A stretch of DNA of 64,000 nt from Archangium sp. (lineage in GTDB: Bacteria; Myxococcota; Myxococcia; Myxococcales; Myxococcaceae). Both the position numbers and the translations under genes were made by a program. Shown here in pieces: positions 1-64,000 of the stretch. The stretch covers positions 1 to 64,000 of the forward strand of contig JALHMW010000005.1 of assembly GCA_022843845.1 (NCBI GenBank), in the 5' to 3' direction. Position 1 is the stretch's first letter; each line of letters starts with the position of its first letter. Under the pieces are notes generated by a model. It was not told the DNA's origin. It worked only from the letters and a program-made list of their open reading frames with translations, and searched no databases.

Positions 1-90
1 GGTGGTGGCGCGGGCGTCGGTGGTGGCGCGGGCGTCGGTGGTGGCGCGGGCGTCGGTGGTGGCGCGGGCGTCGGTGGTGGCGCGGCCGGG
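1..90 (+). repeat. 18-bp tandem repeat inside a coding region
   Basis: Four exact copies of an 18-bp unit lie at 1-18, 19-36, 37-54 and 55-72, followed by a partial diverging copy. In the reading frame of the downstream gene each unit encodes Gly-Gly-Gly-Ala-Gly-Val. It looks like a flexible linker between an upstream anchor and the folded domains. The array touches the window edge, so its full copy number is unknown. Confidence 0.9.
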
Positions 91-1668
91 GGCGTCGCGG
101 GCGACTCCTGCCAATCAGCCATCGCGATGACGCCGATCAGCGCGACGCAGTTCACCGCGACGGGGACGCTCACCGGGGCGGCTGACAACCACTCGGCGAC
201 CTGCGGCGGTGCCGGGAGGGATCTGGCCTTCTCCTTCGTCGTCGTCTCGCCCAGCGACGTCTCGTTCGCGATCACCAGCATTGGTGGCAGCGCTCAGCCG
301 ATCGGCTACCTGCTCCGTGACGACTGCACGAGCGAGCTCCGCTGCCACACGGGCACGGCTGCGAGCGCGGGTGTCGTCCTTCAGCCTGGCAGCTACCGGT
401 TGATCGTCGACGCGTTCACCTCGACCGTGACGGGCAGCTTCACCGCCACCGTCACCCTCTCGACCCCAGCGCCGCAGGTCGGAGACAACTGCGGCTCTGC
501 GGAAGTGCTCACCCTCACTGGCGGCTCGGCGTCGGCCAGCGGGAGCACCGACGGCTACATGGACGACGTCCTCAGCTCGAGCTGCAACTCGGTGGGCCCC
601 GATCGGTTCTACCGCGTCACGCTCGCCACCACGGCGTCGCTCTCGGCGACGGTCACCCCCGGGTCCAGCTCCTTCGCCGGGCTTGCCCTCCTCGGCCCCA
701 CCACCATCACCTCATGCGCCAGCGCCTCCGAGAGCACCTGCACGGGCGGCACGTCGAACGGCAGCCCGACGACGATCTCTGCGCCGTCGCTCAGCGCCGG
801 CACCTACTTCCTGGTCGTGAAGAACCTCGGGGCGGGCCCAGGCGCTTTCAGCCTGTCGGTGACCAGCACGAGCGCTGGTGTTCCAGGCGACACGTGCGCG
901 ACGGCAGTCCCCCTGACTTTCACTGCGGGCACCGCCAGCACGAATGGCACGGTGGTGGGCGCGTCGAACGACTTCTCGACGAGCTGCGCGACCTCGAGCC
1001 TCGACGTCGTCTATTCGTTCGCGGCCACGGCGGGCCAGGTGCTCACCGCAACCGCCATTCCGGGCAGCAGCTGGCGTCCCATCCTCTCGCTCGCGTCGGG
1101 CTCGTCGTGCAGCTCGGCGGCCGAGGCGACCTGCAACGCGGCGACGTCCACCGGGAGTTCGGCGACCCTGACGAGCGGCGCGCTCACCGCAGGCACCCAC
1201 TACCTCAGAGTCGACTCGGTCTCGGGGAGCGGCTCGGGCACGTTCGCGCTCTCGGCGAGCCTCTCGGCGGGCACGACGGCGACGGGGGAGAACTGCTCGA
1301 GCCCCATTCCGCTCACCTTCGTGGGCGGAAGCGCGACTGCGAGCGGCACCACCTCGACCGCAGTCCATGATCGAACCAGCGTGTGCGGCGGGGCCGCAGC
1401 AGACCGCGTGTACAGCTTCACGGTGAGCGGCACGCGCACCTTCTCGGCGTCGGTCGTGCCCGGAGGCACCCTCCGGCCCATCGTCTATGTCACGGGCCCA
1501 GGGACCTGCTCGACCTCCGTGACCGAAATTGCCTGCCTGGCCGCAACGTCGATTGGCCTCAGCACGACGTTGCCCACGCAGACGCTCACCTCGGGCACCT
1601 ACTTTCTCTGGGTCGACAGCTGGAGCGGTTCGAGCGGCACCTACACGCTCAGCGCGTCGCTGCAGTGA
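1..1668 (+). CDS. Secreted protein with Gly-rich linker and four pre-peptidase-like beta domains (5' end missing)
   Basis: The frame is open from base 1 and its start lies upstream of the window. The visible 555 residues begin with the GGGAGV linker, then a Gly-Ala stretch, then about four repeats of roughly 120 residues. Each repeat has a Cys near its start (for example GDSCQSA, GDNCGSA, GDTCATA, GENCSSP), a second Cys pair, and ends with a Gly-Thr-Tyr/Phe strand such as SGTYFLWVDS. This pattern resembles bacterial pre-peptidase C-terminal (PPC) domains of secreted proteins. By analogy with other proteins in the window the missing N-terminus may be a lipoprotein signal, but that is inference. 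The last 20 bases overlap the end of the convergent histone-deacetylase-like gene. No catalytic motif is visible. Confidence 0.75.
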   Translation, partial: GGGAGVGGGAGVGGGAGVGGGAGVGGGAAGGVAGDSCQSAIAMTPISATQFTATGTLTGAADNHSATCGGAGRDLAFSFVVVSPSDVSFAITSIGGSAQPIGYLLRDDCTSELRCHTGTAASAGVVLQPGSYRLIVDAFTSTVTGSFTATVTLSTPAPQVGDNCGSAEVLTLTGGSASASGSTDGYMDDVLSSSCNSVGPDRFYRVTLATTASLSATVTPGSSSFAGLALLGPTTITSCASASESTCTGGTSNGSPTTISAPSLSAGTYFLVVKNLGAGPGAFSLSVTSTSAGVPGDTCATAVPLTFTAGTASTNGTVVGASNDFSTSCATSSLDVVYSFAATAGQVLTATAIPGSSWRPILSLASGSSCSSAAEATCNAATSTGSSATLTSGALTAGTHYLRVDSVSGSGSGTFALSASLSAGTTATGENCSSPIPLTFVGGSATASGTTSTAVHDRTSVCGGAAADRVYSFTVSGTRTFSASVVPGGTLRPIVYVTGPGTCSTSVTEIACLAATSIGLSTTLPTQTLTSGTYFLWVDSWSGSSGTYTLSASLQ

Positions 1669-3412
1669 CCGGCGGCTTCAAGGTGAAGTGACTCGACTCT
1701 CGCTCCCGCGCGATCGCTGCCTGATCGTCTTCATCGAGGGGCGGGTTCAACCACTTCACCATCTCGTCGGCCTCCCACGCATACGGAGCGCCGTTGAGCA
1801 GCATGCGGCCCTCGGCCACTGCGCGCGTCGCCTCGAGCAGCGGCATGCCGCGAACGTCACGACAGAGCGCCTCGAACCGGCCCTGACGACCGGCGTCGAC
1901 GAAGCGCGCTGACTGCCGCGCCGCATACGCCATGTGGAACCACGACGGCCTGAACGCCACGCCATCGAGGAGGAGCCGCGTGGCGATGAGCGTCAGCAGG
2001 TGCGTCATCTCCTTCGCGAGGCCCAGCCCCGGCACCTCCTGCCCCGGCAGCTGCGGCCGGGTCGACGAGAAGCGCGCCCGCGGGTTGCGCAGCGAGAGCC
2101 AGTTCACGAACAGGAACGTGCCGGAGCCCACGCGCCGACGCTCCACCTCGAGCTCGACGAGGATGACCTGCGAGCCCGTGGTGGAGTCTTTGCCCACGAG
2201 CCGCGCGCGATCGTACGAGCCGGCCCGATCGAGGACGACGCGCACGTCGTCGAAGCCGAGGCGCCGCACCAGCGGCAGCACCCGGTACTTCTCGAGCGCA
2301 AACTCGACGCCCTCGGCCGTGTAGAACCCGAGCAGCCGATGCGGCCCGGTGCGGGGAAGGCCCAGGGCCTCGGCCACGTCGGCCTCGGTGAGCAGCGGCG
2401 CGTTCCCCAAGCTCTCGGGCTCGAGCGTCTTCGAGATGCCCTTCATGCGCGCCGCGAGCGGATCGAAGTCCGAAGGAATCGGTTCGTCCGAGTGCCGCGC
2501 GAGGACGAGCCCGGTGCCGGCGAGCACCTTCCAGGCGTGCGAGGTGTAGCCGCCGGCGGGCACCCACACCTGGGGGAGCTCGGCGAAGTGCTCGAAGACG
2601 CGCAGATCGCGACGGCGCACGCCGGCCAACGAGAGCCCGAGCGTGCCCAGACGATCGCCCGCCAGCACATCGCCACCTGCCAGCACGAACGCGAACTCCA
2701 CCTTCGGCATGCGGCTGAGCAACAGCTCCACGGCCTCGAGGTACGCCTCGTCTCCAGTCCCGGGCGGCAGCTCGACTTCGTCGACACCTTCGAGCGGGCC
2801 CCACGCCGTGCCCGAGATCGACCCCAACCAGACCGACGCGTCGCGGCCCAGGCACGCCGAAGTTCCGTCGGGCGGGTGGCAGTCGAGATCGAGCACCGCC
2901 ACGCGGCCCGAGAAGCCGTCAGCGCGAAGCACGGCGATGGCGACGGCGACGTCATGCACCACGCAGAAGCCAGCCCCTCGGGTCGGCGCCGCGTGATGGA
3001 AGCCGCCCAGCAGGTTCAACACGGGCGAGGTGTGCTCGAGCGCGTGGCGTGCGCCCTGAACGGTGCCGCCGGTCGCCAGGCGCACCGTGCGCAACACCTC
3101 GTCGACGTAGACGTCGGTGGGGTCGACCGCGAAGATCTGCGCGAGCGTCTCGACCTTCTGGAGCGACTCCAGGTACTCGTCGGTGTGCACGCGGCCGAGA
3201 TCGCCGTAGCTGACGGGCGAGGGAGCCAGCACGTCGTGCGACGTCAACACGCCCGCCGACATCAGGTAGTGGAGCGCGTCATCGGCCCTGCGGGTCTCGA
3301 GATGCGCGGGACCGGCTTCGACGCCACTCAGCGGCAGCCGATAGGCCTCGTCATGAAAGATCTTGAGCCGCGCGCCGCGATCGAACCAGCGCCTCAACGA
3401 ATGGGGGAGCAC
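1649..3412 (-). CDS. Histone deacetylase / acetylpolyamine amidohydrolase family protein with long C-terminal extension
   Basis: The 587-aa protein carries the class I/II histone deacetylase fold in its first ~310 residues. Visible motifs are the His dyad GGFHHA (139-140), the zinc-binding DxDxH segment LDLDCHPPDG (175-179), the second zinc Asp in AGGDVLAGDRLG (248) and the GGYTSH loop that supplies the active-site Tyr. Such bacterial enzymes hydrolyse N-acetyl groups from lysines, polyamines or small molecules; the substrate here is unknown. About 280 further residues have no motif I recognise, making it much longer than the usual 300-380 aa. The start used is GTG without an obvious ribosome-binding site; a start a few codons later is possible. 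It begins 12 bases after the 62-aa gene, so the two are probably co-transcribed. Confidence 0.85.
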   Translation of the reverse strand: MLPHSLRRWFDRGARLKIFHDEAYRLPLSGVEAGPAHLETRRADDALHYLMSAGVLTSHDVLAPSPVSYGDLGRVHTDEYLESLQKVETLAQIFAVDPTDVYVDEVLRTVRLATGGTVQGARHALEHTSPVLNLLGGFHHAAPTRGAGFCVVHDVAVAIAVLRADGFSGRVAVLDLDCHPPDGTSACLGRDASVWLGSISGTAWGPLEGVDEVELPPGTGDEAYLEAVELLLSRMPKVEFAFVLAGGDVLAGDRLGTLGLSLAGVRRRDLRVFEHFAELPQVWVPAGGYTSHAWKVLAGTGLVLARHSDEPIPSDFDPLAARMKGISKTLEPESLGNAPLLTEADVAEALGLPRTGPHRLLGFYTAEGVEFALEKYRVLPLVRRLGFDDVRVVLDRAGSYDRARLVGKDSTTGSQVILVELEVERRRVGSGTFLFVNWLSLRNPRARFSSTRPQLPGQEVPGLGLAKEMTHLLTLIATRLLLDGVAFRPSWFHMAYAARQSARFVDAGRQGRFEALCRDVRGMPLLEATRAVAEGRMLLNGAPYAWEADEMVKWLNPPLDEDDQAAIARERESSHFTLKPPVTAATR

Positions 3413-3424
3413 CGAAGGAGACGA

Positions 3425-3613
3425 TCAGAAATCGATGGTGACGACGCTGCCGCCTTCACTGTTGGTGGCCGGCTCTTCCTTCTCGGAGCGGCGGTCGCGA
3501 GCCTCGTCGTCATCCCTGTGCTTGGGGATCTCCATCTGAGGGCGCTGGCGCTCTTGTCGTTGACGCTCCGCTTCCCGACGGCGCAGCTCTTCGATGATGT
3601 ACCCGTCGAGCAT
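3425..3613 (-). CDS. Small charged hypothetical protein (62 aa)
   Basis: This short frame starts with ATG and has a GGGAG ribosome-binding site at normal spacing. The product opens with MLDGYIIEEL, continues as an Arg/Glu-rich helical stretch likely to form a single helix, and ends with an acidic tail and VVTIDF. Hydrophobic ends flanking a charged middle resemble small conserved proteins of Proteobacteria, but I cannot assign a function. It lies 12 bases upstream of the histone-deacetylase-like gene on the same strand, which favours co-transcription. Confidence 0.65.
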   Translation of the reverse strand: MLDGYIIEELRRREAERQRQERQRPQMEIPKHRDDDEARDRRSEKEEPATNSEGGSVVTIDF

Positions 3614-3733
3614 GTTGGAACTCCCGAGAACCGCCGTGAGACTGTCGCAATGATAACCGTCCCGGCCCTGCGAACAACCCAGCCAGACGCTGTCGAACAG
3701 CCCGAATTCACTGGGCTGCCATGAAATGTCACG

Positions 3734-4162
3734 TCACTTCGCTGCTTCGATGCGCTTCTTGAAGTTCTCCAGGAGCTTCGGGAGCTGACTATCGACCAGC
3801 GCGTTCAAGATCGTCTTCGGCACCAGGGGGCCCACGGTGACTTCGATGCTGTAGGTGCCGCGGGTGGTTCCATTGCCCAGATCTTCGAGCACCCAGCCGC
3901 CCTTGTTGTCCTTCATGAACTCGCCGTCGATGAACGACCAGCTCACCTTGTTGGGCTTCTCTTCCTTCATGTGCACCGTGTACTTGATGACCTTCACCAC
4001 CTCGGCCTCGTAGTGCACGTCGACCTCGGCGCCACGGCGGTTCGAGGTCTTGATCTTCTTCACCTCGGGCAAAAAGTCCGGGTAGCGCTCGTAGTCCGAG
4101 ATGATCTCGAAGCACTTCTCGACGGGAGCGTTGAAGACGACGGAGCGGGTCGCGCCAGGCAT
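3734..4162 (-). CDS. SRPBCC / START-like family protein (Coq10-type lipid binding)
   Basis: The 142-aa product fits the polyketide-cyclase/START-like SRPBCC fold, a hydrophobic-ligand pocket. It begins with the typical APVEKCFEIISDYERYPDFLP segment, where the domain helix and the Tyr-Pro-x-Phe loop are recognisable, and closes with the long C-terminal helix LPKLLENFKKRI. Family members bind ubiquinone or other lipids, or act in ribosome-associated roles (RatA/Coq10 type); the ligand cannot be told from sequence. I chose the ATG at 4162 because the domain begins right after it; ten extra codons are open upstream. It sits alone, 75 bases downstream of glpX on the same strand. Confidence 0.85.
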   Translation of the reverse strand: MPGATRSVVFNAPVEKCFEIISDYERYPDFLPEVKKIKTSNRRGAEVDVHYEAEVVKVIKYTVHMKEEKPNKVSWSFIDGEFMKDNKGGWVLEDLGNGTTRGTYSIEVTVGPLVPKTILNALVDSQLPKLLENFKKRIEAAK

Positions 4163-4237
4163 GTGAGGAGTCTCCGGGGAGAGGAAGAGCAAGCGAAAGC
4201 GTAGCAGCCCCGCGTCAGGCAGCAGGGAAATTGCGGC

Positions 4238-5194
4238 TCACATCGGCTTCTTGTCGAGGCGGTGGGTCGCGGTCACGAAGCGCGTGGTGCCGGTCTTCGA
4301 GCGCATCACGACCGAGTGGGTCTCGGCGCCGTGGGCGAAGAACCGCACGCCCTTCAAGAAGTCGCTCGAGGTGACGCCGGTGGCCGCGAACATGACGTCG
4401 CCGCGGGCCAGCTCTTCGGCGCGGTAGATGCGGTGCTCGTCGTCGATGCCCATCTTCTTCGCGCGCGCTCGCTCTTCGTCGTTGCGGAACTTGAGCCGGC
4501 CCTGGAAGTCGCCATCGACGCAGCGCACAGCGGCCGCGCTGATCACGCCCTCGGGCGCACCTCCGGTGCCCATCAGCAAGTCGACGCCGCTCTCTTCGAA
4601 GCAGGTCGACACCGCGCCCGCGACGTCGCCCTCTTCGATGAGGCGCACGCGAGCACCCGACGCCCGCACCTCGGCGATCAGCTTGGCGTGACGTTCGCGA
4701 TCGAGGATCACGACGGTGAGCTCCGAGACGACGCGGCCGAGGGCTTTGGCGACCGCGTTCAGGTTCTCGGTCGGCGTCTTCGCCAGATCGATGCAGCCGC
4801 GCGCTCGCGGGCCACAGGCGATCTTCTCCATGTACGTGTCGGGGGCGTTGAGCAGGTTGCCCTTCTCGGCGAGGGCGACGACCGAGATGGCGCCCGGCCG
4901 GCCGTACGCGCAGAGGTTGGTGCCCTCGAGCGGGTCGAGCGCGATGTCGACCGGCGGCGCGCTGGTGGTGCCCTTGCCGACGCGCTCACCGATGTAGAGC
5001 ATCGGCGCCTCGTCGCGTTCGCCTTCACCGATGACGACGGTGCCGTCGATGTTCAGGGTGTCGAAGGCGCGGCGCATCGCATCGACGGCGGCCTGGTCTG
5101 ACTCGTTCTTGTTGCCGCGCCCCATGGTGTGCGCAGACGCGATGGCGGCCTGCTCGGTGACGCGGACGACTTCGAGGGCGAGGTTGCGGTCCAT
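4238..5194 (-). CDS. glpX: Class II fructose-1,6-bisphosphatase
   Basis: The 318-aa protein matches GlpX-type fructose-1,6-bisphosphatase, which hydrolyses fructose 1,6-bisphosphate in gluconeogenesis using divalent metal. Visible are the N-terminal MDRNLALEVVRVTEQAA, the metal-site GEGERDEAPMLYIGE, the phosphatase motif DIALDPLEGTN and the sugar-binding GTGGAPEG. Length agrees with the family (about 320-340 aa). The ATG at 5194 is preceded by an AAGGAG ribosome-binding site six bases upstream and is where the family starts. It follows the thioesterase gene by 24 bases on the same strand, so they may share a transcript. Confidence 0.95.
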   Translation of the reverse strand: MDRNLALEVVRVTEQAAIASAHTMGRGNKNESDQAAVDAMRRAFDTLNIDGTVVIGEGERDEAPMLYIGERVGKGTTSAPPVDIALDPLEGTNLCAYGRPGAISVVALAEKGNLLNAPDTYMEKIACGPRARGCIDLAKTPTENLNAVAKALGRVVSELTVVILDRERHAKLIAEVRASGARVRLIEEGDVAGAVSTCFEESGVDLLMGTGGAPEGVISAAAVRCVDGDFQGRLKFRNDEERARAKKMGIDDEHRIYRAEELARGDVMFAATGVTSSDFLKGVRFFAHGAETHSVVMRSKTGTTRFVTATHRLDKKPM

Positions 5195-5218
5195 GCAGGC
5201 TCCTTCGAAAAGACGCAC

Positions 5219-5650
5219 TCAGGGCGAGGGGGAGGCGCTGAGCAGTCGCATCACCTCAGTGGGAAGTCCAGTGGGTTTTCCCTGAGGACCGACGCACGCG
5301 TGCACCGTGAAGCCGGTCGCGAGTTCGTCTCGGCCGGCCTCACGCCGCACCACGTATTCGAAGCGCAGCGAGGCGCGCCGGAGCTCGACGAGCTTCACCT
5401 CGATGAGGATCACGTCGTCGTACTTCGCGGGGGCGCGGTAGCGGGCGCTGGCCTCGACGACCGGCAACCCGAAGCCCTGGCGCTCGAGCTCGACGTAGCT
5501 GCCGCCCAGGGAGCGGAAGAACTCGCTGCGCGACAGCTCGAAGTAGCGAAAGTAGTTCGCGTAGTAGACGACGCCCATCTGATCGGTGTCGCCGTAGATG
5601 ACGCGCGTCTTCGCTTCGATCACCCGCGTGGTGGGCGCTGGAGGAGGCAT
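5219..5650 (-). CDS. YbgC-type acyl-CoA thioesterase (hot-dog fold)
   Basis: The 143-aa protein is a 4-hydroxybenzoyl-CoA thioesterase-family hot-dog enzyme that should hydrolyse acyl-CoA thioesters in the cytoplasm. The hallmark active-site segment GDTDQMGVVYYANYFRYFE is present, followed by the LGGSYVELERQG helix. I chose the ATG at 5650 because the domain begins about 15 residues later; an earlier ATG at 5689 would overlap the divergent gene's start. The gene directly precedes glpX on the same strand and faces the phosphatase gene across a 37-base divergent region. Confidence 0.88.
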   Translation of the reverse strand: MPPPAPTTRVIEAKTRVIYGDTDQMGVVYYANYFRYFELSRSEFFRSLGGSYVELERQGFGLPVVEASARYRAPAKYDDVILIEVKLVELRRASLRFEYVVRREAGRDELATGFTVHACVGPQGKPTGLPTEVMRLLSASPSP

Positions 5651-5687
5651 CGTGCCGTCAGCGCTTACCACTTCAAGACGCTCGACC

Positions 5688-7337
5688 ATGCCTGCGAAAG
5701 CGACCAATCTGCGCGCCCTCATGATGAGCCGCCTCGTCGCGTTCTGCTGCGTCGTCATCGCCCTCCCCGCCATCGCCAGGCCGCCGCGCCTGACGGTCTT
5801 CATCAGCGTCGACGCGCTGGGCACCGACGTGCTCCAGAAACACCGGCCGCGGCTGAAGGGTGGGCTCGCGCGGCTGATCAACGAGGGCGCCTTCGTGCCA
5901 TCGGTGCACTACGAGTTCGCGGAGTGCGTCACCGGTGCGGGCCACGCGACCCTCGTCACCGGCGCCAACCCGTGGCGGCATGGCGTCGTCTCGAACAAGA
6001 TCTTCAACCGCGCCACCGGCAAGCTCGACCCGATCTTCGCCGACGCGAACCACCCGATCCTCGAGGCGCCCCTCGGCAACGACGACGTCTCGCCCGCCAA
6101 CTTGTTGGCCGAGACGCTGTCGGACCGGCTGCGTGCGTCGACGTGGAGCGCGGGAAAGTCGATCGCGCTCTCAGGCAAGGCGCGCTCGTCGATCGCGATG
6201 GCGGGCAAGCTCGGCGAGGCGTGGTGGTTTCACGAGCAGCTCGGCCGCTTCGTGACGGGCACGTATTACCGCAAGGCGGTGCCGGCCTGGGTGCAGGCGT
6301 TCAACGACAAGAAGCTCCCCGATGGGTACCACGGCAAGAAGTGGGAGCTGCTCGGCCCCGTGAAGGAGTACCGCGGTGAAGACGAGCGCCCGTTCGAGTC
6401 CGACTGGTACGGCATGTCGCGCGTGTTCCCTCACCCGCTCTCGGGTGGGCTGCCCTCACCCGGCCCACAGTCGTACTCGGCGCTCGCGTCGAGCCCGATG
6501 ATGAACGAGGTGATGGTCGAGTTCGCGAAGGCAGCGATCGAAGGTGAGCAGCTCGGCAAAGACGACGTGCCCGATCTGCTCTCGCTCAGCCTCTCGGCGT
6601 TCGATCGCACCTATCACCTGTACGGACCGAGCTCGTGGGAGATGCAGGACATGGTGCTGCGGCTCGACAAGGCGCTCGGAGAGCTGCTGGCGCTGCTCGA
6701 TCGCGTCGTGGGCCGAGGGAACGTGGTGGTGATCCTGTCGGCTGATCACGGCGGCGCAGGCATTCCCGAAGAGTGGGCGGCGCTCGGGCTCGACGGAAAG
6801 CGCGTGCCGCCCTCGTCACTGTCGACCGCGGTGAACGACGCGCTGAGAGCGAAGACGGGCCTCGAGAAGACGATCGCCTCGATCGAAGAGACCGACGTGT
6901 ACCTCGACCTGAAGGGCCTCGCCGACAAGAAGCAGGACGTGATGGCCGTGCGCCGGCAGGTGGCCGATCAGCTGCGCGCGCTGCCTGACGTCGCGGTGGC
7001 CGTCTCGCGCGACGATCTCGAGGGTCGCGACACGGCGGGGTTCCTGCGCGCGCTCCGGCTCGGGTTCCACCCCGATCGCAGCGGCGACGTGTTGATGATC
7101 TTGAAGCCCTTCCGCGTGCTCGAGACCGAGGAGCGCGGTACGTCGCACGGCACGCCGTACGCCTACGACTCCGAGGTGCCGCTGTTCCTGTGGGGCCGTG
7201 GCGTCAAGCCGGGCATCTCGGCTGCGCACGCGCGGGTCATCGACGTCGCGCCGACGGCGGCCGCGTTGATGGAGCTGGGTGCACCGGCGCTCAACGAAGG
7301 CCGCGCCTTGCACGAGCTGCTCGCCCTGCCGAAGTGA
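5688..7337 (+). CDS. Secreted alkaline-phosphatase-superfamily hydrolase (PafA / type I phosphodiesterase-like)
   Basis: The 549-aa protein has an N-terminal hydrophobic signal sequence (RLVAFCCVVIALPAIA) and then the alkaline phosphatase superfamily fold. The metal-binding FISVDALGTD opens the domain, the nucleophile lies in the CVTGAGHATLVTG segment (Thr, as in phosphate-insensitive PafA-type phosphatases and NPPs), and SADHGGAGIPEEW plus SHGTPYAYD give the remaining metal-ligand regions. It probably removes phosphate from monoesters or diesters in the periplasm. ATG at 5688 was chosen; ATG at 5721 would also leave a complete signal peptide. The stop overlaps the GTG of the next gene (GTGA), implying coupling. 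Confidence 0.85.
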   Translation: MPAKATNLRALMMSRLVAFCCVVIALPAIARPPRLTVFISVDALGTDVLQKHRPRLKGGLARLINEGAFVPSVHYEFAECVTGAGHATLVTGANPWRHGVVSNKIFNRATGKLDPIFADANHPILEAPLGNDDVSPANLLAETLSDRLRASTWSAGKSIALSGKARSSIAMAGKLGEAWWFHEQLGRFVTGTYYRKAVPAWVQAFNDKKLPDGYHGKKWELLGPVKEYRGEDERPFESDWYGMSRVFPHPLSGGLPSPGPQSYSALASSPMMNEVMVEFAKAAIEGEQLGKDDVPDLLSLSLSAFDRTYHLYGPSSWEMQDMVLRLDKALGELLALLDRVVGRGNVVVILSADHGGAGIPEEWAALGLDGKRVPPSSLSTAVNDALRAKTGLEKTIASIEETDVYLDLKGLADKKQDVMAVRRQVADQLRALPDVAVAVSRDDLEGRDTAGFLRALRLGFHPDRSGDVLMILKPFRVLETEERGTSHGTPYAYDSEVPLFLWGRGVKPGISAAHARVIDVAPTAAALMELGAPALNEGRALHELLALPK

Positions 7338-8002
7338 AGCCCCGCGCTCCGCACGTCAGCATCGTCGAGCCCGCGCTGCCTGCTGCGGAGTTCGAGCGGC
7401 TGCGCAAGCGCATCATGAAGCTGGGCGCGGAGCGGCGACGAGAGAGCTACCAGACGACGTTCTGGTTCGACCTCGCGTCGCAGCCTGCCAACGTCGTGGA
7501 GCGTGCCGTGCTCGCGTTGATTCCACAGGTGTCGCCAGAGAGGCGCGCGCGCGTGATCGGCGTCGAGTGGTGGCTCTCGCGCATGCGCACCTCGAACGTG
7601 AAGATCGACTTCCACGTCGATCGCGACAACGCGCTCTTCGACGACACCGGGCGCACGGTGCGGCCCATCACGTCGTCGTTGCTGTACGTCACCTCGAGCG
7701 TGGGCGGGCTGCTGGCCGTGACGACGAAGAAGCCAGACGTCCGGAGGCCTGCGTGTGCTCCCGACACCGACGACTTCGATCTCGTCGAGCCGCGCCCCAA
7801 CCGCTTCGTCTTCTTCGACGCGAAGCTGACCCACGGCGTCCTCGACGCCCGCAACGAGCTGCCCCTTCGGAGGCTGCCCACCCAGCGCGCCTGGCGCATC
7901 GCCATCGCCATCAACCTCTGGCACCGCAGGCCGCGCCGCGTGCCGACGTTCGGGGAGTCGGTTCATTATCGAGGGTTGGCAGAGGGCCCCCGTCCCGCCT
8001 AG
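7334..8002 (+). CDS. 2-oxoglutarate/Fe(II)-dependent oxygenase-like protein
   Basis: The 222-aa frame begins with a GTG whose last two bases form part of the TGA of the upstream phosphatase, so expression is likely coupled. The product has a double-stranded beta-helix look: FHVDRDN supplies a His-x-Asp pair, SSLLYVTSSVGGLLAV gives two strands, and FFDAKLTHGVLDAR supplies the distal His, together matching the HxD...H iron-binding facial triad of 2OG oxygenases. A later Arg-rich strand (RIAIAINLWHR) could bind 2-oxoglutarate. The substrate is unknown. I infer the family from motif order only. Confidence 0.6.
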   Translation: MKPRAPHVSIVEPALPAAEFERLRKRIMKLGAERRRESYQTTFWFDLASQPANVVERAVLALIPQVSPERRARVIGVEWWLSRMRTSNVKIDFHVDRDNALFDDTGRTVRPITSSLLYVTSSVGGLLAVTTKKPDVRRPACAPDTDDFDLVEPRPNRFVFFDAKLTHGVLDARNELPLRRLPTQRAWRIAIAINLWHRRPRRVPTFGESVHYRGLAEGPRPA

Positions 8003-8013
8003 GTTCGACGTTC

Positions 8014-8412
8014 ATGGTTCGAGCGCTGCTCCTCAGCACGCTGTTCGCTTCCTTCTCCTGGGCGGGCCCGGATGGGGCACCTGCGGAGGCTGAACCGTTC
8101 GTGATCGAGGCGTCGTCATCGCTGAAGCTCACCGTCGCGCACGAGTTCCAGCGGCCCGTCGCGCGTGAGCGCATCACCTACCTGCTCAACTACTGGTCCG
8201 AGCGCTTCGGCGTGCAGAACGAGTGGCACGGCGACCGCGTCTTCTTGAGCGGCAAGGTGTGGGGCGTCGAGATTCGCGCGGTCTTCACGGTGCTGGAAAA
8301 GTCGGTGATCGCCATCGCGAATGATCCGCGCACGATGCTGGCGTCGGCCGCACAGGGCTACGTCTACAAGAAGCTCCGCAAGTACCTGCACCCGACCTAC
8401 GAAGAGCCCTGA
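8014..8412 (+). CDS. Secreted PHA-granule-regulatory-like (PHA_gran_rgn) family protein
   Basis: The 132-aa protein has a short N-terminal signal (LLLSTLFASFSWA, cleavage likely before GPDG) and a domain resembling the polyhydroxyalkanoic acid system family: two antiparallel beta strands around WHGDRVFLSGKVWGVEIRA followed by a C-terminal helix YVYKKLRKYL. In other bacteria this small family sits beside polyester granule genes, but members are widespread and poorly characterised. An exported version is unusual for a granule regulator, so a different role is likely. It starts 11 bases after the oxygenase-like gene on the same strand. Confidence 0.6.
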   Translation: MVRALLLSTLFASFSWAGPDGAPAEAEPFVIEASSSLKLTVAHEFQRPVARERITYLLNYWSERFGVQNEWHGDRVFLSGKVWGVEIRAVFTVLEKSVIAIANDPRTMLASAAQGYVYKKLRKYLHPTYEEP

Positions 8413-8559
8413 GCCGTCCAAGCGCCCGGAAGTCCAGTTTTCTTTCGTGTCGGACGGTGTGGGAGCCTACTTTCTCGCACACACGCGTCGCTGGCCGGCT
8501 GCTGATCAGGATCGCGCTGGTGGCGGCAAATCGGCCTGGGAGAACTCTGGCTTTACAGC

Positions 8560-11340
8560 GTGAGTTCGACGATCACAATTGGCGGCCTCATGTCGGAGAT
8601 CGCGCGCGGCCTGGGCCGCGACCTCGAGGCTGTCGTCACTTCGCCTCCACAGCTCAGCGTCATTCCTTCGTCCAGCGGGCTGACGCGTTTCCATCAGCGC
8701 CTCGTGACCGAGGAGCTGACCGGCAAGCAGGGCGACGCCCAGCAGCGCGTCGTGCGCGCGCTGTCGGAGGCGAAGGTCGATCTCAACCCGCACCAGCTCG
8801 AGGCCGCGGTGTTCGCGCTCGACTCGCTGCCGCGCGGTGGCTGCATGCTGGCCGACGAGGTTGGCCTGGGAAAGACGATCGAAGCGGGCATCGTCGTCAG
8901 CCAGCTCGTCGCGGAAGGGAAGACGCGAGTGTTGATCCTCGCGCCGGCCACCTTGCGGGCGCAGTGGCAGACCGAGCTCAAGGAGAAGTTCGATCTCGAC
9001 TCGGTGGTCGTGGATGGCCGCACGGTTCGCGCGACGGGCAACTGCTTCGATCAAACCGCTCCGGTGGTGATCGCCTCGCACCCGTTCGCGGCCAACCGCA
9101 GCGAGCTGCTCGCACAGATCACGTGGGATCTCGTCGTCATCGACGAGGCGCATCGGCTCCGCAACTCGCACAAGCCGGGAAACAAGACAGGCAAGGCGCT
9201 GAAAGCGGGTCTGCGCACCTCGCCCAAGCTCCTCCTCACCGCGACGCCGCTGCAGAACGATCTCTCGGAGCTCTTCGGGCTCATCTCACTCCTCGACGAG
9301 CAGATCCTCGGGCCGGAAGAAGCGTTCCGCGCGCACTACCCCGTCGATCCTGAGCACGGCGGCCTGACCGAGGTCGCGTCGCGAGACATCAAGGCCCGGC
9401 TGGCGCCCGTCGTGCAGCGCACGCTGCGCCGTCAGGTACGCGAGTACGTGCGGTACACGAACCGCCGCTCGGTGGTGGAAGACTTCACGCCGCTCCCCGA
9501 GGAGCAGGCGCTTTACGACGACGTCTCGGAGTACCTGCGCCGCAACGAGTGCGCCGCCATCGAGCCGGGCAAACGCACGCTGCTGACGATGGTGTACCGG
9601 AAGCTGCTGGCCTCTTCGACGTACGCGATCGCGCCGACGCTGCGCCGCCTCGCCGAGTCGCTCGAGAAGAAGCTCGAGTACGCGAAGCTGGGCCAGAACG
9701 GCACCGCGCTCCTCTTCGAGCCTGAGGAGACGAAGCAGTTCGTGGAAGAGCAGGAAGAGTGGCAGGAGGACCCGGCGGAGCGCCCCAAGACGCTGGACGC
9801 GATGAAGCGCGAGGTGTGGGAGCTGCAGACGTTCGCGACCCGCGCCGAGCGCATCACGGTGAACTCGAAGGGCGAGGCGCTCAAGCGCGCCATCGATCGC
9901 GTCTTCACCGTCGCCCGTGCGCACCAGTGGCCCGAGAAGGCCGTCATCTTCACCGAGTCGAAGCGCACGCTCGAGTACCTCTTCAACCTGCTCTCGGCCT
10001 ACGGCTTCGAAGGGAAGATCGCGAAGCTGACCGGTGACGCGGGCTCGCCCGAGGCCCGACGCGCGCTCGTCGAAGACTTCCGCGATCGCGCACAGATCCT
10101 CCTCTCGACCGAGGCGGGCGCCGAAGGCCTCAACCTGCAGTTCTGCAACCTGGTCGTGAACTACGATCTGCCGTGGAACCCGCAGCGCGTCGAACAGCGC
10201 ATCGGCCGCTGCCACCGCTACGGCCAGCTGCGCGACGTGCTGGTGCTGAATCTCCTCAACCGCTCCAACGCCGCCGACGCGCGCCTGTACGAGCTGCTGG
10301 AAAAGAAGCTGAACCTCTTCGACGGCGTGTTCGGCGCGTCGGACGAGATCCTCGGAGCGCTCGAGAACGGCGTCGACTTCGAGAAGCGCGTGCTCGACAT
10401 CTACCAGTCGTGCCGCATGCCCGAAGACATCAACGCGGCCTTCGACGCGCTCCGCAAGGACATGGAGTCGCGCATCGATCAGCGCATGACCGAGACGCGC
10501 TCCCTGCTGATCGAGCGCTTCGACGGTGACGTGCGCAAGCGGCTGCGGGTCGCGACCGAGAACGCGAAGCAGGCGCTCAAGAACCGCAAGGCCAACGAGC
10601 AGTCGCTGACGGGCGCGGTGCTGGGCAAGGCGGCGACGGGCCGAAAGCAGCTCCAGCTCGCGGCGAAAGAGGTGCGCTCGCGCGTCTCGGACACTGGCAG
10701 CCAGATCGTGCTCGACGGCAGCACCCTGCCCGCGTCGCTCGATCACCTGCAGGGCAAAGAGGGCTGGTGGTTCGTCTACCGCTTCGAGATCTCGGGCCTC
10801 AAGCCCGAGGAGCGGCTCCTGCACATCGTCCTCTACAAACACGGCGAGAGCTTCCGTGTGGTGCCGTGGGCCGACGCCGAGGGGCTCGCGCGCGCAGGCG
10901 CGAAGGAGACGTCGGGCCGTCCGCAGACCTTGAACAGCCCGACGCTCATTCACGAGCAGGCCATCGTCGCTGCGAAGGACGAGGTGACGCGCCTGTACGA
11001 GAAGCGCAGCGTGCTCGAGCTCGACGCCGCCAGAGATCGCGCCGATCGCTTCGCCGAAGACAGCCTCTACACGGCGCGCCAGCAGGTCGACCGCGCCCGC
11101 GACGAGTGGGAAGCGGCGCGGCTCGCGGTGCTGGCCATCGACGACGGCGCCGAGCGCCTGAAGCCGCGCGCGACCGCCGAGCGGCTCGAGCGGGAGTACC
11201 GACGGAAGCTCCAGCAGCTGCGCCAGGCCGAAGACAGCCGCTACCTCGAGAAGGACCGAACCCTCGCTGCCCAGGCGCAGAAGGCGAAGGTCGTCGCCAA
11301 CCGCACCCTCGTCACCAGCACGTACTTCTGGGTCGAGTGA
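8560..11340 (+). CDS. SNF2/RapA-like DEAD-box family ATP-dependent helicase
   Basis: The 926-aa protein has both RecA-like lobes of a superfamily 2 SNF2-type ATPase. Walker A is LADEVGLGKTIEAG (about residues 97-110), Walker B is VVIDEAHRLRN (about 195), and GLRTSPKLLLTATPLQND gives motif III. The second lobe has TESKRTLEYLF, LLSTEAGAEGLNLQFC and the motif VI sequence RVEQRIGRCHRYGQ. The layout resembles RapA, which remodels stalled RNA polymerase, but the Tudor-like N-terminus of RapA is absent and the C-terminal ~350 residues are mostly charged coiled-coil helices. The start is GTG at 8560; ATG at 8590 is an alternative. No methylase, nuclease or phospholipase-D partner lies nearby, so I do not call it a defence gene. 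Confidence 0.85.
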   Translation: MSSTITIGGLMSEIARGLGRDLEAVVTSPPQLSVIPSSSGLTRFHQRLVTEELTGKQGDAQQRVVRALSEAKVDLNPHQLEAAVFALDSLPRGGCMLADEVGLGKTIEAGIVVSQLVAEGKTRVLILAPATLRAQWQTELKEKFDLDSVVVDGRTVRATGNCFDQTAPVVIASHPFAANRSELLAQITWDLVVIDEAHRLRNSHKPGNKTGKALKAGLRTSPKLLLTATPLQNDLSELFGLISLLDEQILGPEEAFRAHYPVDPEHGGLTEVASRDIKARLAPVVQRTLRRQVREYVRYTNRRSVVEDFTPLPEEQALYDDVSEYLRRNECAAIEPGKRTLLTMVYRKLLASSTYAIAPTLRRLAESLEKKLEYAKLGQNGTALLFEPEETKQFVEEQEEWQEDPAERPKTLDAMKREVWELQTFATRAERITVNSKGEALKRAIDRVFTVARAHQWPEKAVIFTESKRTLEYLFNLLSAYGFEGKIAKLTGDAGSPEARRALVEDFRDRAQILLSTEAGAEGLNLQFCNLVVNYDLPWNPQRVEQRIGRCHRYGQLRDVLVLNLLNRSNAADARLYELLEKKLNLFDGVFGASDEILGALENGVDFEKRVLDIYQSCRMPEDINAAFDALRKDMESRIDQRMTETRSLLIERFDGDVRKRLRVATENAKQALKNRKANEQSLTGAVLGKAATGRKQLQLAAKEVRSRVSDTGSQIVLDGSTLPASLDHLQGKEGWWFVYRFEISGLKPEERLLHIVLYKHGESFRVVPWADAEGLARAGAKETSGRPQTLNSPTLIHEQAIVAAKDEVTRLYEKRSVLELDAARDRADRFAEDSLYTARQQVDRARDEWEAARLAVLAIDDGAERLKPRATAERLEREYRRKLQQLRQAEDSRYLEKDRTLAAQAQKAKVVANRTLVTSTYFWVE

Positions 11341-11383
11341 CCTCCGGGAGTAGAGTCTCCACGGCTCAGCCAGGGGAGGCGTG

Positions 11384-12214
11384 ATGGCGCGCATGGTGAA
11401 GGTGCTGCTCGGAGTGCTGCTGCTCGCGACGGCCTCGGGGTGCAAGTCGGGCTCCGATCGAATGAAGGAGCGCCAGAAGGCCCGCGAGGCCGAGAAGAAG
11501 GCGCAAGAAGACGCGGCCGAGGCGAAGCGCAAGGCGTCGGAGCCGAAGATCGACTGGGCCAGGCTCGACGAGTTCTGGGAGCCACCCGGCGCCGTGAAGA
11601 TCGCCTCTGGCAAGCCCTGCCCCGAAGGCCTCTGGGCGCTCTTCCCGACGACGCCCGGCGAAGGCGCGGAGCAACAGGCCAACGAAGCGAAGCGCGAGAA
11701 GCTGCTCGAGAAGGTGATGGGGCAGACCTACGTGGTGCAGCTGCGCCACAACCAGGGCGTCGAGCTGCGCAAGTACAACGCGAAGAAGAAGCGGCTCACC
11801 ATCGAGGTCGAAGGGCTCGTGGAGTGCTTCGACGGCGCGGGGCTCCTCTCGGTCGCGTGGGGCGATCCGGCGAAGCCGTTCCGGCCGAAGGACGACGACG
11901 AAGACGAGGGCAACCCGCCGCAGTCGGTCTGGCGCGCGCAGCCGCTGTTGTTCCCGATTCCGTTCGGCACCGCTGCCGAGGCGAAGGCCTTCACGGAGAA
12001 GGACGGCATCGGCACCATCGCGCGACTCGTCTTCACGCTCGGCAAGCCGGACGTGGACAAGAAGTTCAAGAAGACGATGAAGCCCAACGGCGAAGAGGGC
12101 GAAGACAACCTCGACTGGGGCGCTGGGCGCCTGGTGCGCGTGAAGCTGATCGGCGCGCGCGTCTCGAGCGACTTCGAGAAGAAGCTGCTCGCCGAGAAGA
12201 AAGCGAACCCCTAG
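11384..12214 (+). CDS. Lipoprotein of unknown function (276 aa)
   Basis: The product begins with a type II signal peptide ending LLLATASGC, so it should be a lipid-anchored exported protein. A charged Lys/Glu/Ala-rich helix (RMKERQKAREAEKKAQED) follows, then a domain with FWEPPGAVKI, TYVVQLRHNQGVELRKYN and an acidic Lys-rich insertion. I recognise no family. An AGGGGAGG ribosome-binding site lies just before GTG 11381/ATG 11384, and ATG 11393 is also possible. It starts 43 bases after the helicase and ends one base before the convergent 101-aa gene. Confidence 0.7.
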   Translation: MARMVKVLLGVLLLATASGCKSGSDRMKERQKAREAEKKAQEDAAEAKRKASEPKIDWARLDEFWEPPGAVKIASGKPCPEGLWALFPTTPGEGAEQQANEAKREKLLEKVMGQTYVVQLRHNQGVELRKYNAKKKRLTIEVEGLVECFDGAGLLSVAWGDPAKPFRPKDDDEDEGNPPQSVWRAQPLLFPIPFGTAAEAKAFTEKDGIGTIARLVFTLGKPDVDKKFKKTMKPNGEEGEDNLDWGAGRLVRVKLIGARVSSDFEKKLLAEKKANP

Positions 12215-12215
12215 C

Positions 12216-12521
12216 TCACTTCTTGCGGGCGACCTTGGCGCGGTTCGCGCGGGCCTTCGGCGTGAGGCTCTTCGCCTTCGCCGTGCGCATCAGCGCGGTG
12301 TCGTTGCGGCCGCCCTTCGCGGACTTCCGGGTCGACTTGCGTGACGGCCGACCCGAGGTGGAGTCCTCGAGCGCCATGCTGGGGCCCTTGTCTCCGCGTT
12401 TGGTGACGTTGCGGGTGTCGGTGTGGCCCGGGTCGAGGTGATGCACCTTCTTCACGGCCTTCGGCTTCTTGGTGCCCTTGCGTTCAGCGTCGTACCGGAA
12501 CAGCTCGGCTTTCGTGGCCAC
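12216..12521 (-). CDS. Small Lys/Arg-rich basic protein (101 aa)
   Basis: A strong AGGAGG ribosome-binding site six bases before a GTG start supports this gene. The product is very basic, with KKPKAVKKVHHLD near the N-terminus and a C-terminal half dominated by Lys, Arg, Ser and Thr, ending RAKVARKK. The composition suggests nucleic-acid binding and the tail resembles histone-H1-like or ribosome-associated proteins, but no defined family is visible. It converges on the lipoprotein gene with a one-base gap. Confidence 0.65.
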   Translation of the reverse strand: MATKAELFRYDAERKGTKKPKAVKKVHHLDPGHTDTRNVTKRGDKGPSMALEDSTSGRPSRKSTRKSAKGGRNDTALMRTAKAKSLTPKARANRAKVARKK

Positions 12522-12621
12522 GGTGCGCCTCCTGTTGGTGACGAGTTCACCCTAACGCCGAATCTCGACCGGGGAAGGGGCTCGGTTGATGCTTCGACGC
12601 TCGAGTTCACGCCACAGACCG

Positions 12622-13050
12622 TCAGGCCCTTCGCTCCAGCGTGAAGATGCGCGCCTTCACCTCGTCGGTCAGCGCCACCTTCACGCCGGCCGCATCGAGC
12701 AGCACGATCACCGCGTCACCTTCAGCCACCAGCCGCTGCTGCGTCTGGCTCTCGAGGCGGTACCCCATCACGAAGCTCGTCGTGCCGAACGACTTCACCG
12801 TCGCGCTCACGGTCACCGTGTCGGGGAACGTCACTGGCGCCCGGTAGTCGATGGTGGCGCGCGCGAGAATCGGCCGGAGCGCCGGAGCGCCGTCGAGCTC
12901 GATCGCCACGCCGATGGCCGCGAAGTACGCGATGCGGGCCGACTCGAACCACCGAAGATAGTGCACGTTGTTCACGTGGTGAAACGCGTCCATCTCGCCC
13001 CACTGCACCGGGAGCACCAGCCTCACCGGATATCGCCCGAGCTCGCTCAT
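12622..13050 (-). CDS. Acyl-CoA thioesterase (4HBT hot-dog family)
   Basis: The 142-aa protein is a second hot-dog thioesterase. The hallmark WGEMDAFHHVNNVHYLRWFESAR appears near the N-terminus, with the catalytic Asp in EMDAFHHVNN. It should hydrolyse acyl-CoA or acyl-carrier thioesters. The ATG at 13050 follows the lipid kinase stop by two bases, so this is the last gene of the five-gene operon that starts at 17534. That position suggests it supplies or recycles fatty acyl groups for the same lipid pathway, which is inference from context. Confidence 0.88.
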   Translation of the reverse strand: MSELGRYPVRLVLPVQWGEMDAFHHVNNVHYLRWFESARIAYFAAIGVAIELDGAPALRPILARATIDYRAPVTFPDTVTVSATVKSFGTTSFVMGYRLESQTQQRLVAEGDAVIVLLDAAGVKVALTDEVKARIFTLERRA

Positions 13051-13052
13051 CG

Positions 13053-13967
13053 TCAGACCTTCAGGCGAATCGCCGAGGGCAGCAACTCCACGCGGCATGG
13101 CAGGCGGCCCGGCTGCTCACCATCACAGTCGATCAACACCTCACCGTCGGCCTCGGCCGTCATCGTCTTGCACTGGCGCGTCTGGGTGCCCGCGTAGTCG
13201 AGGTGGCCGCCGTTGTAGATGCCGCGCTGCTTGAAGACGAAGTCCGAGACGCCGAAGCCGCTCCACAGCGTCACGTCGAAGATGCCGTCGCTCACGTCGG
13301 CGCTCGGGGCCACCTTCATGCCGCCGCCGAAGTACTTCCCGTTGCCGATGGCCACCACGGTGATCGGCAGCGACTCGGCCGGCTTGCCATCGAACGAGAG
13401 GCGCACGGCGTGATCGCGGTACTTCGTGAGCGCGCGCAACGAGGCCAGCGAAAACCCGAGGCGTCCGCCGAAGCCCTTGATGCGGGCGACCTCTTGATCG
13501 ACCAGCCCCGAGACGCCGAACGAGAGGATGTTCGCGAAGTAGCGCGACTCCTTCTGGCCAGCGTGGTTGACGAACTCGCACAGCCCCACGTCGAACGGCC
13601 GCGTGTCAGGCGTCTTGAGCCGCTTCACCGCCGCGTCGAAGTCGGTGTCCCAATCGAAGGAGCGGCGGAAGTCACCGCCAGTGCCGCGTGGCAACACGCC
13701 GAGCGCCGCGTTCGGGTTCAGCGCCTTGCCGCCCTCGAAGAAGCCGTTGGTGACTTCGTTGATGGTGCCGTCGCCGCCGACGGCCACGATGCACTCGAAG
13801 CCCGCCTTCAGCGCCGTCGTGGTGATGCGCGTCGCGTCCATCGGCTTCTGGGTGAACTCGACGCCGAAGTCCGACAGCGTGCGCGCGATCGTCGCGGCGA
13901 GCTCGCCCCAGCGTTTGCCAGTCGTGCCGTTCGCGCTCTTCGGGTTGACGACGAAGAAGGTCTTCAT
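13053..13967 (-). CDS. Diacylglycerol/sphingosine kinase-family lipid kinase (YegS/DgkB-like)
   Basis: The 304-aa protein has the DAGK catalytic domain: FVVNPKSANG at the N-terminus, the glycine-rich nucleotide loop VAVGGDGTINEV, and the substrate loop GVLPRGTGGDFRR. A YegS-like beta-sandwich C-terminal half follows, including GNGKYFGGGMKVAPSA and DGEQPGRLPC. Such enzymes phosphorylate diacylglycerol or related lipids at the membrane. The ATG overlaps the upstream stop (ATGA), and the thioesterase follows two bases after its own stop. In the operon with an AGPS-like flavoprotein it may phosphorylate an ether lipid or other glyceride intermediate (inference). Confidence 0.9.
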   Translation of the reverse strand: MKTFFVVNPKSANGTTGKRWGELAATIARTLSDFGVEFTQKPMDATRITTTALKAGFECIVAVGGDGTINEVTNGFFEGGKALNPNAALGVLPRGTGGDFRRSFDWDTDFDAAVKRLKTPDTRPFDVGLCEFVNHAGQKESRYFANILSFGVSGLVDQEVARIKGFGGRLGFSLASLRALTKYRDHAVRLSFDGKPAESLPITVVAIGNGKYFGGGMKVAPSADVSDGIFDVTLWSGFGVSDFVFKQRGIYNGGHLDYAGTQTRQCKTMTAEADGEVLIDCDGEQPGRLPCRVELLPSAIRLKV

Positions 13968-15055
13968 GTTTGGGTCACCCATCGCTCCAGCAGGCTCACG
14001 AGATCGATCGCGCGACGCCCGGCGCGTTCGAACATGCGCGTCGAGGTCGGGCAGCCGGTTACCACGGTCACGTTCGAGTCCTCGGAGATCTCGGCCGCCT
14101 GCCGCCTGGCGATCTCGACGGACGTCTCGGGCATCGTTCTGGGCACCAGGCCGCCACCACCGGAGCAGCCCGCCTCCCGGCGCATCGACGGCGCTTCGAC
14201 GATGGCCGTGACGGCCCTCGCCAACAACGCGCGCGGCTCGTCGTAGAGTCCCAGCCCGCGGCCGAGGTGACAGGCGTCGTGGTAGCCGACGCGCTCCGGC
14301 AGCGGTGGCCGGGCCGGAGCGTGCGGCAGGTTCTCGTGCAGCACCTCGACGACGGTGCGCATGCGCGTGGGGAACTTCACGCCGAACTGCGGGTACAGCT
14401 TGCGGAAGGTGTACGCGCAGCCGGCGTCGAGGACTGCCACCTCGGGCGTCTCGACGAAGGCCTCGGCCACGGAGCGCGCGTGTGACGCGAAGGCCTCGAA
14501 GCTCCCGGCCGCGAAGAGCGGGTAGCCGCAGCACTTCGACGCCGTCTTCGCGACGCCCATCGGCGCACCGAACGCGTCGGCCACCGTGAGCGTCTGCTCC
14601 ATGAGCGCAGGCCGTTTCACCAGCGAGGAGCAGCCGGGAAAGAGCGGGTATCGCACGGGCCGCTGAGCGCGCCACGACGCGACGAGCGAGCCGAGCTCGT
14701 GGCCGAACGGGTTCTGCGCCTGCTGAAACGTCGCGAGCGTCGACGCCGCGCCACGGGGCTGCAGGCCCGCCGAGACCGCGTGTTGTCTGGCGCCGAAGAG
14801 GGTGTTCGCGACGGGGTTCTCGTGACTGCAGAAGCTCGTGCAGCGTCCACACCCCGTGCAAGCGTGGATGGCGGCCGCCGTGTCTGCGTCGAGCGGCCGT
14901 TGGCCCGTGACGACGTGGTGCACCGCCGACATCTTTCCCCACGCCGACAGCGACTCGTTCTGCGTCGCCTCCGAGACCGGGCACGAGAAGCGGCACGCCT
15001 TGGGGCACGCGGCGCACGTCGAGCTCGTCTCCTTCACGTCCGGCAGCCCGCTCAT
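13964..15055 (-). CDS. Fe-S oxidoreductase, GlcF/heterodisulfide-reductase-like (two CCG domains)
   Basis: The 363-aa protein resembles the iron-sulfur subunit GlcF of glycolate oxidase. The N-terminus has two Cys clusters for 4Fe-4S centres (CAACPKACRFSC and CTGCGRCTSFC), followed by two cysteine-rich CCG domains: CCGYPLFAAGS, and GYHDACHLGRGLGL with EAGCSGGGG and TGCP. It would pass electrons from the flavoprotein subunits encoded just upstream to a membrane acceptor. The ATG overlaps the previous stop and the stop overlaps the lipid kinase ATG, both as ATGA. It is slightly shorter than typical GlcF (about 400 aa). Confidence 0.88.
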   Translation of the reverse strand: MSGLPDVKETSSTCAACPKACRFSCPVSEATQNESLSAWGKMSAVHHVVTGQRPLDADTAAAIHACTGCGRCTSFCSHENPVANTLFGARQHAVSAGLQPRGAASTLATFQQAQNPFGHELGSLVASWRAQRPVRYPLFPGCSSLVKRPALMEQTLTVADAFGAPMGVAKTASKCCGYPLFAAGSFEAFASHARSVAEAFVETPEVAVLDAGCAYTFRKLYPQFGVKFPTRMRTVVEVLHENLPHAPARPPLPERVGYHDACHLGRGLGLYDEPRALLARAVTAIVEAPSMRREAGCSGGGGLVPRTMPETSVEIARRQAAEISEDSNVTVVTGCPTSTRMFERAGRRAIDLVSLLERWVTQT

Positions 15056-16026
15056 GACGTCCTCCCCAGGGCGTGCGTGCGATCGAAGGCCGAAATCAAC
15101 GAGCGGGTCAGCGGGCTGGGTGGATCGAAGGCCGCGACGGGAACACCTCGCGCGATGACGGACGAGAGCGAGACGCGGAACAGCTCGACCGACGTGCCGA
15201 CCGCGAGCGCGCGCGCGATGGCTGCCCACGAGACCTCGGACTCGGGGCCGTCGACCTCGAGCTCGCGCCCCTGCCCTTCGAACCGGCCGCCAGAGCGCTC
15301 CGCGCACCGGGAGAAGAGCTCGAGGCTGCGCTCCACGCTCGAAACGGTCCCGCGCACCGTCACCTCGACGAGGGTTCGTCCCGCACGCCCACGAACGACC
15401 GCGCGGGCCACCACGACGCCTGCCGAGAGCGCCTCTCGAAGCGCGTCGAGCGCCGGCACGTGGCTGGTGAACGAGAACAGGCGCCGCTGCTCGACGTCGT
15501 GCGTGGGCATCAGCCGCAACGTCGCCGACGTCACCAGTCCCACGAGACCGCCCGCGCCGATCAGCAGCGACGCGAGATCGGGCCCGCTCGCGTGACGCGG
15601 CCCGGGAGGTGACGTCACGAGGTGGCCATCGGGCAACACGCCCGTCACCCGCGACGCCACGCGCTCGAGCCGGCCGGGCACCACGACGCGAGAGGCCTGC
15701 GCAGAATCTTCGACGAGCGCGCCGACCGACAGGCTCCACGCGGCTGGTGGCAACGGCCCCAATGACAGCCGCTGCGAGTTGGCTCTGGCTTCGACGTCAC
15801 GAATGGGCACGCCGGCGCCAGCGTCGATCGTCATGCTCCGATCTTCGACGGGCCCCAGTCGATCGAAGCCGCTGCGATCGAGCCGCACCTCGGCGCCGAG
15901 CGACGCGCCCTGTTCCTTCAGCACCATCAACACATGCGACAGCTCGCGTTCGGTTCGTGGGCGCACGACGAGGCCCGACCCATGCACGTGCGCGATCGGC
16001 CCGAGGGCCTCGAGGAGCGTCGTCAC
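15052..16026 (-). CDS. FAD-binding oxidoreductase subunit, GlcE-like
   Basis: The 324-aa protein has the PCMH-type FAD-binding fold of the FAD_binding_4 family, seen as the strand-loop segments RPRTERELSHVLMVLKEQGA, MTIDAGAGVPIRDVE and LLIGAGGLVGLVTSATL. Its short length and place between a GlcD-sized and a GlcF-like subunit match GlcE of glycolate oxidase. It probably forms a complex with both. Start and stop each overlap neighbours by four bases. The FAD-binding Pro-Leu-Gly type loop is less conserved than in the downstream partner, so it may be structural rather than catalytic (inference). Confidence 0.8.
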   Translation of the reverse strand: MTTLLEALGPIAHVHGSGLVVRPRTERELSHVLMVLKEQGASLGAEVRLDRSGFDRLGPVEDRSMTIDAGAGVPIRDVEARANSQRLSLGPLPPAAWSLSVGALVEDSAQASRVVVPGRLERVASRVTGVLPDGHLVTSPPGPRHASGPDLASLLIGAGGLVGLVTSATLRLMPTHDVEQRRLFSFTSHVPALDALREALSAGVVVARAVVRGRAGRTLVEVTVRGTVSSVERSLELFSRCAERSGGRFEGQGRELEVDGPESEVSWAAIARALAVGTSVELFRVSLSSVIARGVPVAAFDPPSPLTRSLISAFDRTHALGRTS

Positions 16027-17534
16027 AGGCCGAGCTTCCCGGGGTTCATGATGCCGTCGGGATCGAACAGGCGCTTGAGCGTCGCGAGCGCGTGCCGGCC
16101 TTCACCGAGGGAGTCCTGGTAGGCGCGGGCCTTCTGCAGGCCGATGCCGTGGTGGTGGCTGACGTTCGCGCCGGCGCTCGTCGCGGCGCCGAGGACCGTG
16201 CGCCACAGGTGCTCGGAACGTGCCTCGGCCGCGTCGATGGCCACCGCGCTGCCGAGGAAGGTGAAGTCGAGCGCGCAGCCGTCTGCGCTGGCGTGGCTGA
16301 AGTGACAGAGCACCACCGCGAAGGATCCCGCGGCGGCGCGCACGCGTTGGTACACGTCGAGCACCCGCTCCCACGGCGCCGAGACCTCCATCGTGTCGAA
16401 CGACGCGCCCGTTTCGGCCCGGCGAAAGTTCGAGTCGTTACGATGGCGAAACCAGTGGCGGCCCGGGCCTTCTCCGAGATCCACGGCGCCCATCGAGAGG
16501 CAGGCCGCGGCCGCCCCGCGATCTTCAGCCTCGGCATGTTTCACGTCTCCTTCGAACATCACCGTGAGCCGGCACTTCGTCACCACGCGGCCGAGCGGGT
16601 TGAGGAGCCTGGGCCACGAGAGCGCCCGGGTCGCCAGCGCGCCGGCGAGGCCCGGCAGAAACGACGACTTGCTCGCCCCAGGCTGCTGTGCGTCGAAGGC
16701 AGAGGCGAAGGGATCAGCGAGGTGCACCGCGGCGGGCCGCAGCCCTTCACGAAACAGGCGCCTCACCGCATCGAGCCCGCGCTCGACGGACGAGAAATCG
16801 AAGGCGCGAAACACGCGAGCCTCGGGGCGAGGGTGTACGCGCAGCCGCGCCGAGGTGAACGTGCACAGCGTGCCCTCGGAGCCCATCACGAGCTGCGCGA
16901 AGTCGGGGCCGGTGAAGGGCCGCTCCGGGGTCTCGAAGCGTTCTCCGGTCCCCAGCACGCCGCTCACCGACAACACCATGTCTTCGATCTTCCCGTAGCG
17001 CGCCGACAGCTGGCCGGCAGAGCGCGTCGCCAGCCACCCGCCGACCGTCGACATCGCGATCGACGCGGGGAAGTGACCCAGCGTCCACCCGCGGGCTTCG
17101 AGGCGACGCTGCAGCGTCTCGCCCATCACGCCAGCCCCGACGTCGACGCAGCGGCGCTGGGGATCGACGGGACCGATCGAGTCGAAGCGCTTGAGATCGA
17201 GCGCGATGCCTCCAGTGGTGGCGATCGTTCCGCCACAGACGCCCGAGCCCGCGCCGAACGGAATCACCGCGAAGCGCAGCTCCCGGGCCAGGCGGATCAC
17301 CCTGGCGACGTCGTCATCGGTGCTGGGCCAGACCACCGCGTCAGGCGGTCGCGGCACCCGTCCCTGCCGGGCCCACACCGTCGCGAGCGGCAACAGATCG
17401 CGTGCGTAGGCGAGGCGGTCGAGCTCCTTCGTCGAGACGCGGCCCTGCACGGCAGCCGACAGCGCGCCCCTGGCATCGAGCACCGCCTGGCGTGGTGGCG
17501 GCAGCGCATGGACGGCGAAGGACGCGATCGTCAC
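16023..17534 (-). CDS. FAD-linked oxidase related to alkylglycerone-phosphate synthase / GlcD
   Basis: The 503-aa protein has an N-terminal FAD-binding domain (PFGAGSGVCGGTI, the P-loop-like FAD site; IGHFPASIAMSTVGGWLATR type segment and RYGKIEDMV) and a C-terminal cap domain with ASFDTMEVSAPWERV and the triple-His motif SHHHGIGLQKARAY. The APWE, RYGKIEDMV and HHHGIG features are closer to alkyl-DHAP synthase (ether lipid formation) than to ordinary glycolate or D-lactate oxidases. One deviation is visible: the segment that normally reads His-x-Ser-His-x-Tyr here reads HFSHAS, lacking the Tyr considered catalytic in AGPS. The start is GTG. It heads the five-gene operon. Confidence 0.78.
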   Translation of the reverse strand: MTIASFAVHALPPPRQAVLDARGALSAAVQGRVSTKELDRLAYARDLLPLATVWARQGRVPRPPDAVVWPSTDDDVARVIRLARELRFAVIPFGAGSGVCGGTIATTGGIALDLKRFDSIGPVDPQRRCVDVGAGVMGETLQRRLEARGWTLGHFPASIAMSTVGGWLATRSAGQLSARYGKIEDMVLSVSGVLGTGERFETPERPFTGPDFAQLVMGSEGTLCTFTSARLRVHPRPEARVFRAFDFSSVERGLDAVRRLFREGLRPAAVHLADPFASAFDAQQPGASKSSFLPGLAGALATRALSWPRLLNPLGRVVTKCRLTVMFEGDVKHAEAEDRGAAAACLSMGAVDLGEGPGRHWFRHRNDSNFRRAETGASFDTMEVSAPWERVLDVYQRVRAAAGSFAVVLCHFSHASADGCALDFTFLGSAVAIDAAEARSEHLWRTVLGAATSAGANVSHHHGIGLQKARAYQDSLGEGRHALATLKRLFDPDGIMNPGKLGL

Positions 17535-17613
17535 GGCCCGGTCCTTCTACACGGCCCGCTCGAGCCCGCGTGAGGAGATTGGCGGATGGTCGCGGGTGTC
17601 CTACACGTGAGGC

Positions 17614-18693
17614 ATGGCGTCGCGCCGTCGCTGGCTCATCGTTTTCGTGTCGGTGCTGACCGTCCTCCCGATGAGCGGGCTGGCGGTGGGCTGCGCGCTC
17701 TCGGGCCCGCGGTGGCGCGGCGAGAAGACGGCGCACTTCGACGGCGAGCGCTTCTTCACGCCAGACGCGCCACCGATGCCGGGCAACTTCGGCAGCTTCG
17801 AAGGCCTGAAGAACTTCCTCAAGTGGCAGACGAACCGCGAGCGTGGGCCGTGGCGGCCGTACCGTGAGGAGCCGTTCGGCGCGCCGCCTCCTCGCGACGT
17901 CGCCTCAGGCGCGATGCGCGTCACCTTCATCAACCACGCGACGACGCTCATTCAGCTCGACGGCGTGAACGTGTTGACCGACCCGATGTACTCGCGCCGC
18001 TGCAGCCCGACCGACATTGCTGGCCCTGAGCGCGTTCGGCCGCCAGGCATTCGGTTCGAAGATCTGCCGCGCATCGACGCCGTGGTGCTCAGCCACAACC
18101 ACTACGATCACCTCGACCTGCCGACGCTGAAGCGGATCGCCGAGACGTGGCCCCGCGTGCAGATCTTCGCCGGCCTGGGCAACAAGGCGTACCTCGCGCA
18201 GCGCGGCGTCGAGAGCGTCGAGCTCGACTGGTGGGACAGCCGGCCTGTCGGCGACATCACCATCACCTCGGTCCCCAACCAGCACTTCTCGAACCGCGGC
18301 CTCACCGACAGCAACGGCACGCTCTGGAGCGCGTGGGTGATGACCGGCGCGAAGGGCCGCGCGTACTTCGGCGGCGACACCGGCTACGGCCCGCACTTCT
18401 CGATGATCGCCCAGCGCCTGGGGCCGATGCGATTGTCGGTGCTCCCCATCGGCGCGTACCGGCCCGAGTGGTTCATGTCGGCGGTGCACATGTCACCGTC
18501 TCAGGCCGTTCAAGCGTCGCTCGATCTGCAGTCGACCCTCGCGGTGCCGATGCACTTCGGCACCTTCGGGCTCGCCGACGACGGAGAAGACGAGCCGGTC
18601 GAAGCGCTGAAGACCGCGCTCTTGACGAAGCCGGCCCCGTTCACGGTGCTCGGGTTCGGTGAAGGCCTCGACGTTCCTCAGGAGCAGCCATGA
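17614..18693 (+). CDS. Metallo-beta-lactamase-fold hydrolase, NAPE-PLD-like
   Basis: The 359-aa protein has an N-terminal membrane/lipoprotein-like signal (LTVLPMSGLAVGC) and a metallo-beta-lactamase domain closely patterned on N-acylphosphatidylethanolamine phospholipase D / RomA proteins. Seen are FINHATTLIQLDGVNVLTDP, the extended metal motif SHNHYDHLD (His161, His163, Asp165, His166), the FGGDTGYG strand with the bridging Asp, and the late His in VPMHFGTF. It likely hydrolyses a phosphodiester, perhaps of a phospholipid, outside the cytoplasmic membrane. It is divergent from the AGPS-like operon across 79 bases and overlaps the next gene by ATGA. Confidence 0.85.
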   Translation: MASRRRWLIVFVSVLTVLPMSGLAVGCALSGPRWRGEKTAHFDGERFFTPDAPPMPGNFGSFEGLKNFLKWQTNRERGPWRPYREEPFGAPPPRDVASGAMRVTFINHATTLIQLDGVNVLTDPMYSRRCSPTDIAGPERVRPPGIRFEDLPRIDAVVLSHNHYDHLDLPTLKRIAETWPRVQIFAGLGNKAYLAQRGVESVELDWWDSRPVGDITITSVPNQHFSNRGLTDSNGTLWSAWVMTGAKGRAYFGGDTGYGPHFSMIAQRLGPMRLSVLPIGAYRPEWFMSAVHMSPSQAVQASLDLQSTLAVPMHFGTFGLADDGEDEPVEALKTALLTKPAPFTVLGFGEGLDVPQEQP

Positions 18694-20693
18694 AGTCCGC
18701 GTTGCCGCTCGTGTTCGCGCTCGTCTTCGTCGGCTGTAAGCCTCGCGAGAACGAAGCCGGGCTCGTCGCCGTCGTGACCCTCGAGGCCGGGCTCGTCTCG
18801 AAGTGCATGCTGCTCGAGGTCGGCGCAGGTGGCACCCGCCTCATCAGCGACCCGGTGCTGCTGACGGGAAAGACGATCATCTACGCCGGCATCGCCCAGG
18901 GCACGTTCCCCGCGCAGGTCGACGTTCGGGCCCTCGGGTTCAGCGACGAGGAGTGTCGGGTGCGCGCGAGAGAAGAGAGCTCGCTGGTCTCGGCGACGTT
19001 CGACAAGACGATGGTGCAGCAGGTGCCGCTCACGTTGAAGAAGGTGGCGCCGAAGACCGAGACGGACTGCAGCGACGGGCTCGACGACGATCTCGATGGC
19101 CAGCTCGACTGCGGCGACTCGGACTGCGACGACCAACCGTGTACCAGCACCGCCGCCTGCCTGGTCTCGACGCGCTGCTCGAACGGAACGTGTGGCGGCG
19201 GGCAGATCAGACAGTGCCTGTCGCCGCCGACGACGTGCTTCCAGCCCATGGGCATGTGCGCCGCGACCGACGGTGGCTGCCAGTACACGGTCGCCACCAA
19301 CGCCATGTGCAGCGACGGCGACTCCTGCACCCTGATGGATCGGTGCGAGCTCGACGGCTCGTGTCGTGGAACGCAGCGCGCGTGCGCGCAGAGCGGGAAC
19401 GTCTGCCTGGAAGACACCGGCGCATGCGCGGACGGGGGCTGCACCTTCGCTCCGAAGCCCGACGCAGGCTGTGACGACGCCGATTCGTGCACCGTGGCGG
19501 ATCGCTGCACCGCCGCGGGCACCTGCGCGGGAGAGCGCGTCAGCTGTGTGGCGCCGGCCTGCCGGGTGGTGGCGCCTCGGTGCAACGCTGACGGAGGCTG
19601 CATCTTCGAGGCTGTCGACGCTGGCACGACCTGCGACGGCGGCCTGTGCTCCATCGCTGGCGATTGCCTGCCCCGGTTCCCGTACCAACCGACGAACTTC
19701 GACGTCGTGCAGGTGCGCGCTCCGCCGATGACGCCGACGGTGCTCGATTGTGGCGAGACGATCATCGACACCTCGGGCACCGGGCTGCCGCGCACCACGA
19801 ACTGGTGTGGCAACCAGGTGTTCGAGGCGTCGATCATCAAGCAGGACGGCGGGCTCGATGCGGTGCTGGTGTCGATGTCGGGGCTGACGATCGGCTCCGA
19901 TGCTGGCCTCACGATCACCGGGAACAAGCCGGTGATCTTCGCGGTGTTCGGAGACGTGTCGATCACCGGACAGGTGGTCTCGAAGTCGGGCGCGGCGCTG
20001 TGCACCTCGAGCGCAGGACGAGACGGGACGAGCCTGGGCTTGACCCACGCCGGCGGGAGCGGCGCAGGGTTCTCCACGGCAGGCGGCGTGGGCGGCAGCG
20101 GTGCGAGCGGGGTAATCAACGGACCTGCTGGCGGCGATGTCGAGCCCAACCTGTCGGCCTCACCACTGCGGGGCGGGTGCTCCGGTGGCCGGGGCGGCAA
20201 TCAGTCGGCCGCTGCCGCGCCAGGTGGAGGCGCAGTGCAGATCTCGGCCGCCGGTACGATGGCCATCAATGGGCGAATCGCCGCGCCAGGCGAAGGTGGA
20301 AGTGGCGGACGCGCGGGTGCCGCAGGGAACGGTGGCGGCTCAGGAGGCCTCGTGGTGCTCGAAGCGCTGGAGCTCACGATCTCTGGTGGCGCCATCACTG
20401 CCAACGGCGGCGGCGGCGGAGAAGGCGGGGCGCTCACCGAAGGAAACCCGGGGGATGATGGGAGAATCGACGCAGCAGTCGGCGCTCCGGGCGGCTCGGG
20501 CGGCCCTTTGATCGGAGGCAACGGCGGCACCGGTGGCTTCACCTCGGCGCCCACTGGTGGCGAGACCAACACCAACGGCGGCGGCGGCGGTGGCTCATCG
20601 GGCCGGCTCTTCTTCCGCGGCGCCGCCAACTGCAGCATCGGGCCGCAGGTCATCTTGAGCCCCCTGCCCGCCCTCGACGCCGGCTGCCCCTGA
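18690..20693 (+). CDS. Large lipoprotein with Cys-rich repeats and Gly-rich C-terminal region
   Basis: The 667-aa product starts with a type II signal (LVFALVFVGC) and should be an anchored exported protein. After a ~110-residue beta-type domain comes an acidic linker (DGLDDDLDGQLDCGDSDCDD) like those in metazoan and myxobacterial adhesins. About 180 residues of Cys-rich repeats follow with recurrent C-x-DADSCT/DGDSCT units, then a ~330-residue C-terminal region rich in Gly that would form a repetitive beta or loop structure (GGSGAGFSTAGGVGGSGASG). No enzyme motif is present. The ATG overlaps the stop of the upstream hydrolase. Surface role is inference. Confidence 0.75.
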   Translation: MKSALPLVFALVFVGCKPRENEAGLVAVVTLEAGLVSKCMLLEVGAGGTRLISDPVLLTGKTIIYAGIAQGTFPAQVDVRALGFSDEECRVRAREESSLVSATFDKTMVQQVPLTLKKVAPKTETDCSDGLDDDLDGQLDCGDSDCDDQPCTSTAACLVSTRCSNGTCGGGQIRQCLSPPTTCFQPMGMCAATDGGCQYTVATNAMCSDGDSCTLMDRCELDGSCRGTQRACAQSGNVCLEDTGACADGGCTFAPKPDAGCDDADSCTVADRCTAAGTCAGERVSCVAPACRVVAPRCNADGGCIFEAVDAGTTCDGGLCSIAGDCLPRFPYQPTNFDVVQVRAPPMTPTVLDCGETIIDTSGTGLPRTTNWCGNQVFEASIIKQDGGLDAVLVSMSGLTIGSDAGLTITGNKPVIFAVFGDVSITGQVVSKSGAALCTSSAGRDGTSLGLTHAGGSGAGFSTAGGVGGSGASGVINGPAGGDVEPNLSASPLRGGCSGGRGGNQSAAAAPGGGAVQISAAGTMAINGRIAAPGEGGSGGRAGAAGNGGGSGGLVVLEALELTISGGAITANGGGGGEGGALTEGNPGDDGRIDAAVGAPGGSGGPLIGGNGGTGGFTSAPTGGETNTNGGGGGGSSGRLFFRGAANCSIGPQVILSPLPALDAGCP

Positions 20694-20695
20694 CG

Positions 20696-22045
20696 TCAGC
20701 GGCCCAGCGTGAAGCGCAACGCGTCTTCGAGCTGCGGATGCAGGAACTGAAAGCCTGAGCGGCCAAGCGCCTCGGGCACCACCTTCGCGCCCGCGAGGAT
20801 CGTCGCCTCGGCCATCTCGCCGAACATCGCCTTGAGCGCGAACGACGGCAGCGGCGCGATCGACGGTCGTGACAAGACGTGCCCGAGCGCCTGCGCGAAG
20901 CCCTTCGAGGTGACCGGGTTCGGCGCGACGGCGTTCACGACACCCGACACCGACGGGGTCATCGCCGCGTGGTGGATGACGCCGATGAGATCTTCGCTCG
21001 AGATCCACGACATCCACTGCGTGCCGGGGCCGGTCGGGCCACCCGCGCCAGCCTTGAACGGGGTCAGCAGCTTCGCCAGCGCGCCGCCGTTCGCGGTCAT
21101 CACCACGCCGATGCGCACCAGCACCACGCGCGTCCCCAGCGCCTCGGCGGCGCGTGCCTCGGTCTCCCAGTCGATGCAGAGCCCCGCAAGAAACGCCGCG
21201 CCGTCGGGCCCGCGCTCGCCCACCTTCGAGGCCTCGGTCAGCACCTCGTCACCACGATCGCCGTAGATGCCGACCGCGGAGCCGCTGATGAGCACCTTCG
21301 GCGGCTGCTTCGCGGCCCGCATCGCGTCGACGAGCTGCCGCGTGTACGCGACCCGGCTGTCGACCAGCAGCTTTTTGCGCTCGGGAGTCCATCGCTCGTC
21401 GGCGACGCCGGCGCCCGCGAGGTGAATGACGACGTCGGCTCCGTCGATGGCCGCCGCGTCGAGCGTCTCGCCTTTTCGTTTCACCGGCCGAACCGTGTGC
21501 CCGCCGGTGGTGAGGAAGGGAATGAGCGACGAGGCCAACAGCCCGCTCGCGCCGGTCACGGCGATGGTGAGCCTGGGCGCCGCGGCGAACTTCGCGTGCC
21601 GTTCGAGGTCGGCCTTCGTGATCGCGTGGCGATACCGGAACGCGGCGTCGAGCTTTCCTTTGGCGAAGCCGCCTCCGAACATCGCCCCGAGCGCCCCCAT
21701 CGGCAGCTCGTAGTCGATCTCGTCGTCGAGCACGCTCGAGTCCTTCGTCAGCGGCTGGAACCGATGCGTGTGCACCCACTTCGCGAAGGGCCCGCTGCGC
21801 ATCTCGTCGCGAAAGAGCACGCCCTTCTCGTAGGCCGTGTGCTCGGCGATCCATCGTTGCGTCACCGGCCCCACCTTCGCGCGAATCACGGTGCGGGAGC
21901 CGACCTCGAGGCCGCCGCTGCGCTCTTCGATCTCGACGGGATCGAACGGTGGGTTGAGCCGCTCGAACGCGCCCGGCCGCTCGTGCCACGCGAAGAGCTC
22001 CTGGGACGACACGGGCATCTCGGTGCGTTGCGCGAAGGTCGGCAT
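20696..22045 (-). CDS. SRPBCC domain fused to TIGR01777-family NAD(P)-dependent epimerase
   Basis: The 449-aa protein joins two domains. Residues ~1-155 form a ligand-binding SRPBCC module (SSQELFAWHERPGAFERLNPP). Residues ~155-449 form a short-chain dehydrogenase-type epimerase of the TIGR01777/YfcH family, with the nucleotide loop AVTGASGLLASSL, HLAGAGVADERWTPERK, the SGSAVGIYGDRGDE segment with the catalytic Tyr, and WMSWISSEDLIGVI. YfcH-like proteins act on unknown substrates. The ATG at 22045 was chosen because the domain begins just after it. It converges on the preceding lipoprotein with a two-base gap. Confidence 0.9.
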   Translation of the reverse strand: MPTFAQRTEMPVSSQELFAWHERPGAFERLNPPFDPVEIEERSGGLEVGSRTVIRAKVGPVTQRWIAEHTAYEKGVLFRDEMRSGPFAKWVHTHRFQPLTKDSSVLDDEIDYELPMGALGAMFGGGFAKGKLDAAFRYRHAITKADLERHAKFAAAPRLTIAVTGASGLLASSLIPFLTTGGHTVRPVKRKGETLDAAAIDGADVVIHLAGAGVADERWTPERKKLLVDSRVAYTRQLVDAMRAAKQPPKVLISGSAVGIYGDRGDEVLTEASKVGERGPDGAAFLAGLCIDWETEARAAEALGTRVVLVRIGVVMTANGGALAKLLTPFKAGAGGPTGPGTQWMSWISSEDLIGVIHHAAMTPSVSGVVNAVAPNPVTSKGFAQALGHVLSRPSIAPLPSFALKAMFGEMAEATILAGAKVVPEALGRSGFQFLHPQLEDALRFTLGR

Positions 22046-22072
22046 GGCAGCGGTGTAATGGCCCCGACTCCC

Positions 22073-22087
22073 GAATTCTGAGAATTC
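22073..22087. promoter_or_regulatory. Perfect inverted repeat GAATTC-TGA-GAATTC between divergent genes
   Basis: Two GAATTC hexamers separated by TGA lie 28 bases upstream of the epimerase gene start and 91 bases upstream of the arginine-deiminase-like gene. The spacing and placement in a divergent control region suit a small regulator operator, but no regulator gene is adjacent. The site is short enough that chance is possible. Confidence 0.3.
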
Positions 22088-22177
22088 CTGCCGCTTTGCG
22101 TCGCGGGGCTGGCTTGTGACGCTGATGACACCTGGGTTAGGCGTGCGCCCTCGGGCCCGGCCGACCATGGAGTATCG

Positions 22178-24031
22178 ATGTCACCAACGAAGTTGATGGC
22201 GCTTGCTGCAGTGGTGCTGGCGTGTGGTTGCGAGTCACCGACGGGTCGCCTCGAAGCTGGGGTCGGAACAGTCACCATCATCCCCGGAACGCCGCCCATC
22301 GATCTGCGGGCTGACGTGAACCGCAACGGGGTGATCGATCTCGAGCTCGACACCGAGGACGCCAACGAAGACACGTGGGACGAGACCCATGGAGCCATCT
22401 TCCTCGCCAACATCGACGATGACTCGGGCCGGTGCCGCGGCACCGATGCCGCTGGCCGACCGCTGAGCGACCTCGCCCTGCCCACCTGCAACGACGCCAC
22501 CGACGAGATCGTCAACGGCGACGACGACGCCGCCGACCTCGCGCCGCTCGCCATCAAGGCGTGGCCCCAGGCGCCCGCGGGAACCGTCGTGCGACTGCTG
22601 ATCGATCAGAACGTCGCCGACACCGTGCGCCTCTTCCGCCACTCGGGAGACGCGTACCAGGTGCTCGACCCTGCCCTGCCGCTCGCGCTCGCCGATCTGC
22701 AGGCAGGCCTGTCGATCTCGATCGAAGCCAAAGACATCATCCGCGACAGCGCGACGTGGGACGGAACCGTCGACCTCACCCTGCAGGTCGTGGTGCCCGA
22801 GCAGAAGTACTGGAAGCCGGGCACGTACAGCGACACCGTTCGGCTGCGCGTCGCGCCGGTGCTGACGTTCCACCACCTGTTGCCGGTCGAGTCGGCCTAC
22901 GCCTCGGCGGTGCAGCGCGACCCCGACTCTGCGCAGTTCGTCACCGACCTGCGCGCCGCCGTGGCTGCCGCGAGCCCGAACATGACGCTTGTCACCCCGG
23001 CCGTCGAAGATCAGTGGACGCAGGACTTCTTCGAGACCGGGTACACGTCGATGCCGGGCCCCAACGGCGCGCAGCGCGTGATGCGGGTGTTCCTCCGCTC
23101 GGCGAACATCGAGAACCCGTTCGACCGGAACTACCCGATGCGCGCTGCGGGCCGAATCGTCTTCACCCGGTTCCGCGGCAAAGACGTCGCGGGCATTCAG
23201 CAGATCGATCTGCGCAGTGACTACGAAACCCAGTCGCTCAACTCGATGGGGAACTTCGAGACCATTCCTCCGTACACCCAGGGCGCCAGGACGTGGGCGC
23301 TGGGCCGCGTGCTGCGCGGGAGCGTTCGAGGCTTCGCGCCCGACCAGAGCTTCGTCTCGATGACCGAATCGCAGAAGTACCAGGAGCCCTCCGTCAACAT
23401 CGACACCTCGTGGCTGTTGGTCGGCCACGTCGACGAGACCGTCACGTTCCTCAAGGCCAACACGCCGCGCGGCTGGATCATGCTGGCGAACGACGCGCGG
23501 CTCGCCAAGCAGATGCTCGAGGCCGAGGTGATGCGCGGCAACGGCGCGACGCGCATGTTCGTGGGGAAGCGCTGGATCGACGAGATGGGCAACGAGCCGC
23601 CGGCCGAGACGACGATCAGCCGCTTGCTGGCGAACGCCGACGTGATGCAGGCGAGCGCAGAGGCTGCGGTGAAGGTCGACGAGCAGGTCGCGATCCTCAA
23701 GCGCGAGACCGGCATCACCGACGCCGAGATCATCAAGGTGCCGTTCCTGCACGAAGACGTTCAGGGCACCTCGCTCGCGCACCAGGTGGGAACGGTGAAC
23801 CTGTTCGTCATCGACGACAAGACGCTGGCGGTGGCTGACCCGCACGGGCCGATCATCGACGGGAAGGACCTCTTCAAGAAGCAGCTCGAAGACGCGCTGG
23901 CGCCGTACGGCTACACGATTCGGTTCATCGACGACTGGAACCTGTACCACCGGCAAGCTGGTGAGGTGCACTGCGCGACGAACGCGATGCGCGCGATTCC
24001 TTCGACGAAGTGGTGGGAGGTGAAGCCGTGA
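22178..24031 (+). CDS. Lipoprotein homologue of protein-arginine deiminase (PAD)
   Basis: The 617-aa product carries a lipoprotein signal (ALAAVVLAC) and two PAD-type domains. The middle-domain calcium segment is recognisable: LRADVNRNGVID followed by WDETHGAIFLANIDDD, the pattern seen in vertebrate PADs. The C-terminal catalytic domain has all four catalytic residues of the family in order: Asp278 in EDQWTQDFFETGY, His417 and Asp419 in VGHVDE, and Cys599 in GEVHCATNAM. PADs convert peptidyl-arginine to citrulline with calcium. A lipid-anchored, exported bacterial version would act on extracellular or surface proteins. It is the first gene of a coupled cluster; its stop overlaps the next start (GTGA). 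Confidence 0.85.
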   Translation: MSPTKLMALAAVVLACGCESPTGRLEAGVGTVTIIPGTPPIDLRADVNRNGVIDLELDTEDANEDTWDETHGAIFLANIDDDSGRCRGTDAAGRPLSDLALPTCNDATDEIVNGDDDAADLAPLAIKAWPQAPAGTVVRLLIDQNVADTVRLFRHSGDAYQVLDPALPLALADLQAGLSISIEAKDIIRDSATWDGTVDLTLQVVVPEQKYWKPGTYSDTVRLRVAPVLTFHHLLPVESAYASAVQRDPDSAQFVTDLRAAVAAASPNMTLVTPAVEDQWTQDFFETGYTSMPGPNGAQRVMRVFLRSANIENPFDRNYPMRAAGRIVFTRFRGKDVAGIQQIDLRSDYETQSLNSMGNFETIPPYTQGARTWALGRVLRGSVRGFAPDQSFVSMTESQKYQEPSVNIDTSWLLVGHVDETVTFLKANTPRGWIMLANDARLAKQMLEAEVMRGNGATRMFVGKRWIDEMGNEPPAETTISRLLANADVMQASAEAAVKVDEQVAILKRETGITDAEIIKVPFLHEDVQGTSLAHQVGTVNLFVIDDKTLAVADPHGPIIDGKDLFKKQLEDALAPYGYTIRFIDDWNLYHRQAGEVHCATNAMRAIPSTKWWEVKP

Positions 24032-24909
24032 AGACGCTCGGACTCGTGACGGTGCTGGTGGCGCAGGTGGTGTTGGCGAAGGGCGCGCTCGACGTGAAGC
24101 TGTCGGGGGCCGAGCTGACGACGCTCCAGCGGGAGATCGCGGCAGCGAAGAAGGCACACCCACAGGCCTTCGTCGCGGTCGCCCAGGTGCGCGCGCAGAT
24201 GGCGTCCCTCGACGCGAACAAGCGAGGGCGTTTCGCGCCGGTGACGCCGAGGCTCAACTCGATCCCCAACGCGACGTGGGCGCTGGCCGATGCACTGGCC
24301 TTCGACGGCGCGCTCGACGCGACCCTGCCGCCGTCGGCGCACATCGCATGGCAGAGCGGCCTGCTCGAGGCCCTCGGCGCGCGGCGCGACGTGAAGACCG
24401 AAGGCGTGTTGATCGCGGCGCTCGCCGTGGATTCGTCGCCCGAGGTGCTTCGCTCGGCAGCTGACGGCCTTGGCCGGCTCGGCACCGATGGAGCGGCGAA
24501 CGCGTTGCTGGCGTCGGCAACAGCGCGTCGTGGCTCGGCTCGTGAGGCCGTGCTCGCGGGCATGGGCTCGTGCCGCCGGGTGTCGGTCGCCAGCTACCTG
24601 GCGAGGCAGCTCAGCCTCAGCACCTTCGAGAAGGAGCAGCTGGCGCTCGTGAAGTCACTGTCGGTGATCGGCAACGAGTGGGCGCTCGAGACGCCCGCTG
24701 GAGCGCCGGTGAAGGCCGAGGTCGCGCAGCTGCGCGCCATCGCGGCCGGAGCGCTGGTGAAGCTGTTCTCCGAGGCGTCAGGCAACGTTCGGCAGCAGGC
24801 GTCTGACGCGATCCTCGTCGTCAACGCGCCCGAGACGAAGGTGTTGCTGGCGCAGGTTCGCGTGAAGGACCCCGCCGCGGTTGACGCCCTGATCGCCAAG
24901 ACGCGCTGA
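24028..24909 (+). CDS. Exported HEAT-like repeat protein
   Basis: The 293-aa product starts at a GTG that overlaps the arginine-deiminase stop and has a GGGAGG ribosome-binding site. A signal peptide (TLGLVTVLVAQVVLA, cleavage near AKG) is followed by alpha-helical repeats of about 30-40 residues, such as SSPEVLRSAADGLGRLGTDG and SGNVRQQASDAILVVNAP, matching the HEAT/armadillo style used for protein binding. No catalytic motif is visible. Coupled expression with the deiminase suggests a shared extracytoplasmic task, possibly as a partner or scaffold. Confidence 0.7.
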   Translation: MKTLGLVTVLVAQVVLAKGALDVKLSGAELTTLQREIAAAKKAHPQAFVAVAQVRAQMASLDANKRGRFAPVTPRLNSIPNATWALADALAFDGALDATLPPSAHIAWQSGLLEALGARRDVKTEGVLIAALAVDSSPEVLRSAADGLGRLGTDGAANALLASATARRGSAREAVLAGMGSCRRVSVASYLARQLSLSTFEKEQLALVKSLSVIGNEWALETPAGAPVKAEVAQLRAIAAGALVKLFSEASGNVRQQASDAILVVNAPETKVLLAQVRVKDPAAVDALIAKTR

Positions 24910-24910
24910 T

Positions 24911-25609
24911 CTGAACGCGTCACGCACACCCTGGGTCCTGGGCACGGTCGCGGGAGCCCTGCTCGCGTGCACCAGGCCCACCGTTTCCCCCGCCCCGGCG
25001 TTCCCCTCGCGCTACGCCGTTCACGGCGTCGACGTGTCACACCACAACGGCGTCATCGACTGGCCCACCGTGGCCGGCGCCGGCGTGCACTTCGCCTGGG
25101 TGAAGGCGACGGAGGGCGCCGACGTGCGCGACGTGCGTTTCCGCGCGAACGCCACTGCGGCCCAGCTGGCTGGTATCGCGACGGGCCCGTACCACTTCTT
25201 CACCTTCTGCCGTCCAGGGGCCGAGCAGGCGGCGAACTTTCTCGAGAGCATCCGTGGCGTGCCACGAAGCCTCCCACCAGCGGTCGACGTCGAGTTCGTC
25301 GGCAACTGCCGAAGCCCGCCTCCACCAGGCGACATCAGGCAACAGCTCGAGCGATGGCTCAGTGACGTCGAGCTCGCGACGGGCGCGCGCGTTGTCGTCT
25401 ACACGACGCCCGATGCCGAGGCGGAGCTCCTCGGTGACCTCGACCGGCCGTTGTGGATCCGCTCCATCGCGCGCCCGCCCACCGTGCCCTGGGCCTTCTG
25501 GCAGTTCGACCCGGCGGGCCGCGTGCCGGGCATCGAGGGCCCGGTCGATCTCGACGTGTTCAGCGGAGACCGCGCCGCCCTCGACGGGATGAACGGCGCA
25601 GCTCGCTGA
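24911..25609 (+). CDS. GH25-family lysozyme lipoprotein with apparent CTG start
   Basis: The 232-aa frame, if started at CTG 24911 one base after the upstream stop, gives a clean lipoprotein signal, NASRTPWVLGTVAGALLAC. The GH25 (Cellosyl-type) muramidase domain follows: HGVDVSHHNGVIDW with catalytic Asp41, FAWVKATEGAD, GPYHFFTF, the catalytic pair AVDVEF (Asp126/Glu128), and WAFWQFDP. It would cleave peptidoglycan beta-1,4 bonds. No ATG, GTG or TTG lies in frame between an in-frame stop at 24890 and the signal; the first such codon is GTG 25034, which would remove the catalytic Asp. Close spacing implies coupling to the two genes upstream. Confidence 0.75.
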   Translation: MNASRTPWVLGTVAGALLACTRPTVSPAPAFPSRYAVHGVDVSHHNGVIDWPTVAGAGVHFAWVKATEGADVRDVRFRANATAAQLAGIATGPYHFFTFCRPGAEQAANFLESIRGVPRSLPPAVDVEFVGNCRSPPPPGDIRQQLERWLSDVELATGARVVVYTTPDAEAELLGDLDRPLWIRSIARPPTVPWAFWQFDPAGRVPGIEGPVDLDVFSGDRAALDGMNGAAR

Positions 25610-25612
25610 GCC

Positions 25613-27571
25613 TCAGGCCTTCTGCGGCGGCGTGCTCTTCACGAACAGGTCGCGCAGCTGCTTCTCGTCGACCTCTCCCGGAGCGCCGGTCATCAGGTCG
25701 GTGCCCTTCTGCGTCTTCGGGAACGGAATCACGTCGCGCAGCGACTCGGTCTCGGTGATGAGGAAGGCCAGGCGATCCATGCCGAGCGCGAGGCCACCGT
25801 GCGGCGGGGCTCCGAACTTGAGCGCGTCGAGCAGGAAGCCGAACTTCGAGCGCGCGTCTTCTTCGCTGATGCCGAGCGCCTTGAAGACGAGCGACTGCGT
25901 AGCCGGATCGTGCAGACGAATCGAGCCGCCGCCGATCTCGAAGCCGTTGAGCACCACGTCGTAGCGGTAGCAGTACACCTTCGACGGGTCGAACGACTCA
26001 GGCTGCAGGTACTTGAGGTGTTCGTCGTGCGGCCGCGTGAAGGCGTGATGCGCCGCGGCCCACGTCTTCGACTCTTCGTCGTACTCGAACAGCGGCGGGT
26101 TCACGACCCACAGGAAGTTCCAGCTGCCGCCCGAGCCGTACTCGGGAATCAGCCACAGGCGCTTGGCCAGCATCACGCGCAGGTTGGCCATCACCATCTG
26201 CACCTTCGACTCTGGCCCGAACTGGAAGAGGATCAGATCGCCAGGCTTCGCGCCGGTCGCTTCGATGATCGCGGCCCGCAGCTCGGGCTTGGCGGTCTTG
26301 AACAGCGGCGCCTGCGTCCAGTCACCGTTCTCGGCGATCTTCGCGCGCGCCAGACCCTTGGCGCCCATGCTGACGATGTCTTTTTCGAGCTCCTCGATGT
26401 CCTTGCGCGAGAGCTCGTGCGGAGGCGGCGGCATCTTCGCCGTCGGGTTCGGGTTCGCCTTCCGAAACGCCTCTTCCTTCGCCTTCACGACGCTCGGGTT
26501 GTGCTGCCCGGCAGCGACGGGAGAGACGACGAGCGCCTTGATGAGCCCCTTCGCCTGCAGGGCCTCCCACATCGGGCCGACGCCGCCTTCAGCGCCGAAC
26601 TTCTCGATGATCGGGTTGAGCACCGTGTGCTGCATGCCGAAGCGCAGGTCCGGCTTGTCGTTGCCGTACTTCGCCATCGACTCGTCGAAGTCCATGCGCA
26701 GGAACGGCGTCGGCAGATCGAGGTTGTGCACCTCTTTCCAGAGCTTCTTGAGCAGGCCCTCGATGACGGTGAAGACGTCGTCTTGCGCGACGAAGCTCAT
26801 CTCGATGTCGATCTGCGTGAACTCGGGCTGGCGATCGAGGCGCAGGTCTTCGTCGCGGAAGCACTTCACGATCTGGAAGTAGCGCTCGAAGCCCGCCACC
26901 ATGAAGAGCTGCTTGTAGAGCTGTGGCGACTCGGCGAGCGCGTAGAACTTGCCGGCGTTGAGGCGTGAAGGAACGAGGAAGTTCCGCGCGCCGCCCGGCG
27001 TGTAGCGGCCCATGAAGGGCGTCTCGAGCTCGAGGAAGCCGTTCTCGACGAAGTACGAGCGCGTCGCGGCGTTCATCTTCGCGCGGGTGATGAGCGCCTT
27101 CTGCAAGGGCGGCCGGCGGAGATCGAGGTACCGGTGCTGCAGGCGCAGCTCGTCGTTCGCGGTGATGTGCTCGCTGATCTCGAACGGCGGCGTCTCGGAC
27201 TTGTTGAAGACCTCGATCGCCGTCACGTAGACCTCGATCTCGCCGGTCGCGAGGTTCGGGTTCGTCGCGGGGATCTCCTTGTTCTCCTTCTTCGACCATT
27301 GCATGCCGCGCGAGCGCACCTTCGCGGCGACGCCGATCACCCACTCGGAGCGCAGCTTCTCGGCGAGATCGTGCGCCTCTTTCGAGACCGACGGGTCGAA
27401 GACGATCTGGGTCAGCCCTTCACGGTCACGCAGGTCGATGAAGATGAGATCGCCGTGATCGCGGCGGTTGTTCACCCAGCCGAACAAGACGACGTCCTTG
27501 CCGATGTCGGCGGCGCGCAGGGCTCCGCACGAGTGGGTGCGCTTCACCTTCGAGATGAACTGATGCGACAT
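25613..27571 (-). CDS. aspS: Aspartyl-tRNA synthetase
   Basis: The 652-aa protein is a bacterial-type aspartyl-tRNA synthetase. The N-terminal OB anticodon-binding domain is recognisable (GWVNNRRDHGDLIFIDLRDREG), then class II core motifs: motif 1 around MNAATRSYFVENGFLELETP, motif 2 FRDEDLRLDRQPEFTQID and the C-terminal motif 3 GGLALGMDRL. A large bacteria-specific GAD insertion lies between, with an extra Pro-rich loop (PPPPHEL), making it about 60 residues longer than Escherichia coli AspRS. It charges tRNA-Asp in translation. The ATG at 27571 fits the family start. The gene converges on the lysozyme gene with three bases between stops. Confidence 0.97.
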   Translation of the reverse strand: MSHQFISKVKRTHSCGALRAADIGKDVVLFGWVNNRRDHGDLIFIDLRDREGLTQIVFDPSVSKEAHDLAEKLRSEWVIGVAAKVRSRGMQWSKKENKEIPATNPNLATGEIEVYVTAIEVFNKSETPPFEISEHITANDELRLQHRYLDLRRPPLQKALITRAKMNAATRSYFVENGFLELETPFMGRYTPGGARNFLVPSRLNAGKFYALAESPQLYKQLFMVAGFERYFQIVKCFRDEDLRLDRQPEFTQIDIEMSFVAQDDVFTVIEGLLKKLWKEVHNLDLPTPFLRMDFDESMAKYGNDKPDLRFGMQHTVLNPIIEKFGAEGGVGPMWEALQAKGLIKALVVSPVAAGQHNPSVVKAKEEAFRKANPNPTAKMPPPPHELSRKDIEELEKDIVSMGAKGLARAKIAENGDWTQAPLFKTAKPELRAAIIEATGAKPGDLILFQFGPESKVQMVMANLRVMLAKRLWLIPEYGSGGSWNFLWVVNPPLFEYDEESKTWAAAHHAFTRPHDEHLKYLQPESFDPSKVYCYRYDVVLNGFEIGGGSIRLHDPATQSLVFKALGISEEDARSKFGFLLDALKFGAPPHGGLALGMDRLAFLITETESLRDVIPFPKTQKGTDLMTGAPGEVDEKQLRDLFVKSTPPQKA

Positions 27572-27706
27572 GTGGAGTGGCTCTTCCTGGTGATGAGTGG
27601 GCTCTGAACTTTCGCGGGCACCGTAGAGGAGCGGCCCCGCCCCATCAACGACGTCGTGGAGCGGGTGGGGCCTGACTTCGGCGGCGCATTGGCTAGGCTG
27701 CGCCGC

Positions 27707-29002
27707 ATGCGTGTGTTCCTCCTCAGCGTCTGCGCCGCGGCCCTCTCCTGCGGCCCCAACCCACCAGCGCCCGTCCGCGTGATGGCGATCGTGCCCGTCG
27801 AGACCGGCGGCTACGAGAGCCGAGAAGTCCAGCTGCAGACCATCGGCAACCTCACGACCCTCAAGGGCTCGGTCGCCGAGCTCGTCGGCGTCAACCGCGT
27901 CACCCTCGATCCGAACGATCCCATTCAGCGCGGCGGCATCGAGAACCTCACCGACGAGCAACGCTACGAGGTGCTCGTCAAGGACAAGGGCTCCGACGTG
28001 CGCGGCAACTACCTCGACCGCGCAGGCGTGCTGTGGCCCGCCGACTTCCACACCTGGAACATGGTGACGACGTACTGGAACTTCGAGAACGCCTACCTCT
28101 ACTTCCAGGACCTGCTGGCCTCGCAGATCCCCGCGCAGACGCCCGACGAGCTCAACCGCATGCGGGTGATGTACTGGCCCGAGCTGAAGATCAACGACAC
28201 GCTCGTCACCGACAACGCCCTCTACCTGTCGTTCGTGAAGTCGTTCGCGATCACGCCCTTCCAGAACGAGAAACGAATTCCCCTGGCGATGAACCTGGGC
28301 GTCATCGGTCACGAGGTCGCGCACAAGGTGTGGAGCAAGCGCGTCTTCAACGACGAGGGCATTCACCCCACCCTGCGCCCGTTGACCGGCTGGAGCGGCG
28401 AGCCGTTCAACCTGCTCAAGTCGCTCGACGAGGGTCTGGCCGACTTTCATGGCTTCGGCGTCACCTGCCGCGGGCTCGCTGGCTGCCGCCCCGACATCCT
28501 CTCGGTCAGCATCGCCGACGAGGCCTACGCCAGGCAGCGTGACGTCAGCCGCGTCGACGCCTGCCTCGACGAGGGCTTGCGGGCCGCGCTCAAGACGTTC
28601 TCTGCCGACCAGTGGATTCGCGCGCGCGAGCTCTACCTGTACGGAAACCTCTGGGCGGTCAGCCTCTACCAGGCGGGCTCCAAGACCGGCGGCCTGCAAA
28701 AGGTGAAGTCGATTCAGGTGTCGCTCCTGTCGGCGTACAACGACGATCGCGCGCAGAGCCCGGGCCTCAACCAGCTCGTCAACCGCAACCTCAACAGCCA
28801 GATGGCCTTCACGCCCGAGGCTGTCGGAGAGGTGATCGCCAGCCACATCGCCGACGTCGATCTGCGCCGCGCGTTCTGCAGTGAAGCGATGGACAGGCTC
28901 CAGCTCCAGTGCATGCGCTCGGACTGCACCGACAAGATGCCCAGCTGCCCTGGCACCACCCGCCGTGGAACCACCTGCAAGGTGCTGCCGCCCCTGCCGT
29001 GA
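27707..29002 (+). CDS. Lipoprotein zinc metalloprotease (HExxH)
   Basis: The 431-aa product has a lipoprotein signal (MRVFLLSVCAAALSC) and one zinc-binding motif VIGHEVAHKVW with His202, Glu203 and His206. Forty-odd residues later DEGLADFHGF supplies a Glu and Asp in the position of a gluzincin third ligand. Conserved aromatic segments (NMVTTYWNFENAYLYFQDLL) precede the motif. The C-terminus holds several Cys and no recognised domain. It should be an exported, lipid-anchored peptidase of a family I cannot name. The ATG at 27707 gives the signal peptide; 135 bases separate it from divergent aspS. Confidence 0.75.
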   Translation: MRVFLLSVCAAALSCGPNPPAPVRVMAIVPVETGGYESREVQLQTIGNLTTLKGSVAELVGVNRVTLDPNDPIQRGGIENLTDEQRYEVLVKDKGSDVRGNYLDRAGVLWPADFHTWNMVTTYWNFENAYLYFQDLLASQIPAQTPDELNRMRVMYWPELKINDTLVTDNALYLSFVKSFAITPFQNEKRIPLAMNLGVIGHEVAHKVWSKRVFNDEGIHPTLRPLTGWSGEPFNLLKSLDEGLADFHGFGVTCRGLAGCRPDILSVSIADEAYARQRDVSRVDACLDEGLRAALKTFSADQWIRARELYLYGNLWAVSLYQAGSKTGGLQKVKSIQVSLLSAYNDDRAQSPGLNQLVNRNLNSQMAFTPEAVGEVIASHIADVDLRRAFCSEAMDRLQLQCMRSDCTDKMPSCPGTTRRGTTCKVLPPLP

Positions 29003-29010
29003 ACGCCGCC

Positions 29011-29736
29011 ATGAACCGACTCTTCCTGGGCCTCCTCTGTCTCGGCGTCGCCCTGCCCGCCCTCGCGCAGAGCAAAGACGACGACGCTCCGATTCCCTAC
29101 GACGACGACGGCGCGACCGACGAGCCGGTCAAGCCGAAGAAGAGCCGCAAGTCGGAGCGCCTGCGCGAAGAAGACGAAGATGCGCAGGAGCGCGACGAGC
29201 GCCTCGCCTCGACCGACGACCCCAACTACGGCGTCGGCGGAGACATCGTCTTCGGCGCCAACCTGCTCGACGCGAGCCGCGGCGGCCTCGACCCGCGCTT
29301 CACCTTCGGCGTGCGCTTCACGTGGGAGTTCGGCCGGCTGTTGTCGGATGAGTACCTGCGCGAGATGTTCTTCGCCGACCTGCAGTGGCGCTTCGCCGTC
29401 ACCACCGATGGCACGACGCAGATCACCAGCTGGGCCAGCCAGCATTACTTCACGATCGCGCCGGCCATCGTCTGGCCCATCTCGAAGATCGTCGGCCTCT
29501 ACGCGCAGCTCGGAATCGGCGTGAACGCGGCCTTCACCGGCGTGCGCATCGATCAGACCGAGGTGCAGCTTCAGGGGGCGCGGTTCCTCTTTCAGTACGG
29601 CATCGGCATTCGCGGCCGTCCTGCGCTCGTGCCGGACGAGACCATTCGGCTCACCTGGCGGGTCGAGATCACCAGGTACCTGCGGGGCTACATGCACGAC
29701 ACCGTGTTCGCCGCCGGCATCGGGATGATCTTCTGA
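29011..29736 (+). CDS. Outer-membrane beta-barrel-like secreted protein
   Basis: The 241-aa product has a Sec signal (FLGLLCLGVALPALA-Q), a charged linker rich in Asp, Lys, Arg and Glu, and then alternating hydrophobic beta strands with Gly and aromatic residues (GDIVFGANLL, FTFGVRFTWEF, GLYAQLGIGVNAAF, ending DTVFAAGIGMIF). A terminal Phe after a strand is typical of outer-membrane barrels. Function unknown. ATG 29011 was chosen; a GTG at 28999 overlapping the upstream stop as GTGA is an in-frame alternative that adds four residues. Confidence 0.65.
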   Translation: MNRLFLGLLCLGVALPALAQSKDDDAPIPYDDDGATDEPVKPKKSRKSERLREEDEDAQERDERLASTDDPNYGVGGDIVFGANLLDASRGGLDPRFTFGVRFTWEFGRLLSDEYLREMFFADLQWRFAVTTDGTTQITSWASQHYFTIAPAIVWPISKIVGLYAQLGIGVNAAFTGVRIDQTEVQLQGARFLFQYGIGIRGRPALVPDETIRLTWRVEITRYLRGYMHDTVFAAGIGMIF

Positions 29737-29755
29737 ACGGTGACCTACATTGCCT

Positions 29756-29770
29756 GACACGTGCCGTGTC
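29756..29770 (+). terminator. Short hairpin after the beta-barrel gene
   Basis: A 6-bp perfect stem GACACG/CGTGTC with a 3-base loop lies 20 bases after the stop at 29736. There is no clear T-run, so factor-independent termination is only possible. Confidence 0.3.
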
Positions 29771-29905
29771 TGAGGACCGCAATCTGGGTTGACGGGTATG
29801 GGGCCGCATCGCTAGACGCAGGGGTCGATTTCACCTGATTCCTATTTCGTCACGAGGGGTTGCCGATCCACTGGCCCCTCACACACTGCTCATTCGAGGC
29901 GAGAC

Positions 29906-32900
29906 ATGAAGCTCCGTCTTGGGGTCGTTCTGGCCCTGCTCGTTCCTGTCGTTGCGTGCCGGGCGCCAGAGAAGCCGAAGCCCCCGCCGAACCCGCCGTC
30001 CATCACCTCCTTCACGGTGGACAAGCAAGCCATTCGCCGTGGCGAGATGGTCACGTTCAACTTCACGGTCGAGCGCGCACAGTCGGTCGAGCTCGTCGAC
30101 CAGACCGGCAGCGCCATCGCGGTGACGTACGACGACCTCGCGGGCGTGGGCAGCGCGAAGGCCACCCCGGAGCGCTCGGCGTTCTACGTGCTGCGAGCCG
30201 AGGGTGAAGGCGGCCGCGACTCCGCGTTCGTTCAGGTCGCCGTCGACGAAGGCCTGCAGTCGGTGTTCCTCGTCGCCGTGCCCCAACAGATCAAGCCGGG
30301 CCAGCGCGTCGATCTCATCTGGTCGGCCGCGGGTGGTCGCAACGTGCGCCTCGCCGCCGGAGCGCGGACCATCTCGATGCTGGAGAGCGGCTCGGCGAAC
30401 GACAGCCCGATGACGACGACCACGTACACGCTGTCGGGCGAGCGCGCCGATGGCTCCATGTCGTCGCAGAGCGCCACCGTCACCGTGGTGCCCGTGGTGG
30501 AGTCGTTTACTGCGACGCCTCCCGCTGCGAAGCCGGGCGAGACGATCACGCTGGCGTGGAAGACCGCTGGTGCCGATCAGATCGTCGTCGAAGAGGCGAC
30601 GTTCGGACAGCTCGTCTCGACCTCGGTCGACGTCGCGATGGGCACCGTCAACTTCGTCGTGCCGACGTACTTCGCAGACGCCGGCTTCTTCGACGCCGGT
30701 ACCGCCTCGATGCCTGATGGTGGCGAGCGCGATGGCGGCGAGTCGGATGGCGGAATCGACGGCGGCTCGGTGGCGCCTCCGGTGCCGCTGGTGCGAGAGG
30801 GCTTCCCGCTGCGCTTCACCCTCACCGCGCGCACCACGACGCCGGTTCAGCAGGTGCAGCGCGCTGTCGACGCGCGCGTCGGCCAGGGCCCCGTCATCGA
30901 CTTCTTCGAAGTGCCCGCGTTCGGCACCCGCGGCAGGCCCTTCGATCTCTCGTGGCGCACCACCGGAGCCACCCGCATCGAGCTGCAGGCCAACGGGCTG
31001 CCCGTCTACAGCCCGCTCGCCGGTGTCAACACCATCGGCTCGTTTCGGCTGGGGAACTTCAGCGCCGACACCACGTTCACGCTGGTGGCCTACGACTTCA
31101 ACGGGCTGCAGGTGTCGTCGACGAAGGCCGTCAGGGCCGTCGCGCCGCCGCGCATCGTGAACTTCATGGCGCCGATGTCTGCCGCGACCGCGTCGATGCG
31201 CATCACCGTGACCTGGACCACCGCCGACGCGACGTTCCTGCTGCTCCGCTTGAAGGGCGGGCCGGCGTTCCTGCGCGAAGATGGCGTCAACGCCGTCGTC
31301 AACGGCACCACCCAGTTCACCGTGCCACAGACGGGCACCTACGTGCTCGAGGCGTACAACGCGGCTGGCGACAAGGCGGTCGAGGAGCGCACCATCGAGT
31401 GCGGCGCGCCTGTGCTCTTCACCATCTCCCCCGAGCTCCTCGCGCGCGGCGAGCTCACCACCATGACGTGGGACGTCGGCACGGTGACGCCCGTGGACGT
31501 GGTCGGGCTCATCAACACGCCTCCAGCCGTCGTCGCGAACGCCAACGCGTTCGACGACATCTCGACGGCGCCCACGGCCCGGCAGCTCTTCTTCGTCGAC
31601 AAGGACGACGGCGTCGCCACCATCACCTTGCCCAACGGCTTCGTCTTCCCGTTCGCGACGAAGCAGGCGAGCAGGTTGACCGTCTCGACCAACGGCTTCG
31701 TCGCCATCGCCAACACGGCGGCGCCACTCCCCACCAACGCCGACCTCGGCGACATCGGCTATGCGGGCCCGGCGCTGCTTGCCCCCTTCTGGGACGATCT
31801 CGAGCTCGGCGTCGACGGTCGGGTGCTCTGGAACATCGACGAGACCACCACCCCGCGGCGCGTCACCATCTCGTGGCACAAGCTCAAGCGCTTCGGCGTG
31901 ATGGGCACCGAGCTGACCTTCCAGGTGCAGCTCTTCGAGACGGGCAAGTTCATCTTCGTGTGGAAGACGCTCAACGGCCCGGGTGCCGACGGCTCCGAGG
32001 CGACCATCGGCGCGGTCGACGCGGTCGAGGCGTACCAGGGTCTCGTCTCGTACAACTCCGCGACGTCAGCCGAGCTGGCAGTCGACACCGAGCGCGTGTG
32101 GTTCAGCGGCTCGAACGAGTTCAGCGGCTCGCGGCAGGTTCGCGTGCGTGGCCCGTCGGTGCTGGGCTTCGTCGTCGAGACCGCGACCGAGCGCATTCCC
32201 GTCTACGGCAGGGCCCGCGCGTTCGGGGCCAACGACGTGGTGATCACCGAGGCGATGCCTGCGCCGCTGGCGTCGCTGAGCTCGGGCCAGTGGGTCGAGT
32301 TCTTCAACCCCGGTGAGCAGGATCTCGACGTGGCCGGGCTGCGGCTCGAGTCGACCTCGGGCGCGGGGAGCCCGTTCATCATGCCCGCAGACTCCACCAT
32401 CACCGCTGCCGGGTACCTCGTCGTCGGCCAGTCCACCGACTCGGCGCTCAACGGTGACGCTGGCGTTCGCCTCGAGTGGACGGCTGGCTCGGTGCCGCTC
32501 GCCACGCCTGACTCGGTTCGCCTGGTGTTGCCAACGCCGCTGTCCGATGGCGGCACGCTGGTGGTCAGCCGGCTGGCGTGGGGCGGCATCAACTCGCTTC
32601 TGGCCGACGGAGGCTTCGCTCCGGACGGCGGCGTCGATGTCGGCTCCAGCGCGCAGGCGCCAGAGAACGTGCTGGTTCGCCTGGGCGCGCCGCCGTTCAG
32701 CTGCCCGCGCGCGCTCACCTTTGGCCCGCCCTCGCAGATCGGAACGCCTGGCGCGGCCAACGAGAGCTGCTTCCCCTACGTGCTCTCGGAGATCCCCGTG
32801 GACCTCGAAGACATCTCGGCCGCCGTGATACCAGTGCCGTTCCCGACGCTCGACGACTCGGCGGTCAACCTGCTCCTTCCCGTGCAGTTCCCCTACTTCG

Positions 32901-33349
32901 GCCAGACCTTCTCCCAGCTGCGCATCTGTACCAACGGCTGGGCGAGCTTCGTCGACACCACGTCGAGCTCGCTCGGCAACAAGACGTTGCCGTCGGAATT
33001 CACGCCGATTCAGACCCTCGCGGTCTTCTGGGATGACCTGCACATGAACACCGGCAACGCCTACGCGGGCCGCGCCGCGGGTCGCACGATTCTGCAGTGG
33101 AAAGACACCAGCCACTTCAGCAACCGCTCCGACGTGTACAACTTCGAGATCAAGCTGTTCGACAACGGCATCATCGAGTTCCACTACGGAAGCATCACCG
33201 GAGCCGCCACGGCGACCGGCACCGGCGCGACCCGGTGGATCGATGACCCCGCCGGTACCCAGGCCCTGGCCATCAGCGTCAACCAGCCCACGATTCAGCC
33301 CAACACCGCCTTCCGCTACACGCCGCGATCCCTGGTGACCACGCCATGA
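29906..33349 (+). CDS. Giant surface lipoprotein 1: Ig-like repeats, nidogen-like domains and lamin-tail domain
   Basis: The 1147-aa product has a lipobox (LLVPVVAC) and begins with ~90-residue Ig-like beta repeats, each opening with a Gly-x-x-x-x-Leu-x-Trp strand (for example PGETITLAWKTAGADQI). An acidic Gly-Asp-rich insert lies near residues 255-288. A nidogen-like domain follows near 548-734 (LTVSTNGFVAIAN, LLAPFWDDLELG), then a lamin-tail-like domain near 775-888 (VVITEAMPAP, GQWVEFFNPG), then a second nidogen-like domain near 961-1138 (LRICTNGWASF, FWDDLHMN). No enzyme motif appears. It is the first of three tandem paralogues, and its stop overlaps the second gene's start (ATGA). Confidence 0.8.
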   Translation: MKLRLGVVLALLVPVVACRAPEKPKPPPNPPSITSFTVDKQAIRRGEMVTFNFTVERAQSVELVDQTGSAIAVTYDDLAGVGSAKATPERSAFYVLRAEGEGGRDSAFVQVAVDEGLQSVFLVAVPQQIKPGQRVDLIWSAAGGRNVRLAAGARTISMLESGSANDSPMTTTTYTLSGERADGSMSSQSATVTVVPVVESFTATPPAAKPGETITLAWKTAGADQIVVEEATFGQLVSTSVDVAMGTVNFVVPTYFADAGFFDAGTASMPDGGERDGGESDGGIDGGSVAPPVPLVREGFPLRFTLTARTTTPVQQVQRAVDARVGQGPVIDFFEVPAFGTRGRPFDLSWRTTGATRIELQANGLPVYSPLAGVNTIGSFRLGNFSADTTFTLVAYDFNGLQVSSTKAVRAVAPPRIVNFMAPMSAATASMRITVTWTTADATFLLLRLKGGPAFLREDGVNAVVNGTTQFTVPQTGTYVLEAYNAAGDKAVEERTIECGAPVLFTISPELLARGELTTMTWDVGTVTPVDVVGLINTPPAVVANANAFDDISTAPTARQLFFVDKDDGVATITLPNGFVFPFATKQASRLTVSTNGFVAIANTAAPLPTNADLGDIGYAGPALLAPFWDDLELGVDGRVLWNIDETTTPRRVTISWHKLKRFGVMGTELTFQVQLFETGKFIFVWKTLNGPGADGSEATIGAVDAVEAYQGLVSYNSATSAELAVDTERVWFSGSNEFSGSRQVRVRGPSVLGFVVETATERIPVYGRARAFGANDVVITEAMPAPLASLSSGQWVEFFNPGEQDLDVAGLRLESTSGAGSPFIMPADSTITAAGYLVVGQSTDSALNGDAGVRLEWTAGSVPLATPDSVRLVLPTPLSDGGTLVVSRLAWGGINSLLADGGFAPDGGVDVGSSAQAPENVLVRLGAPPFSCPRALTFGPPSQIGTPGAANESCFPYVLSEIPVDLEDISAAVIPVPFPTLDDSAVNLLLPVQFPYFGQTFSQLRICTNGWASFVDTTSSSLGNKTLPSEFTPIQTLAVFWDDLHMNTGNAYAGRAAGRTILQWKDTSHFSNRSDVYNFEIKLFDNGIIEFHYGSITGAATATGTGATRWIDDPAGTQALAISVNQPTIQPNTAFRYTPRSLVTTP

Positions 33350-36300
33350 GCGCTCGTCTCTCGTCGTTCAGTGCCCTCCTCCTCCTCGCCGGCTTCGCCG
33401 GGTGTCCCACGGCCCCCGCCCCAGACCCACTCCCCGAGCCGCCTCGCGTGGTGACGTTCACCGTCAGCCCGACCACCGTCGCCCGCGGAGATACGGTCAC
33501 CCTCAAGTGGGAGACCAGCAACGCCGTCACCATCGACGTGGCCGACCTCGGCCGCGGTTCGATCGCCGGCGCCGCGGACAAGACGTCGGGCGAAGTGCAG
33601 GTGCCCGTCAGCCAGCCGACCGTCTTCGTCATCTCGGCGAAGAACTCGCGTGGGGCGCGGGCCAGCTCGGTCGCCAGCGTGAACGTCGAGGGCGTGGAGG
33701 CGGCGGCGATCGTCTTCACGGCCTACCCGCCGGTGCTCACGCCCGGTCAGCCAGGCCTGCTGGTCTGGAACGCACCGAACGCCCGCCAGGTGCAGATCGC
33801 GCCGATGGGCGGTCAGCCGCTCGATCTCGCCGCCCAGACGACGTCTGGGAGCGTCGAGGTCAGCCCGACCGCAACCGAGACCACCTACGTGCTCACCGCT
33901 GACGGTGTCAGCCGGACGGTCACCGTCGCTCGGGGGCAGGGCATCACCGAGTTCACGAGCTCGAAGGCCCAGGTCAAAGAGGGCGATCCGATCACCCTGA
34001 CGTGGAAGACCGAGAACGCGACGAAGGTGACGCTGTCGAGCCCGGGCCGAGGCGTGCTGCGAGAGACCACCATGGCGGCCGAGCTCACCATGGGCGCCTT
34101 CACGGACACCGTGGGCCCGCAGATCGACGGGTCGGCGATCAACTATCTGCTCGAGGTCGAAGGCCGCGGGCCTGTGCTGAGCAGGCTCGTCACGGTGTAT
34201 TACGGGAGCGCGCCCGAGGTGCTCACGGTCACGGCGCCGAAGTACGTCAAAGAAAACCTGCGCTTCCTGGTCTCGTGGACGACGGTCGGCGCCGATCGCA
34301 TCGAGGTGCGCGCTGGCCAGCAGATCGTCTACCGCACGCCAGGTGGCGCCAACGTCGCCTCGGGCTCGGTCGAGGTGCCCGCCCCGGCCGCCGCCACCGA
34401 CTACGTGCTCGCGGCCATCTCGACGCCGAGCGGCGCGACCGCGACGAAGAGCTTCCGCGTGACGCCGGTCACCGACGTCGGCACCGCCACCTTCTCCGCC
34501 ACGCCCACGACGGTGCCGTCGGGCGGCACACCCGTGACGCTGACCTGGAACGTGCCTGGCGCGATTCGTACCCGCATCGTCGAGAACGGTGAGACGACCG
34601 TCGTCGCCATCGAAGGCGCAGGTGCGGCGATGGGCACGGCGACGGTGTACCCGAACGCGACCACGACCTCGTACGAGCTGCGCGCGACCAACACCCTCGA
34701 GCCGCAGGTCAGCGCCACGGCGTCGGTCTCAGTGATGTCCCCCGCGACCATGACATCGGCCGACGGCGGCACCACCTACCAATCGCAAGGCTCGGCCCAG
34801 GTGGCGTGGACCGTCGGCGGCGCGAGTTCGGAGCTGATCGGGTTCGGCACGCCGACCGCTCGGGTTCGCAGCGCTTCCACGGGCTTCACTGACATCTCGA
34901 CGACCGGCACCGCCCTCGCCTTCCCACGCAACGCCAACGACAACGTCTTGTCGTTCGAGGCCACCGACTTCGAGACGTTCCTCGGAGGCCGGCGCGTCGA
35001 GAGCACCGTCTGGGTGTCGACCAACGGGTTCCTGCAGTTCTCGCCAGCGGCGGTGACAGATGCGCGCGCCACGCCCGCGTCCATTCCTTCGGCGACGGCC
35101 ACCACGGTTCCCGAAGACTTCGTCGCGCCGTTCTGGGCCGACCTCGAGGTCGGCGGCGGCGGCATCTTCTGGGAGATCGTCGGCACGGCTCCGAACCGGG
35201 AGCTCGCGGTGCAGTGGAACCAGGTGAAGGTGCGGGGCCAGGCATCGTCGAGCCTCACCTTCCAGGCGCGCGTGCATCAGGCCGGAGCGGTGACCTTCGA
35301 GTACCAGACGATCACCACCACGGCTGCCGTCGCGTCGACCATCGGGTACCAGGGCCCCATCGGCCTCGGGTACACGCACTCGTTCGCGACCGCTGGCGCC
35401 GACGGCGGCACCCAGGCTGGAACCCCCGCGTCGATGTCGAGCCTCAGCTTCGCAGGCGCCTCCATCTCACCCGCCGTCGTCTCGACGCTGGCGGCGCCCG
35501 GAGCCGGGCTGGTGCGCATCGGAACCGGAGGCCTTCGCATCGTCTTCGATCAGATCGTCAAGCCGACCGACATCTTCGTCAGCGAAGTGATGAACCGGCC
35601 CAACCCGGCCATTCCGCAGGGGCAGTGGCTCGAGATCGCCAACTTCTCGAACGCCGTCGTCGACATGTCGGGCTGGCAGATCGGCGACGCTGATGGCGGC
35701 GTGCAAGCCACGCTCGGCGCCGGCACGACGCTCGCGCCGCAGGGCTTCCTCGTGCTCGCGCCCACGGCTGATCCGCTGCTCAACGACGGGTTGCCGGGAG
35801 CCACGGCGCCCGTCCCGGGGCTGAACCTCACGCCGACGGGGAGCCTGGTGCGCATCTCGAACCCGCAGGGCTTCTTGAACACGCTCTCCTACCCTGCCGG
35901 GGTTCAGGGGGTCTCGTGGTCGGTCGACCGCGGCCCCTTCGTGAACCGACTGGCGCTGGCCACGGCTCCGTTGACCGCGGGGCTCTGCACCGCGAGGCCA
36001 AGCCAGACCTACGGGAACCTCTCACCCAGCCAGCGCGGAACGCCGGGTGCGAGCGGCGAAGGCGCGTGCATCGGGTACACGCTGTCGAGAATCCCCGTGC
36101 GCTTCAAAGACATCTCGACCTCGGGTCGGGTGGTGGCGCTCCCGAGCCCCGACGAGTCCGTCGCGGCCATCGACGTCACGGCGGCGCCCGTCACGGTCTT
36201 CGGCACGCCGACCAACATCGTGACGGTCTCGACCAACGGGTGGCTGGTGCCCAAGACGTACACCGGCAGCTCGAACTTCACGAACAAGGTCTCTCCCAAC

Positions 36301-36696
36301 ACGACCGCTCCCGATGTCGGTGGCGTCATCGCGCCCTTCTGGGACGACCTGCGGTTCTTGAGCGCTCGGCCCGGCTCGGCGTTGTTCGTTCAACGCTTCG
36401 CCGCGAACGCCGACCCCGCCGAGGTGCGGCCGCACTGGGTGATTCAGTGGAACAGGACCGAGGCCTTCTTCGTGAACGACGATCTCACCTTCGAGGTGAA
36501 GCTCTTCGACACCGGCGACATCGAGTACCACTACGCGACGATGATGAGCGGCTCGACGACGAACCGGGGCAATGGAAACTCGGCGACGATCTGGCTCGAG
36601 GCGCCCGAGATGGCCCCGGCCCGCGCGCTCGTCTTCAGCGTCAACCGCCCCACCATCACCTCCAACATGGCGCTCCGCTTCACGCGGGTTCCCTGA
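33346..36696 (+). CDS. Giant surface lipoprotein 2 (paralogue of the preceding gene)
   Basis: The 1116-aa product has a lipobox (LLLLAGFAGC) and the same order as its neighbours: Pro-rich spacer, five to six Ig-like repeats (GDTVTLKWETSNAVTI, GDPITLTWKTENATKV), a nidogen-like domain near 514-685 (VWVSTNGFLQFSP, APFWADLEVGG), a lamin-tail-like domain near 742-858 (DIFVSEVMNRPNP, GQWLEIANFSN), and a second nidogen-like domain near 915-1114 (VSTNGWLVP, APFWDDLRFL). Charge and repeat number differ from paralogue 1. The start overlaps the upstream stop as ATGA, so it is co-translated. Presumed adhesion or matrix role is inference. Confidence 0.8.
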   Translation: MSARLSSFSALLLLAGFAGCPTAPAPDPLPEPPRVVTFTVSPTTVARGDTVTLKWETSNAVTIDVADLGRGSIAGAADKTSGEVQVPVSQPTVFVISAKNSRGARASSVASVNVEGVEAAAIVFTAYPPVLTPGQPGLLVWNAPNARQVQIAPMGGQPLDLAAQTTSGSVEVSPTATETTYVLTADGVSRTVTVARGQGITEFTSSKAQVKEGDPITLTWKTENATKVTLSSPGRGVLRETTMAAELTMGAFTDTVGPQIDGSAINYLLEVEGRGPVLSRLVTVYYGSAPEVLTVTAPKYVKENLRFLVSWTTVGADRIEVRAGQQIVYRTPGGANVASGSVEVPAPAAATDYVLAAISTPSGATATKSFRVTPVTDVGTATFSATPTTVPSGGTPVTLTWNVPGAIRTRIVENGETTVVAIEGAGAAMGTATVYPNATTTSYELRATNTLEPQVSATASVSVMSPATMTSADGGTTYQSQGSAQVAWTVGGASSELIGFGTPTARVRSASTGFTDISTTGTALAFPRNANDNVLSFEATDFETFLGGRRVESTVWVSTNGFLQFSPAAVTDARATPASIPSATATTVPEDFVAPFWADLEVGGGGIFWEIVGTAPNRELAVQWNQVKVRGQASSSLTFQARVHQAGAVTFEYQTITTTAAVASTIGYQGPIGLGYTHSFATAGADGGTQAGTPASMSSLSFAGASISPAVVSTLAAPGAGLVRIGTGGLRIVFDQIVKPTDIFVSEVMNRPNPAIPQGQWLEIANFSNAVVDMSGWQIGDADGGVQATLGAGTTLAPQGFLVLAPTADPLLNDGLPGATAPVPGLNLTPTGSLVRISNPQGFLNTLSYPAGVQGVSWSVDRGPFVNRLALATAPLTAGLCTARPSQTYGNLSPSQRGTPGASGEGACIGYTLSRIPVRFKDISTSGRVVALPSPDESVAAIDVTAAPVTVFGTPTNIVTVSTNGWLVPKTYTGSSNFTNKVSPNTTAPDVGGVIAPFWDDLRFLSARPGSALFVQRFAANADPAEVRPHWVIQWNRTEAFFVNDDLTFEVKLFDTGDIEYHYATMMSGSTTNRGNGNSATIWLEAPEMAPARALVFSVNRPTITSNMALRFTRVP

Positions 36697-36718
36697 GCCG
36701 TCGACAAGGACGCCACTC

Positions 36719-39700
36719 ATGATCAACCGATTCCTTCCCGCTTTCCTCGCCGTCGGAACCCTCGCGATCTCGACCGGCTGCCCCAACCGGCCTCAAGCGT
36801 CGCTGCCGGCGCCTGCGCCAGCGTCGATCACGCTGTTCACCGTCGAGCCGCGCACCACCTCGCCTGGGCAAGCGGTGGTGCTCGAGTGGGGCACCAACAA
36901 CGCCCTCGACGTCACCATCGAGCAGGTCGGCCAGGGCCCGGTCGAGCTCGGCGATCAGAAGACAGGCGGGCGGCTGTCGATCACCGTCACCGAAGACACG
37001 GTGTTCCTCATCACCGCCCAGGGCGCAGGCGGCACCGACGTGAAGGCGACCTCGGTGACGGTGCAGCGCAAGGCCCGCTCGGTGCTCTTCAGCGCGGTGC
37101 CCTCGACGGTCGAGGCCGGCGCGGCGACGACCCTGGTGTGGAACGCTCCGGGCGCGAGAACCGTCAGGCTCGAAGAAGTGGGCGGGGCGGCCATCGACGT
37201 CGGCACCCAGCTCGAGTCGGGCTCGGTTCGCATCACCCCCACGCGGTCGACGACGTATCGGTTGCAGGCCGACGACTTCGTCGCCACCACCCGCGTCACG
37301 GTCGCGCCCACCGTCGTCACCTTCACCGCTGGCGCCACCGTGCCGTCTGCTGGCGAGCCGGTCGAGCTGAGCTGGACGACGGTGTCTGCGAGCAGCGTGA
37401 CGCTGCGGCGCGTGGGCCTCGCGACGGCGCTCCCAGTGCCGGCGGGCCAGGTCGAGGCGGGCCGCTTCACCGACACCGTACCGACCAACCTGCCGCCTGA
37501 CGCGGTGCTGACCTACGTTCTCGAGGTGAGTGACGGCACCACGATGTCGTCGCGGGCGCTCGAAGTGCCGGTCGGTGGCGGGGTGCGCATCAACACCTTC
37601 ACGGCGCCCTCGTACGCCCTCAGCGGCAGCACCTTCCCCATCTCCTGGACGACCATCGGCGGCGAGTCGGCGGAGCTGATCGTCGACGGTCGGCGCGCCT
37701 ACCTCGCGCAGAGCCGGGCCGAGGTCGCCAGCGGCAGCTACACGTTGAGCGCGCCCACCCAGAGCACCCGCGTCGAGTTCATCGTGCGCAACGGCCGCGG
37801 CGCCGAGGCTCGCGAGGCGCGCACCATCGAGGGCGTCGGACCGATCTCGTACAACTTCTTCCGGGCCGACAAGACGTCGATCGCCGCCGCCGGAGAACCC
37901 GTCACCTTGAGCTGGAGCATCGCCAACGCGCGCGCCGTGCGCATCACCAGCAACAGCGGCGCAGGCTTCTACCGCCAGTTCACGGGCCCGGTGGACTCCG
38001 GCTCGCTGGTGGTGCTGCCGAACTCGCGCCCGCCCTCCCTCACGCGCCTCACGTACCGGCTCGAGGCTGACAACGGCACGGGGAGCGCTCCCGTCGTTCA
38101 CACCATCGACGTCGAGGTCGGCACGCCCGCGACGTTCACCTTCTCGCGGCAGCTCCCGGTTCGCGCCCCCAACACCGTGACTGGCATCAGCACCGGCACG
38201 GCGACTCAGGTCTCGGGCTTCAAGAACATCGAGAAGAACCCTGCCGGCGAAGCCTTCATCGACATTCGCACCTCGGGAACGCCCATGACGTTCGGCACGG
38301 CGAACGCGAGCAACGTGCTGCTGCCCACCGCGTTTCAGGCCACCCTCTTCGGCACCCGCGTCAACGCCACCCGGCTCAACGTCTCGAGGTACGGGTGGTT
38401 CAACCTGACCACCTCGTCGACCGCCATCTCGGGCCGCCCAGAGAACGACCCCCGCCTCGGCAATGCCCTCGAGCCTCTCACCATCGCCCCCTTCTGGAAC
38501 GATCTGGCGACGGCCGCGAACCAGGTGCACTGGCGCGTCGACGCGGTCAGCGACGCCCGCCGGCTGATCGTGCAGTGGACGAACGTTCGACCGACCAACG
38601 GCCCTGTCGACTCGCGTGTGACGTTCCAGGCGCAGGTGCACTCGAACGGGAAGATCGTCTTTGCCTACCGCGACTTCTTGAAGGTGCCGCGCCAGGGCAC
38701 GGTCGGCGTCGTCAACAACAGCGAGTCCGACGAGGTCAGCCCGTCGATGCCGGTGGTCTCTGGCGACGTCTACCGGTTCTTCGCGCGCCAGGCGGTGCCC
38801 GCCAACATGACGATTGAAGCCACCCCGTTCGCGGGGTTCGCGCTGATCAACGGCGACCCGATGGAGGCCGAGGGCACCGCCAACTACCCGCTCAACCAGT
38901 TCGCCGTGTCAGAGGTGAACTATCGACCGGCGTCCTCGGTGACCAACGGTCTGTGGATCGAGATTGGCTCGAACTCCGACGCAGGGGTCGACCTCGGCGG
39001 CTGGGACGTCGACTTCGGCGGTGTGCAGACCTTCCAGATCCCGATGGGCACCATCCTGGAGCCGTTCGGCAAGCTCCTGCTGGCGCAGGCCGCCGACCTT
39101 GGTGACCCTGGCGACGGTGGGCTCCTGCTGCAAGACGGTGGGGTCGAGGCGCAACGCCGGGTGGACGCAGTGCTCCCGTCGACGTTCGTGCCGCCCGCGA
39201 CAGACGTCGTCGTTCGAATCGGCATCGGAGGCAACGAGTACACCCGCTTCCCCAGCGCCACCTCGACCTTGCCCAACGACATCACTCCTGGCTTCTCGTA
39301 CGCGCTGGAGGATCAGCGCTCGCCCTGGGTCACCTACGCCACGCCCACCCTTCGTTTCATCTGCGAGAGCGTTCGGCCGGGCTACGGCAGCAATGGGCAG
39401 CGCGGGAGCCCGGGGAGCGCGAACCAGTCGTGTTTCCCCTACGAGGCGCCCGCGCCGACGAGTCGGCAGTTTCAGTCGATGGCCGGCAACGGTACTCGCA
39501 TCAACTTCCAGTCCTTCGGTTCGCCTGACGACGACGAAGGCGTGGCGGTGGTGCAGCTGACTCAACCCATCAACCTGTATGGCGTCGAGATCAGCACGCT
39601 GACCATCGGCGCCAATGGAGCCATCCTTCCGTACGCCGCCTCGAGTGTGTCTTTCATCAACAAGTCGGCGCCTTCGTCGTCCGCGCCGACGTTCGTGATC

Positions 39701-40024
39701 GCCCCGCATTGGAGTGACCTCGATGGCACTGCCAACGCCGGCGCAAACGCGTACTTCAGGCAGGAGGCCAACGGCGACGTGTACGTCAGCTGGGAGAACT
39801 GGGGCCACTTCGACGGCCCTGCCTCGATCGACATGCAGGCGGTTCTCTACGCCAACGGTGACGTCGAATATCGCTACGGAGCACTCACTGGCGGGCCGCT
39901 CGCGTTGGGCTCGGCCGGCACCACCTGGATCGACATCGGGCCGGCGGCGAGCAGCATCAACGTCAACTCACCTTCGCTCGTTCCCAACACGGCGTTTTAC
40001 TACCAGCTCGCGCTGAATCGCTGA
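36719..40024 (+). CDS. Giant surface lipoprotein 3 (paralogue)
   Basis: The 1101-aa product has the signal AVGTLAISTGC and begins with a Pro-Ala spacer and repeated Ig-like domains (GQAVVLEWGTNNALDVTI, GEPVELSWTTVSASSV, GEPVTLSWSIANARAV). A nidogen-like domain lies near 500-690 but has lost the strict STNG signature (here SRYGWFNL), followed by a lamin-tail-like domain near 726-840 (FAVSEVNYRP, GLWIEIGSNSD) and a second nidogen-like domain near 914-1100 (LTIGANGAILPYA, APHWSDLDG). It starts 22 bases after paralogue 2. Divergence in the first nidogen domain suggests specialised functions. Confidence 0.8.
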   Translation: MINRFLPAFLAVGTLAISTGCPNRPQASLPAPAPASITLFTVEPRTTSPGQAVVLEWGTNNALDVTIEQVGQGPVELGDQKTGGRLSITVTEDTVFLITAQGAGGTDVKATSVTVQRKARSVLFSAVPSTVEAGAATTLVWNAPGARTVRLEEVGGAAIDVGTQLESGSVRITPTRSTTYRLQADDFVATTRVTVAPTVVTFTAGATVPSAGEPVELSWTTVSASSVTLRRVGLATALPVPAGQVEAGRFTDTVPTNLPPDAVLTYVLEVSDGTTMSSRALEVPVGGGVRINTFTAPSYALSGSTFPISWTTIGGESAELIVDGRRAYLAQSRAEVASGSYTLSAPTQSTRVEFIVRNGRGAEAREARTIEGVGPISYNFFRADKTSIAAAGEPVTLSWSIANARAVRITSNSGAGFYRQFTGPVDSGSLVVLPNSRPPSLTRLTYRLEADNGTGSAPVVHTIDVEVGTPATFTFSRQLPVRAPNTVTGISTGTATQVSGFKNIEKNPAGEAFIDIRTSGTPMTFGTANASNVLLPTAFQATLFGTRVNATRLNVSRYGWFNLTTSSTAISGRPENDPRLGNALEPLTIAPFWNDLATAANQVHWRVDAVSDARRLIVQWTNVRPTNGPVDSRVTFQAQVHSNGKIVFAYRDFLKVPRQGTVGVVNNSESDEVSPSMPVVSGDVYRFFARQAVPANMTIEATPFAGFALINGDPMEAEGTANYPLNQFAVSEVNYRPASSVTNGLWIEIGSNSDAGVDLGGWDVDFGGVQTFQIPMGTILEPFGKLLLAQAADLGDPGDGGLLLQDGGVEAQRRVDAVLPSTFVPPATDVVVRIGIGGNEYTRFPSATSTLPNDITPGFSYALEDQRSPWVTYATPTLRFICESVRPGYGSNGQRGSPGSANQSCFPYEAPAPTSRQFQSMAGNGTRINFQSFGSPDDDEGVAVVQLTQPINLYGVEISTLTIGANGAILPYAASSVSFINKSAPSSSAPTFVIAPHWSDLDGTANAGANAYFRQEANGDVYVSWENWGHFDGPASIDMQAVLYANGDVEYRYGALTGGPLALGSAGTTWIDIGPAASSINVNSPSLVPNTAFYYQLALNR

Positions 40025-40041
40025 GGGCGCGAGCGCCGCGG

Positions 40042-41784
40042 CTACGGTGTCGCCTGGAGCGCCTTCAGCTTCAGGCCCACCCGCTCCCGGCCGAGGTACT
40101 CGTCGACCGCGACCTGGAACGCGAGGTCGACGGGCGCTTCGGTCAACGGCGCGAGCTCGGCGAAGCCAAAGCCGATGCAGTCGAGCTGCGGCGCCGCCTC
40201 GAGTGACAACTTCAAGTGACCTGGCAACCCGGGCGTCTTGTTCTCGAGCACGCGCGGTGAGGTGACGGCGCGGCGAACGGCCAGCACCGGCTCGGGGTTG
40301 CCCATGCCGAACGGCGCGAGCGTCTGCAGCGCCTCGACGGCCTTCACGTCGAGCTCTCGCGGCAACACCACGGCGTCGACCCGCTGCCTCGGCACCAGCT
40401 GCTCGTCGGTCAGCCGCTCGCCGGTGACGTTCTCGAACGCCGCGCGGAACTCATCGAGCCTGGAGGGATCGATGGACAAGCCCGCCGCCGCTTTGTGCCC
40501 GCCGAACTTCGTGAGGAAGCCCTCACACGTCTTCAGCGCATCGTAGAGGTGAAAGCCCTCGATGCTGCGCGCGGAGCCTCTCCACGTGCCGTCGTGCGAG
40601 CCGATCAGCACGGTGGGCCGGTGGAAGCGCTCCACGACGCGTGAGGCGACGATGCCCACCACGCCGGGGTGCCACCCCTCTTGCGCCAGCACGAGCCCCT
40701 TCGCGCCCCGATCGACGAAGCCCTGCGCCTGATCGATCGCGCCCTGCAGCATGTTGCGCTCGATCTGCTGCCGCTCCGCGTTCGCTGCGTCGAGCTTCTG
40801 GGCGAGCGGGCGCGCTGCGTCGAGATCTCGCGAGAGCAACAGCTGCAGCCCCAGCGACGCGTCATCGAGCCGGCCCGCGGCGTTGATGCGAGGCCCGAGC
40901 CGGAAGCCGACGTGCCCTGCAGTGATGCGCGCCCCCGACAGCTGCGACACTTCTTTGAGCGCCCGCACGCCAGGCCGCGCCGCAGCAGTGAGGATCTCGA
41001 GCCCATGCCGCACCAGCACCCGGTTCGCGCCCGTCAACGGCACCACGTCAGCGACCGTCGCGAGCGCGACGAGATCGAGCAGCTGTTTCAGGTTCGGCTC
41101 GGGCCGGGTCGAGAAGTGCCCCCGCTCCCGCAACGACTTCCGCAGCGCCATGCAGAGGTTGAACGTCACCCCACCGGCGCACAGCCACTTCGTCGGGTAC
41201 TCACACCCCGGCTGGAGCGGGTTCAACACCGCGACCGCGGGCGGCATCGTCTCGGGCACGGCATGGTGATCGACGACGATCACCTCGAGGCCCAGCGCGT
41301 TCGCCTTCGCGATCTCGGCGTGTGAGGTGATGCCGCAGTCGAGCGTCACCAACAGCTGCGTGCCCTCCTGCGCGAGCTTCTCGATGGCGGTGGAGTTGAG
41401 CCCGTAGCCCTCGCCGAGCCGATGCGGAATGTACGTGCGGGGCGCGAGGCCCACGTCGCGGAGGAACGTCGTCAACAACGCGGTCGAGCACACGCCGTCG
41501 ACGTCGTAGTCGCCCCACAGCGTCACCTGCTCCTGGCGATCGATGGCGCGAAGAAGCCGCTCCACGGCCGCTGGCAGGCCCTTCATGAGGAACGGATCGG
41601 GGAGCCCGGTGAGCGCGTCAGACAGAAAGCCCTGCGCAGCCTCGGGCGTCTGGTAGCCCCGGTTCGCGAGCACGCGGGCAGTCAGCGGGTGAAGGCCCAG
41701 CTCCTTCGAGAGCCGCGCCGCCACGTCACCTTCGACGTCAGCGGCCGGCCACACCCACTTCAGCGGTTTGGCGAGGTCCCTCAC
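40042..41784 (-). CDS. recJ: Single-stranded-DNA-specific exonuclease RecJ
   Basis: The 580-aa protein matches RecJ, a 5'-3' single-stranded DNA exonuclease of recombination and repair with a DHH phosphoesterase core. Motif I is LWGDYDVDGVCST, motif II is VTLDCGITS, motif III is VVDHHAVPE and motif IV includes HVGFRLGPRINAAGRL (DHHA1 side). Length fits the family. I chose the GTG at 41784 because it lies a normal distance before the LAKPLKWVW opening; the frame is open further upstream. It ends 17 bases from the convergent lipoprotein 3 gene. Confidence 0.93.
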   Translation of the reverse strand: MRDLAKPLKWVWPAADVEGDVAARLSKELGLHPLTARVLANRGYQTPEAAQGFLSDALTGLPDPFLMKGLPAAVERLLRAIDRQEQVTLWGDYDVDGVCSTALLTTFLRDVGLAPRTYIPHRLGEGYGLNSTAIEKLAQEGTQLLVTLDCGITSHAEIAKANALGLEVIVVDHHAVPETMPPAVAVLNPLQPGCEYPTKWLCAGGVTFNLCMALRKSLRERGHFSTRPEPNLKQLLDLVALATVADVVPLTGANRVLVRHGLEILTAAARPGVRALKEVSQLSGARITAGHVGFRLGPRINAAGRLDDASLGLQLLLSRDLDAARPLAQKLDAANAERQQIERNMLQGAIDQAQGFVDRGAKGLVLAQEGWHPGVVGIVASRVVERFHRPTVLIGSHDGTWRGSARSIEGFHLYDALKTCEGFLTKFGGHKAAAGLSIDPSRLDEFRAAFENVTGERLTDEQLVPRQRVDAVVLPRELDVKAVEALQTLAPFGMGNPEPVLAVRRAVTSPRVLENKTPGLPGHLKLSLEAAPQLDCIGFGFAELAPLTEAPVDLAFQVAVDEYLGRERVGLKLKALQATP

Positions 41785-41970
41785 GAGGTATCGAGTAGCA
41801 CAGCCCCCTGACACGACCGCTCCCAACCGAACGATTCTCGGCTGTTGCCCACACGCAGCCTTTTCGCCGCTTGAGCCCGATCAGCCGCGTTCACGAAAAT
41901 CCTGCAGACCTGGAAGGCCGGGTGGAGGCGCGATGGCGTGGCCCCCGCTTCGCACCGGAACGGCCCGCCG

Positions 41971-42909
41971 ATGGCGCGTCGACCCCTGCAGCCGCTCGAC
42001 ATCACCCTGCGCTACGGCCGTGGCTACCAACTCGCGCGTCGGCTGTTCCTGGCCTTCTCGGTCGCCCTCACCTTCGGGCTGCCCCTGCTTCACCTGCGCG
42101 CGGTCTCGGTGGAAGGCGCGGGACTCGCTGATGATTCGCCCTGGGCGCGGCTCATCCAGTGGCTCCCAGTGGTCGAGGTGCCCTTCGTCGGAGCGCCGAC
42201 CTCGATCGTCCTCTTCGGCATCGAGCTCGTCGATCCGCTCGTGTGGCTGGGCGTCACGCTCCACCGCGGCGTCTCGTGGGGCATGGTGTGGACACTCCTC
42301 CCCGGATTGCTCCTCGTGGTGCTGCTGGGCCGGTTCTTCTGTGGGTGGGCGTGCCCGTACCTGCCGATCCTCGCGGCGAGCAACGCGGCGCGGTGGTTCC
42401 TCTCGAGGCTCGGCGTGCCCATCAAGGACGTGAAGGTGCCGCGCGTCACGGCGCGGGTCGCGATGGTGGGCGTGTTGCTCGGCAGCGCACTCCTGGGCAC
42501 TCAGCTGCTCCCGCTCATCTACCCGCCGGCCATCATCGGGCGAGAGGTCTTCCGCGCGCTCTTCTACGGCTCGCTCGGCGCAGGCGTCTTCGTGGTGCTG
42601 GGCGCGTTCCTCTTCGACACCTTCGTCTCGCGGGCCGGCTTCTGTCGCTCGTTGTGTCCCGGCGGCGCGATGTTCTCGACGCTGGGAGCGCTGTCTCCGG
42701 TGCGCATTCACCGCGAGATTCCCAAATGCACCGACTGCACGATCTGCGACGTGGTCTGCAACCTGGGCCAGCTGCCGATGACCGACAAGCTCGACGGAGG
42801 CTGTGAGCGCTGCGGGCGCTGCATCGCCTCGTGCCCGACGAAGGCGCTGACGTGGAAGCTGGGAACGCCGTCGGTGCTCCGCACGCCCGAGGAGAAGCCA
42901 GGCACATGA
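41971..42909 (+). CDS. NapH-like membrane quinol dehydrogenase (4Fe-4S)
   Basis: The 312-aa protein has four to five predicted membrane helices and conserved cysteine motifs of the NapH/RdxA-type family: FCGWACPYLPIL, GFCRSLCPGG, then CTDCTICDVVC and CERCGRCIASC for two 4Fe-4S clusters. In nitrate respiration NapH passes electrons from quinol to NapG. Here the next genes encode a NapG-like protein (ATGA overlap) and a molybdopterin oxidoreductase, so it probably feeds electrons into that enzyme. ATG at 41971 was chosen; recJ diverges 186 bases away. Confidence 0.85.
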   Translation: MARRPLQPLDITLRYGRGYQLARRLFLAFSVALTFGLPLLHLRAVSVEGAGLADDSPWARLIQWLPVVEVPFVGAPTSIVLFGIELVDPLVWLGVTLHRGVSWGMVWTLLPGLLLVVLLGRFFCGWACPYLPILAASNAARWFLSRLGVPIKDVKVPRVTARVAMVGVLLGSALLGTQLLPLIYPPAIIGREVFRALFYGSLGAGVFVVLGAFLFDTFVSRAGFCRSLCPGGAMFSTLGALSPVRIHREIPKCTDCTICDVVCNLGQLPMTDKLDGGCERCGRCIASCPTKALTWKLGTPSVLRTPEEKPGT

Positions 42910-43520
42910 ATCGCCGCGGCCTCATCGGAGCTCTCGCCGCCGCGGTGTCGCTCGCCGTGGTGCCCAAACGCGCCCGCGCGAACCCGAAGAAGATCCGCCC
43001 GCCCGGGGCCCTCGCGCCCGGCCCCTTCGAGCAGGCGTGCATCGGGTGCTTCCGTTGCGCCGAGGTGTGCCCGACCGCGTGCATCCGCTTCCCCTCCACG
43101 TTCTCGCTCGAGCAGGCGACACCGCACCTGGAGCTGACCGATCGCGCCTGTGTGCTCTGCATGAAGTGCACGCAGGTCTGTCCGACCGACGCGTTGCTGC
43201 CCATCGCCGCCGACGCGGAGGTGATCGCGCAGGAAGTCCGCATGGGCGTGCCGGTGCTGACGCGCTCGAAGTGCCTGCCTTGGAACGGCAGCGGCGTGTG
43301 CCGGCTCTGCTACCAGGTGTGCCCGTACCCGGACAAAGCGGTGGTGCTGGTCGGCCCGCAGAAGGCGCCGCTCTTCGTCGTCGAGGCCTGCGTCGGCTGC
43401 GGGCTGTGTGAAGAGGCGTGCCCCGACGGCGCGCATGCGATCATCATCGAGCCGCTTGGCACAGAAATTCCAAAACCCGAGCCCATTCGCCGCGGCCCGA
43501 TGCGCCGGGGGCCGGCTTGA
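42906..43520 (+). CDS. NapG-like periplasmic 4Fe-4S ferredoxin
   Basis: The 204-aa protein begins with a twin-arginine-type signal (NRRGLIGALAAAVSLAVV) and contains four Cys-rich 4Fe-4S sites: CIGCFRCAEVCP, CVLCMKCTQVCP, CLPWNGSGVCRLCYQVCP and CVGCGLCEEACP. That matches NapG, which relays electrons to periplasmic molybdoenzymes. It overlaps NapH-like by ATGA. After its stop, 160 bases separate it from the molybdoenzyme gene; a TTG-started short frame bridges that gap. Confidence 0.85.
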   Translation: MNRRGLIGALAAAVSLAVVPKRARANPKKIRPPGALAPGPFEQACIGCFRCAEVCPTACIRFPSTFSLEQATPHLELTDRACVLCMKCTQVCPTDALLPIAADAEVIAQEVRMGVPVLTRSKCLPWNGSGVCRLCYQVCPYPDKAVVLVGPQKAPLFVVEACVGCGLCEEACPDGAHAIIIEPLGTEIPKPEPIRRGPMRRGPA

Positions 43521-43684
43521 GCACCGCTGCTCGCCGCGGCCGCTGCGTCCACGTCAGCGAGCTCGTCGATTCGATTCGAGGAAGCCCGACTCGCTCGCGG
43601 CCCGGCAGGAGGATCGTCGTTCGCCGTGGCCGATGCGTCCGCGGCAGCGAGCTCCTCGAGCTGGTGCTCTGGGTCCCGGCATGA
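43517..43684 (+). CDS. Possible 55-aa bridging gene built of a duplicated unit
   Basis: A TTG at 43517 overlaps the NapG-like stop, and its TGA at 43682 overlaps the start of the molybdoenzyme gene (ATGA), so the frame exactly fills the gap. The product is Arg-rich with two copies of a similar segment, RRGRCVHVSEL and RRGRCVRGSEL. The DNA copies at 43531-43568 and 43621-43658 lie 90 bases apart and differ at five of 38 positions. No known family is visible. It could instead be a repetitive intergenic element, and the Arg-rich composition makes translation doubtful. Confidence 0.35.
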   Translation: MSTAARRGRCVHVSELVDSIRGSPTRSRPGRRIVVRRGRCVRGSELLELVLWVPA

Positions 43685-45816
43685 CTCGCCCGCCCATCAA
43701 CACCGTCGTGCGGAAGAAGTTCACCCGGCGCGATCTGATGAAGGCCGCGCCCATCGGCGCCGCGCTCGCCGGCACTGGCGCCCTCGTCGCGGGGAGTCTC
43801 TCCACAGAAGCCGTCGCCAGCACGAAGGGCACCTGTCGCTTCTGTCTCATGCACTGCGGGATCATCGGGCACACGCGCGGCGACCGGCTCGAGAAGGTCG
43901 AAGGCGATCTCACCTCACGCACCAAGGGCTTCCTCTGCGAGCACGGCTTCGCGCTGCGAGAGATGGTGCACAGCGGCGCGCGGCTGAAGCACCCGATGGT
44001 GCGCAAGGGCGACGAATTTCACGAGGTCTCGTGGGACGAGGCGCTCACCGAGATCGCGACGCGGCTGCAGGCGGTGAAGGCGAAGCACGGGCCCGAGGCG
44101 CTCCTCCTTCAGACCGGCTGGCCGATGGTGCGGCACCCGCTGGTGAACTGGCTGCATCGCTTCGCCCGCGCGTTCGGCTCTCCCAACGTCTCGACCGTCG
44201 CCAGCCTCTGTGAAGCCTCGCTGCGCATGGGGCAGGCGCTCACGGTGGGCAGCAAGTACTCGTCGGACATTCGCCGCGCGAAGACGATGGTGCTGTGGGG
44301 CTCGAACCCGGGCGTGACGGCGCCACCGTTCCTCCACGTCGTCGCGAAGAAGGCCGACGGCGGCAACCTGATCGTCATCGACCCGGTGAAGACGGGGCTC
44401 GCGCGCGAAGCGACGATGTGGGTCCCCGTGCGGCCCGGCACCGACGGCGCGCTCGCGCTCGGCCTCATTCGGGTGGTGCTCGAGAACGGCTGGTTCGATC
44501 GCGCCTTCATGGAGGCGAACACGCTGGGGCTCGAGGATCTGCGCGCGCTCGCGAGCACGTACACGCTGCCCGAGGTCGAGCGGCTCACCGGCGTCCCCGC
44601 GCTCGACGTGGAGCGCATCGCACGGCTCATGGCGCAAGAAGGGCCGACGGGCGTCTGGGCTGGCCTCGGCGTCGAACACCACGAGAACGGCGTGCAGACG
44701 CTCCGCGCGATCAGCTCGCTCGAGGTGTTGATCGGCCGCTTCGACGGCACCCAGGAGCCACGCTCGGTGCTGACGCCGCCCGGCGCGCGCTTCAAGGACG
44801 AGATGCTCCCGGCGTTCTACGATCTCGTCACGCCGGAGCCCGTCCCGCCGCCCGTGAAGGCCCGCGCGCTCGGCCGAGACGCCTACCCGCTGTACGAGAT
44901 GTTCAACCGCGAGGCGCAGGGGCAACTGCTCGCCGACGCGGTGTTGCGCGACACGCCCTACCCGATTCGGGCCGTCATGCTGCTCGCGAGCAACGCGCTG
45001 GTGACGTCGCAGGGCACGCAACGGCTCGAGGAAGCCGCGGAGAAGCTCGACCTGCTCGTCACCATCGATCCCTTCTTCACCGAGTCTGCGCGCAGGTCCG
45101 ACGTCGTCTTGCCCGCGACCACCTTCGCCGAATCTCCTGACGTCGATGACGCTGACAACGTCGCGGCGCAGAGCCTCGTCGCGCCGCAGCACGAGGCCTG
45201 GCCCGACTGGAAGGTGCTCGTCGAGCTCTCGAAGAAGCTGGGCCTCGGCGAGTATTTCCCGTGGGCGTCGATGCACGAGGCGTCGAAGCAGAAGCACGTG
45301 CGGTGGATGCACGACCCACAACAACAGCCGAAGCCCTCGCTCACCGTCGAACAACCGAAGTTCGCGACGCTCTCGGGCCGCGCGGAGTTCAAGAGCCAGC
45401 TGCTCGAGCGTGAGGGCCACCCGGGCCTGCCGGTGTGGACACCCCCGACGGAGGTGCCGACGCCAGAGTTCCCGCTCCGGCTCGTCACCGGCCCGCGGCC
45501 GCGCGCGTACATCAACTCGCAGTTCCATGACGTGCCGAGCGTGAACGCGCGCATGCGAACGGCCGAGGTGATCCTCCACACCGACGTGGCCCGGCCGCTC
45601 GGCATCTCGTCGGGGACCCGCGTGAAGGTGACGTCACCGTACGGGAGCATTCAGCTGACCGCGGTGGTGACCAACGACGTGCAGCGCGAGTGCGCCGTGA
45701 TGGCGGCGGGCTTTGCTGACGCGAACCCCAACCGGCTCATCAGCCCTGACAAACGCGACCCCATCAGCGGCTTCCCGGCGTTTCGTTCGGGGCTGTGCCG
45801 CGTGGAGAAAGTCTAG
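43681..45816 (+). CDS. Periplasmic molybdopterin oxidoreductase (DMSO-reductase superfamily, Cys-ligated)
   Basis: The 711-aa protein carries a twin-arginine signal (FTRRDLMKAAPIG) and an N-terminal 4Fe-4S motif CRFCLMHC with a fourth Cys in GFLCEHG. The molybdenum-ligand region reads VASLCEASLRMG, so Mo is probably Cys-coordinated as in nitrate, arsenate and thiosulfate/polysulfide reductases rather than Ser. The bis-MGD binding segments include VLWGSNPGVTAP and DPFFTESARRSDVVLPAT, and a C-terminal cofactor domain ends GRAEFKSQL to RLISPDKRDP. It is probably the catalytic subunit fed by NapH/NapG-like proteins. The substrate cannot be fixed from sequence. Confidence 0.85.
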   Translation: MTRPPINTVVRKKFTRRDLMKAAPIGAALAGTGALVAGSLSTEAVASTKGTCRFCLMHCGIIGHTRGDRLEKVEGDLTSRTKGFLCEHGFALREMVHSGARLKHPMVRKGDEFHEVSWDEALTEIATRLQAVKAKHGPEALLLQTGWPMVRHPLVNWLHRFARAFGSPNVSTVASLCEASLRMGQALTVGSKYSSDIRRAKTMVLWGSNPGVTAPPFLHVVAKKADGGNLIVIDPVKTGLAREATMWVPVRPGTDGALALGLIRVVLENGWFDRAFMEANTLGLEDLRALASTYTLPEVERLTGVPALDVERIARLMAQEGPTGVWAGLGVEHHENGVQTLRAISSLEVLIGRFDGTQEPRSVLTPPGARFKDEMLPAFYDLVTPEPVPPPVKARALGRDAYPLYEMFNREAQGQLLADAVLRDTPYPIRAVMLLASNALVTSQGTQRLEEAAEKLDLLVTIDPFFTESARRSDVVLPATTFAESPDVDDADNVAAQSLVAPQHEAWPDWKVLVELSKKLGLGEYFPWASMHEASKQKHVRWMHDPQQQPKPSLTVEQPKFATLSGRAEFKSQLLEREGHPGLPVWTPPTEVPTPEFPLRLVTGPRPRAYINSQFHDVPSVNARMRTAEVILHTDVARPLGISSGTRVKVTSPYGSIQLTAVVTNDVQRECAVMAAGFADANPNRLISPDKRDPISGFPAFRSGLCRVEKV

Positions 45817-45855
45817 CCACGGGCATCTGACGCGCGAACGAGGCATGAAGGCGCC

Positions 45856-46086
45856 ATGATCCACCCGTACAACAACGCGACGCAGACCCGCTGGGACAAG
45901 GGCGAGTTCAAGGTGCAGCTGATGACCGCCGAGTCGACGCGCCCGATGGGCTTCTGTGATGGCAGCGCGGCCGACATCGCCGAGCTCAAGCAGATGGCCG
46001 ATGCCGAGAACGCGTCGGTGACCATCGACAAGAAGGTGCTCAAGACCGGCCGCGAGATCTGGACGCTCAAGGGCGGCGGCGGCTGA
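45856..46086 (+). CDS. Small hypothetical protein (76 aa)
   Basis: The frame begins with ATG at 45856 and has an AAGG-containing upstream stretch. The product has a mixed alpha-beta look: NATQTRWDKGEFKVQL, a helix AADIAELKQMADAEN, then a Lys-rich strand segment ending TLKGGGG. No signal or motif is visible and no family is recognised. It lies 39 bases after the molybdoenzyme stop on the same strand. Confidence 0.55.
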   Translation: MIHPYNNATQTRWDKGEFKVQLMTAESTRPMGFCDGSAADIAELKQMADAENASVTIDKKVLKTGREIWTLKGGGG

Positions 46087-46093
46087 ACGCGCC

Positions 46094-46363
46094 TCAGTCG
46101 CGAAGGAGCAGGTAGACGCTGAACGCTGCCAGGATCAGGGTCGCAACCCCGAGCTTCATGACCTCGAACGCGAACGCCCATGGATGGGTCCGCGAGGTGA
46201 TGGTCCTCTTCAACAACCCCTTCCCCACAGTCGTCCGCCCAGACTTCGCCAGCCAGGCGGTCATGCCGACCCCGACCAGCGTCAGAAGAACGACAAGACC
46301 CTTCGAGGCGGGATCCACGTGGTGCACCCCGTGAGTTTCACGCGCAGGCCACCACGGAATCAA
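46094..46363 (-). CDS. Small membrane protein with two predicted helices
   Basis: The frame predicts two hydrophobic segments (KGLVVLLTLVGVGMTAWLA and VMKLGVATLILAAFSVYLLL) separated by a basic loop. No ATG exists; the start is TTG at 46363 or GTG at 46327, which gives 77 residues. Function unknown. It converges on the 76-aa gene with a seven-base gap. Confidence 0.5.
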   Translation of the reverse strand: MIPWWPARETHGVHHVDPASKGLVVLLTLVGVGMTAWLAKSGRTTVGKGLLKRTITSRTHPWAFAFEVMKLGVATLILAAFSVYLLLRD

Positions 46364-46440
46364 TGGTCACAAAACCCGCGCGCTGCGACCGTCGAACCCA
46401 GCATTGACGAGTCGGAGCCGGCACGAGTCTGAGCTCGGCC

Positions 46441-46594
46441 ATGACCGCTCGCACCCTGGTGCTCCGCTTCATCTCGATGGCCGCGTTTGCTGGAGCCGGT
46501 GGCGCTGGCGGCTCCCTGGCTCACGCTCGAGCAGGTCGCGAAGGCGAAGGAGCACGCGAGGGAGAAGAAGGTCGACGTCGAGTTCGTGGAGTGA
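46441..46594 (+). pseudogene. Frameshifted small secreted-protein gene remnant
   Basis: An ATG at 46441 opens a signal-like segment, TARTLVLRFISMAAFAG. About 65 bases later the sensible coding continues in another frame as APWLTLEQVAKAKEHAREKK and VDVEFVE, ending at TGA 46594, ten bases before the dusB end. One insertion or deletion between ~46495 and 46508 would join the two into a ~50-residue exported protein. It may be a real broken gene or a sequencing artefact. Confidence 0.35.
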
Positions 46595-46604
46595 CGTCCG
46601 GCGG

Positions 46605-47672
46605 TCAGCCCAGCGCCGTCCGGTAGTCGACGTCGTACTCCTCTTCGGGCGCGGCGGCGTCGTGTTCGGCCCCGAGGAAGAACTGCTCCACCGAGCTCTC
46701 GACCTCACGCTTCGTCTCGAGGCGGTTGACGAGGTTCCGGAAGTGCGAGGCGCCGGCGAGCCCGTGCGCGTACCACGCGAGGTGCTTGCGGAAGTTGTGC
46801 ACCGCCGCCTTCTCGGCCCGCACGGCCTCTTCTTCAGGCGTGAGCTTCTCGCGCGACACACGCTCGTGCGAGACGAAGTGCAGGTGCTCGCGGAAGTGAC
46901 GGAGCACGAGGGTCGCGCGCTCTTCACGCGTCGGCTTCTGCCCGCCGAGAAGTTCCCGGAACAGCCACGGGTTTCCCAGCGCGCCGCGGCCGATCATCAC
47001 GTAGTCGCAGCCGGTCGTCTCGAGCATGCGCGTGGCGTCGTCGACGGTCTTCACGTCACCATTGCCGATGATCGGAAACGCGTTGCCGACGTGCTTCTTG
47101 AGGTCGGCGATCACGGCCCAGTCGGCCTTGCCGGAGTACCCCTGCGCGCGGGTGCGAGGGTGAACGGCGAGCGCGGCGACTCCAGCGGCGCCGAGCGAGT
47201 CAGCCATCTCGCGAAAGTTGCGGCTGTTCGCGTCCCACCCGCTGCGGATCTTCGCCGTCACCGGCAGGCCCGTCGCGTCGCGAATCAGCTTCACGAGCTG
47301 CCCCGCGCGTGGCGGGTCGCACAACAGCGCGGAGCCGGCGCCCGACTTGGTCACCTTCTTCACCGGGCAGCCCATGTTGATGTCGATGATCTGCGCGCCG
47401 TGCTGCTTCCCGATCACCGCGGCCTGCGCCATCACCTCGGGCTCGCCACCGAAGATCTGCAGCGAGTACGGCCGCTCGACCTCGGGGTTGAAGCGCAGGT
47501 ACCGGAGCGTGCGGTTGTTGATGCGGAACAGGCCCTGCGCGCTCACCAGCTCGGTGGGACACAGCGCGGCGCCCTGCTCGAAGGCGATGGTGCGGAACGG
47601 CATCTCCGACACCCCCGCCATGGGCGCGAGGATGAAGCGGTTCTTCAGGGTGTACGGACCAATGGGCAACAT
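46605..47672 (-). CDS. dusB: tRNA-dihydrouridine synthase, DusB-like
   Basis: The 355-aa flavoprotein reduces uridines to dihydrouridine in tRNA. Conserved Dus segments are visible: FILAPMAGVSEMPFR at the N-terminus, IDINMGCPVKKVTKSGAGSAL with the catalytic Cys, VTAKIRSGWD, and the FMN-binding IIGNGDVKTVDDA and MIGRGALGNPWLF. The MGCPVKKV signature is typical of DusB. ATG at 47672 was preferred since the family starts at LPIGPYTLKNRF. It diverges from the site-2 protease gene. Confidence 0.9.
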   Translation of the reverse strand: MLPIGPYTLKNRFILAPMAGVSEMPFRTIAFEQGAALCPTELVSAQGLFRINNRTLRYLRFNPEVERPYSLQIFGGEPEVMAQAAVIGKQHGAQIIDINMGCPVKKVTKSGAGSALLCDPPRAGQLVKLIRDATGLPVTAKIRSGWDANSRNFREMADSLGAAGVAALAVHPRTRAQGYSGKADWAVIADLKKHVGNAFPIIGNGDVKTVDDATRMLETTGCDYVMIGRGALGNPWLFRELLGGQKPTREERATLVLRHFREHLHFVSHERVSREKLTPEEEAVRAEKAAVHNFRKHLAWYAHGLAGASHFRNLVNRLETKREVESSVEQFFLGAEHDAAAPEEEYDVDYRTALG

Positions 47673-47782
47673 GCGGAGGACGTCCCTATCAGGCTCGGCG
47701 CCGCCGAGTCGCGCGAACGGCGTGGGTGAACGGACAGGCGGGAGTGGCCGCAACTGACGGTTCGCGTGGTACGAGTTGTCGG

Positions 47783-49210
47783 GTGTTCCAGTTCCGGCTC
47801 GGCGGAGTTCCCGTGCAGGTGCATGTCAGCCACCTGCTGATCTCGACCCTCCTCGCGTGGAGCTTCGCGATGAGTGAGCGCAACGGCGCCGAGTGGCCGG
47901 GCACCATTCTCCTCGACACCGAGAACCCCCAGCGCACGAAGACGATGGCCGTGGTGATGCTCATCTGGGGCCTCATCATCTCGATCTCGGTCCTCGTGCA
48001 CGAGCTGGGGCACGCCTTCAGCGCGCGGGCCTTCGGCTACTCGCCGTCGGTTCAGCTCCTCGGCCTCGGCGGTCGAACGATGCCCAACGCGCCGGGCGAG
48101 ATTCCCTGGCACCGCGAGGTGTTGTTGACGCTGGCCGGTCCGTTCGCGGGGCTGCTGCTGGGCGTCGTGGCTGGCAGCGCGCTCCTGGGGCTGGAAGCGG
48201 TGGGCCCGATGCACCCCGTCGCGGCGTACGTGCTCAAGGCCACCTTCATGGCCAACCTCTTCTGGGCGCTGGTCAACCTGGTACCGGTCGCCCCGCTCGA
48301 TGGAGGCCACATCGCCCGCGCCGTCTTGATGCACCTCTTCGGGAAGAAGGGCTTCCTCTACGCGCAGGTCGTCACGCTCCTCTTCGCGGCGGCAGGGCTC
48401 GGGCTCGCGCTGTTCCTGAAGGCCGCGGTCCTGGGGCTGCTCTTCGGGTTGTGGGGCTTCCGGGCCGTCTCGGTGATTCAGGGCTACCTGCGGGGCGAGC
48501 TGCCAGCGAGCGCCGTCGCCGACCCGATGATGGAGACGCTGGCCGACCTCGGCCGGAAGCTCGACGCCGGGCAGCTCGTCGAGGCGCGGGCGGCGGGCGA
48601 GGCGGTGCTGCGGAGCATCGACGTGCCAGCGGGGGTGAAGGCCCGGGCCCACCTCATGCTCGGCCTCGTCGCCGTGAAGTCCTCTGATGGCCTCGAGGCG
48701 CTCCGTCACTTCCGCAACGTCGGCGACGTCCCCATCCCTCCACACGCGCTCGCCGCGGCGCACTCGCTGGTGGGCGACGACGAGACCGCGCTGCCGCTGT
48801 GGGCCGAGGCCGCGCGCGTGTCTGACGACCCAAACCTTCGCGCCGAGTTCGCCGGCACCCTGCTCCGCCTCGGGCGTGAGAGCGACGCCCGCGCGCTGCC
48901 TGGCCTTCGCCTCGCGCACGGGTACCTCGCGGCCGAGCGGGTGCTCTACCTGCGCGATCACTACGCCCGCGCCGCGCAGATGGCCGAAGCCGCCTTCGAG
49001 GCCGAGCCGTCAGCGGCGCACGCCTACACGGCGGCCTGTGACTGGGCTCGCGCGAAGGAGTCTGTCCACGCGCTTCGTTGCTTGACGCTCGCCGCGCAGC
49101 ACGGCTACCGCGACGCAGCAGCCGCACGAATGGACTCCGATCTCGCCTCGCTCCGCGGCACGCCTGAGTTCGACGCGTGGCTCGCGACGCTTCCGGGCCC
49201 ATCGAAATGA
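47783..49210 (+). CDS. Site-2 protease family membrane metalloprotease with C-terminal repeat domain
   Basis: The 475-aa protein has the M50 zinc motif VLVHELGHAFSARAFG (His73, Glu74, His77) in a transmembrane helix and the second motif NLVPVAPLDGGHIAR that supplies the third ligand Asp. Several further hydrophobic helices follow to about residue 240. The remaining ~230 residues form a soluble helical tetratricopeptide-like region (ALAAAHSLVGDDETALPLW). Such proteases cleave membrane-anchored substrates, often anti-sigma factors. GTG 47783 fits the family start (FQFRLGGVPVQVHVSHLL); another GTG at 47726 is in frame. Confidence 0.9.
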   Translation: MFQFRLGGVPVQVHVSHLLISTLLAWSFAMSERNGAEWPGTILLDTENPQRTKTMAVVMLIWGLIISISVLVHELGHAFSARAFGYSPSVQLLGLGGRTMPNAPGEIPWHREVLLTLAGPFAGLLLGVVAGSALLGLEAVGPMHPVAAYVLKATFMANLFWALVNLVPVAPLDGGHIARAVLMHLFGKKGFLYAQVVTLLFAAAGLGLALFLKAAVLGLLFGLWGFRAVSVIQGYLRGELPASAVADPMMETLADLGRKLDAGQLVEARAAGEAVLRSIDVPAGVKARAHLMLGLVAVKSSDGLEALRHFRNVGDVPIPPHALAAAHSLVGDDETALPLWAEAARVSDDPNLRAEFAGTLLRLGRESDARALPGLRLAHGYLAAERVLYLRDHYARAAQMAEAAFEAEPSAAHAYTAACDWARAKESVHALRCLTLAAQHGYRDAAAARMDSDLASLRGTPEFDAWLATLPGPSK

Positions 49211-49315
49211 CCGGGCGATGACAGCGAAGTTTCCCATCGAGGGGGAATGTCGGGCGCGCTGACGATCGGATGACGGCCGTGGGTGTTGATCGGGTCGAAC
49301 ACAGAACGGCCCCAC

Positions 49316-50296
49316 ATGACCTCGACGACGACCAAGCCCGCGCCTCCGCACCAGTGGAACCTGGTGGCCTCGATTCCCTTCATCGGCTGGCACTTCCTGC
49401 TGCCGCTGGTGGTGCTCTTTCCGTTCAAGTGGGAGTACGTCGCGGTCGTCTTCGTCACCTACTACCTGCGCATGTTCGGCATCACCGCCGGGTACCACCG
49501 CTACTTCTCGCACCGCGCGTTCAAGACGAGCCGCGTGTTCCAGTTCATCCTCGCGTTCCTCGCGCAGATGGGTGTGCAGAAGGGCGTGCTCTGGTGGGCC
49601 GCGAATCACCGGCACCACCACCGCTACAGCGACATGGAGAACGACATTCACTCTCCGGCGCGCAAGGGCTTCTGGTGGAGCCACATGGCCTGGATCCTCG
49701 TGAAGGACTACGAGGAGACAAACCTCTCGGCCATCAAGGACTTCGCGAAGTACCCGGAACTCGTGTGGCTCAACAAGTACTTCCTGGTGCCGCCGCTGGT
49801 GGGCCTCGCCGTCGTCTACGCCATCGGCGGGCTGCCGTGGGCCTTCTACGCCGGCGTCGTCTCGACGGTGCTGGTGTGGCACGGCACGTTCAGCATCAAC
49901 TCGCTGACGCACATCTTCGGCAGCCGCCGCTACCTCACCACCGACAACAGCCGGAACAGCTTCATCCTCGCGCTGATCACCTGCGGCGAGGGCTGGCACA
50001 ACAACCACCACTTCCACCAGAACACCGCCAACCAGGGCTGGTTCTGGTGGGAGGTCGACTTCACGTTCTACGCGCTGAAGGTGCTCTCGTGGTTCGGCGT
50101 GGTGAGCGATCTGCGCCTGCCGAGCGAGCAGACGAAGCTGTGCTACCTGAAATACACCGACGCGCAGCGCGCGCAGCTCGAGGCCGAGGCGAAGTTCAAC
50201 GCCTGGCGCACGCCACCGCAGCGCAAGCCGAGCGTCACGCCTGATGAGCTGCCTGCGATGGGCATCGGCATGGCCCAGGTGATGATCAAACGCTGA
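49316..50296 (+). CDS. Membrane acyl-CoA delta-9-type fatty acid desaturase
   Basis: The 326-aa protein carries the three histidine boxes of the stearoyl-CoA desaturase family: HRYFSH (61-66), HRHHH (98-102) and HNNHH near residue 230, which bind the diiron centre. Four membrane segments are evident. It should introduce a double bond into a saturated acyl chain using O2. ATG at 49316 was chosen. Its last ~75 bases recur in degenerate form at 54436-54506. Confidence 0.93.
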   Translation: MTSTTTKPAPPHQWNLVASIPFIGWHFLLPLVVLFPFKWEYVAVVFVTYYLRMFGITAGYHRYFSHRAFKTSRVFQFILAFLAQMGVQKGVLWWAANHRHHHRYSDMENDIHSPARKGFWWSHMAWILVKDYEETNLSAIKDFAKYPELVWLNKYFLVPPLVGLAVVYAIGGLPWAFYAGVVSTVLVWHGTFSINSLTHIFGSRRYLTTDNSRNSFILALITCGEGWHNNHHFHQNTANQGWFWWEVDFTFYALKVLSWFGVVSDLRLPSEQTKLCYLKYTDAQRAQLEAEAKFNAWRTPPQRKPSVTPDELPAMGIGMAQVMIKR

Positions 50297-50448
50297 GCCG
50301 CTCCCGCAGCACGAGTCACCGGCGACTGCTTCGACGACGCTCAGAGCTCGCGCTCGAGCCTGCTCCGCAACGAGAGCTGCACTTTCTGTTCATTCAGCGC
50401 ACACGCCGCTAGTGTCCGGTCGGGTCACCGCTGTGAGGGAGAGTTCGC

Positions 50449-51297
50449 TTGCTCGGTCTCGTCTTGTTGGTGGTCCATCAGGCGGCGCCTGCGCCGTGGG
50501 TGGTGCTCTCACGTCGACAGGGGGTCGCGCAGCCGGCGGCTGCCGCGCAGCTCGCGACCGTTCGCGACGCGCTGGTGGTGGGCCCGGACATCGCTTCTCA
50601 AGCCGTCGGCGACCTCAGCAAGTGCCAGCGCAAGTTGCCGTGCCTCGTGAAGGAAGCGAGGGCTCGGGGCGCCACCCTCCTGGTGACCGTGGAGTCCGCC
50701 CGCGTCGTGGACGAGGCCGTGGTGAAGGTCGATCTGCTGCTGGTCGAGGAAGACGGTCGCAAGGTCGAGTCGTTCGTCGCCGAAGGCCCGAGCGCCACCA
50801 TCCTCGAGGTGCTTGGCGAGAAGACGCGCGCGGTGATGGCGCCAGCAGTCAGGCGCGCCGCGGGGATTCCTGACCCGGTGGTTGCGCCCGTCCCTGCGCC
50901 ACCTCCTGTGACACCTCCGGCGCCGGTCGCGAGCGCTGCGCCGCCGCTGGTGATAGCCCCTGCTCCTCCGCCCGCGAACGCCGGGGGCAGCTTCGTGCGT
51001 TGGGTCCCCGGCCTCGTCGGGGTCGCGGCGGCGGGGGCTGGCGTCGGCACGTTCCTCTCTGCTGCGAGTGAGCGTGACCGCCTGAGCGCCGGCGGACTCC
51101 TCAGCTCCGAGGTGCGGCCGCTGGTGGAGGCCGGGAAGCTGAAGGAGACGCTGGGCCTCGGGTTGATGGTCGGCGGTGGCGCGGCCGTGGTCACCTCTCT
51201 CATCTGGGTGCTCGCCGCGCCCTCGGCGCCCGCGACCGTCACCGTGGCCCCCAACGCGTCGGGCGGCACACTCGTCGTGGGAGGTACCTTCCCGTGA
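50449..51297 (+). CDS. Exported protein with Pro-Ala linker and C-terminal membrane segments
   Basis: The 282-aa frame uses a TTG start with a GAGGGAGAG ribosome-binding site. A short signal (GLVLLVVHQAAPA) leads to a ~100-residue alpha-beta domain with VVVDEAVVKVDLLLV-type strands. A Pro/Ala/Val linker then precedes two C-terminal hydrophobic segments (VPGLVGVAAAGAGVGTFL and GLMVGGGAAVVTSLIWVLAA). Similar layouts occur in myxobacterial surface or PEGA-like proteins, but no specific family is clear. Its stop overlaps the next GTG (GTGA). Confidence 0.65.
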   Translation: MLGLVLLVVHQAAPAPWVVLSRRQGVAQPAAAAQLATVRDALVVGPDIASQAVGDLSKCQRKLPCLVKEARARGATLLVTVESARVVDEAVVKVDLLLVEEDGRKVESFVAEGPSATILEVLGEKTRAVMAPAVRRAAGIPDPVVAPVPAPPPVTPPAPVASAAPPLVIAPAPPPANAGGSFVRWVPGLVGVAAAGAGVGTFLSAASERDRLSAGGLLSSEVRPLVEAGKLKETLGLGLMVGGGAAVVTSLIWVLAAPSAPATVTVAPNASGGTLVVGGTFP

Positions 51298-51959
51298 AGC
51301 GCGCACTGGCGGTGGTGCTCACGCTCGCGGCCGCGTCGGGCTGCACCGACTGGGATGCCCTGGGCTGTGACGCCGGCGACCCCTCGCTCTGTCGCGCAGG
51401 CGCCGGCGGTGGTTCCGCTGGGGGTGGTGGCTCCTCAGGCGGTGGCTCCGCTGGGGGTGGTGGCGCGGTCGATGACGCGGGTGCGACCGATGCGGGTGCA
51501 GACGCCGGGGCGGTTGATGACGCGGGCGTCGATGCAGGTGCTCCCGACGCGGGTGACGACGCGGGTATCGATGCAGGCGTCGACGCGGGTGAGCCAGGCG
51601 TCGATGCGGGCGTCGATGCGGGCGTCGACGCGGGTGAGCCAGGCGTCGATGCAGGCGTCGATGCAGGCATCGATGCAGGCGTTGATGCAGGTGTCGACGC
51701 AGGCGTTGCAGGGAGTGACGCAGGCGTCGACGCAGGCGTTGATGCAGGTGTCGACGCAGGCGTTGCAGGGAGTGACGCAGGCGTCGACGCGGGGCGTCCG
51801 CCTCAGCCCGACGGGGGCATCACCGTGCTCAACGGCGGCGTCTTCACGCTCCCGCCCCAGCCCTCTGCTGGAGCCATTCACGTCATCAACGGTCGGCTCG
51901 AGACGCAGGGCCGCGTGTGCGCCAGCAACATCTGTGTCGAAGGGGGCCTCGCCCCGTGA
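51294..51959 (+). CDS. Lipoprotein with Asp-Ala-Gly repeats
   Basis: The 221-aa product starts at GTG overlapping the upstream stop and has a lipobox (VVLTLAAASGC). A Gly-Ser-rich linker (GGGSAGGGGSSGGG) leads to a long run of D-A-G-V/I units such as VDAGVDAGIDAG, coded by near-identical 12-base units around 51530-51795. The C-terminal ~50 residues (ITVLNGGVFTLPPQPSAG) are non-repetitive. This is a surface lipoprotein spacer design common in myxobacteria; no enzymatic role is visible. Confidence 0.8.
   Translation: MKRALAVVLTLAAASGCTDWDALGCDAGDPSLCRAGAGGGSAGGGGSSGGGSAGGGGAVDDAGATDAGADAGAVDDAGVDAGAPDAGDDAGIDAGVDAGEPGVDAGVDAGVDAGEPGVDAGVDAGIDAGVDAGVDAGVAGSDAGVDAGVDAGVDAGVAGSDAGVDAGRPPQPDGGITVLNGGVFTLPPQPSAGAIHVINGRLETQGRVCASNICVEGGLAP
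51530..51795 (+). repeat. Degenerate 12-base tandem repeat encoding V-D-A-G units
   Basis: Near-identical units of GTCGATGCAGGC/GTCGACGCGGGT type repeat with interruptions by GAGCCAGGC and GCAGGGAGT segments. A longer block around GTTGATGCAGGTGTCGAC is itself repeated twice near 51680-51780. The array lies wholly inside the lipoprotein gene. Confidence 0.85.
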
Positions 51960-51985
51960 CGAACCTTTTTGGAGGAGGACCAGGC

Positions 51986-52774
51986 ATGCGCTCGTTCAAG
52001 TGGACCCTCGTCGTTGGGGTGGTGGTGATGGGCGTGGTGGGCACGGTGATGGCCGGTGGTGCGCCGTCGAGCTCGCCGCTGGTCTACTCGGGCACGCTGC
52101 AAGACTCGGTGGGCGCTCCGCTCTCTGGCCAACAGGAAGTCACGGTGCGCCTCTTTCCCATCGCCTCGGGTGGCGTGCAGGCGTGCGCGACGACGCCGCA
52201 GATGCTGACGCCAGACCCGCTTGGCCGGTTCTCGGTTCAACTGGGTGCCGCGTGCGCAGACCAGGTTCGCGCGCAGCCCGACCTGTTCATCGAGCTCCAG
52301 GTCAACTCGACCGTGTTGCCACGCGTGAAGCTCAACGCCGTGCCCTACGCCCTCGAGGCCGACCGATCGAACGTTGCGGGCCGCGTCGTGAGAAACAGCA
52401 TCACCTTTCCTGACGGAGGCACCACGCGCCCGCTGAGCTTCAACGGCGCGTTCTGCGGCGCGACGGCCCCACTCAATGGGGGGCGGGGCGGCTACCGCGG
52501 GTTGAAGACGCTCTGCGAGTTCACCTGCGGCACAAGCACGGCCCACGTGTGCTCGACGCAGGAGGCCGTGTCGTCCTTCTCTATCGGCCTGAACTTGCCG
52601 ACGGGCTGGTTGTCCGGGGCGCACATCGCCTTCGGAACCGCCACGAGCAACTACGACGACTGCATGGGCTTCACGATCGGCACCGCTGCCTCGAACGCTC
52701 CCGTCTGGGAGCCGAGCGGCCGCGTCAGCGGGGCCTTCTGCAACGAGTCTCGGCCGTTCCTGTGCTGTGACTGA
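51986..52774 (+). CDS. Secreted protein with fibre-like N-terminal module and Cys-rich C-terminal domain
   Basis: The 262-aa product has a GGAGGAGG ribosome-binding site and a signal (TLVVGVVVMGVVGTVMA). An N-terminal module reads LVYSGTLQDSVGAPLSG then PRVKLNAVPYALEA, a pattern recurrent in myxobacterial secreted proteins of unknown role. The C-terminal half holds eight Cys and an aromatic Gly-rich fold (GYRGLKTLCEFTCG, NYDDCMGFTIGT) that could be a small carbohydrate-binding or collagen-like fibre tip domain. It follows the Asp-Ala-Gly lipoprotein by 26 bases and likely shares its transcript. Confidence 0.65.
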   Translation: MRSFKWTLVVGVVVMGVVGTVMAGGAPSSSPLVYSGTLQDSVGAPLSGQQEVTVRLFPIASGGVQACATTPQMLTPDPLGRFSVQLGAACADQVRAQPDLFIELQVNSTVLPRVKLNAVPYALEADRSNVAGRVVRNSITFPDGGTTRPLSFNGAFCGATAPLNGGRGGYRGLKTLCEFTCGTSTAHVCSTQEAVSSFSIGLNLPTGWLSGAHIAFGTATSNYDDCMGFTIGTAASNAPVWEPSGRVSGAFCNESRPFLCCD

Positions 52775-52802
52775 AGGGCCCCATCACCAGTCGAGGCTGA
52801 GG

Positions 52803-54428
52803 TCAGTTCTCGCGCAGCTCTTCTGCGATGCGGTCGACCGCGACCTGGAGTTGCTCGAGCTCGTCGGGCGAGTTGGCGGTGTCGAGCCGGCTGCGCACCA
52901 TCGTGAGCTGACGCTCGAGCAACTGCACGTCGAGGCCACCCTTCTTCGCCCTGGCGACGCCGCGATCGAGGAGCCTGACTTTGTCCTGGAGCCGCTGCCG
53001 CGGAGTCAGGCGCTTCTGCGCATCGGCCTTCGCGTCGGTCGTCGGCTCCACCGGCTTCGCCTCCACCACGGGCGTTGGCTCAACCGGGGGCTGGGGCTCC
53101 GCAACCGAGGTTGGGGTCGGGTGGGAAGCCACGGGCTCTGGCTGCGCCACCTGAAGCGGGGCGACTGCAGCGACCGCGGGGAGGGCTTCCGTCGAGCCTC
53201 TCGCGACCCAGGCGACCGCCGCCACGACGACGGCCCCCAGCAACCCCAGCACGGCGAGCGGCGCCCGGCTCTTCTTGACGGACTGGGCGAGGTCGGCGGT
53301 CGGCGGCCCGCGCGACGCCAATGCAGCCACCGGAGTCGCAACGGGCGGAGCGATGACGTCCGGCACCTCACTCGCGAGCGTGCGGGCACGCGCCGCGACG
53401 TCAGGCGCGAGGACGCCGGTCCCATTCACCGCAGGCGGCACGCCCGGCTCGGGGGTCCTCGCCTTCACGAAGGTCTGCTCGAGCGGCTGCATGGGGTCGA
53501 ATGGCGCGATGGGCTCGTCAATGGTCTTCAGCGCCGAGGGATCAGAGACCGCGACCCTCAGGCGCGCAAGCTCGCGCCGCAGCTCGTCGGCCGAGCCGTG
53601 CCGCTCATGACTTCGCTTCGAGAGCAGTCGCATGATGATGGCGTCGAGCGTTCCCGGGAGCGAGGGGTTGCGCGACGACGGCGTGGGAATGGGGGCCTCG
53701 AGGTGCTGGTAGATGACGCGCACCGCGTTGTCGCCGGTGTAGGGCAGTGAGCCGGTGACGAGCTCGAAGAGAATGACGCCCATCGCGTAGAGGTCGAGGG
53801 CCGGCCCGACCGATTCCCCGCGTGCCTGCTCGGGCGCCATGTACGACGGCGTCCCCAACACGACGCTGGCCTTGGTTTCCTGCACGACCCCCATCTTGGC
53901 GATGCCGAAGTCGAGCAGCTTCACGTGCTGCTCCCCTGTCGGGGTGCGGCACAGGAAGATGTTCGAGGGCTTCAGGTCTCGGTGAATGACGCCCGCCTGG
54001 TGTGCGGCGGAGAGCGCGCTGAGCACCTCATCGGCGATCTGCAAGACGTCGGGCAGCAACAGCGTTCGCCCCTGGGCGCGCGCCTCGCTGAGCGCGTCCT
54101 CGAGGGAGCGCCCCTCGAGGTACTCCATGATGATGGCCTGCCGACCGTCGGGCAGCTTCGCAGAGCCAAAGATGTCGACGATGCCCCGGTGGCGAATCGC
54201 GTTGACCGCGCGCGCCTCGGCGATGAGGCGCTGCACGATGTCGGCAGACTCGCCGATGTCCGCTTTGATGACCTTGATGGCGACGCGCTTGCCGATCTCC
54301 GTCTGCACGCCGGAATAGACGAGGCCCATGCCCCCTTCCCCGATGCGCGCCTCGATGACGTAGCCGGCGAGGGTGAGCCCTACGACGGGGTCCACGGCAG
54401 GAACCTGAGCAGTCACCCCACGGAGCAT
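52803..54428 (-). CDS. Membrane-anchored eukaryotic-type Ser/Thr protein kinase
   Basis: The 541-aa protein has an N-terminal Hanks-type kinase domain: Gly loop IGEGGMGLVY, Lys52 in VAIKVIK, HRDLKPSN (149-151) and DFG (173-175), and APEQARG. All catalytic residues are intact, so it should be active. A ~100-residue Pro/Ala linker leads to one transmembrane helix near 390-412 (VLGLLGAVVVAAVAWVA). The extracytoplasmic part is Pro-rich then a C-terminal coiled coil. Myxobacterial kinases of this type regulate development and secretion. It converges on the surface-protein genes with 28 bases between ends. Confidence 0.9.
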   Translation of the reverse strand: MLRGVTAQVPAVDPVVGLTLAGYVIEARIGEGGMGLVYSGVQTEIGKRVAIKVIKADIGESADIVQRLIAEARAVNAIRHRGIVDIFGSAKLPDGRQAIIMEYLEGRSLEDALSEARAQGRTLLLPDVLQIADEVLSALSAAHQAGVIHRDLKPSNIFLCRTPTGEQHVKLLDFGIAKMGVVQETKASVVLGTPSYMAPEQARGESVGPALDLYAMGVILFELVTGSLPYTGDNAVRVIYQHLEAPIPTPSSRNPSLPGTLDAIIMRLLSKRSHERHGSADELRRELARLRVAVSDPSALKTIDEPIAPFDPMQPLEQTFVKARTPEPGVPPAVNGTGVLAPDVAARARTLASEVPDVIAPPVATPVAALASRGPPTADLAQSVKKSRAPLAVLGLLGAVVVAAVAWVARGSTEALPAVAAVAPLQVAQPEPVASHPTPTSVAEPQPPVEPTPVVEAKPVEPTTDAKADAQKRLTPRQRLQDKVRLLDRGVARAKKGGLDVQLLERQLTMVRSRLDTANSPDELEQLQVAVDRIAEELREN

Positions 54429-54435
54429 AGCCGCA

Positions 54436-54506
54436 GCGCAGGCCGAGCATCACGCCTGATGAGCTCTGGGCATCGCCATGCCCCAGGTGATGATCAAGCC
54501 GCTGAG
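54436..54506 (+). pseudogene. Degenerate duplicate of the desaturase 3' end
   Basis: This segment aligns with 50221-50297, the last codons and stop of the desaturase. The first 30 bases match at 28 positions, then nine bases are replaced by two, then about 35 of 38 bases match, with a one-base insertion before the stop. The seven-base loss shifts the frame. No other part of the desaturase is present here. Confidence 0.85.
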
Positions 54507-54891
54507 AGCCCGTGGGCGCCCGACCCATCGCAAGCCGGCTTGACTGACGCCACTCGGCTCGCGCCGCTGGCCGCAGCGTCATGAGTTCGCTTTGCGTCGA
54601 CGCGGCCGAGCGCTCATCGAGTCTGAAAGAAGCACATGAGGGAGCCGTCGAGGATTGGCGATCGATGACTGATGCGGAACTGGGTGCGATCGACCAGAGA
54701 GTTCTCCGACGGCTCCAGGATATCGTTGTCTTCAGACTCGACCGAACGGCCTTCGCAAGGAACGTCGAGCCCCGTGACGCGCTCTCGAGCGAGCGGGGTG
54801 CGGTGGTCGACCGCTCGCAGACGCCCGCATACGACAACGCCCGCTCCAGTTTCCCGGAGCGGGCGCGATCGACTTCAGGCAGGCGCTGCGA
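54507..54891. other. Intergenic stretch without a recognisable gene
   Basis: Between the duplicated desaturase end and the Cys-rich lipoprotein gene I find no convincing gene. A plus-strand frame opens at ATG 54581 but runs through the terminator hairpin and far into the opposite-strand lipoprotein gene, and its composition is not typical. Base composition here looks less GC-rich than the surrounding genes. It may be degraded or foreign sequence. Confidence 0.5.
54838..54865 (-). terminator. Hairpin terminator of the Cys-rich lipoprotein gene
   Basis: A perfect 10-bp stem (CGCCCGCTCC with GGAGCGGGCG) encloses an 8-base loop and lies 26 bases after the stop of the minus-strand lipoprotein gene. 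On that strand it is followed by TTGTCGT, a weak T-rich run. Confidence 0.75.
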
Positions 54892-56013
54892 TCACATGGA
54901 GCAGGTGCCGAAGCCCGTGGCCATGTTGTTCTGGCACTGGCCAGCGCCGCAGCTGGGCATGCCACCGTCCACATTACAGAACGCGCGGCAGATTCCAGAC
55001 TGGCCACCGGCAGCCGCTGCGACGCACTGCAGACCGCGCGCGCAGAAGGCCGAGGTCGTGCACGCTCCACCAGACATCACCGTGCCGCCCGACTGACAGA
55101 CCGGAGTTCCAGCGACGCCCAACTGGCAGGCCTCGGTCGCCTGGCAGGGCGACTGATCGAAGGGGTTGCACGGCGTCACCGCCGAGCAGACGGCGTGGAG
55201 CTCACTGGCTCCGCCCTGCATCGCGGCGAACTGCACGCCTGTGTTGCACTCAGAACCAGGGCTACACATGTTGATCGGTCCGCAGAAGCGGCGGCAGGTC
55301 GCCGTTCCACCGCCAACGAACCCGACGCACTGCGCGCCCCGCTGACACGAATCAGGAACCGCCTGCTGGCAAGGCGCGTTGTCGGCCGTTCCACCGTCCC
55401 CAAGGCCGAACGGCGTGCAGACCCGCTCAACGCCACCATCGCCCACAGGAATGATCATGCACTTGGTGTTTGCCCCAGCGCAGTCCTGGGCGAGCACGCT
55501 ACAGGCCCCGGGGATACAGGTGCCCGCGAAACCGTTGATGCTAGTGCGCACGCATTCGGAACCGGCTGGGCAGATCGGGTCGGTGATGATGTCGCAGGGC
55601 TCACGAACGACAGCACCGCCGCCGGTGCCCATCGTTCCACCCGCAGTCCCGCCGCCCGTGCTCGACGTTCCACCACCCGTGCTCGACGTTCCACCACCCG
55701 TGGACGACGTGCCGCCGCCAGTGCCCGACGTGCCACCACCAGTTCCCGACGTGCCGCCGCCCGTCGCGACCGAGCCGATGCACGACTTCGTGGTCGTGTT
55801 GCAGGTCTGGCTCGCCGCCGAGCAGTTCGTGCACGCGTTTCCCGAGCTGCCGCACGCCGCGTCCGTCAGCTTGTCAGGAGCGACACAGGTTCCAGCGTTG
55901 CAGCAGCCGGTACAGTTGTTCGGGCCGCAGTTGCTCGCGGGAGTTCCACAGGAGGGGACCGTCGCCAGGATGAAGCCGAGAAGGGCCCCGAGAGAAAGCG
56001 CCTTGAATTTCAT
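54892..56013 (-). CDS. Cys-rich lipoprotein with TGGGTSS repeats
   Basis: The 373-aa product has a GGAG ribosome-binding site and a lipobox (GFILATVPSC). A Cys-rich N-terminal part (NCGPNNCTGCCNAGTC) is followed by a low-complexity linker of repeated Gly-Gly-Gly-Thr-Ser units, then ~200 residues of Cys-rich modules (CPAGSECVRTSINGFAGTC, CSPGSECNTG). Pairs of Cys at regular spacing suggest disulfide-bonded EGF-like or Kazal-like modules. Myxobacteria have many such surface lipoproteins; no enzyme motif appears. Confidence 0.75.
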   Translation of the reverse strand: MKFKALSLGALLGFILATVPSCGTPASNCGPNNCTGCCNAGTCVAPDKLTDAACGSSGNACTNCSAASQTCNTTTKSCIGSVATGGGTSGTGGGTSGTGGGTSSTGGGTSSTGGGTSSTGGGTAGGTMGTGGGAVVREPCDIITDPICPAGSECVRTSINGFAGTCIPGACSVLAQDCAGANTKCMIIPVGDGGVERVCTPFGLGDGGTADNAPCQQAVPDSCQRGAQCVGFVGGGTATCRRFCGPINMCSPGSECNTGVQFAAMQGGASELHAVCSAVTPCNPFDQSPCQATEACQLGVAGTPVCQSGGTVMSGGACTTSAFCARGLQCVAAAAGGQSGICRAFCNVDGGMPSCGAGQCQNNMATGFGTCSM

Positions 56014-56127
56014 GAGGAACTCCAGATGAGCACGACCGGTCCGGCCCGGGCGTGAAGCGCGCGCACCCAAACTCACACTGATGCACACGTCAAGCGACGC
56101 GACTGACGGACCGCGGCAGCGATCGAT

Positions 56128-56649
56128 TCAGCCGCCGTCCTTCGAGCCCACCAGGTACTGGAGCCCTCTGGGCTTCTCGAGACTGCATGAGGCCACCGCC
56201 GCGGAAGGATCGATCGCGTCGCTGCCCTCCTGAATCGCCAACACCTTCCGACCCGCGCCGATCACGAACGAGACGCGCTTCGCGATGGTGATGAGCGGGT
56301 ACTTCACGTCGTAGGCCTTCATGAGCACGCCGTCGCGATCGCTCACGAAGGGGAACGGGGCCTTCAGGCTCTCTTTGAACTTGAGCGAGTTGGCGCCGTC
56401 ATCGCCCGACACCGCGATCACCGTTCCGTGGTTCTTCTCGATGTCGGCATACCGGTCCCGGTACGCGGTGAACTCGCGTGTTCAGCCAGGGGTGAACGCT
56501 TTGGGGAAGAAGGCCACCACCACGGGGCCGCGCTCCACCAGCTTCGACAGCGTCAGCTCGCGACCGTCGACGTCCTTCACCGTGAAGTCTGGCGCCACGT
56601 CTCCCACGACGGGCGACGCAGCGAGCACGACGAGCGCGACGGTCAACAT
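56128..56649 (-). CDS. Exported selenocysteine-containing peroxiredoxin (AhpC/TSA-BCP type), UGA read as Sec
   Basis: Reading through one in-frame TGA at 56484-56482 gives a 173-residue protein with an intact thioredoxin fold. It begins with a signal-like [16 protein letters not shown], then [21 protein letters not shown] and [18 protein letters not shown], where peroxiredoxins have FTPGCTxE. The UGA thus replaces the peroxidatic cysteine (position 56). Downstream the sequence continues as [15 protein letters not shown] and ISFVIG-like strands without any frame break. A SECIS-like hairpin follows the UGA. A late Cys ([10 protein letters not shown]) could act in resolution. Without readthrough the two halves (residues 1-55 and 57-173) make no sense. 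Alternatives are a point mutation or sequencing error. Confidence 0.85.
56447..56466 (-). promoter_or_regulatory. Candidate SECIS hairpin in the peroxiredoxin mRNA
   Basis: Fifteen bases after the UGA the mRNA can form a seven-pair stem, GCGUACC with GGUAUGC (one G-U), around a six-base loop GGGACC. The loop begins 22 bases after the UGA and opens with G residues, as in bacterial SECIS elements that recruit SelB within ~16-37 bases of the UGA. Confidence 0.65.
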
Positions 56650-56693
56650 GCCGATGAGCTAACCGCAGCCTTCAGACGACGCCACTCGCACTG

Positions 56694-57962
56694 TCAACGA
56701 GGCAGGCGCGCCCAGACCGCTGCGGCGGCTTCCCGGCTGGCACGCGCGAGCTCGGCCACGTCGACCGACAGCGGCTTGCGCTTCCACAACCGCCACATGC
56801 CATCGACCATCACCGACTCGACGTGCTGCGAGGCCATGCCGTGGAGCAGGTGCGATGACAGCGACTCCGAGGTGAGCGGCGTCGGCGGCTGGTAGTCGAG
56901 CACCACGAGATCGGCGACGGCCTCTTCCCGCAGCGGCCCGATCGTCTGGCCGAAGGCGGCCGACGCGAGGCGATGGCCGTTGGCGATGAAGCGCAAGATG
57001 TCGATGGGTTGACCCGCGTCGCGGGTGCGCAACGACGCCACCTGCGCCTCGGCGAGCGTATCGAGGCTCATCACGTCGGTCCCCAGACACGCCCGGACGC
57101 CGAACTTCGAAGGCGTCGCCAGGCCCGTCTGACCGTTCATGTTGCTCCGGCCCGCGTGCACCACCCACGCGCCGCGCATGAGGAGCTCGGACAGCTGCGG
57201 CCACGAGAAGTGCACCGCTTGAGAGATGACCGTCTTCTCGCCGATGAGCTCTTTGGCGAACAACCGCTCGAGCGGAGCCGCCCCGAAGCGCTCGAGGCTC
57301 TGGGTCTCTTCGCGAGGGTCTTCGGCGACGTTGATCAAGCTCAGCGCACCGGTGCCGGTCGCGATCGCCTTCACCGCCGCGAGCGCCTCGTCGGAGGTGT
57401 CGCCCAGATGTGCGAGCCCGACGGCGCCACGGAACCGTCCCCGCGCCCGGCTGATGAAGCCGGTGACTTCTTCGAGCGCTTCTTCCCGGCTCACGATCCC
57501 CGCGCGATCGGAGATCTCGTAGGCGAGGACGCCGCGGATCCCCGTGTCGTTGAGCCCATGCGCCAGCCGGCCCATCGAGCCCGGCACCACCTTCGGTGAG
57601 GCATGCAGCGCGAAGACGGTCGTCGTTCCCGCGCACAGACCTTCGAGCCCACCCACCGCGGCCGCCGCCTGCACGTCGTCGAGGCTGAGCGCGGTTTCGA
57701 GCTGCTCGAGCAGCGCCAGGCTGTCGATGAAGCCACTGCTGCGAGGGAGCCCGCGCGCGAGGCCCGCGTGGAGGTGGTGATGGGCGCTGACCAGCCCCGG
57801 CATCACGAGCCGACCGCCCAGCTCGGTCACCTCCTCGGAGGGAAGGGGCTCGAGCGATGCGCCGCGCGCGACGATCTTTCCCTTGTCGACGCGGAGGTCA
57901 GCGCGCTCGACCGACGGCGGCTCGATCTCGATCAGCGTGGCGCCTTTGAGGAGCGTCGTCAC
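56694..57962 (-). CDS. SsnA-like amidohydrolase with altered metal-ligand positions
   Basis: The 422-aa protein follows the SsnA/chlorohydrolase amidohydrolase pattern: RLVMPGLVSAHHHLHAGLARG with the His-x-His pair, GRSNMNGQTG, CLGTDVMSLD with the catalytic Asp, and DYQPPTPLTSESLSSHLLHGM. Two positions usually His in SsnA differ: the segment normally His-x-Ala-Glu-Asp reads LINVAEDP, and the usual VAHG reads VISQAVH. The metal site may be altered or the enzyme inactive. SsnA in other bacteria lies in selenium-related gene clusters. The start is GTG at 57962. The selenocysteine peroxiredoxin follows after 44 bases on the same strand. Confidence 0.75.
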   Translation of the reverse strand: MTTLLKGATLIEIEPPSVERADLRVDKGKIVARGASLEPLPSEEVTELGGRLVMPGLVSAHHHLHAGLARGLPRSSGFIDSLALLEQLETALSLDDVQAAAAVGGLEGLCAGTTTVFALHASPKVVPGSMGRLAHGLNDTGIRGVLAYEISDRAGIVSREEALEEVTGFISRARGRFRGAVGLAHLGDTSDEALAAVKAIATGTGALSLINVAEDPREETQSLERFGAAPLERLFAKELIGEKTVISQAVHFSWPQLSELLMRGAWVVHAGRSNMNGQTGLATPSKFGVRACLGTDVMSLDTLAEAQVASLRTRDAGQPIDILRFIANGHRLASAAFGQTIGPLREEAVADLVVLDYQPPTPLTSESLSSHLLHGMASQHVESVMVDGMWRLWKRKPLSVDVAELARASREAAAAVWARLPR

Positions 57963-58218
57963 AGGGCGCGCGAGGCTAGCGCCAGAACTGCTCGAGGCCC
58001 CGCCAAAAGAACCGTCATGACATCTGACAGTGATGGACCTGGCGGCTGGAGCACGGACTGTCCCGATCCCAGTCAGATCAGGACGATGGTGTCGGAACCC
58101 TCGTCCGGAACCCCGCACAACCTACCGGATTCAGGAACGAAACACCGGGGCACACACCTTGCTCAGGGCGCGCACCAGTACGCACACGCAGTGAGTGGCA
58201 GCATAGGGAGCAGTCGAC

Positions 58219-59664
58219 ATGAAGGTTCGAGTCCTCTCCACGGTGTTGGCCGGCGCCGTCTTCGGGAGTGCATGCGGCCCGGTCGAACTCCCGCCAGGCG
58301 CTGAAATCGCCGAGCAGCAGTCACAGCAGATCATCGGCGGCACCGTGGCCATGGGTGACCCGGCGGTCGTCGCGCTCGTGGTCGGCTTCGGCGGCCGCTA
58401 CTCGAGCTACTGCACTGGCTCCCTCATCGGGCCGAAGACGGTGTTGACGGCGGCGCACTGCATCTACGCGCAGGGCCAGAACGCGCCGTACTCGGTCGCG
58501 TTCGGCACCTCCGCGGCGAGTCCGACCTCGGTCGTTCGCGTGGTGGGGCAGACGCGCCACCCGATGTACACGGGCCAGAGCAACGACTTCGGTCTGCTGC
58601 AGCTCGAGCGCGCGGTGGTCACTGTTCCCCTCCTGCGCATGAACGACTCGCCGATGGTGAGCTCGCTCCTCGGCATCCCCGTGCGTCACTCCGGCTTCGG
58701 CGTGACGGACGGCCGGACCCAGAGCGGCGGCGGCACCAAGCGAGAGGTCAGCACCCCGCTCCGCCGCATCATGTCCACCAGCTTCGAGTCGGGCGGCATG
58801 GGCAAGCAGACGTGTCAGGGCGACTCGGGCGGGCCCGGCTTCATGGTGTTCCCCGGAGAGACCACGGAGCGGCTGGTCGGCGTCGTGAGCTACGGCGATC
58901 AAGCCTGCCAGCAGTTCGGCGTCGACATGCGCGTCGACACCCAGCTCCCCTGGATTCGTCAGACGATGGGCCGCTGGGAAGAGCCGACCTGCGAGCTCGA
59001 CGGGTTGTGCAAGCCGGGCTGCGAGGTCGTCGATCAAGACTGCGCGTGCGCGACCGATGGCCAGTGCACCGCCGAGTGCATCAATCTGTCGACCGACACC
59101 GACTGCCCGAAGGACTGTGGCCCCAACGCGATCTGCTCCATCAACGAGTGCCCCCGCCCCGACCCAGACTGCGTCACCGAAGGTGGGCTCTGTTCAGCCG
59201 AGACCCAGTGCCGCGGCCGCAAGTGCGTGAACGACGCGCAGAACACCGACACGTATTGCAGCCGCGTGTGCACTCAGAAGGCCGACTGCCCTGCCTCGAT
59301 GGAGTGCAACGGCGGTGTGTGCCGCGTGCCCCCGCGCCCGGAGCGACGGCTCCTCGACTCGTGCACGGCCCTGATCGACTTCTGCCTCACCAGCACCTGC
59401 AACGGCCCGCAGAACGGCATCACGCGCTGTGTGATTCCGTGCAGCGTGACGGCCGACTGCGGCGACGGCTCCGCATGTGAAGGCGGCACCATGGGCGGCC
59501 GGTATTGCCGGCCCTTCAACGTCGACTTCATGCCGAAGACCCTGCCCGGTGTGCAGCCGGGCCTGGGCGTGGCGGCGAAGGGCTGCTCGGCAGCGCCCGG
59601 TGGACTGTGGGCAGCGCTCGTGCTGATGGTCCCGATGTTCCGTCGTCGCCGGGTCTCCTCATGA
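58219..59664 (+). CDS. Trypsin-like serine protease with Cys-rich domain and MYXO-CTERM-like tail (1)
   Basis: The 481-aa product starts with a lipoprotein-like signal (AGAVFGSAC) and a chymotrypsin-fold domain that begins at IIGGTVAMGD. The triad is visible: His80 in LTAAHCIY, Asp123 in SNDFGLLQL and Ser202 in QGDSGGP, so it should be active. From about residue 250 a Cys-rich region with CAC, DPDC and SCTALIDFC modules follows. The C-terminus reads KGCSAAPGGLWAALVLMVPMFRRRRVSS, a Cys then a hydrophobic helix and Arg cluster typical of MYXO-CTERM sorting. Its stop overlaps the second protease start (ATGA). Confidence 0.85.
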   Translation: MKVRVLSTVLAGAVFGSACGPVELPPGAEIAEQQSQQIIGGTVAMGDPAVVALVVGFGGRYSSYCTGSLIGPKTVLTAAHCIYAQGQNAPYSVAFGTSAASPTSVVRVVGQTRHPMYTGQSNDFGLLQLERAVVTVPLLRMNDSPMVSSLLGIPVRHSGFGVTDGRTQSGGGTKREVSTPLRRIMSTSFESGGMGKQTCQGDSGGPGFMVFPGETTERLVGVVSYGDQACQQFGVDMRVDTQLPWIRQTMGRWEEPTCELDGLCKPGCEVVDQDCACATDGQCTAECINLSTDTDCPKDCGPNAICSINECPRPDPDCVTEGGLCSAETQCRGRKCVNDAQNTDTYCSRVCTQKADCPASMECNGGVCRVPPRPERRLLDSCTALIDFCLTSTCNGPQNGITRCVIPCSVTADCGDGSACEGGTMGGRYCRPFNVDFMPKTLPGVQPGLGVAAKGCSAAPGGLWAALVLMVPMFRRRRVSS

Positions 59665-61106
59665 ACCTTCGTCTCTTCGTTTCACTCGTCGTCGTCGGTG
59701 CCCTGCTGGGTTGCGGGCTCGATGACGGCGTCACCTCCGAAGCCACTCCCGTCGAGTCCCAGCGCGGGGCGATCGTCGGTGGCACCGTCGCGCCCACGAC
59801 TGACAACAACGTCTTTCAGCTGATCATGACGGAGACGAGCGGGCAGATGGGCATCTGCAGCGCCACGCTCATCGGCTCGCGCACGCTCCTCACCGCGGCC
59901 CACTGCATCGACACCGCCCGCTCCGTGCTGGCGCACAACGCGCCGTCCGACACGCAGATCCAGTTTGGCGTGAACACCTACCGGGCGCTGCGATGGAACA
60001 CGCACCCGAACTGGAACCCCAACGGGCAGGATCTTCGCAACGACATCGCGATCATTCTCCTCGAGCGCGCGCCGACGAACGTGAACCCGAAGCCGTGGAA
60101 CAACCAGACGATGCAGGGCACACAAGGGCGGCCGATTCGGGCGCTCGGCTACGGCAACACCTCTCCGGGGAATGGCAGCGGCACCCGGCGGCAGGTCATG
60201 CTGACGGTCGCCCAGCTCACCACGCAGCTCATCTTCATGGGCGACAACCAGTCGAAGGGCATCTGCCAGGGCGACTCCGGCGGCCCGACCTTCTACACGT
60301 TCCCCGATGGCGTCGAGCGGCAGGTCGGCGTGCACAGCTTCACCACCTCACAGACTTGCACCTACGGCGCCGACGCGCGCGTCGACGCGTTCGCTTCGTT
60401 CATTCAGATGTACCTGTCGATGTACGAGGCGCCGTCGTGCGATCGCGACGGCCGCTGCGCCACCAACTGCGCGATGCCTGACTTCGACTGCGTCTGCGCG
60501 AAGGACAACATCTGCAGCTCGGTGTGCCTGATGCTCCAGGGAGGCGTCGATCCCGACTGTCCCGACTGCGGCCCCAACGGCCTGTGCGCGACGACGACCT
60601 GTGGCGAACCCGACCCTGACTGCGTCACCGAGGGCCAGGCCTGCACCATGGCGACCCAGTGCATCAACCGCGAGTGCCGCAACGATCCACAGAACCTGCA
60701 GCCGTACTGCACGCGGGCCTGCACGGCGCCCAGCGACTGCACGACGGGCTTCGAGTGCACGGGCGGCTTCTGCATCAAGAAGCAGCTGCCGGTGCTCGGC
60801 GCCGGAGCCTTCTGCCGCATCGGCCAGAACTACTGCAGCATGGACACGGTGTGCACGGGCGCGACCGAAGGCGACTCGATCTGCCAGCTCACCTGCCGCA
60901 ACATGGGCGACTGCCCGGCGAACTTCGCGTGCGCGAACGGGTGGAACGGGTTCCGCTACTGCCAGGAGCCGCCCAAGCCGCAGATCCTGCTCCCGAAGGC
61001 CTCGATCGCCGGCCCCGTCGCGCAGACGGGCTGCAGCAGCCTCGGCGGCCTCTCGCTGCTCTCGCTCCTCGGGTTGTTGAGCCTGCGACGCCGCTCGGTT
61101 CGCTGA
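59661..61106 (+). CDS. Trypsin-like serine protease with Cys-rich domain and MYXO-CTERM-like tail (2)
   Basis: The 481-aa paralogue has a lipoprotein signal (LVVVGALLGC) and the protease domain begins at AIVGGTVAP. Triad residues are His81 (LTAAHCID), Asp128 (RNDIAIILLE) and Ser206 (QGDSGGPT). The Cys-rich stalk repeats the same spacing as in the first gene (PDCPDCGPNGLC, DPDCVTEGQAC). The tail reads TGCSSLGGLSLLSLLGLLSLRRRS, again MYXO-CTERM-like. The pair is tandem with ATGA overlap, so they are co-expressed. Likely secreted, possibly predatory, proteases (inference). Confidence 0.87.
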   Translation: MNLRLFVSLVVVGALLGCGLDDGVTSEATPVESQRGAIVGGTVAPTTDNNVFQLIMTETSGQMGICSATLIGSRTLLTAAHCIDTARSVLAHNAPSDTQIQFGVNTYRALRWNTHPNWNPNGQDLRNDIAIILLERAPTNVNPKPWNNQTMQGTQGRPIRALGYGNTSPGNGSGTRRQVMLTVAQLTTQLIFMGDNQSKGICQGDSGGPTFYTFPDGVERQVGVHSFTTSQTCTYGADARVDAFASFIQMYLSMYEAPSCDRDGRCATNCAMPDFDCVCAKDNICSSVCLMLQGGVDPDCPDCGPNGLCATTTCGEPDPDCVTEGQACTMATQCINRECRNDPQNLQPYCTRACTAPSDCTTGFECTGGFCIKKQLPVLGAGAFCRIGQNYCSMDTVCTGATEGDSICQLTCRNMGDCPANFACANGWNGFRYCQEPPKPQILLPKASIAGPVAQTGCSSLGGLSLLSLLGLLSLRRRSVR

Positions 61107-61121
61107 GCCGGCGTTGTTGCT

Positions 61122-62609
61122 TCAGTCCGCGCCGAGGTTCAGCACCTTCCAGGTCGTGCCTGCTGGCGTGTCCATGATCTCGACGTGCATCGCCTTCAGG
61201 TCGGCGCGAATCTGGTCGGCTTCCTTGAAGCCCTCGGGCGTCTTCTTCGCTCTGGCCTCGTGACGCGCGACGATCGCCGCGTCGATCTTCGCCACGTCGA
61301 TGCTGAATCGCACGACCTGCCGATCGCGGCGGCGCAGCAGCCACTCTGACGGCGTGTCTTCGAACAGCCCCAGCGCGAGCGACGCCTTCTTCGCCACCTC
61401 CCGAAGGGCCAGCAGCGTGCGCCCCACCAGCGCCTTGTCCTTCACGGGCGGCTTGTCCGTGAGCTGGTTGAGCTCGTTGAAGAGGCCCGACAGCGCGCCA
61501 ATGGCGCCGGGAAAGTTGAAGTCGTCGGCCATCGCCTCGTCGAGCTCGCGCAGGAAACGCTCGGGCTCTCCGTGGAGCGCGCCCTGGCCGAAGTCCTTCC
61601 CGTCGACGCGCTCGTCGACCTTCTTGAGCGTCTCGTAGAAGTACTCCATGCGCGTCTCGGCGTCGGCGAGCTGCTTGTCCGAGAACGAGAGCGCCTGGCG
61701 GTAGTGTGTGGTGAGGAAGAAGAACCGCAGCGCCTCGGGGTCGACCTGCTGGAGCGCGTCACGCAGCCGCACCACGTTGCCGAGCGACTTCGACATCTTC
61801 GCGCCCTCGAGATCGAGGAAGCCACCGTGCATCCAGCAATTGCAGAGCGTCTTGCCGCTCGCCGCTTCCGACTGGGCGATCTCGTTCTCGTGATGCGGGA
61901 AGATCAGATCGAGCCCGCCGCCGTGCAGATCGAACGTCTCGCCGAGGTACTTCTCGCTCATCGCCGAGCACTCGATGTGCCAGCCCGGCCGGCCCTTGCC
62001 CCACGGAGAGTCCCACGACGGCTCTCCAGGCTTCGCGGCCTTCCACAGCGCGAAGTCCATCGGGTCCTTCTTCGAGTCGAGCACCAGCTCGCGCTCGCCG
62101 GCGCCCGAGACCAGGTCGTCGAGGTTCTTCTTCGAGAGCTTCAGGTAGCCGGGGTACTTGCGCACCTCGAAGTAGACGTCTCCACCGGCCGCGTAGGCGG
62201 CGCCGCGCGCGATCAGCTTCTCGATGATCGTCACGATCTCGGGAATCGTCTCTGACACCTTCGGCGACACGTCGGGCTGCAGCAGGTGCAACGCCTTCGC
62301 GTCGATCTCGAACTCGCGAATGAAGCGCGCCGCCAGCGCGATCGGATCTTCACCCGACTCGTGCGCTGCCTTGATGATCTTGTCGTCGACGTCGGTGTAG
62401 TTGCGCACATAGCGGACCTCGAAGCCGCGAAAGCGCAGGTACCGGACGATGGTGTCGAACGAGGTGAAGGTGCGGGCGTTGCCGATGTGGACGAAGGAGT
62501 AGACGGTCGGGCCGCAGACGTAGATCCCGATTTTCCCGGGGTTGAGCGGGGCCAACGGAACCTTCGTCTGCTGCATCGTGTTGAAAATGCGGATGTCTGG
62601 AGGCGCCAT
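61122..62609 (-). CDS. cysS: Cysteinyl-tRNA synthetase
   Basis: The 495-aa class I synthetase has the HIGH-type motif in [15 protein letters not shown], the zinc-binding [10 protein letters not shown] segment and the KMSKSLGN motif near residue 270. Length is standard. It charges tRNA-Cys in the cytoplasm. ATG at 62609 is the natural start. It converges with the second protease by 15 bases and diverges from the FHA-protein gene. Confidence 0.97.
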
Positions 62610-62693
62610 GGGGTGGGGACTTTACCTGGAGGAAACTCATGGTGTCAGATGTGCGATACCTCGTCAGCCTGAACACTGTCTTCTGGAGTTCAC

Positions 62694-64000
62694 ATGCCGC
62701 AGCACCCCAAGCGTTCTGACGGAGACGACTTTCCGATCTCCGAAGAGAACATTCTTCGAGCCGACGATCCCCGCCCGCAGCGGGTTCCCCAGTACCCCAG
62801 CAGCACCACCGGAGCGAGGCGGCCCTTGAAGAAGGCAGAAGAAGCGATTCCAACGGCCATCTACGATACCGAGAAGTCAGACCAGGAAATGCAGGCGCAC
62901 TACGGCATGGGCGAACAGCACTACAAGCCGGCCTTTCTCTACGTCGAGCGCGGCCCGGGCGCGGGTCAACTGCTCGAGTGCAAGCAGGGCACGGTCGTCG
63001 TCGGTCGCGCCTCGGTCTCGGACTTGAGGCTGCAGCACCCGTCGATCTCCCGCCGGCACGCGCAGATTCGCCGCATCGGCGACCAGTTCTTCGTGAAGGA
63101 TCTCGGCTCGCAGAACGGGTCGTTCGTGAACAAGACCCGCATCGCCAGCGAGGTCGAGGTGAAGATCGGCGACACGCTCGCCCTCGGGAACGCCCTCTTG
63201 CGCCTGCGCGGCCCGATGCAGAAGGGCGAGAAGCCCGCCGCGTCGTCGACCGGCAAGGCCCGCGTGCCGACCGCTGTGGTCGCGCGCCCGGCGCCTCACA
63301 GCACCAGCAGCCAGGTTCGGCCCGTCAGCTCCAACCGCATGGTGAAGATCGCGGTCTTCGCGGGCGCCGTCGGCTTCGGCCTCGCCGCGGTGCTCGCCTT
63401 CGCGCTCATCCGCATGGCGACGGGGACGTCGACGGCTGCTGCTCCTGAGAAGAACACGAAGGCCGTCGTTGCTTCGGCCGAGGCCCGCACCGACGCGATC
63501 GCCGATGCGCTCGAGCGCAAGCAGGCTGTTGGAAAGATCGTGGTCGCACCGGTGAAGCGGGAGATCGAGGAAGCGCCCGTTGCTGAAGAGCCTGCGATCG
63601 ACGACGGGCCGACGACGGTGAAGTCGGTGCCGGGTGTCGCTCCGTCGGTCGCTCCGGCTCGCGCTGCCCCGGCGGTCAACCGCGTCGCGCTCGCTGCGAA
63701 GCGTGCTGCCAAAGGCGCCGCCGCTGTGTCGACGGACGACGAAGACGCCAGCGACGCAAAGGCCGGCGGCAAGCGCTCCCAGGTCCTCGCGCCGTATGAG
63801 CGTGGCAACGCGGAAGGCTCACTCGAGCTCGCGAAGTCGGCCGGAGACAAAGAGCTCTCGGACAAGCTGCTCAAGTTCATCTCGGCGTACGACGCAGGCC
63901 AGGAAGCGCTCATCTCGAACAACGGCACCGTGGCGATCAAGGAGTTCACCAAGGCGCTCGCCCTCGACGAGCAGCTCTCGAGCGGCTGGGGCAAGTACGG
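62694..64000 (+). CDS. FHA-domain membrane protein (3' end beyond the window)
   Basis: The frame starts at ATG 62694 after a GGAG ribosome-binding site and is open to the window end (435 codons). An FHA phosphothreonine-binding domain is clear: VVVGRASVSDLRL, HPSISRRHAQIRR and LGSQNGSFVNKTRI include the conserved Gly-Arg, Ser-x-x-His and Asn-Gly residues. A transmembrane helix follows near residue 218-238 (VFAGAVGFGLAAVLAFALI). The C-terminal part is Ala/Val/Lys-rich, ending in a tetratricopeptide-like start (DAGQEALISNN). Such proteins bind phosphorylated partners of Ser/Thr kinases. It resembles the myxobacterial FHA-TPR adventurous gliding or secretion factors, but I cannot name it. Confidence 0.85.
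   Translation, partial: MPQHPKRSDGDDFPISEENILRADDPRPQRVPQYPSSTTGARRPLKKAEEAIPTAIYDTEKSDQEMQAHYGMGEQHYKPAFLYVERGPGAGQLLECKQGTVVVGRASVSDLRLQHPSISRRHAQIRRIGDQFFVKDLGSQNGSFVNKTRIASEVEVKIGDTLALGNALLRLRGPMQKGEKPAASSTGKARVPTAVVARPAPHSTSSQVRPVSSNRMVKIAVFAGAVGFGLAAVLAFALIRMATGTSTAAAPEKNTKAVVASAEARTDAIADALERKQAVGKIVVAPVKREIEEAPVAEEPAIDDGPTTVKSVPGVAPSVAPARAAPAVNRVALAAKRAAKGAAAVSTDDEDASDAKAGGKRSQVLAPYERGNAEGSLELAKSAGDKELSDKLLKFISAYDAGQEALISNNGTVAIKEFTKALALDEQLSSGWGKY

Follow-up and report, generated by a model that had tools for sequence, protein, structure and literature searches.

Selenocysteine (Sec) peroxiredoxins with a TxxU site, assigned to COG1225/PF00578, have been described in several papers (PMC1794560, PMC9312934, PMC13188914, PMC1914089), one of which, a 2006 survey, lists three such proteins for Anaeromyxobacter dehalogenans (PMC1794560). 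According to that survey, Sec peroxiredoxins of a myxobacterium are already in print, and the gene described here is no first report (PMC1794560). Literature searches returned no paper joining selenoprotein, peroxiredoxin and myxobacteria, nor one joining selenoprotein, peroxiredoxin and Acidobacteriota. The related PrxQ enzymes often hold their resolving cysteine five residues after the catalytic position (+5). The present gene adds a well-supported selenoprotein to those of myxobacteria; of greater interest are an invariant C-terminal cysteine that replaces the +5 cysteine, repeated switching between Sec and Cys, and a genus that keeps Sec decoding although its SelD was without a stop in 7/7 genomes and no formate dehydrogenase with a stop was found.

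The window, by which we mean the whole stretch of 64,000 nucleotides that was analysed, belongs to contig C5 of an assembly (G000) of 4.95 Mb in 54 contigs that is 85.76% complete. It is placed among the myxobacteria because G022, which shares its family code, carries a gene segment identical with that of Citreicoccus inhibens, and because a Myxococcales bacterium supplied the closest named locus. On the minus strand, a single frame runs from the ATG at 56649 to a TGA stop at 56130-56128, and is interrupted by an in-frame TGA at 56484-56482 in the context TTC ACC CCT GGC TGA ACA CGC GAG (motif FTPGUTRE). An earlier reading made from the sequence only had noted that this TGA splits a peroxiredoxin at its catalytic cysteine, and this was confirmed: both halves share the frame, and the PF00578 (AhpC-TSA) profile matched the read-through product unbroken across the TGA (E = 4.8e-31, residues 15-136, profile positions 1-121 of 124). 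The TxxU motif was present as FTPGU, with UGA at the place of the peroxidatic Cys and Cys in homologues. Counting back from the peroxiredoxin ATG, the fourth codon in frame is TAG, and no Shine-Dalgarno-like match was found before this ATG. The mechanical list of open reading frames contained a 97-residue frame after the TGA; a standard gene caller would probably either truncate the protein at residue 55 or call a shorter gene after the stop.

Table 1. Features of the predicted selenocysteine peroxiredoxin locus and its neighbours (positions in the window)
Feature	Position	Strand	Basis or remark
Upstream amidohydrolase-like gene	56694..58118	-	Separated by 44 nt from the peroxiredoxin ATG; own start codon from the mechanical listing
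Predicted Sec-containing peroxiredoxin CDS, 173 aa	56131..56649	-	Stop TGA 56130-56128; frame, PF00578, alignment, model, dN/dS
Hydrophobic N-terminus (14 residues, no Lys/Arg), possibly a short export signal	56608..56649	-	Sequence, hydropathy
In-frame TGA, predicted Sec at residue 56, peroxidatic position	56482..56484	-	Among 110 loci examined, TGA in 43 and a Cys codon in 67
Putative SECIS hairpin, 8 pairs, loop GGAC	56447..56466	-	Starts 15 nt past the TGA; codon constraint, rule test, slid controls
Cys155 codon, candidate resolving cysteine	56185..56187	-	Invariant in 30/30 rows of alignment A1
Downstream cysteine-rich secreted or lipoprotein-like gene	54892..56013	-	Start ATG and description by eye

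The protein was matched at E ≤ 0.001 in 57 of 60 genomes (its own included), many of these matches being other peroxiredoxins. Thirty loci read from this search, with the window's own as L020, carried TGA in 19 cases and a Cys codon in 11, and 80 named loci from a species collection (the best 80 of 420 confirmed) carried TGA in 24, TGC in 43 and TGT in 13. Collectively, all 110 loci examined had TGA (43) or a Cys codon (TGC or TGT, 67) at the aligned site, as the alignment proposed in the sequence-only reading was meant to reveal; TAA, TAG or another residue occurred in none of them. These loci are the best matches kept by the searches, with many of the Cys ones being more distant, PrxQ-type proteins; two of the 110 are duplicates of two others. 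TGA copies came from records titled Myxococcota, Acidobacteriota and Gemmatimonadota, plus one Chloroflexota. Substitution rates after the TGA were 0.031 (dN) versus 0.284 (dS) between the window and its nearest relative (L021), and dN was lower than dS on either side of the TGA in all five relatives compared, so that the sequence downstream of the TGA is, judged by these rates, under purifying selection. A recent nonsense mutation or a pseudogene, in which the TGA would be an ordinary premature stop, could appeal to the absence of SelB from the assembly (see below), but the stop is TGA and never TAA or TAG at one and the same codon across several phyla, and constraint persists past it in 5/5 comparisons. 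On comparative grounds this explanation is already contradicted by conservation, and we give it practically no credence.

Past the TGA lies the hairpin GCGTACCG GGAC CGGTATGC. The sequence-only reading had placed a hairpin 15 bases after the TGA with a loop starting in G, and both particulars held, whereas its count of seven pairs has to be raised to eight. Published rules for bacterial SECIS elements, as given in a 2026 review, specify a loop of 3-9 nt with G in the first two places, a stem of 4-16 bp, a distance of 16-37 nt from the UGA and a minimum free energy of at most -7.5 (PMC13188914). Scoring of the downstream RNA, likewise proposed earlier, put the window's hairpin within all of these ranges (stem of 8 bp, loop GGAC at 23 nt from the TGA, minimum free energy -11.3 kcal/mol). 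With the rules coded here for perfect stems only, 35/43 Sec loci passed versus 2/67 Cys loci among the 110 examined. By group, the passing Sec loci were 23/23 myxobacterial, 9/17 acidobacterial and 3/3 other, one of the last (L131) passing through a hairpin elsewhere; the eight Sec loci that failed were all acidobacterial.

When the register of the stem was fixed, seven or eight pairs were formed in 34/43 Sec versus 4/67 Cys loci, and when it was slid by 1-3 nt either way, in 0/43 Sec loci. Most acidobacterial copies had a different sequence at the same hairpin place with a 3-nt loop, and their hairpins displayed changes on both sides of a pair, for instance T-A for C-G at pair 6 and A-T for G-C at pair 8. 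Set against synonymous shuffles, folding energy was ordinary, with P = 0.29 in the window and 0.05-0.43 across 22 Sec copies, because the YRDRY peptide yields codons that are nearly palindromic when the DNA is GC-rich; constraint on codons and slid controls were therefore used in its place. The codon test covered 37 of the 39 myxobacterial rows L020-L049 and L078-L086, two duplicates being dropped. Arg64 was encoded by CGG in 22/22 Sec versus 3/15 Cys rows and Arg66 in 21/22 versus 4/15, compared with 37/133 for the remaining Arg codons of the Sec genes (Fisher p = 9.5e-18, relatedness ignored). The synonymous sites of the hairpin codons are thus frozen in Sec copies and not in Cys copies. An Rfam scan of 55500-57500 gave no match up to E = 1.

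Since the window comes from an incomplete assembly, a sequencing or assembly error in a Cys codon might be suspected. The seven closest loci of other genomes (L021-L027), however, all carried TGA as well, and in six of the seven the 21 nt of hairpin codons (+6 to +12) were identical to the window's, which leaves such an error hardly any probability.

The genes selA, selB, selC and selD, on which the sequence-only reading had made its interpretation depend, were recovered with one exception. The window's own genome contained tRNA-Sec (72.3 bits, anticodon TCA), SelA (567.2 bits) and SelD (384.6 bits), but no SelB over the cut-off was found in the 86%-complete assembly. Six SelB matches, all below the cut-off, were rejected, the best of them being an EF-Tu-like frame. 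One of these matches, on contig C2, is presumably LepA, and we take the others to be EF-Tu- and IF-2-like from their lengths. Of the 10 kb that surround selB in the nearest relative (G003), the window's assembly yielded only short matches (~200 nt at most), from which it follows that the whole block is absent there, as a gap in assembly or binning would give and as a true deletion could give too.

It might be argued that the gene encoded a selenoprotein until recently and that the strain, having lost SelB, now makes a truncated product only: SelB is the sole part of the machinery not found, and deletion and gap look the same in sequence alone. Against this, the assembly, at 4.95 Mb, falls short of the 7.4 to 9.8 Mb of six congeners, its missing selB block behaves as a gap would, SelB over the cut-off and tRNA-Sec were each present in 6/6 congeners, and tRNA-Sec, SelA and SelD are retained in the genome itself. 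We consider such a loss very improbable and infer that the strain has SelB. More widely, the 19 genomes with TGA copies (from the 30 loci read, the window's included) had tRNA-Sec in 16, SelB over the cut-off in 17 and SelD in 19; of the three without a tRNA-Sec match, one (G030) also lacked SelB over the cut-off. In G012 a second, weaker tRNA-Sec match also exceeded the cut-off.

With tRNA-Sec, SelA and SelD, homologues that carry TGA or Cys, and a hairpin that follows the SECIS rules, the sequence-only interpretation as a selenocysteine peroxiredoxin gained support, and the in-frame TGA is very probably decoded as Sec. We hold with high confidence, from these comparisons, that the product of the locus is a selenocysteine peroxiredoxin with the PrxQ/Bcp fold and SelB-dependent Sec at residue 56.

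The structural model of the read-through protein had a mean pLDDT of 90.9, and its best PDB match was Bcp (5epf, TM 0.87 by target), the closest structures being of the Bcp/PrxQ and AhpE types. It resembles PrxQ/Bcp proteins (PDB 5epf, 3drn, 3hjp) in fold and sequence profile, and differs from them in that a Cys codon at +5 from the catalytic residue was found in 0/37 myxobacterial rows, with a conserved Cys at 155 instead. The residue aligned to Cys155 was Cys in 21/24 Sec and 5/56 Cys rows (best 80 of 420 named loci); a structure alignment (A2) covered 48 of these 80 loci in addition to the window. On this pattern Cys155 is likely the resolving residue. In comparison with the described TxxU Sec peroxiredoxins, the TxxU site, the PF00578 domain and a bacterial SECIS directly past the UGA are shared, and Anaeromyxobacter rows L085 and L086 fall beside rows of the same order in the tree; the hydrophobic leader and the invariant C-terminal Cys may set the present protein apart. 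PrxU (NCBIfam NF040737), a family of peroxiredoxins with known Sec members, was rejected as its family (33 bits against the 270 needed), and a search of NCBIfam gave 16 weak matches, none above its own cut-off.

In the mechanism we propose, SelB and Sec-tRNA-Sec would bind the hairpin just past the UGA, leading to Sec at residue 56. The selenolate would then attack a hydroperoxide to give a selenenic acid, which Cys155 near the C-terminus would probably resolve as a selenenylsulfide, and this would in turn be reduced by a thiol partner. The protein would probably do this work at or outside the inner membrane.

The export signal that the sequence-only reading attributed to the protein fared less evenly: the N-terminus is indeed very hydrophobic over 14 residues (best 8-residue hydropathy mean 3.20) but contains neither Lys nor Arg. 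A UGA-Sec protein that stays in the cytosol, either because the N-terminus is no export signal or because translation starts further in, would be compatible with Sec at the site, and the missing basic residues together with the missing Shine-Dalgarno-like match before the window's ATG speak for it. On the other hand, most myxobacterial copies have a similar hydrophobic leader, preceded in L028 and L029 by a clear Shine-Dalgarno sequence, and the leaders of most acidobacterial Sec copies are longer and contain basic residues, in some cases (such as L088 and L089) an RR pair. By contrast, 35 of the 50 PrxQ-type Cys rows (L090-L157) start no more than 10 residues from the core, the start codons in this comparison having been picked by script. 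A cytosolic location is accordingly a serious, if somewhat doubtful, possibility, and export, as judged from leader sequences, appears plausible for the family and less certain for the window's protein. The RR pair of L088 and L089, which are Bryobacterales Sec peroxiredoxins, possibly indicates the twin-arginine route.

A tree was built from 58 of the 110 loci with the Sec/Cys site masked; it omits the two duplicates as well as 50 Cys rows, which for the most part are distant proteins of PrxQ type. On it the Sec/Cys label changed seven times, at least four of these changes being forced by well-supported branches; because of the rows left out, the older state (Sec or Cys) is not readable from this tree. 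Two myxobacterial Cys rows (L028, L029) keep five inner pairs of the hairpin and a third Cys row (L033) passes the SECIS rules, remnants which suggest Sec-to-Cys replacement in those rows. All 11 genomes with Cys copies (from the 30 loci read) had tRNA-Sec, so that the switch, if it took this direction, came about without prior loss of Sec decoding. For its peroxiredoxin family, the 2006 survey counts five Cys-to-Sec events and no Sec-to-Cys event (PMC1794560). If true, repeated Sec-to-Cys replacement would be added to a family for which that survey had counted only the opposite change (PMC1794560). Near relatives with Sec versus Cys at the same site, and with tRNA-Sec still present, also offer a natural comparison for the benefit of selenium to a peroxidase.

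In the same order, 50 genomes gave a SelD match and 29 of these carried an in-frame TGA in it, and among 13 SelD loci inspected eight had TGA, all at the catalytic place; FdnG-type formate dehydrogenase carried an in-frame TGA in 22/22 genomes with a match (place of the codon not inspected). The window's genus (seven genomes, G000-G006) had tRNA-Sec in 7/7, SelB in 6/7 and the Sec peroxiredoxin in 5/7. SelD was without a stop in 7/7, a Cys codon being seen in G000 and G005, and no FdnG-type enzyme was matched in the seven genomes at E up to 1e-100. Fdh-alpha exceeded the cut-off in four of the seven, without a stop in all four (codon not inspected). In the window's own genome, eight Fdh-alpha matches, all under the cut-off and without an internal stop, were rejected as a Sec form. 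These results point to a genus that retains Sec decoding and in which no Sec form was found of either selenoprotein regarded as sustaining it. Two of its members (G002, G004) have tRNA-Sec and SelB but no close peroxiredoxin copy, and by their gene content should have other selenoproteins.

According to the 2006 survey, Sec-decoding organisms that lack FdhA have Sec-SelD (PMC1794560). The genomes of this genus may be exceptions, with the provisos that the assemblies are fragmented, that the search covered these families only and that a Cys-type FdhA is perhaps not lacking. We tentatively suggest, with confidence a little short of even, that a Sec peroxiredoxin lineage common to Myxococcota and Acidobacteriota, mostly exported and equipped with a C-terminal resolving Cys, is among the clients that sustain Sec decoding in a genus with non-Sec SelD and formate dehydrogenases. 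Should this be true, and should a Cys-type FdhA be equated with absence of the enzyme, the survey's statement linking absence of FdhA to Sec-SelD would no longer hold (PMC1794560). Four further genomes of the same family (G020, G024, G034, G035) had tRNA-Sec and SelB, but a Cys-form peroxiredoxin, SelD without a stop and no formate dehydrogenase match within the limits used; they likely hold unknown selenoproteins.

Several genomes contained additional peroxiredoxin genes. One copy with a single TGA was accompanied by a close copy without a stop in G012 and G032, and G029 had two close copies with one TGA in each. More distant matches (~33-41% identity) with one TGA inside, its place not inspected, were seen in G043, G048, G051, G052, G058 and others, and are perhaps further Sec peroxiredoxin families. 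In a phage collection, nine records matched the peroxiredoxin, all at <60% identity.

Of the genes flanking the peroxiredoxin, the upstream one, which we take from its sequence to be an amidohydrolase, was matched in 9/21 loci tested, and the downstream cysteine-rich gene was matched beside the peroxiredoxin in 4/4 congeneric loci tested. Further out, two tandem trypsin-like proteases with cysteine-rich tails and a hydrophobic, basic C-terminus like a sorting tail were recognised by eye on the plus strand (58219-59664 and 59505-61106), and a serine/threonine protein kinase-like gene on the minus strand (52803-54428, also by eye).
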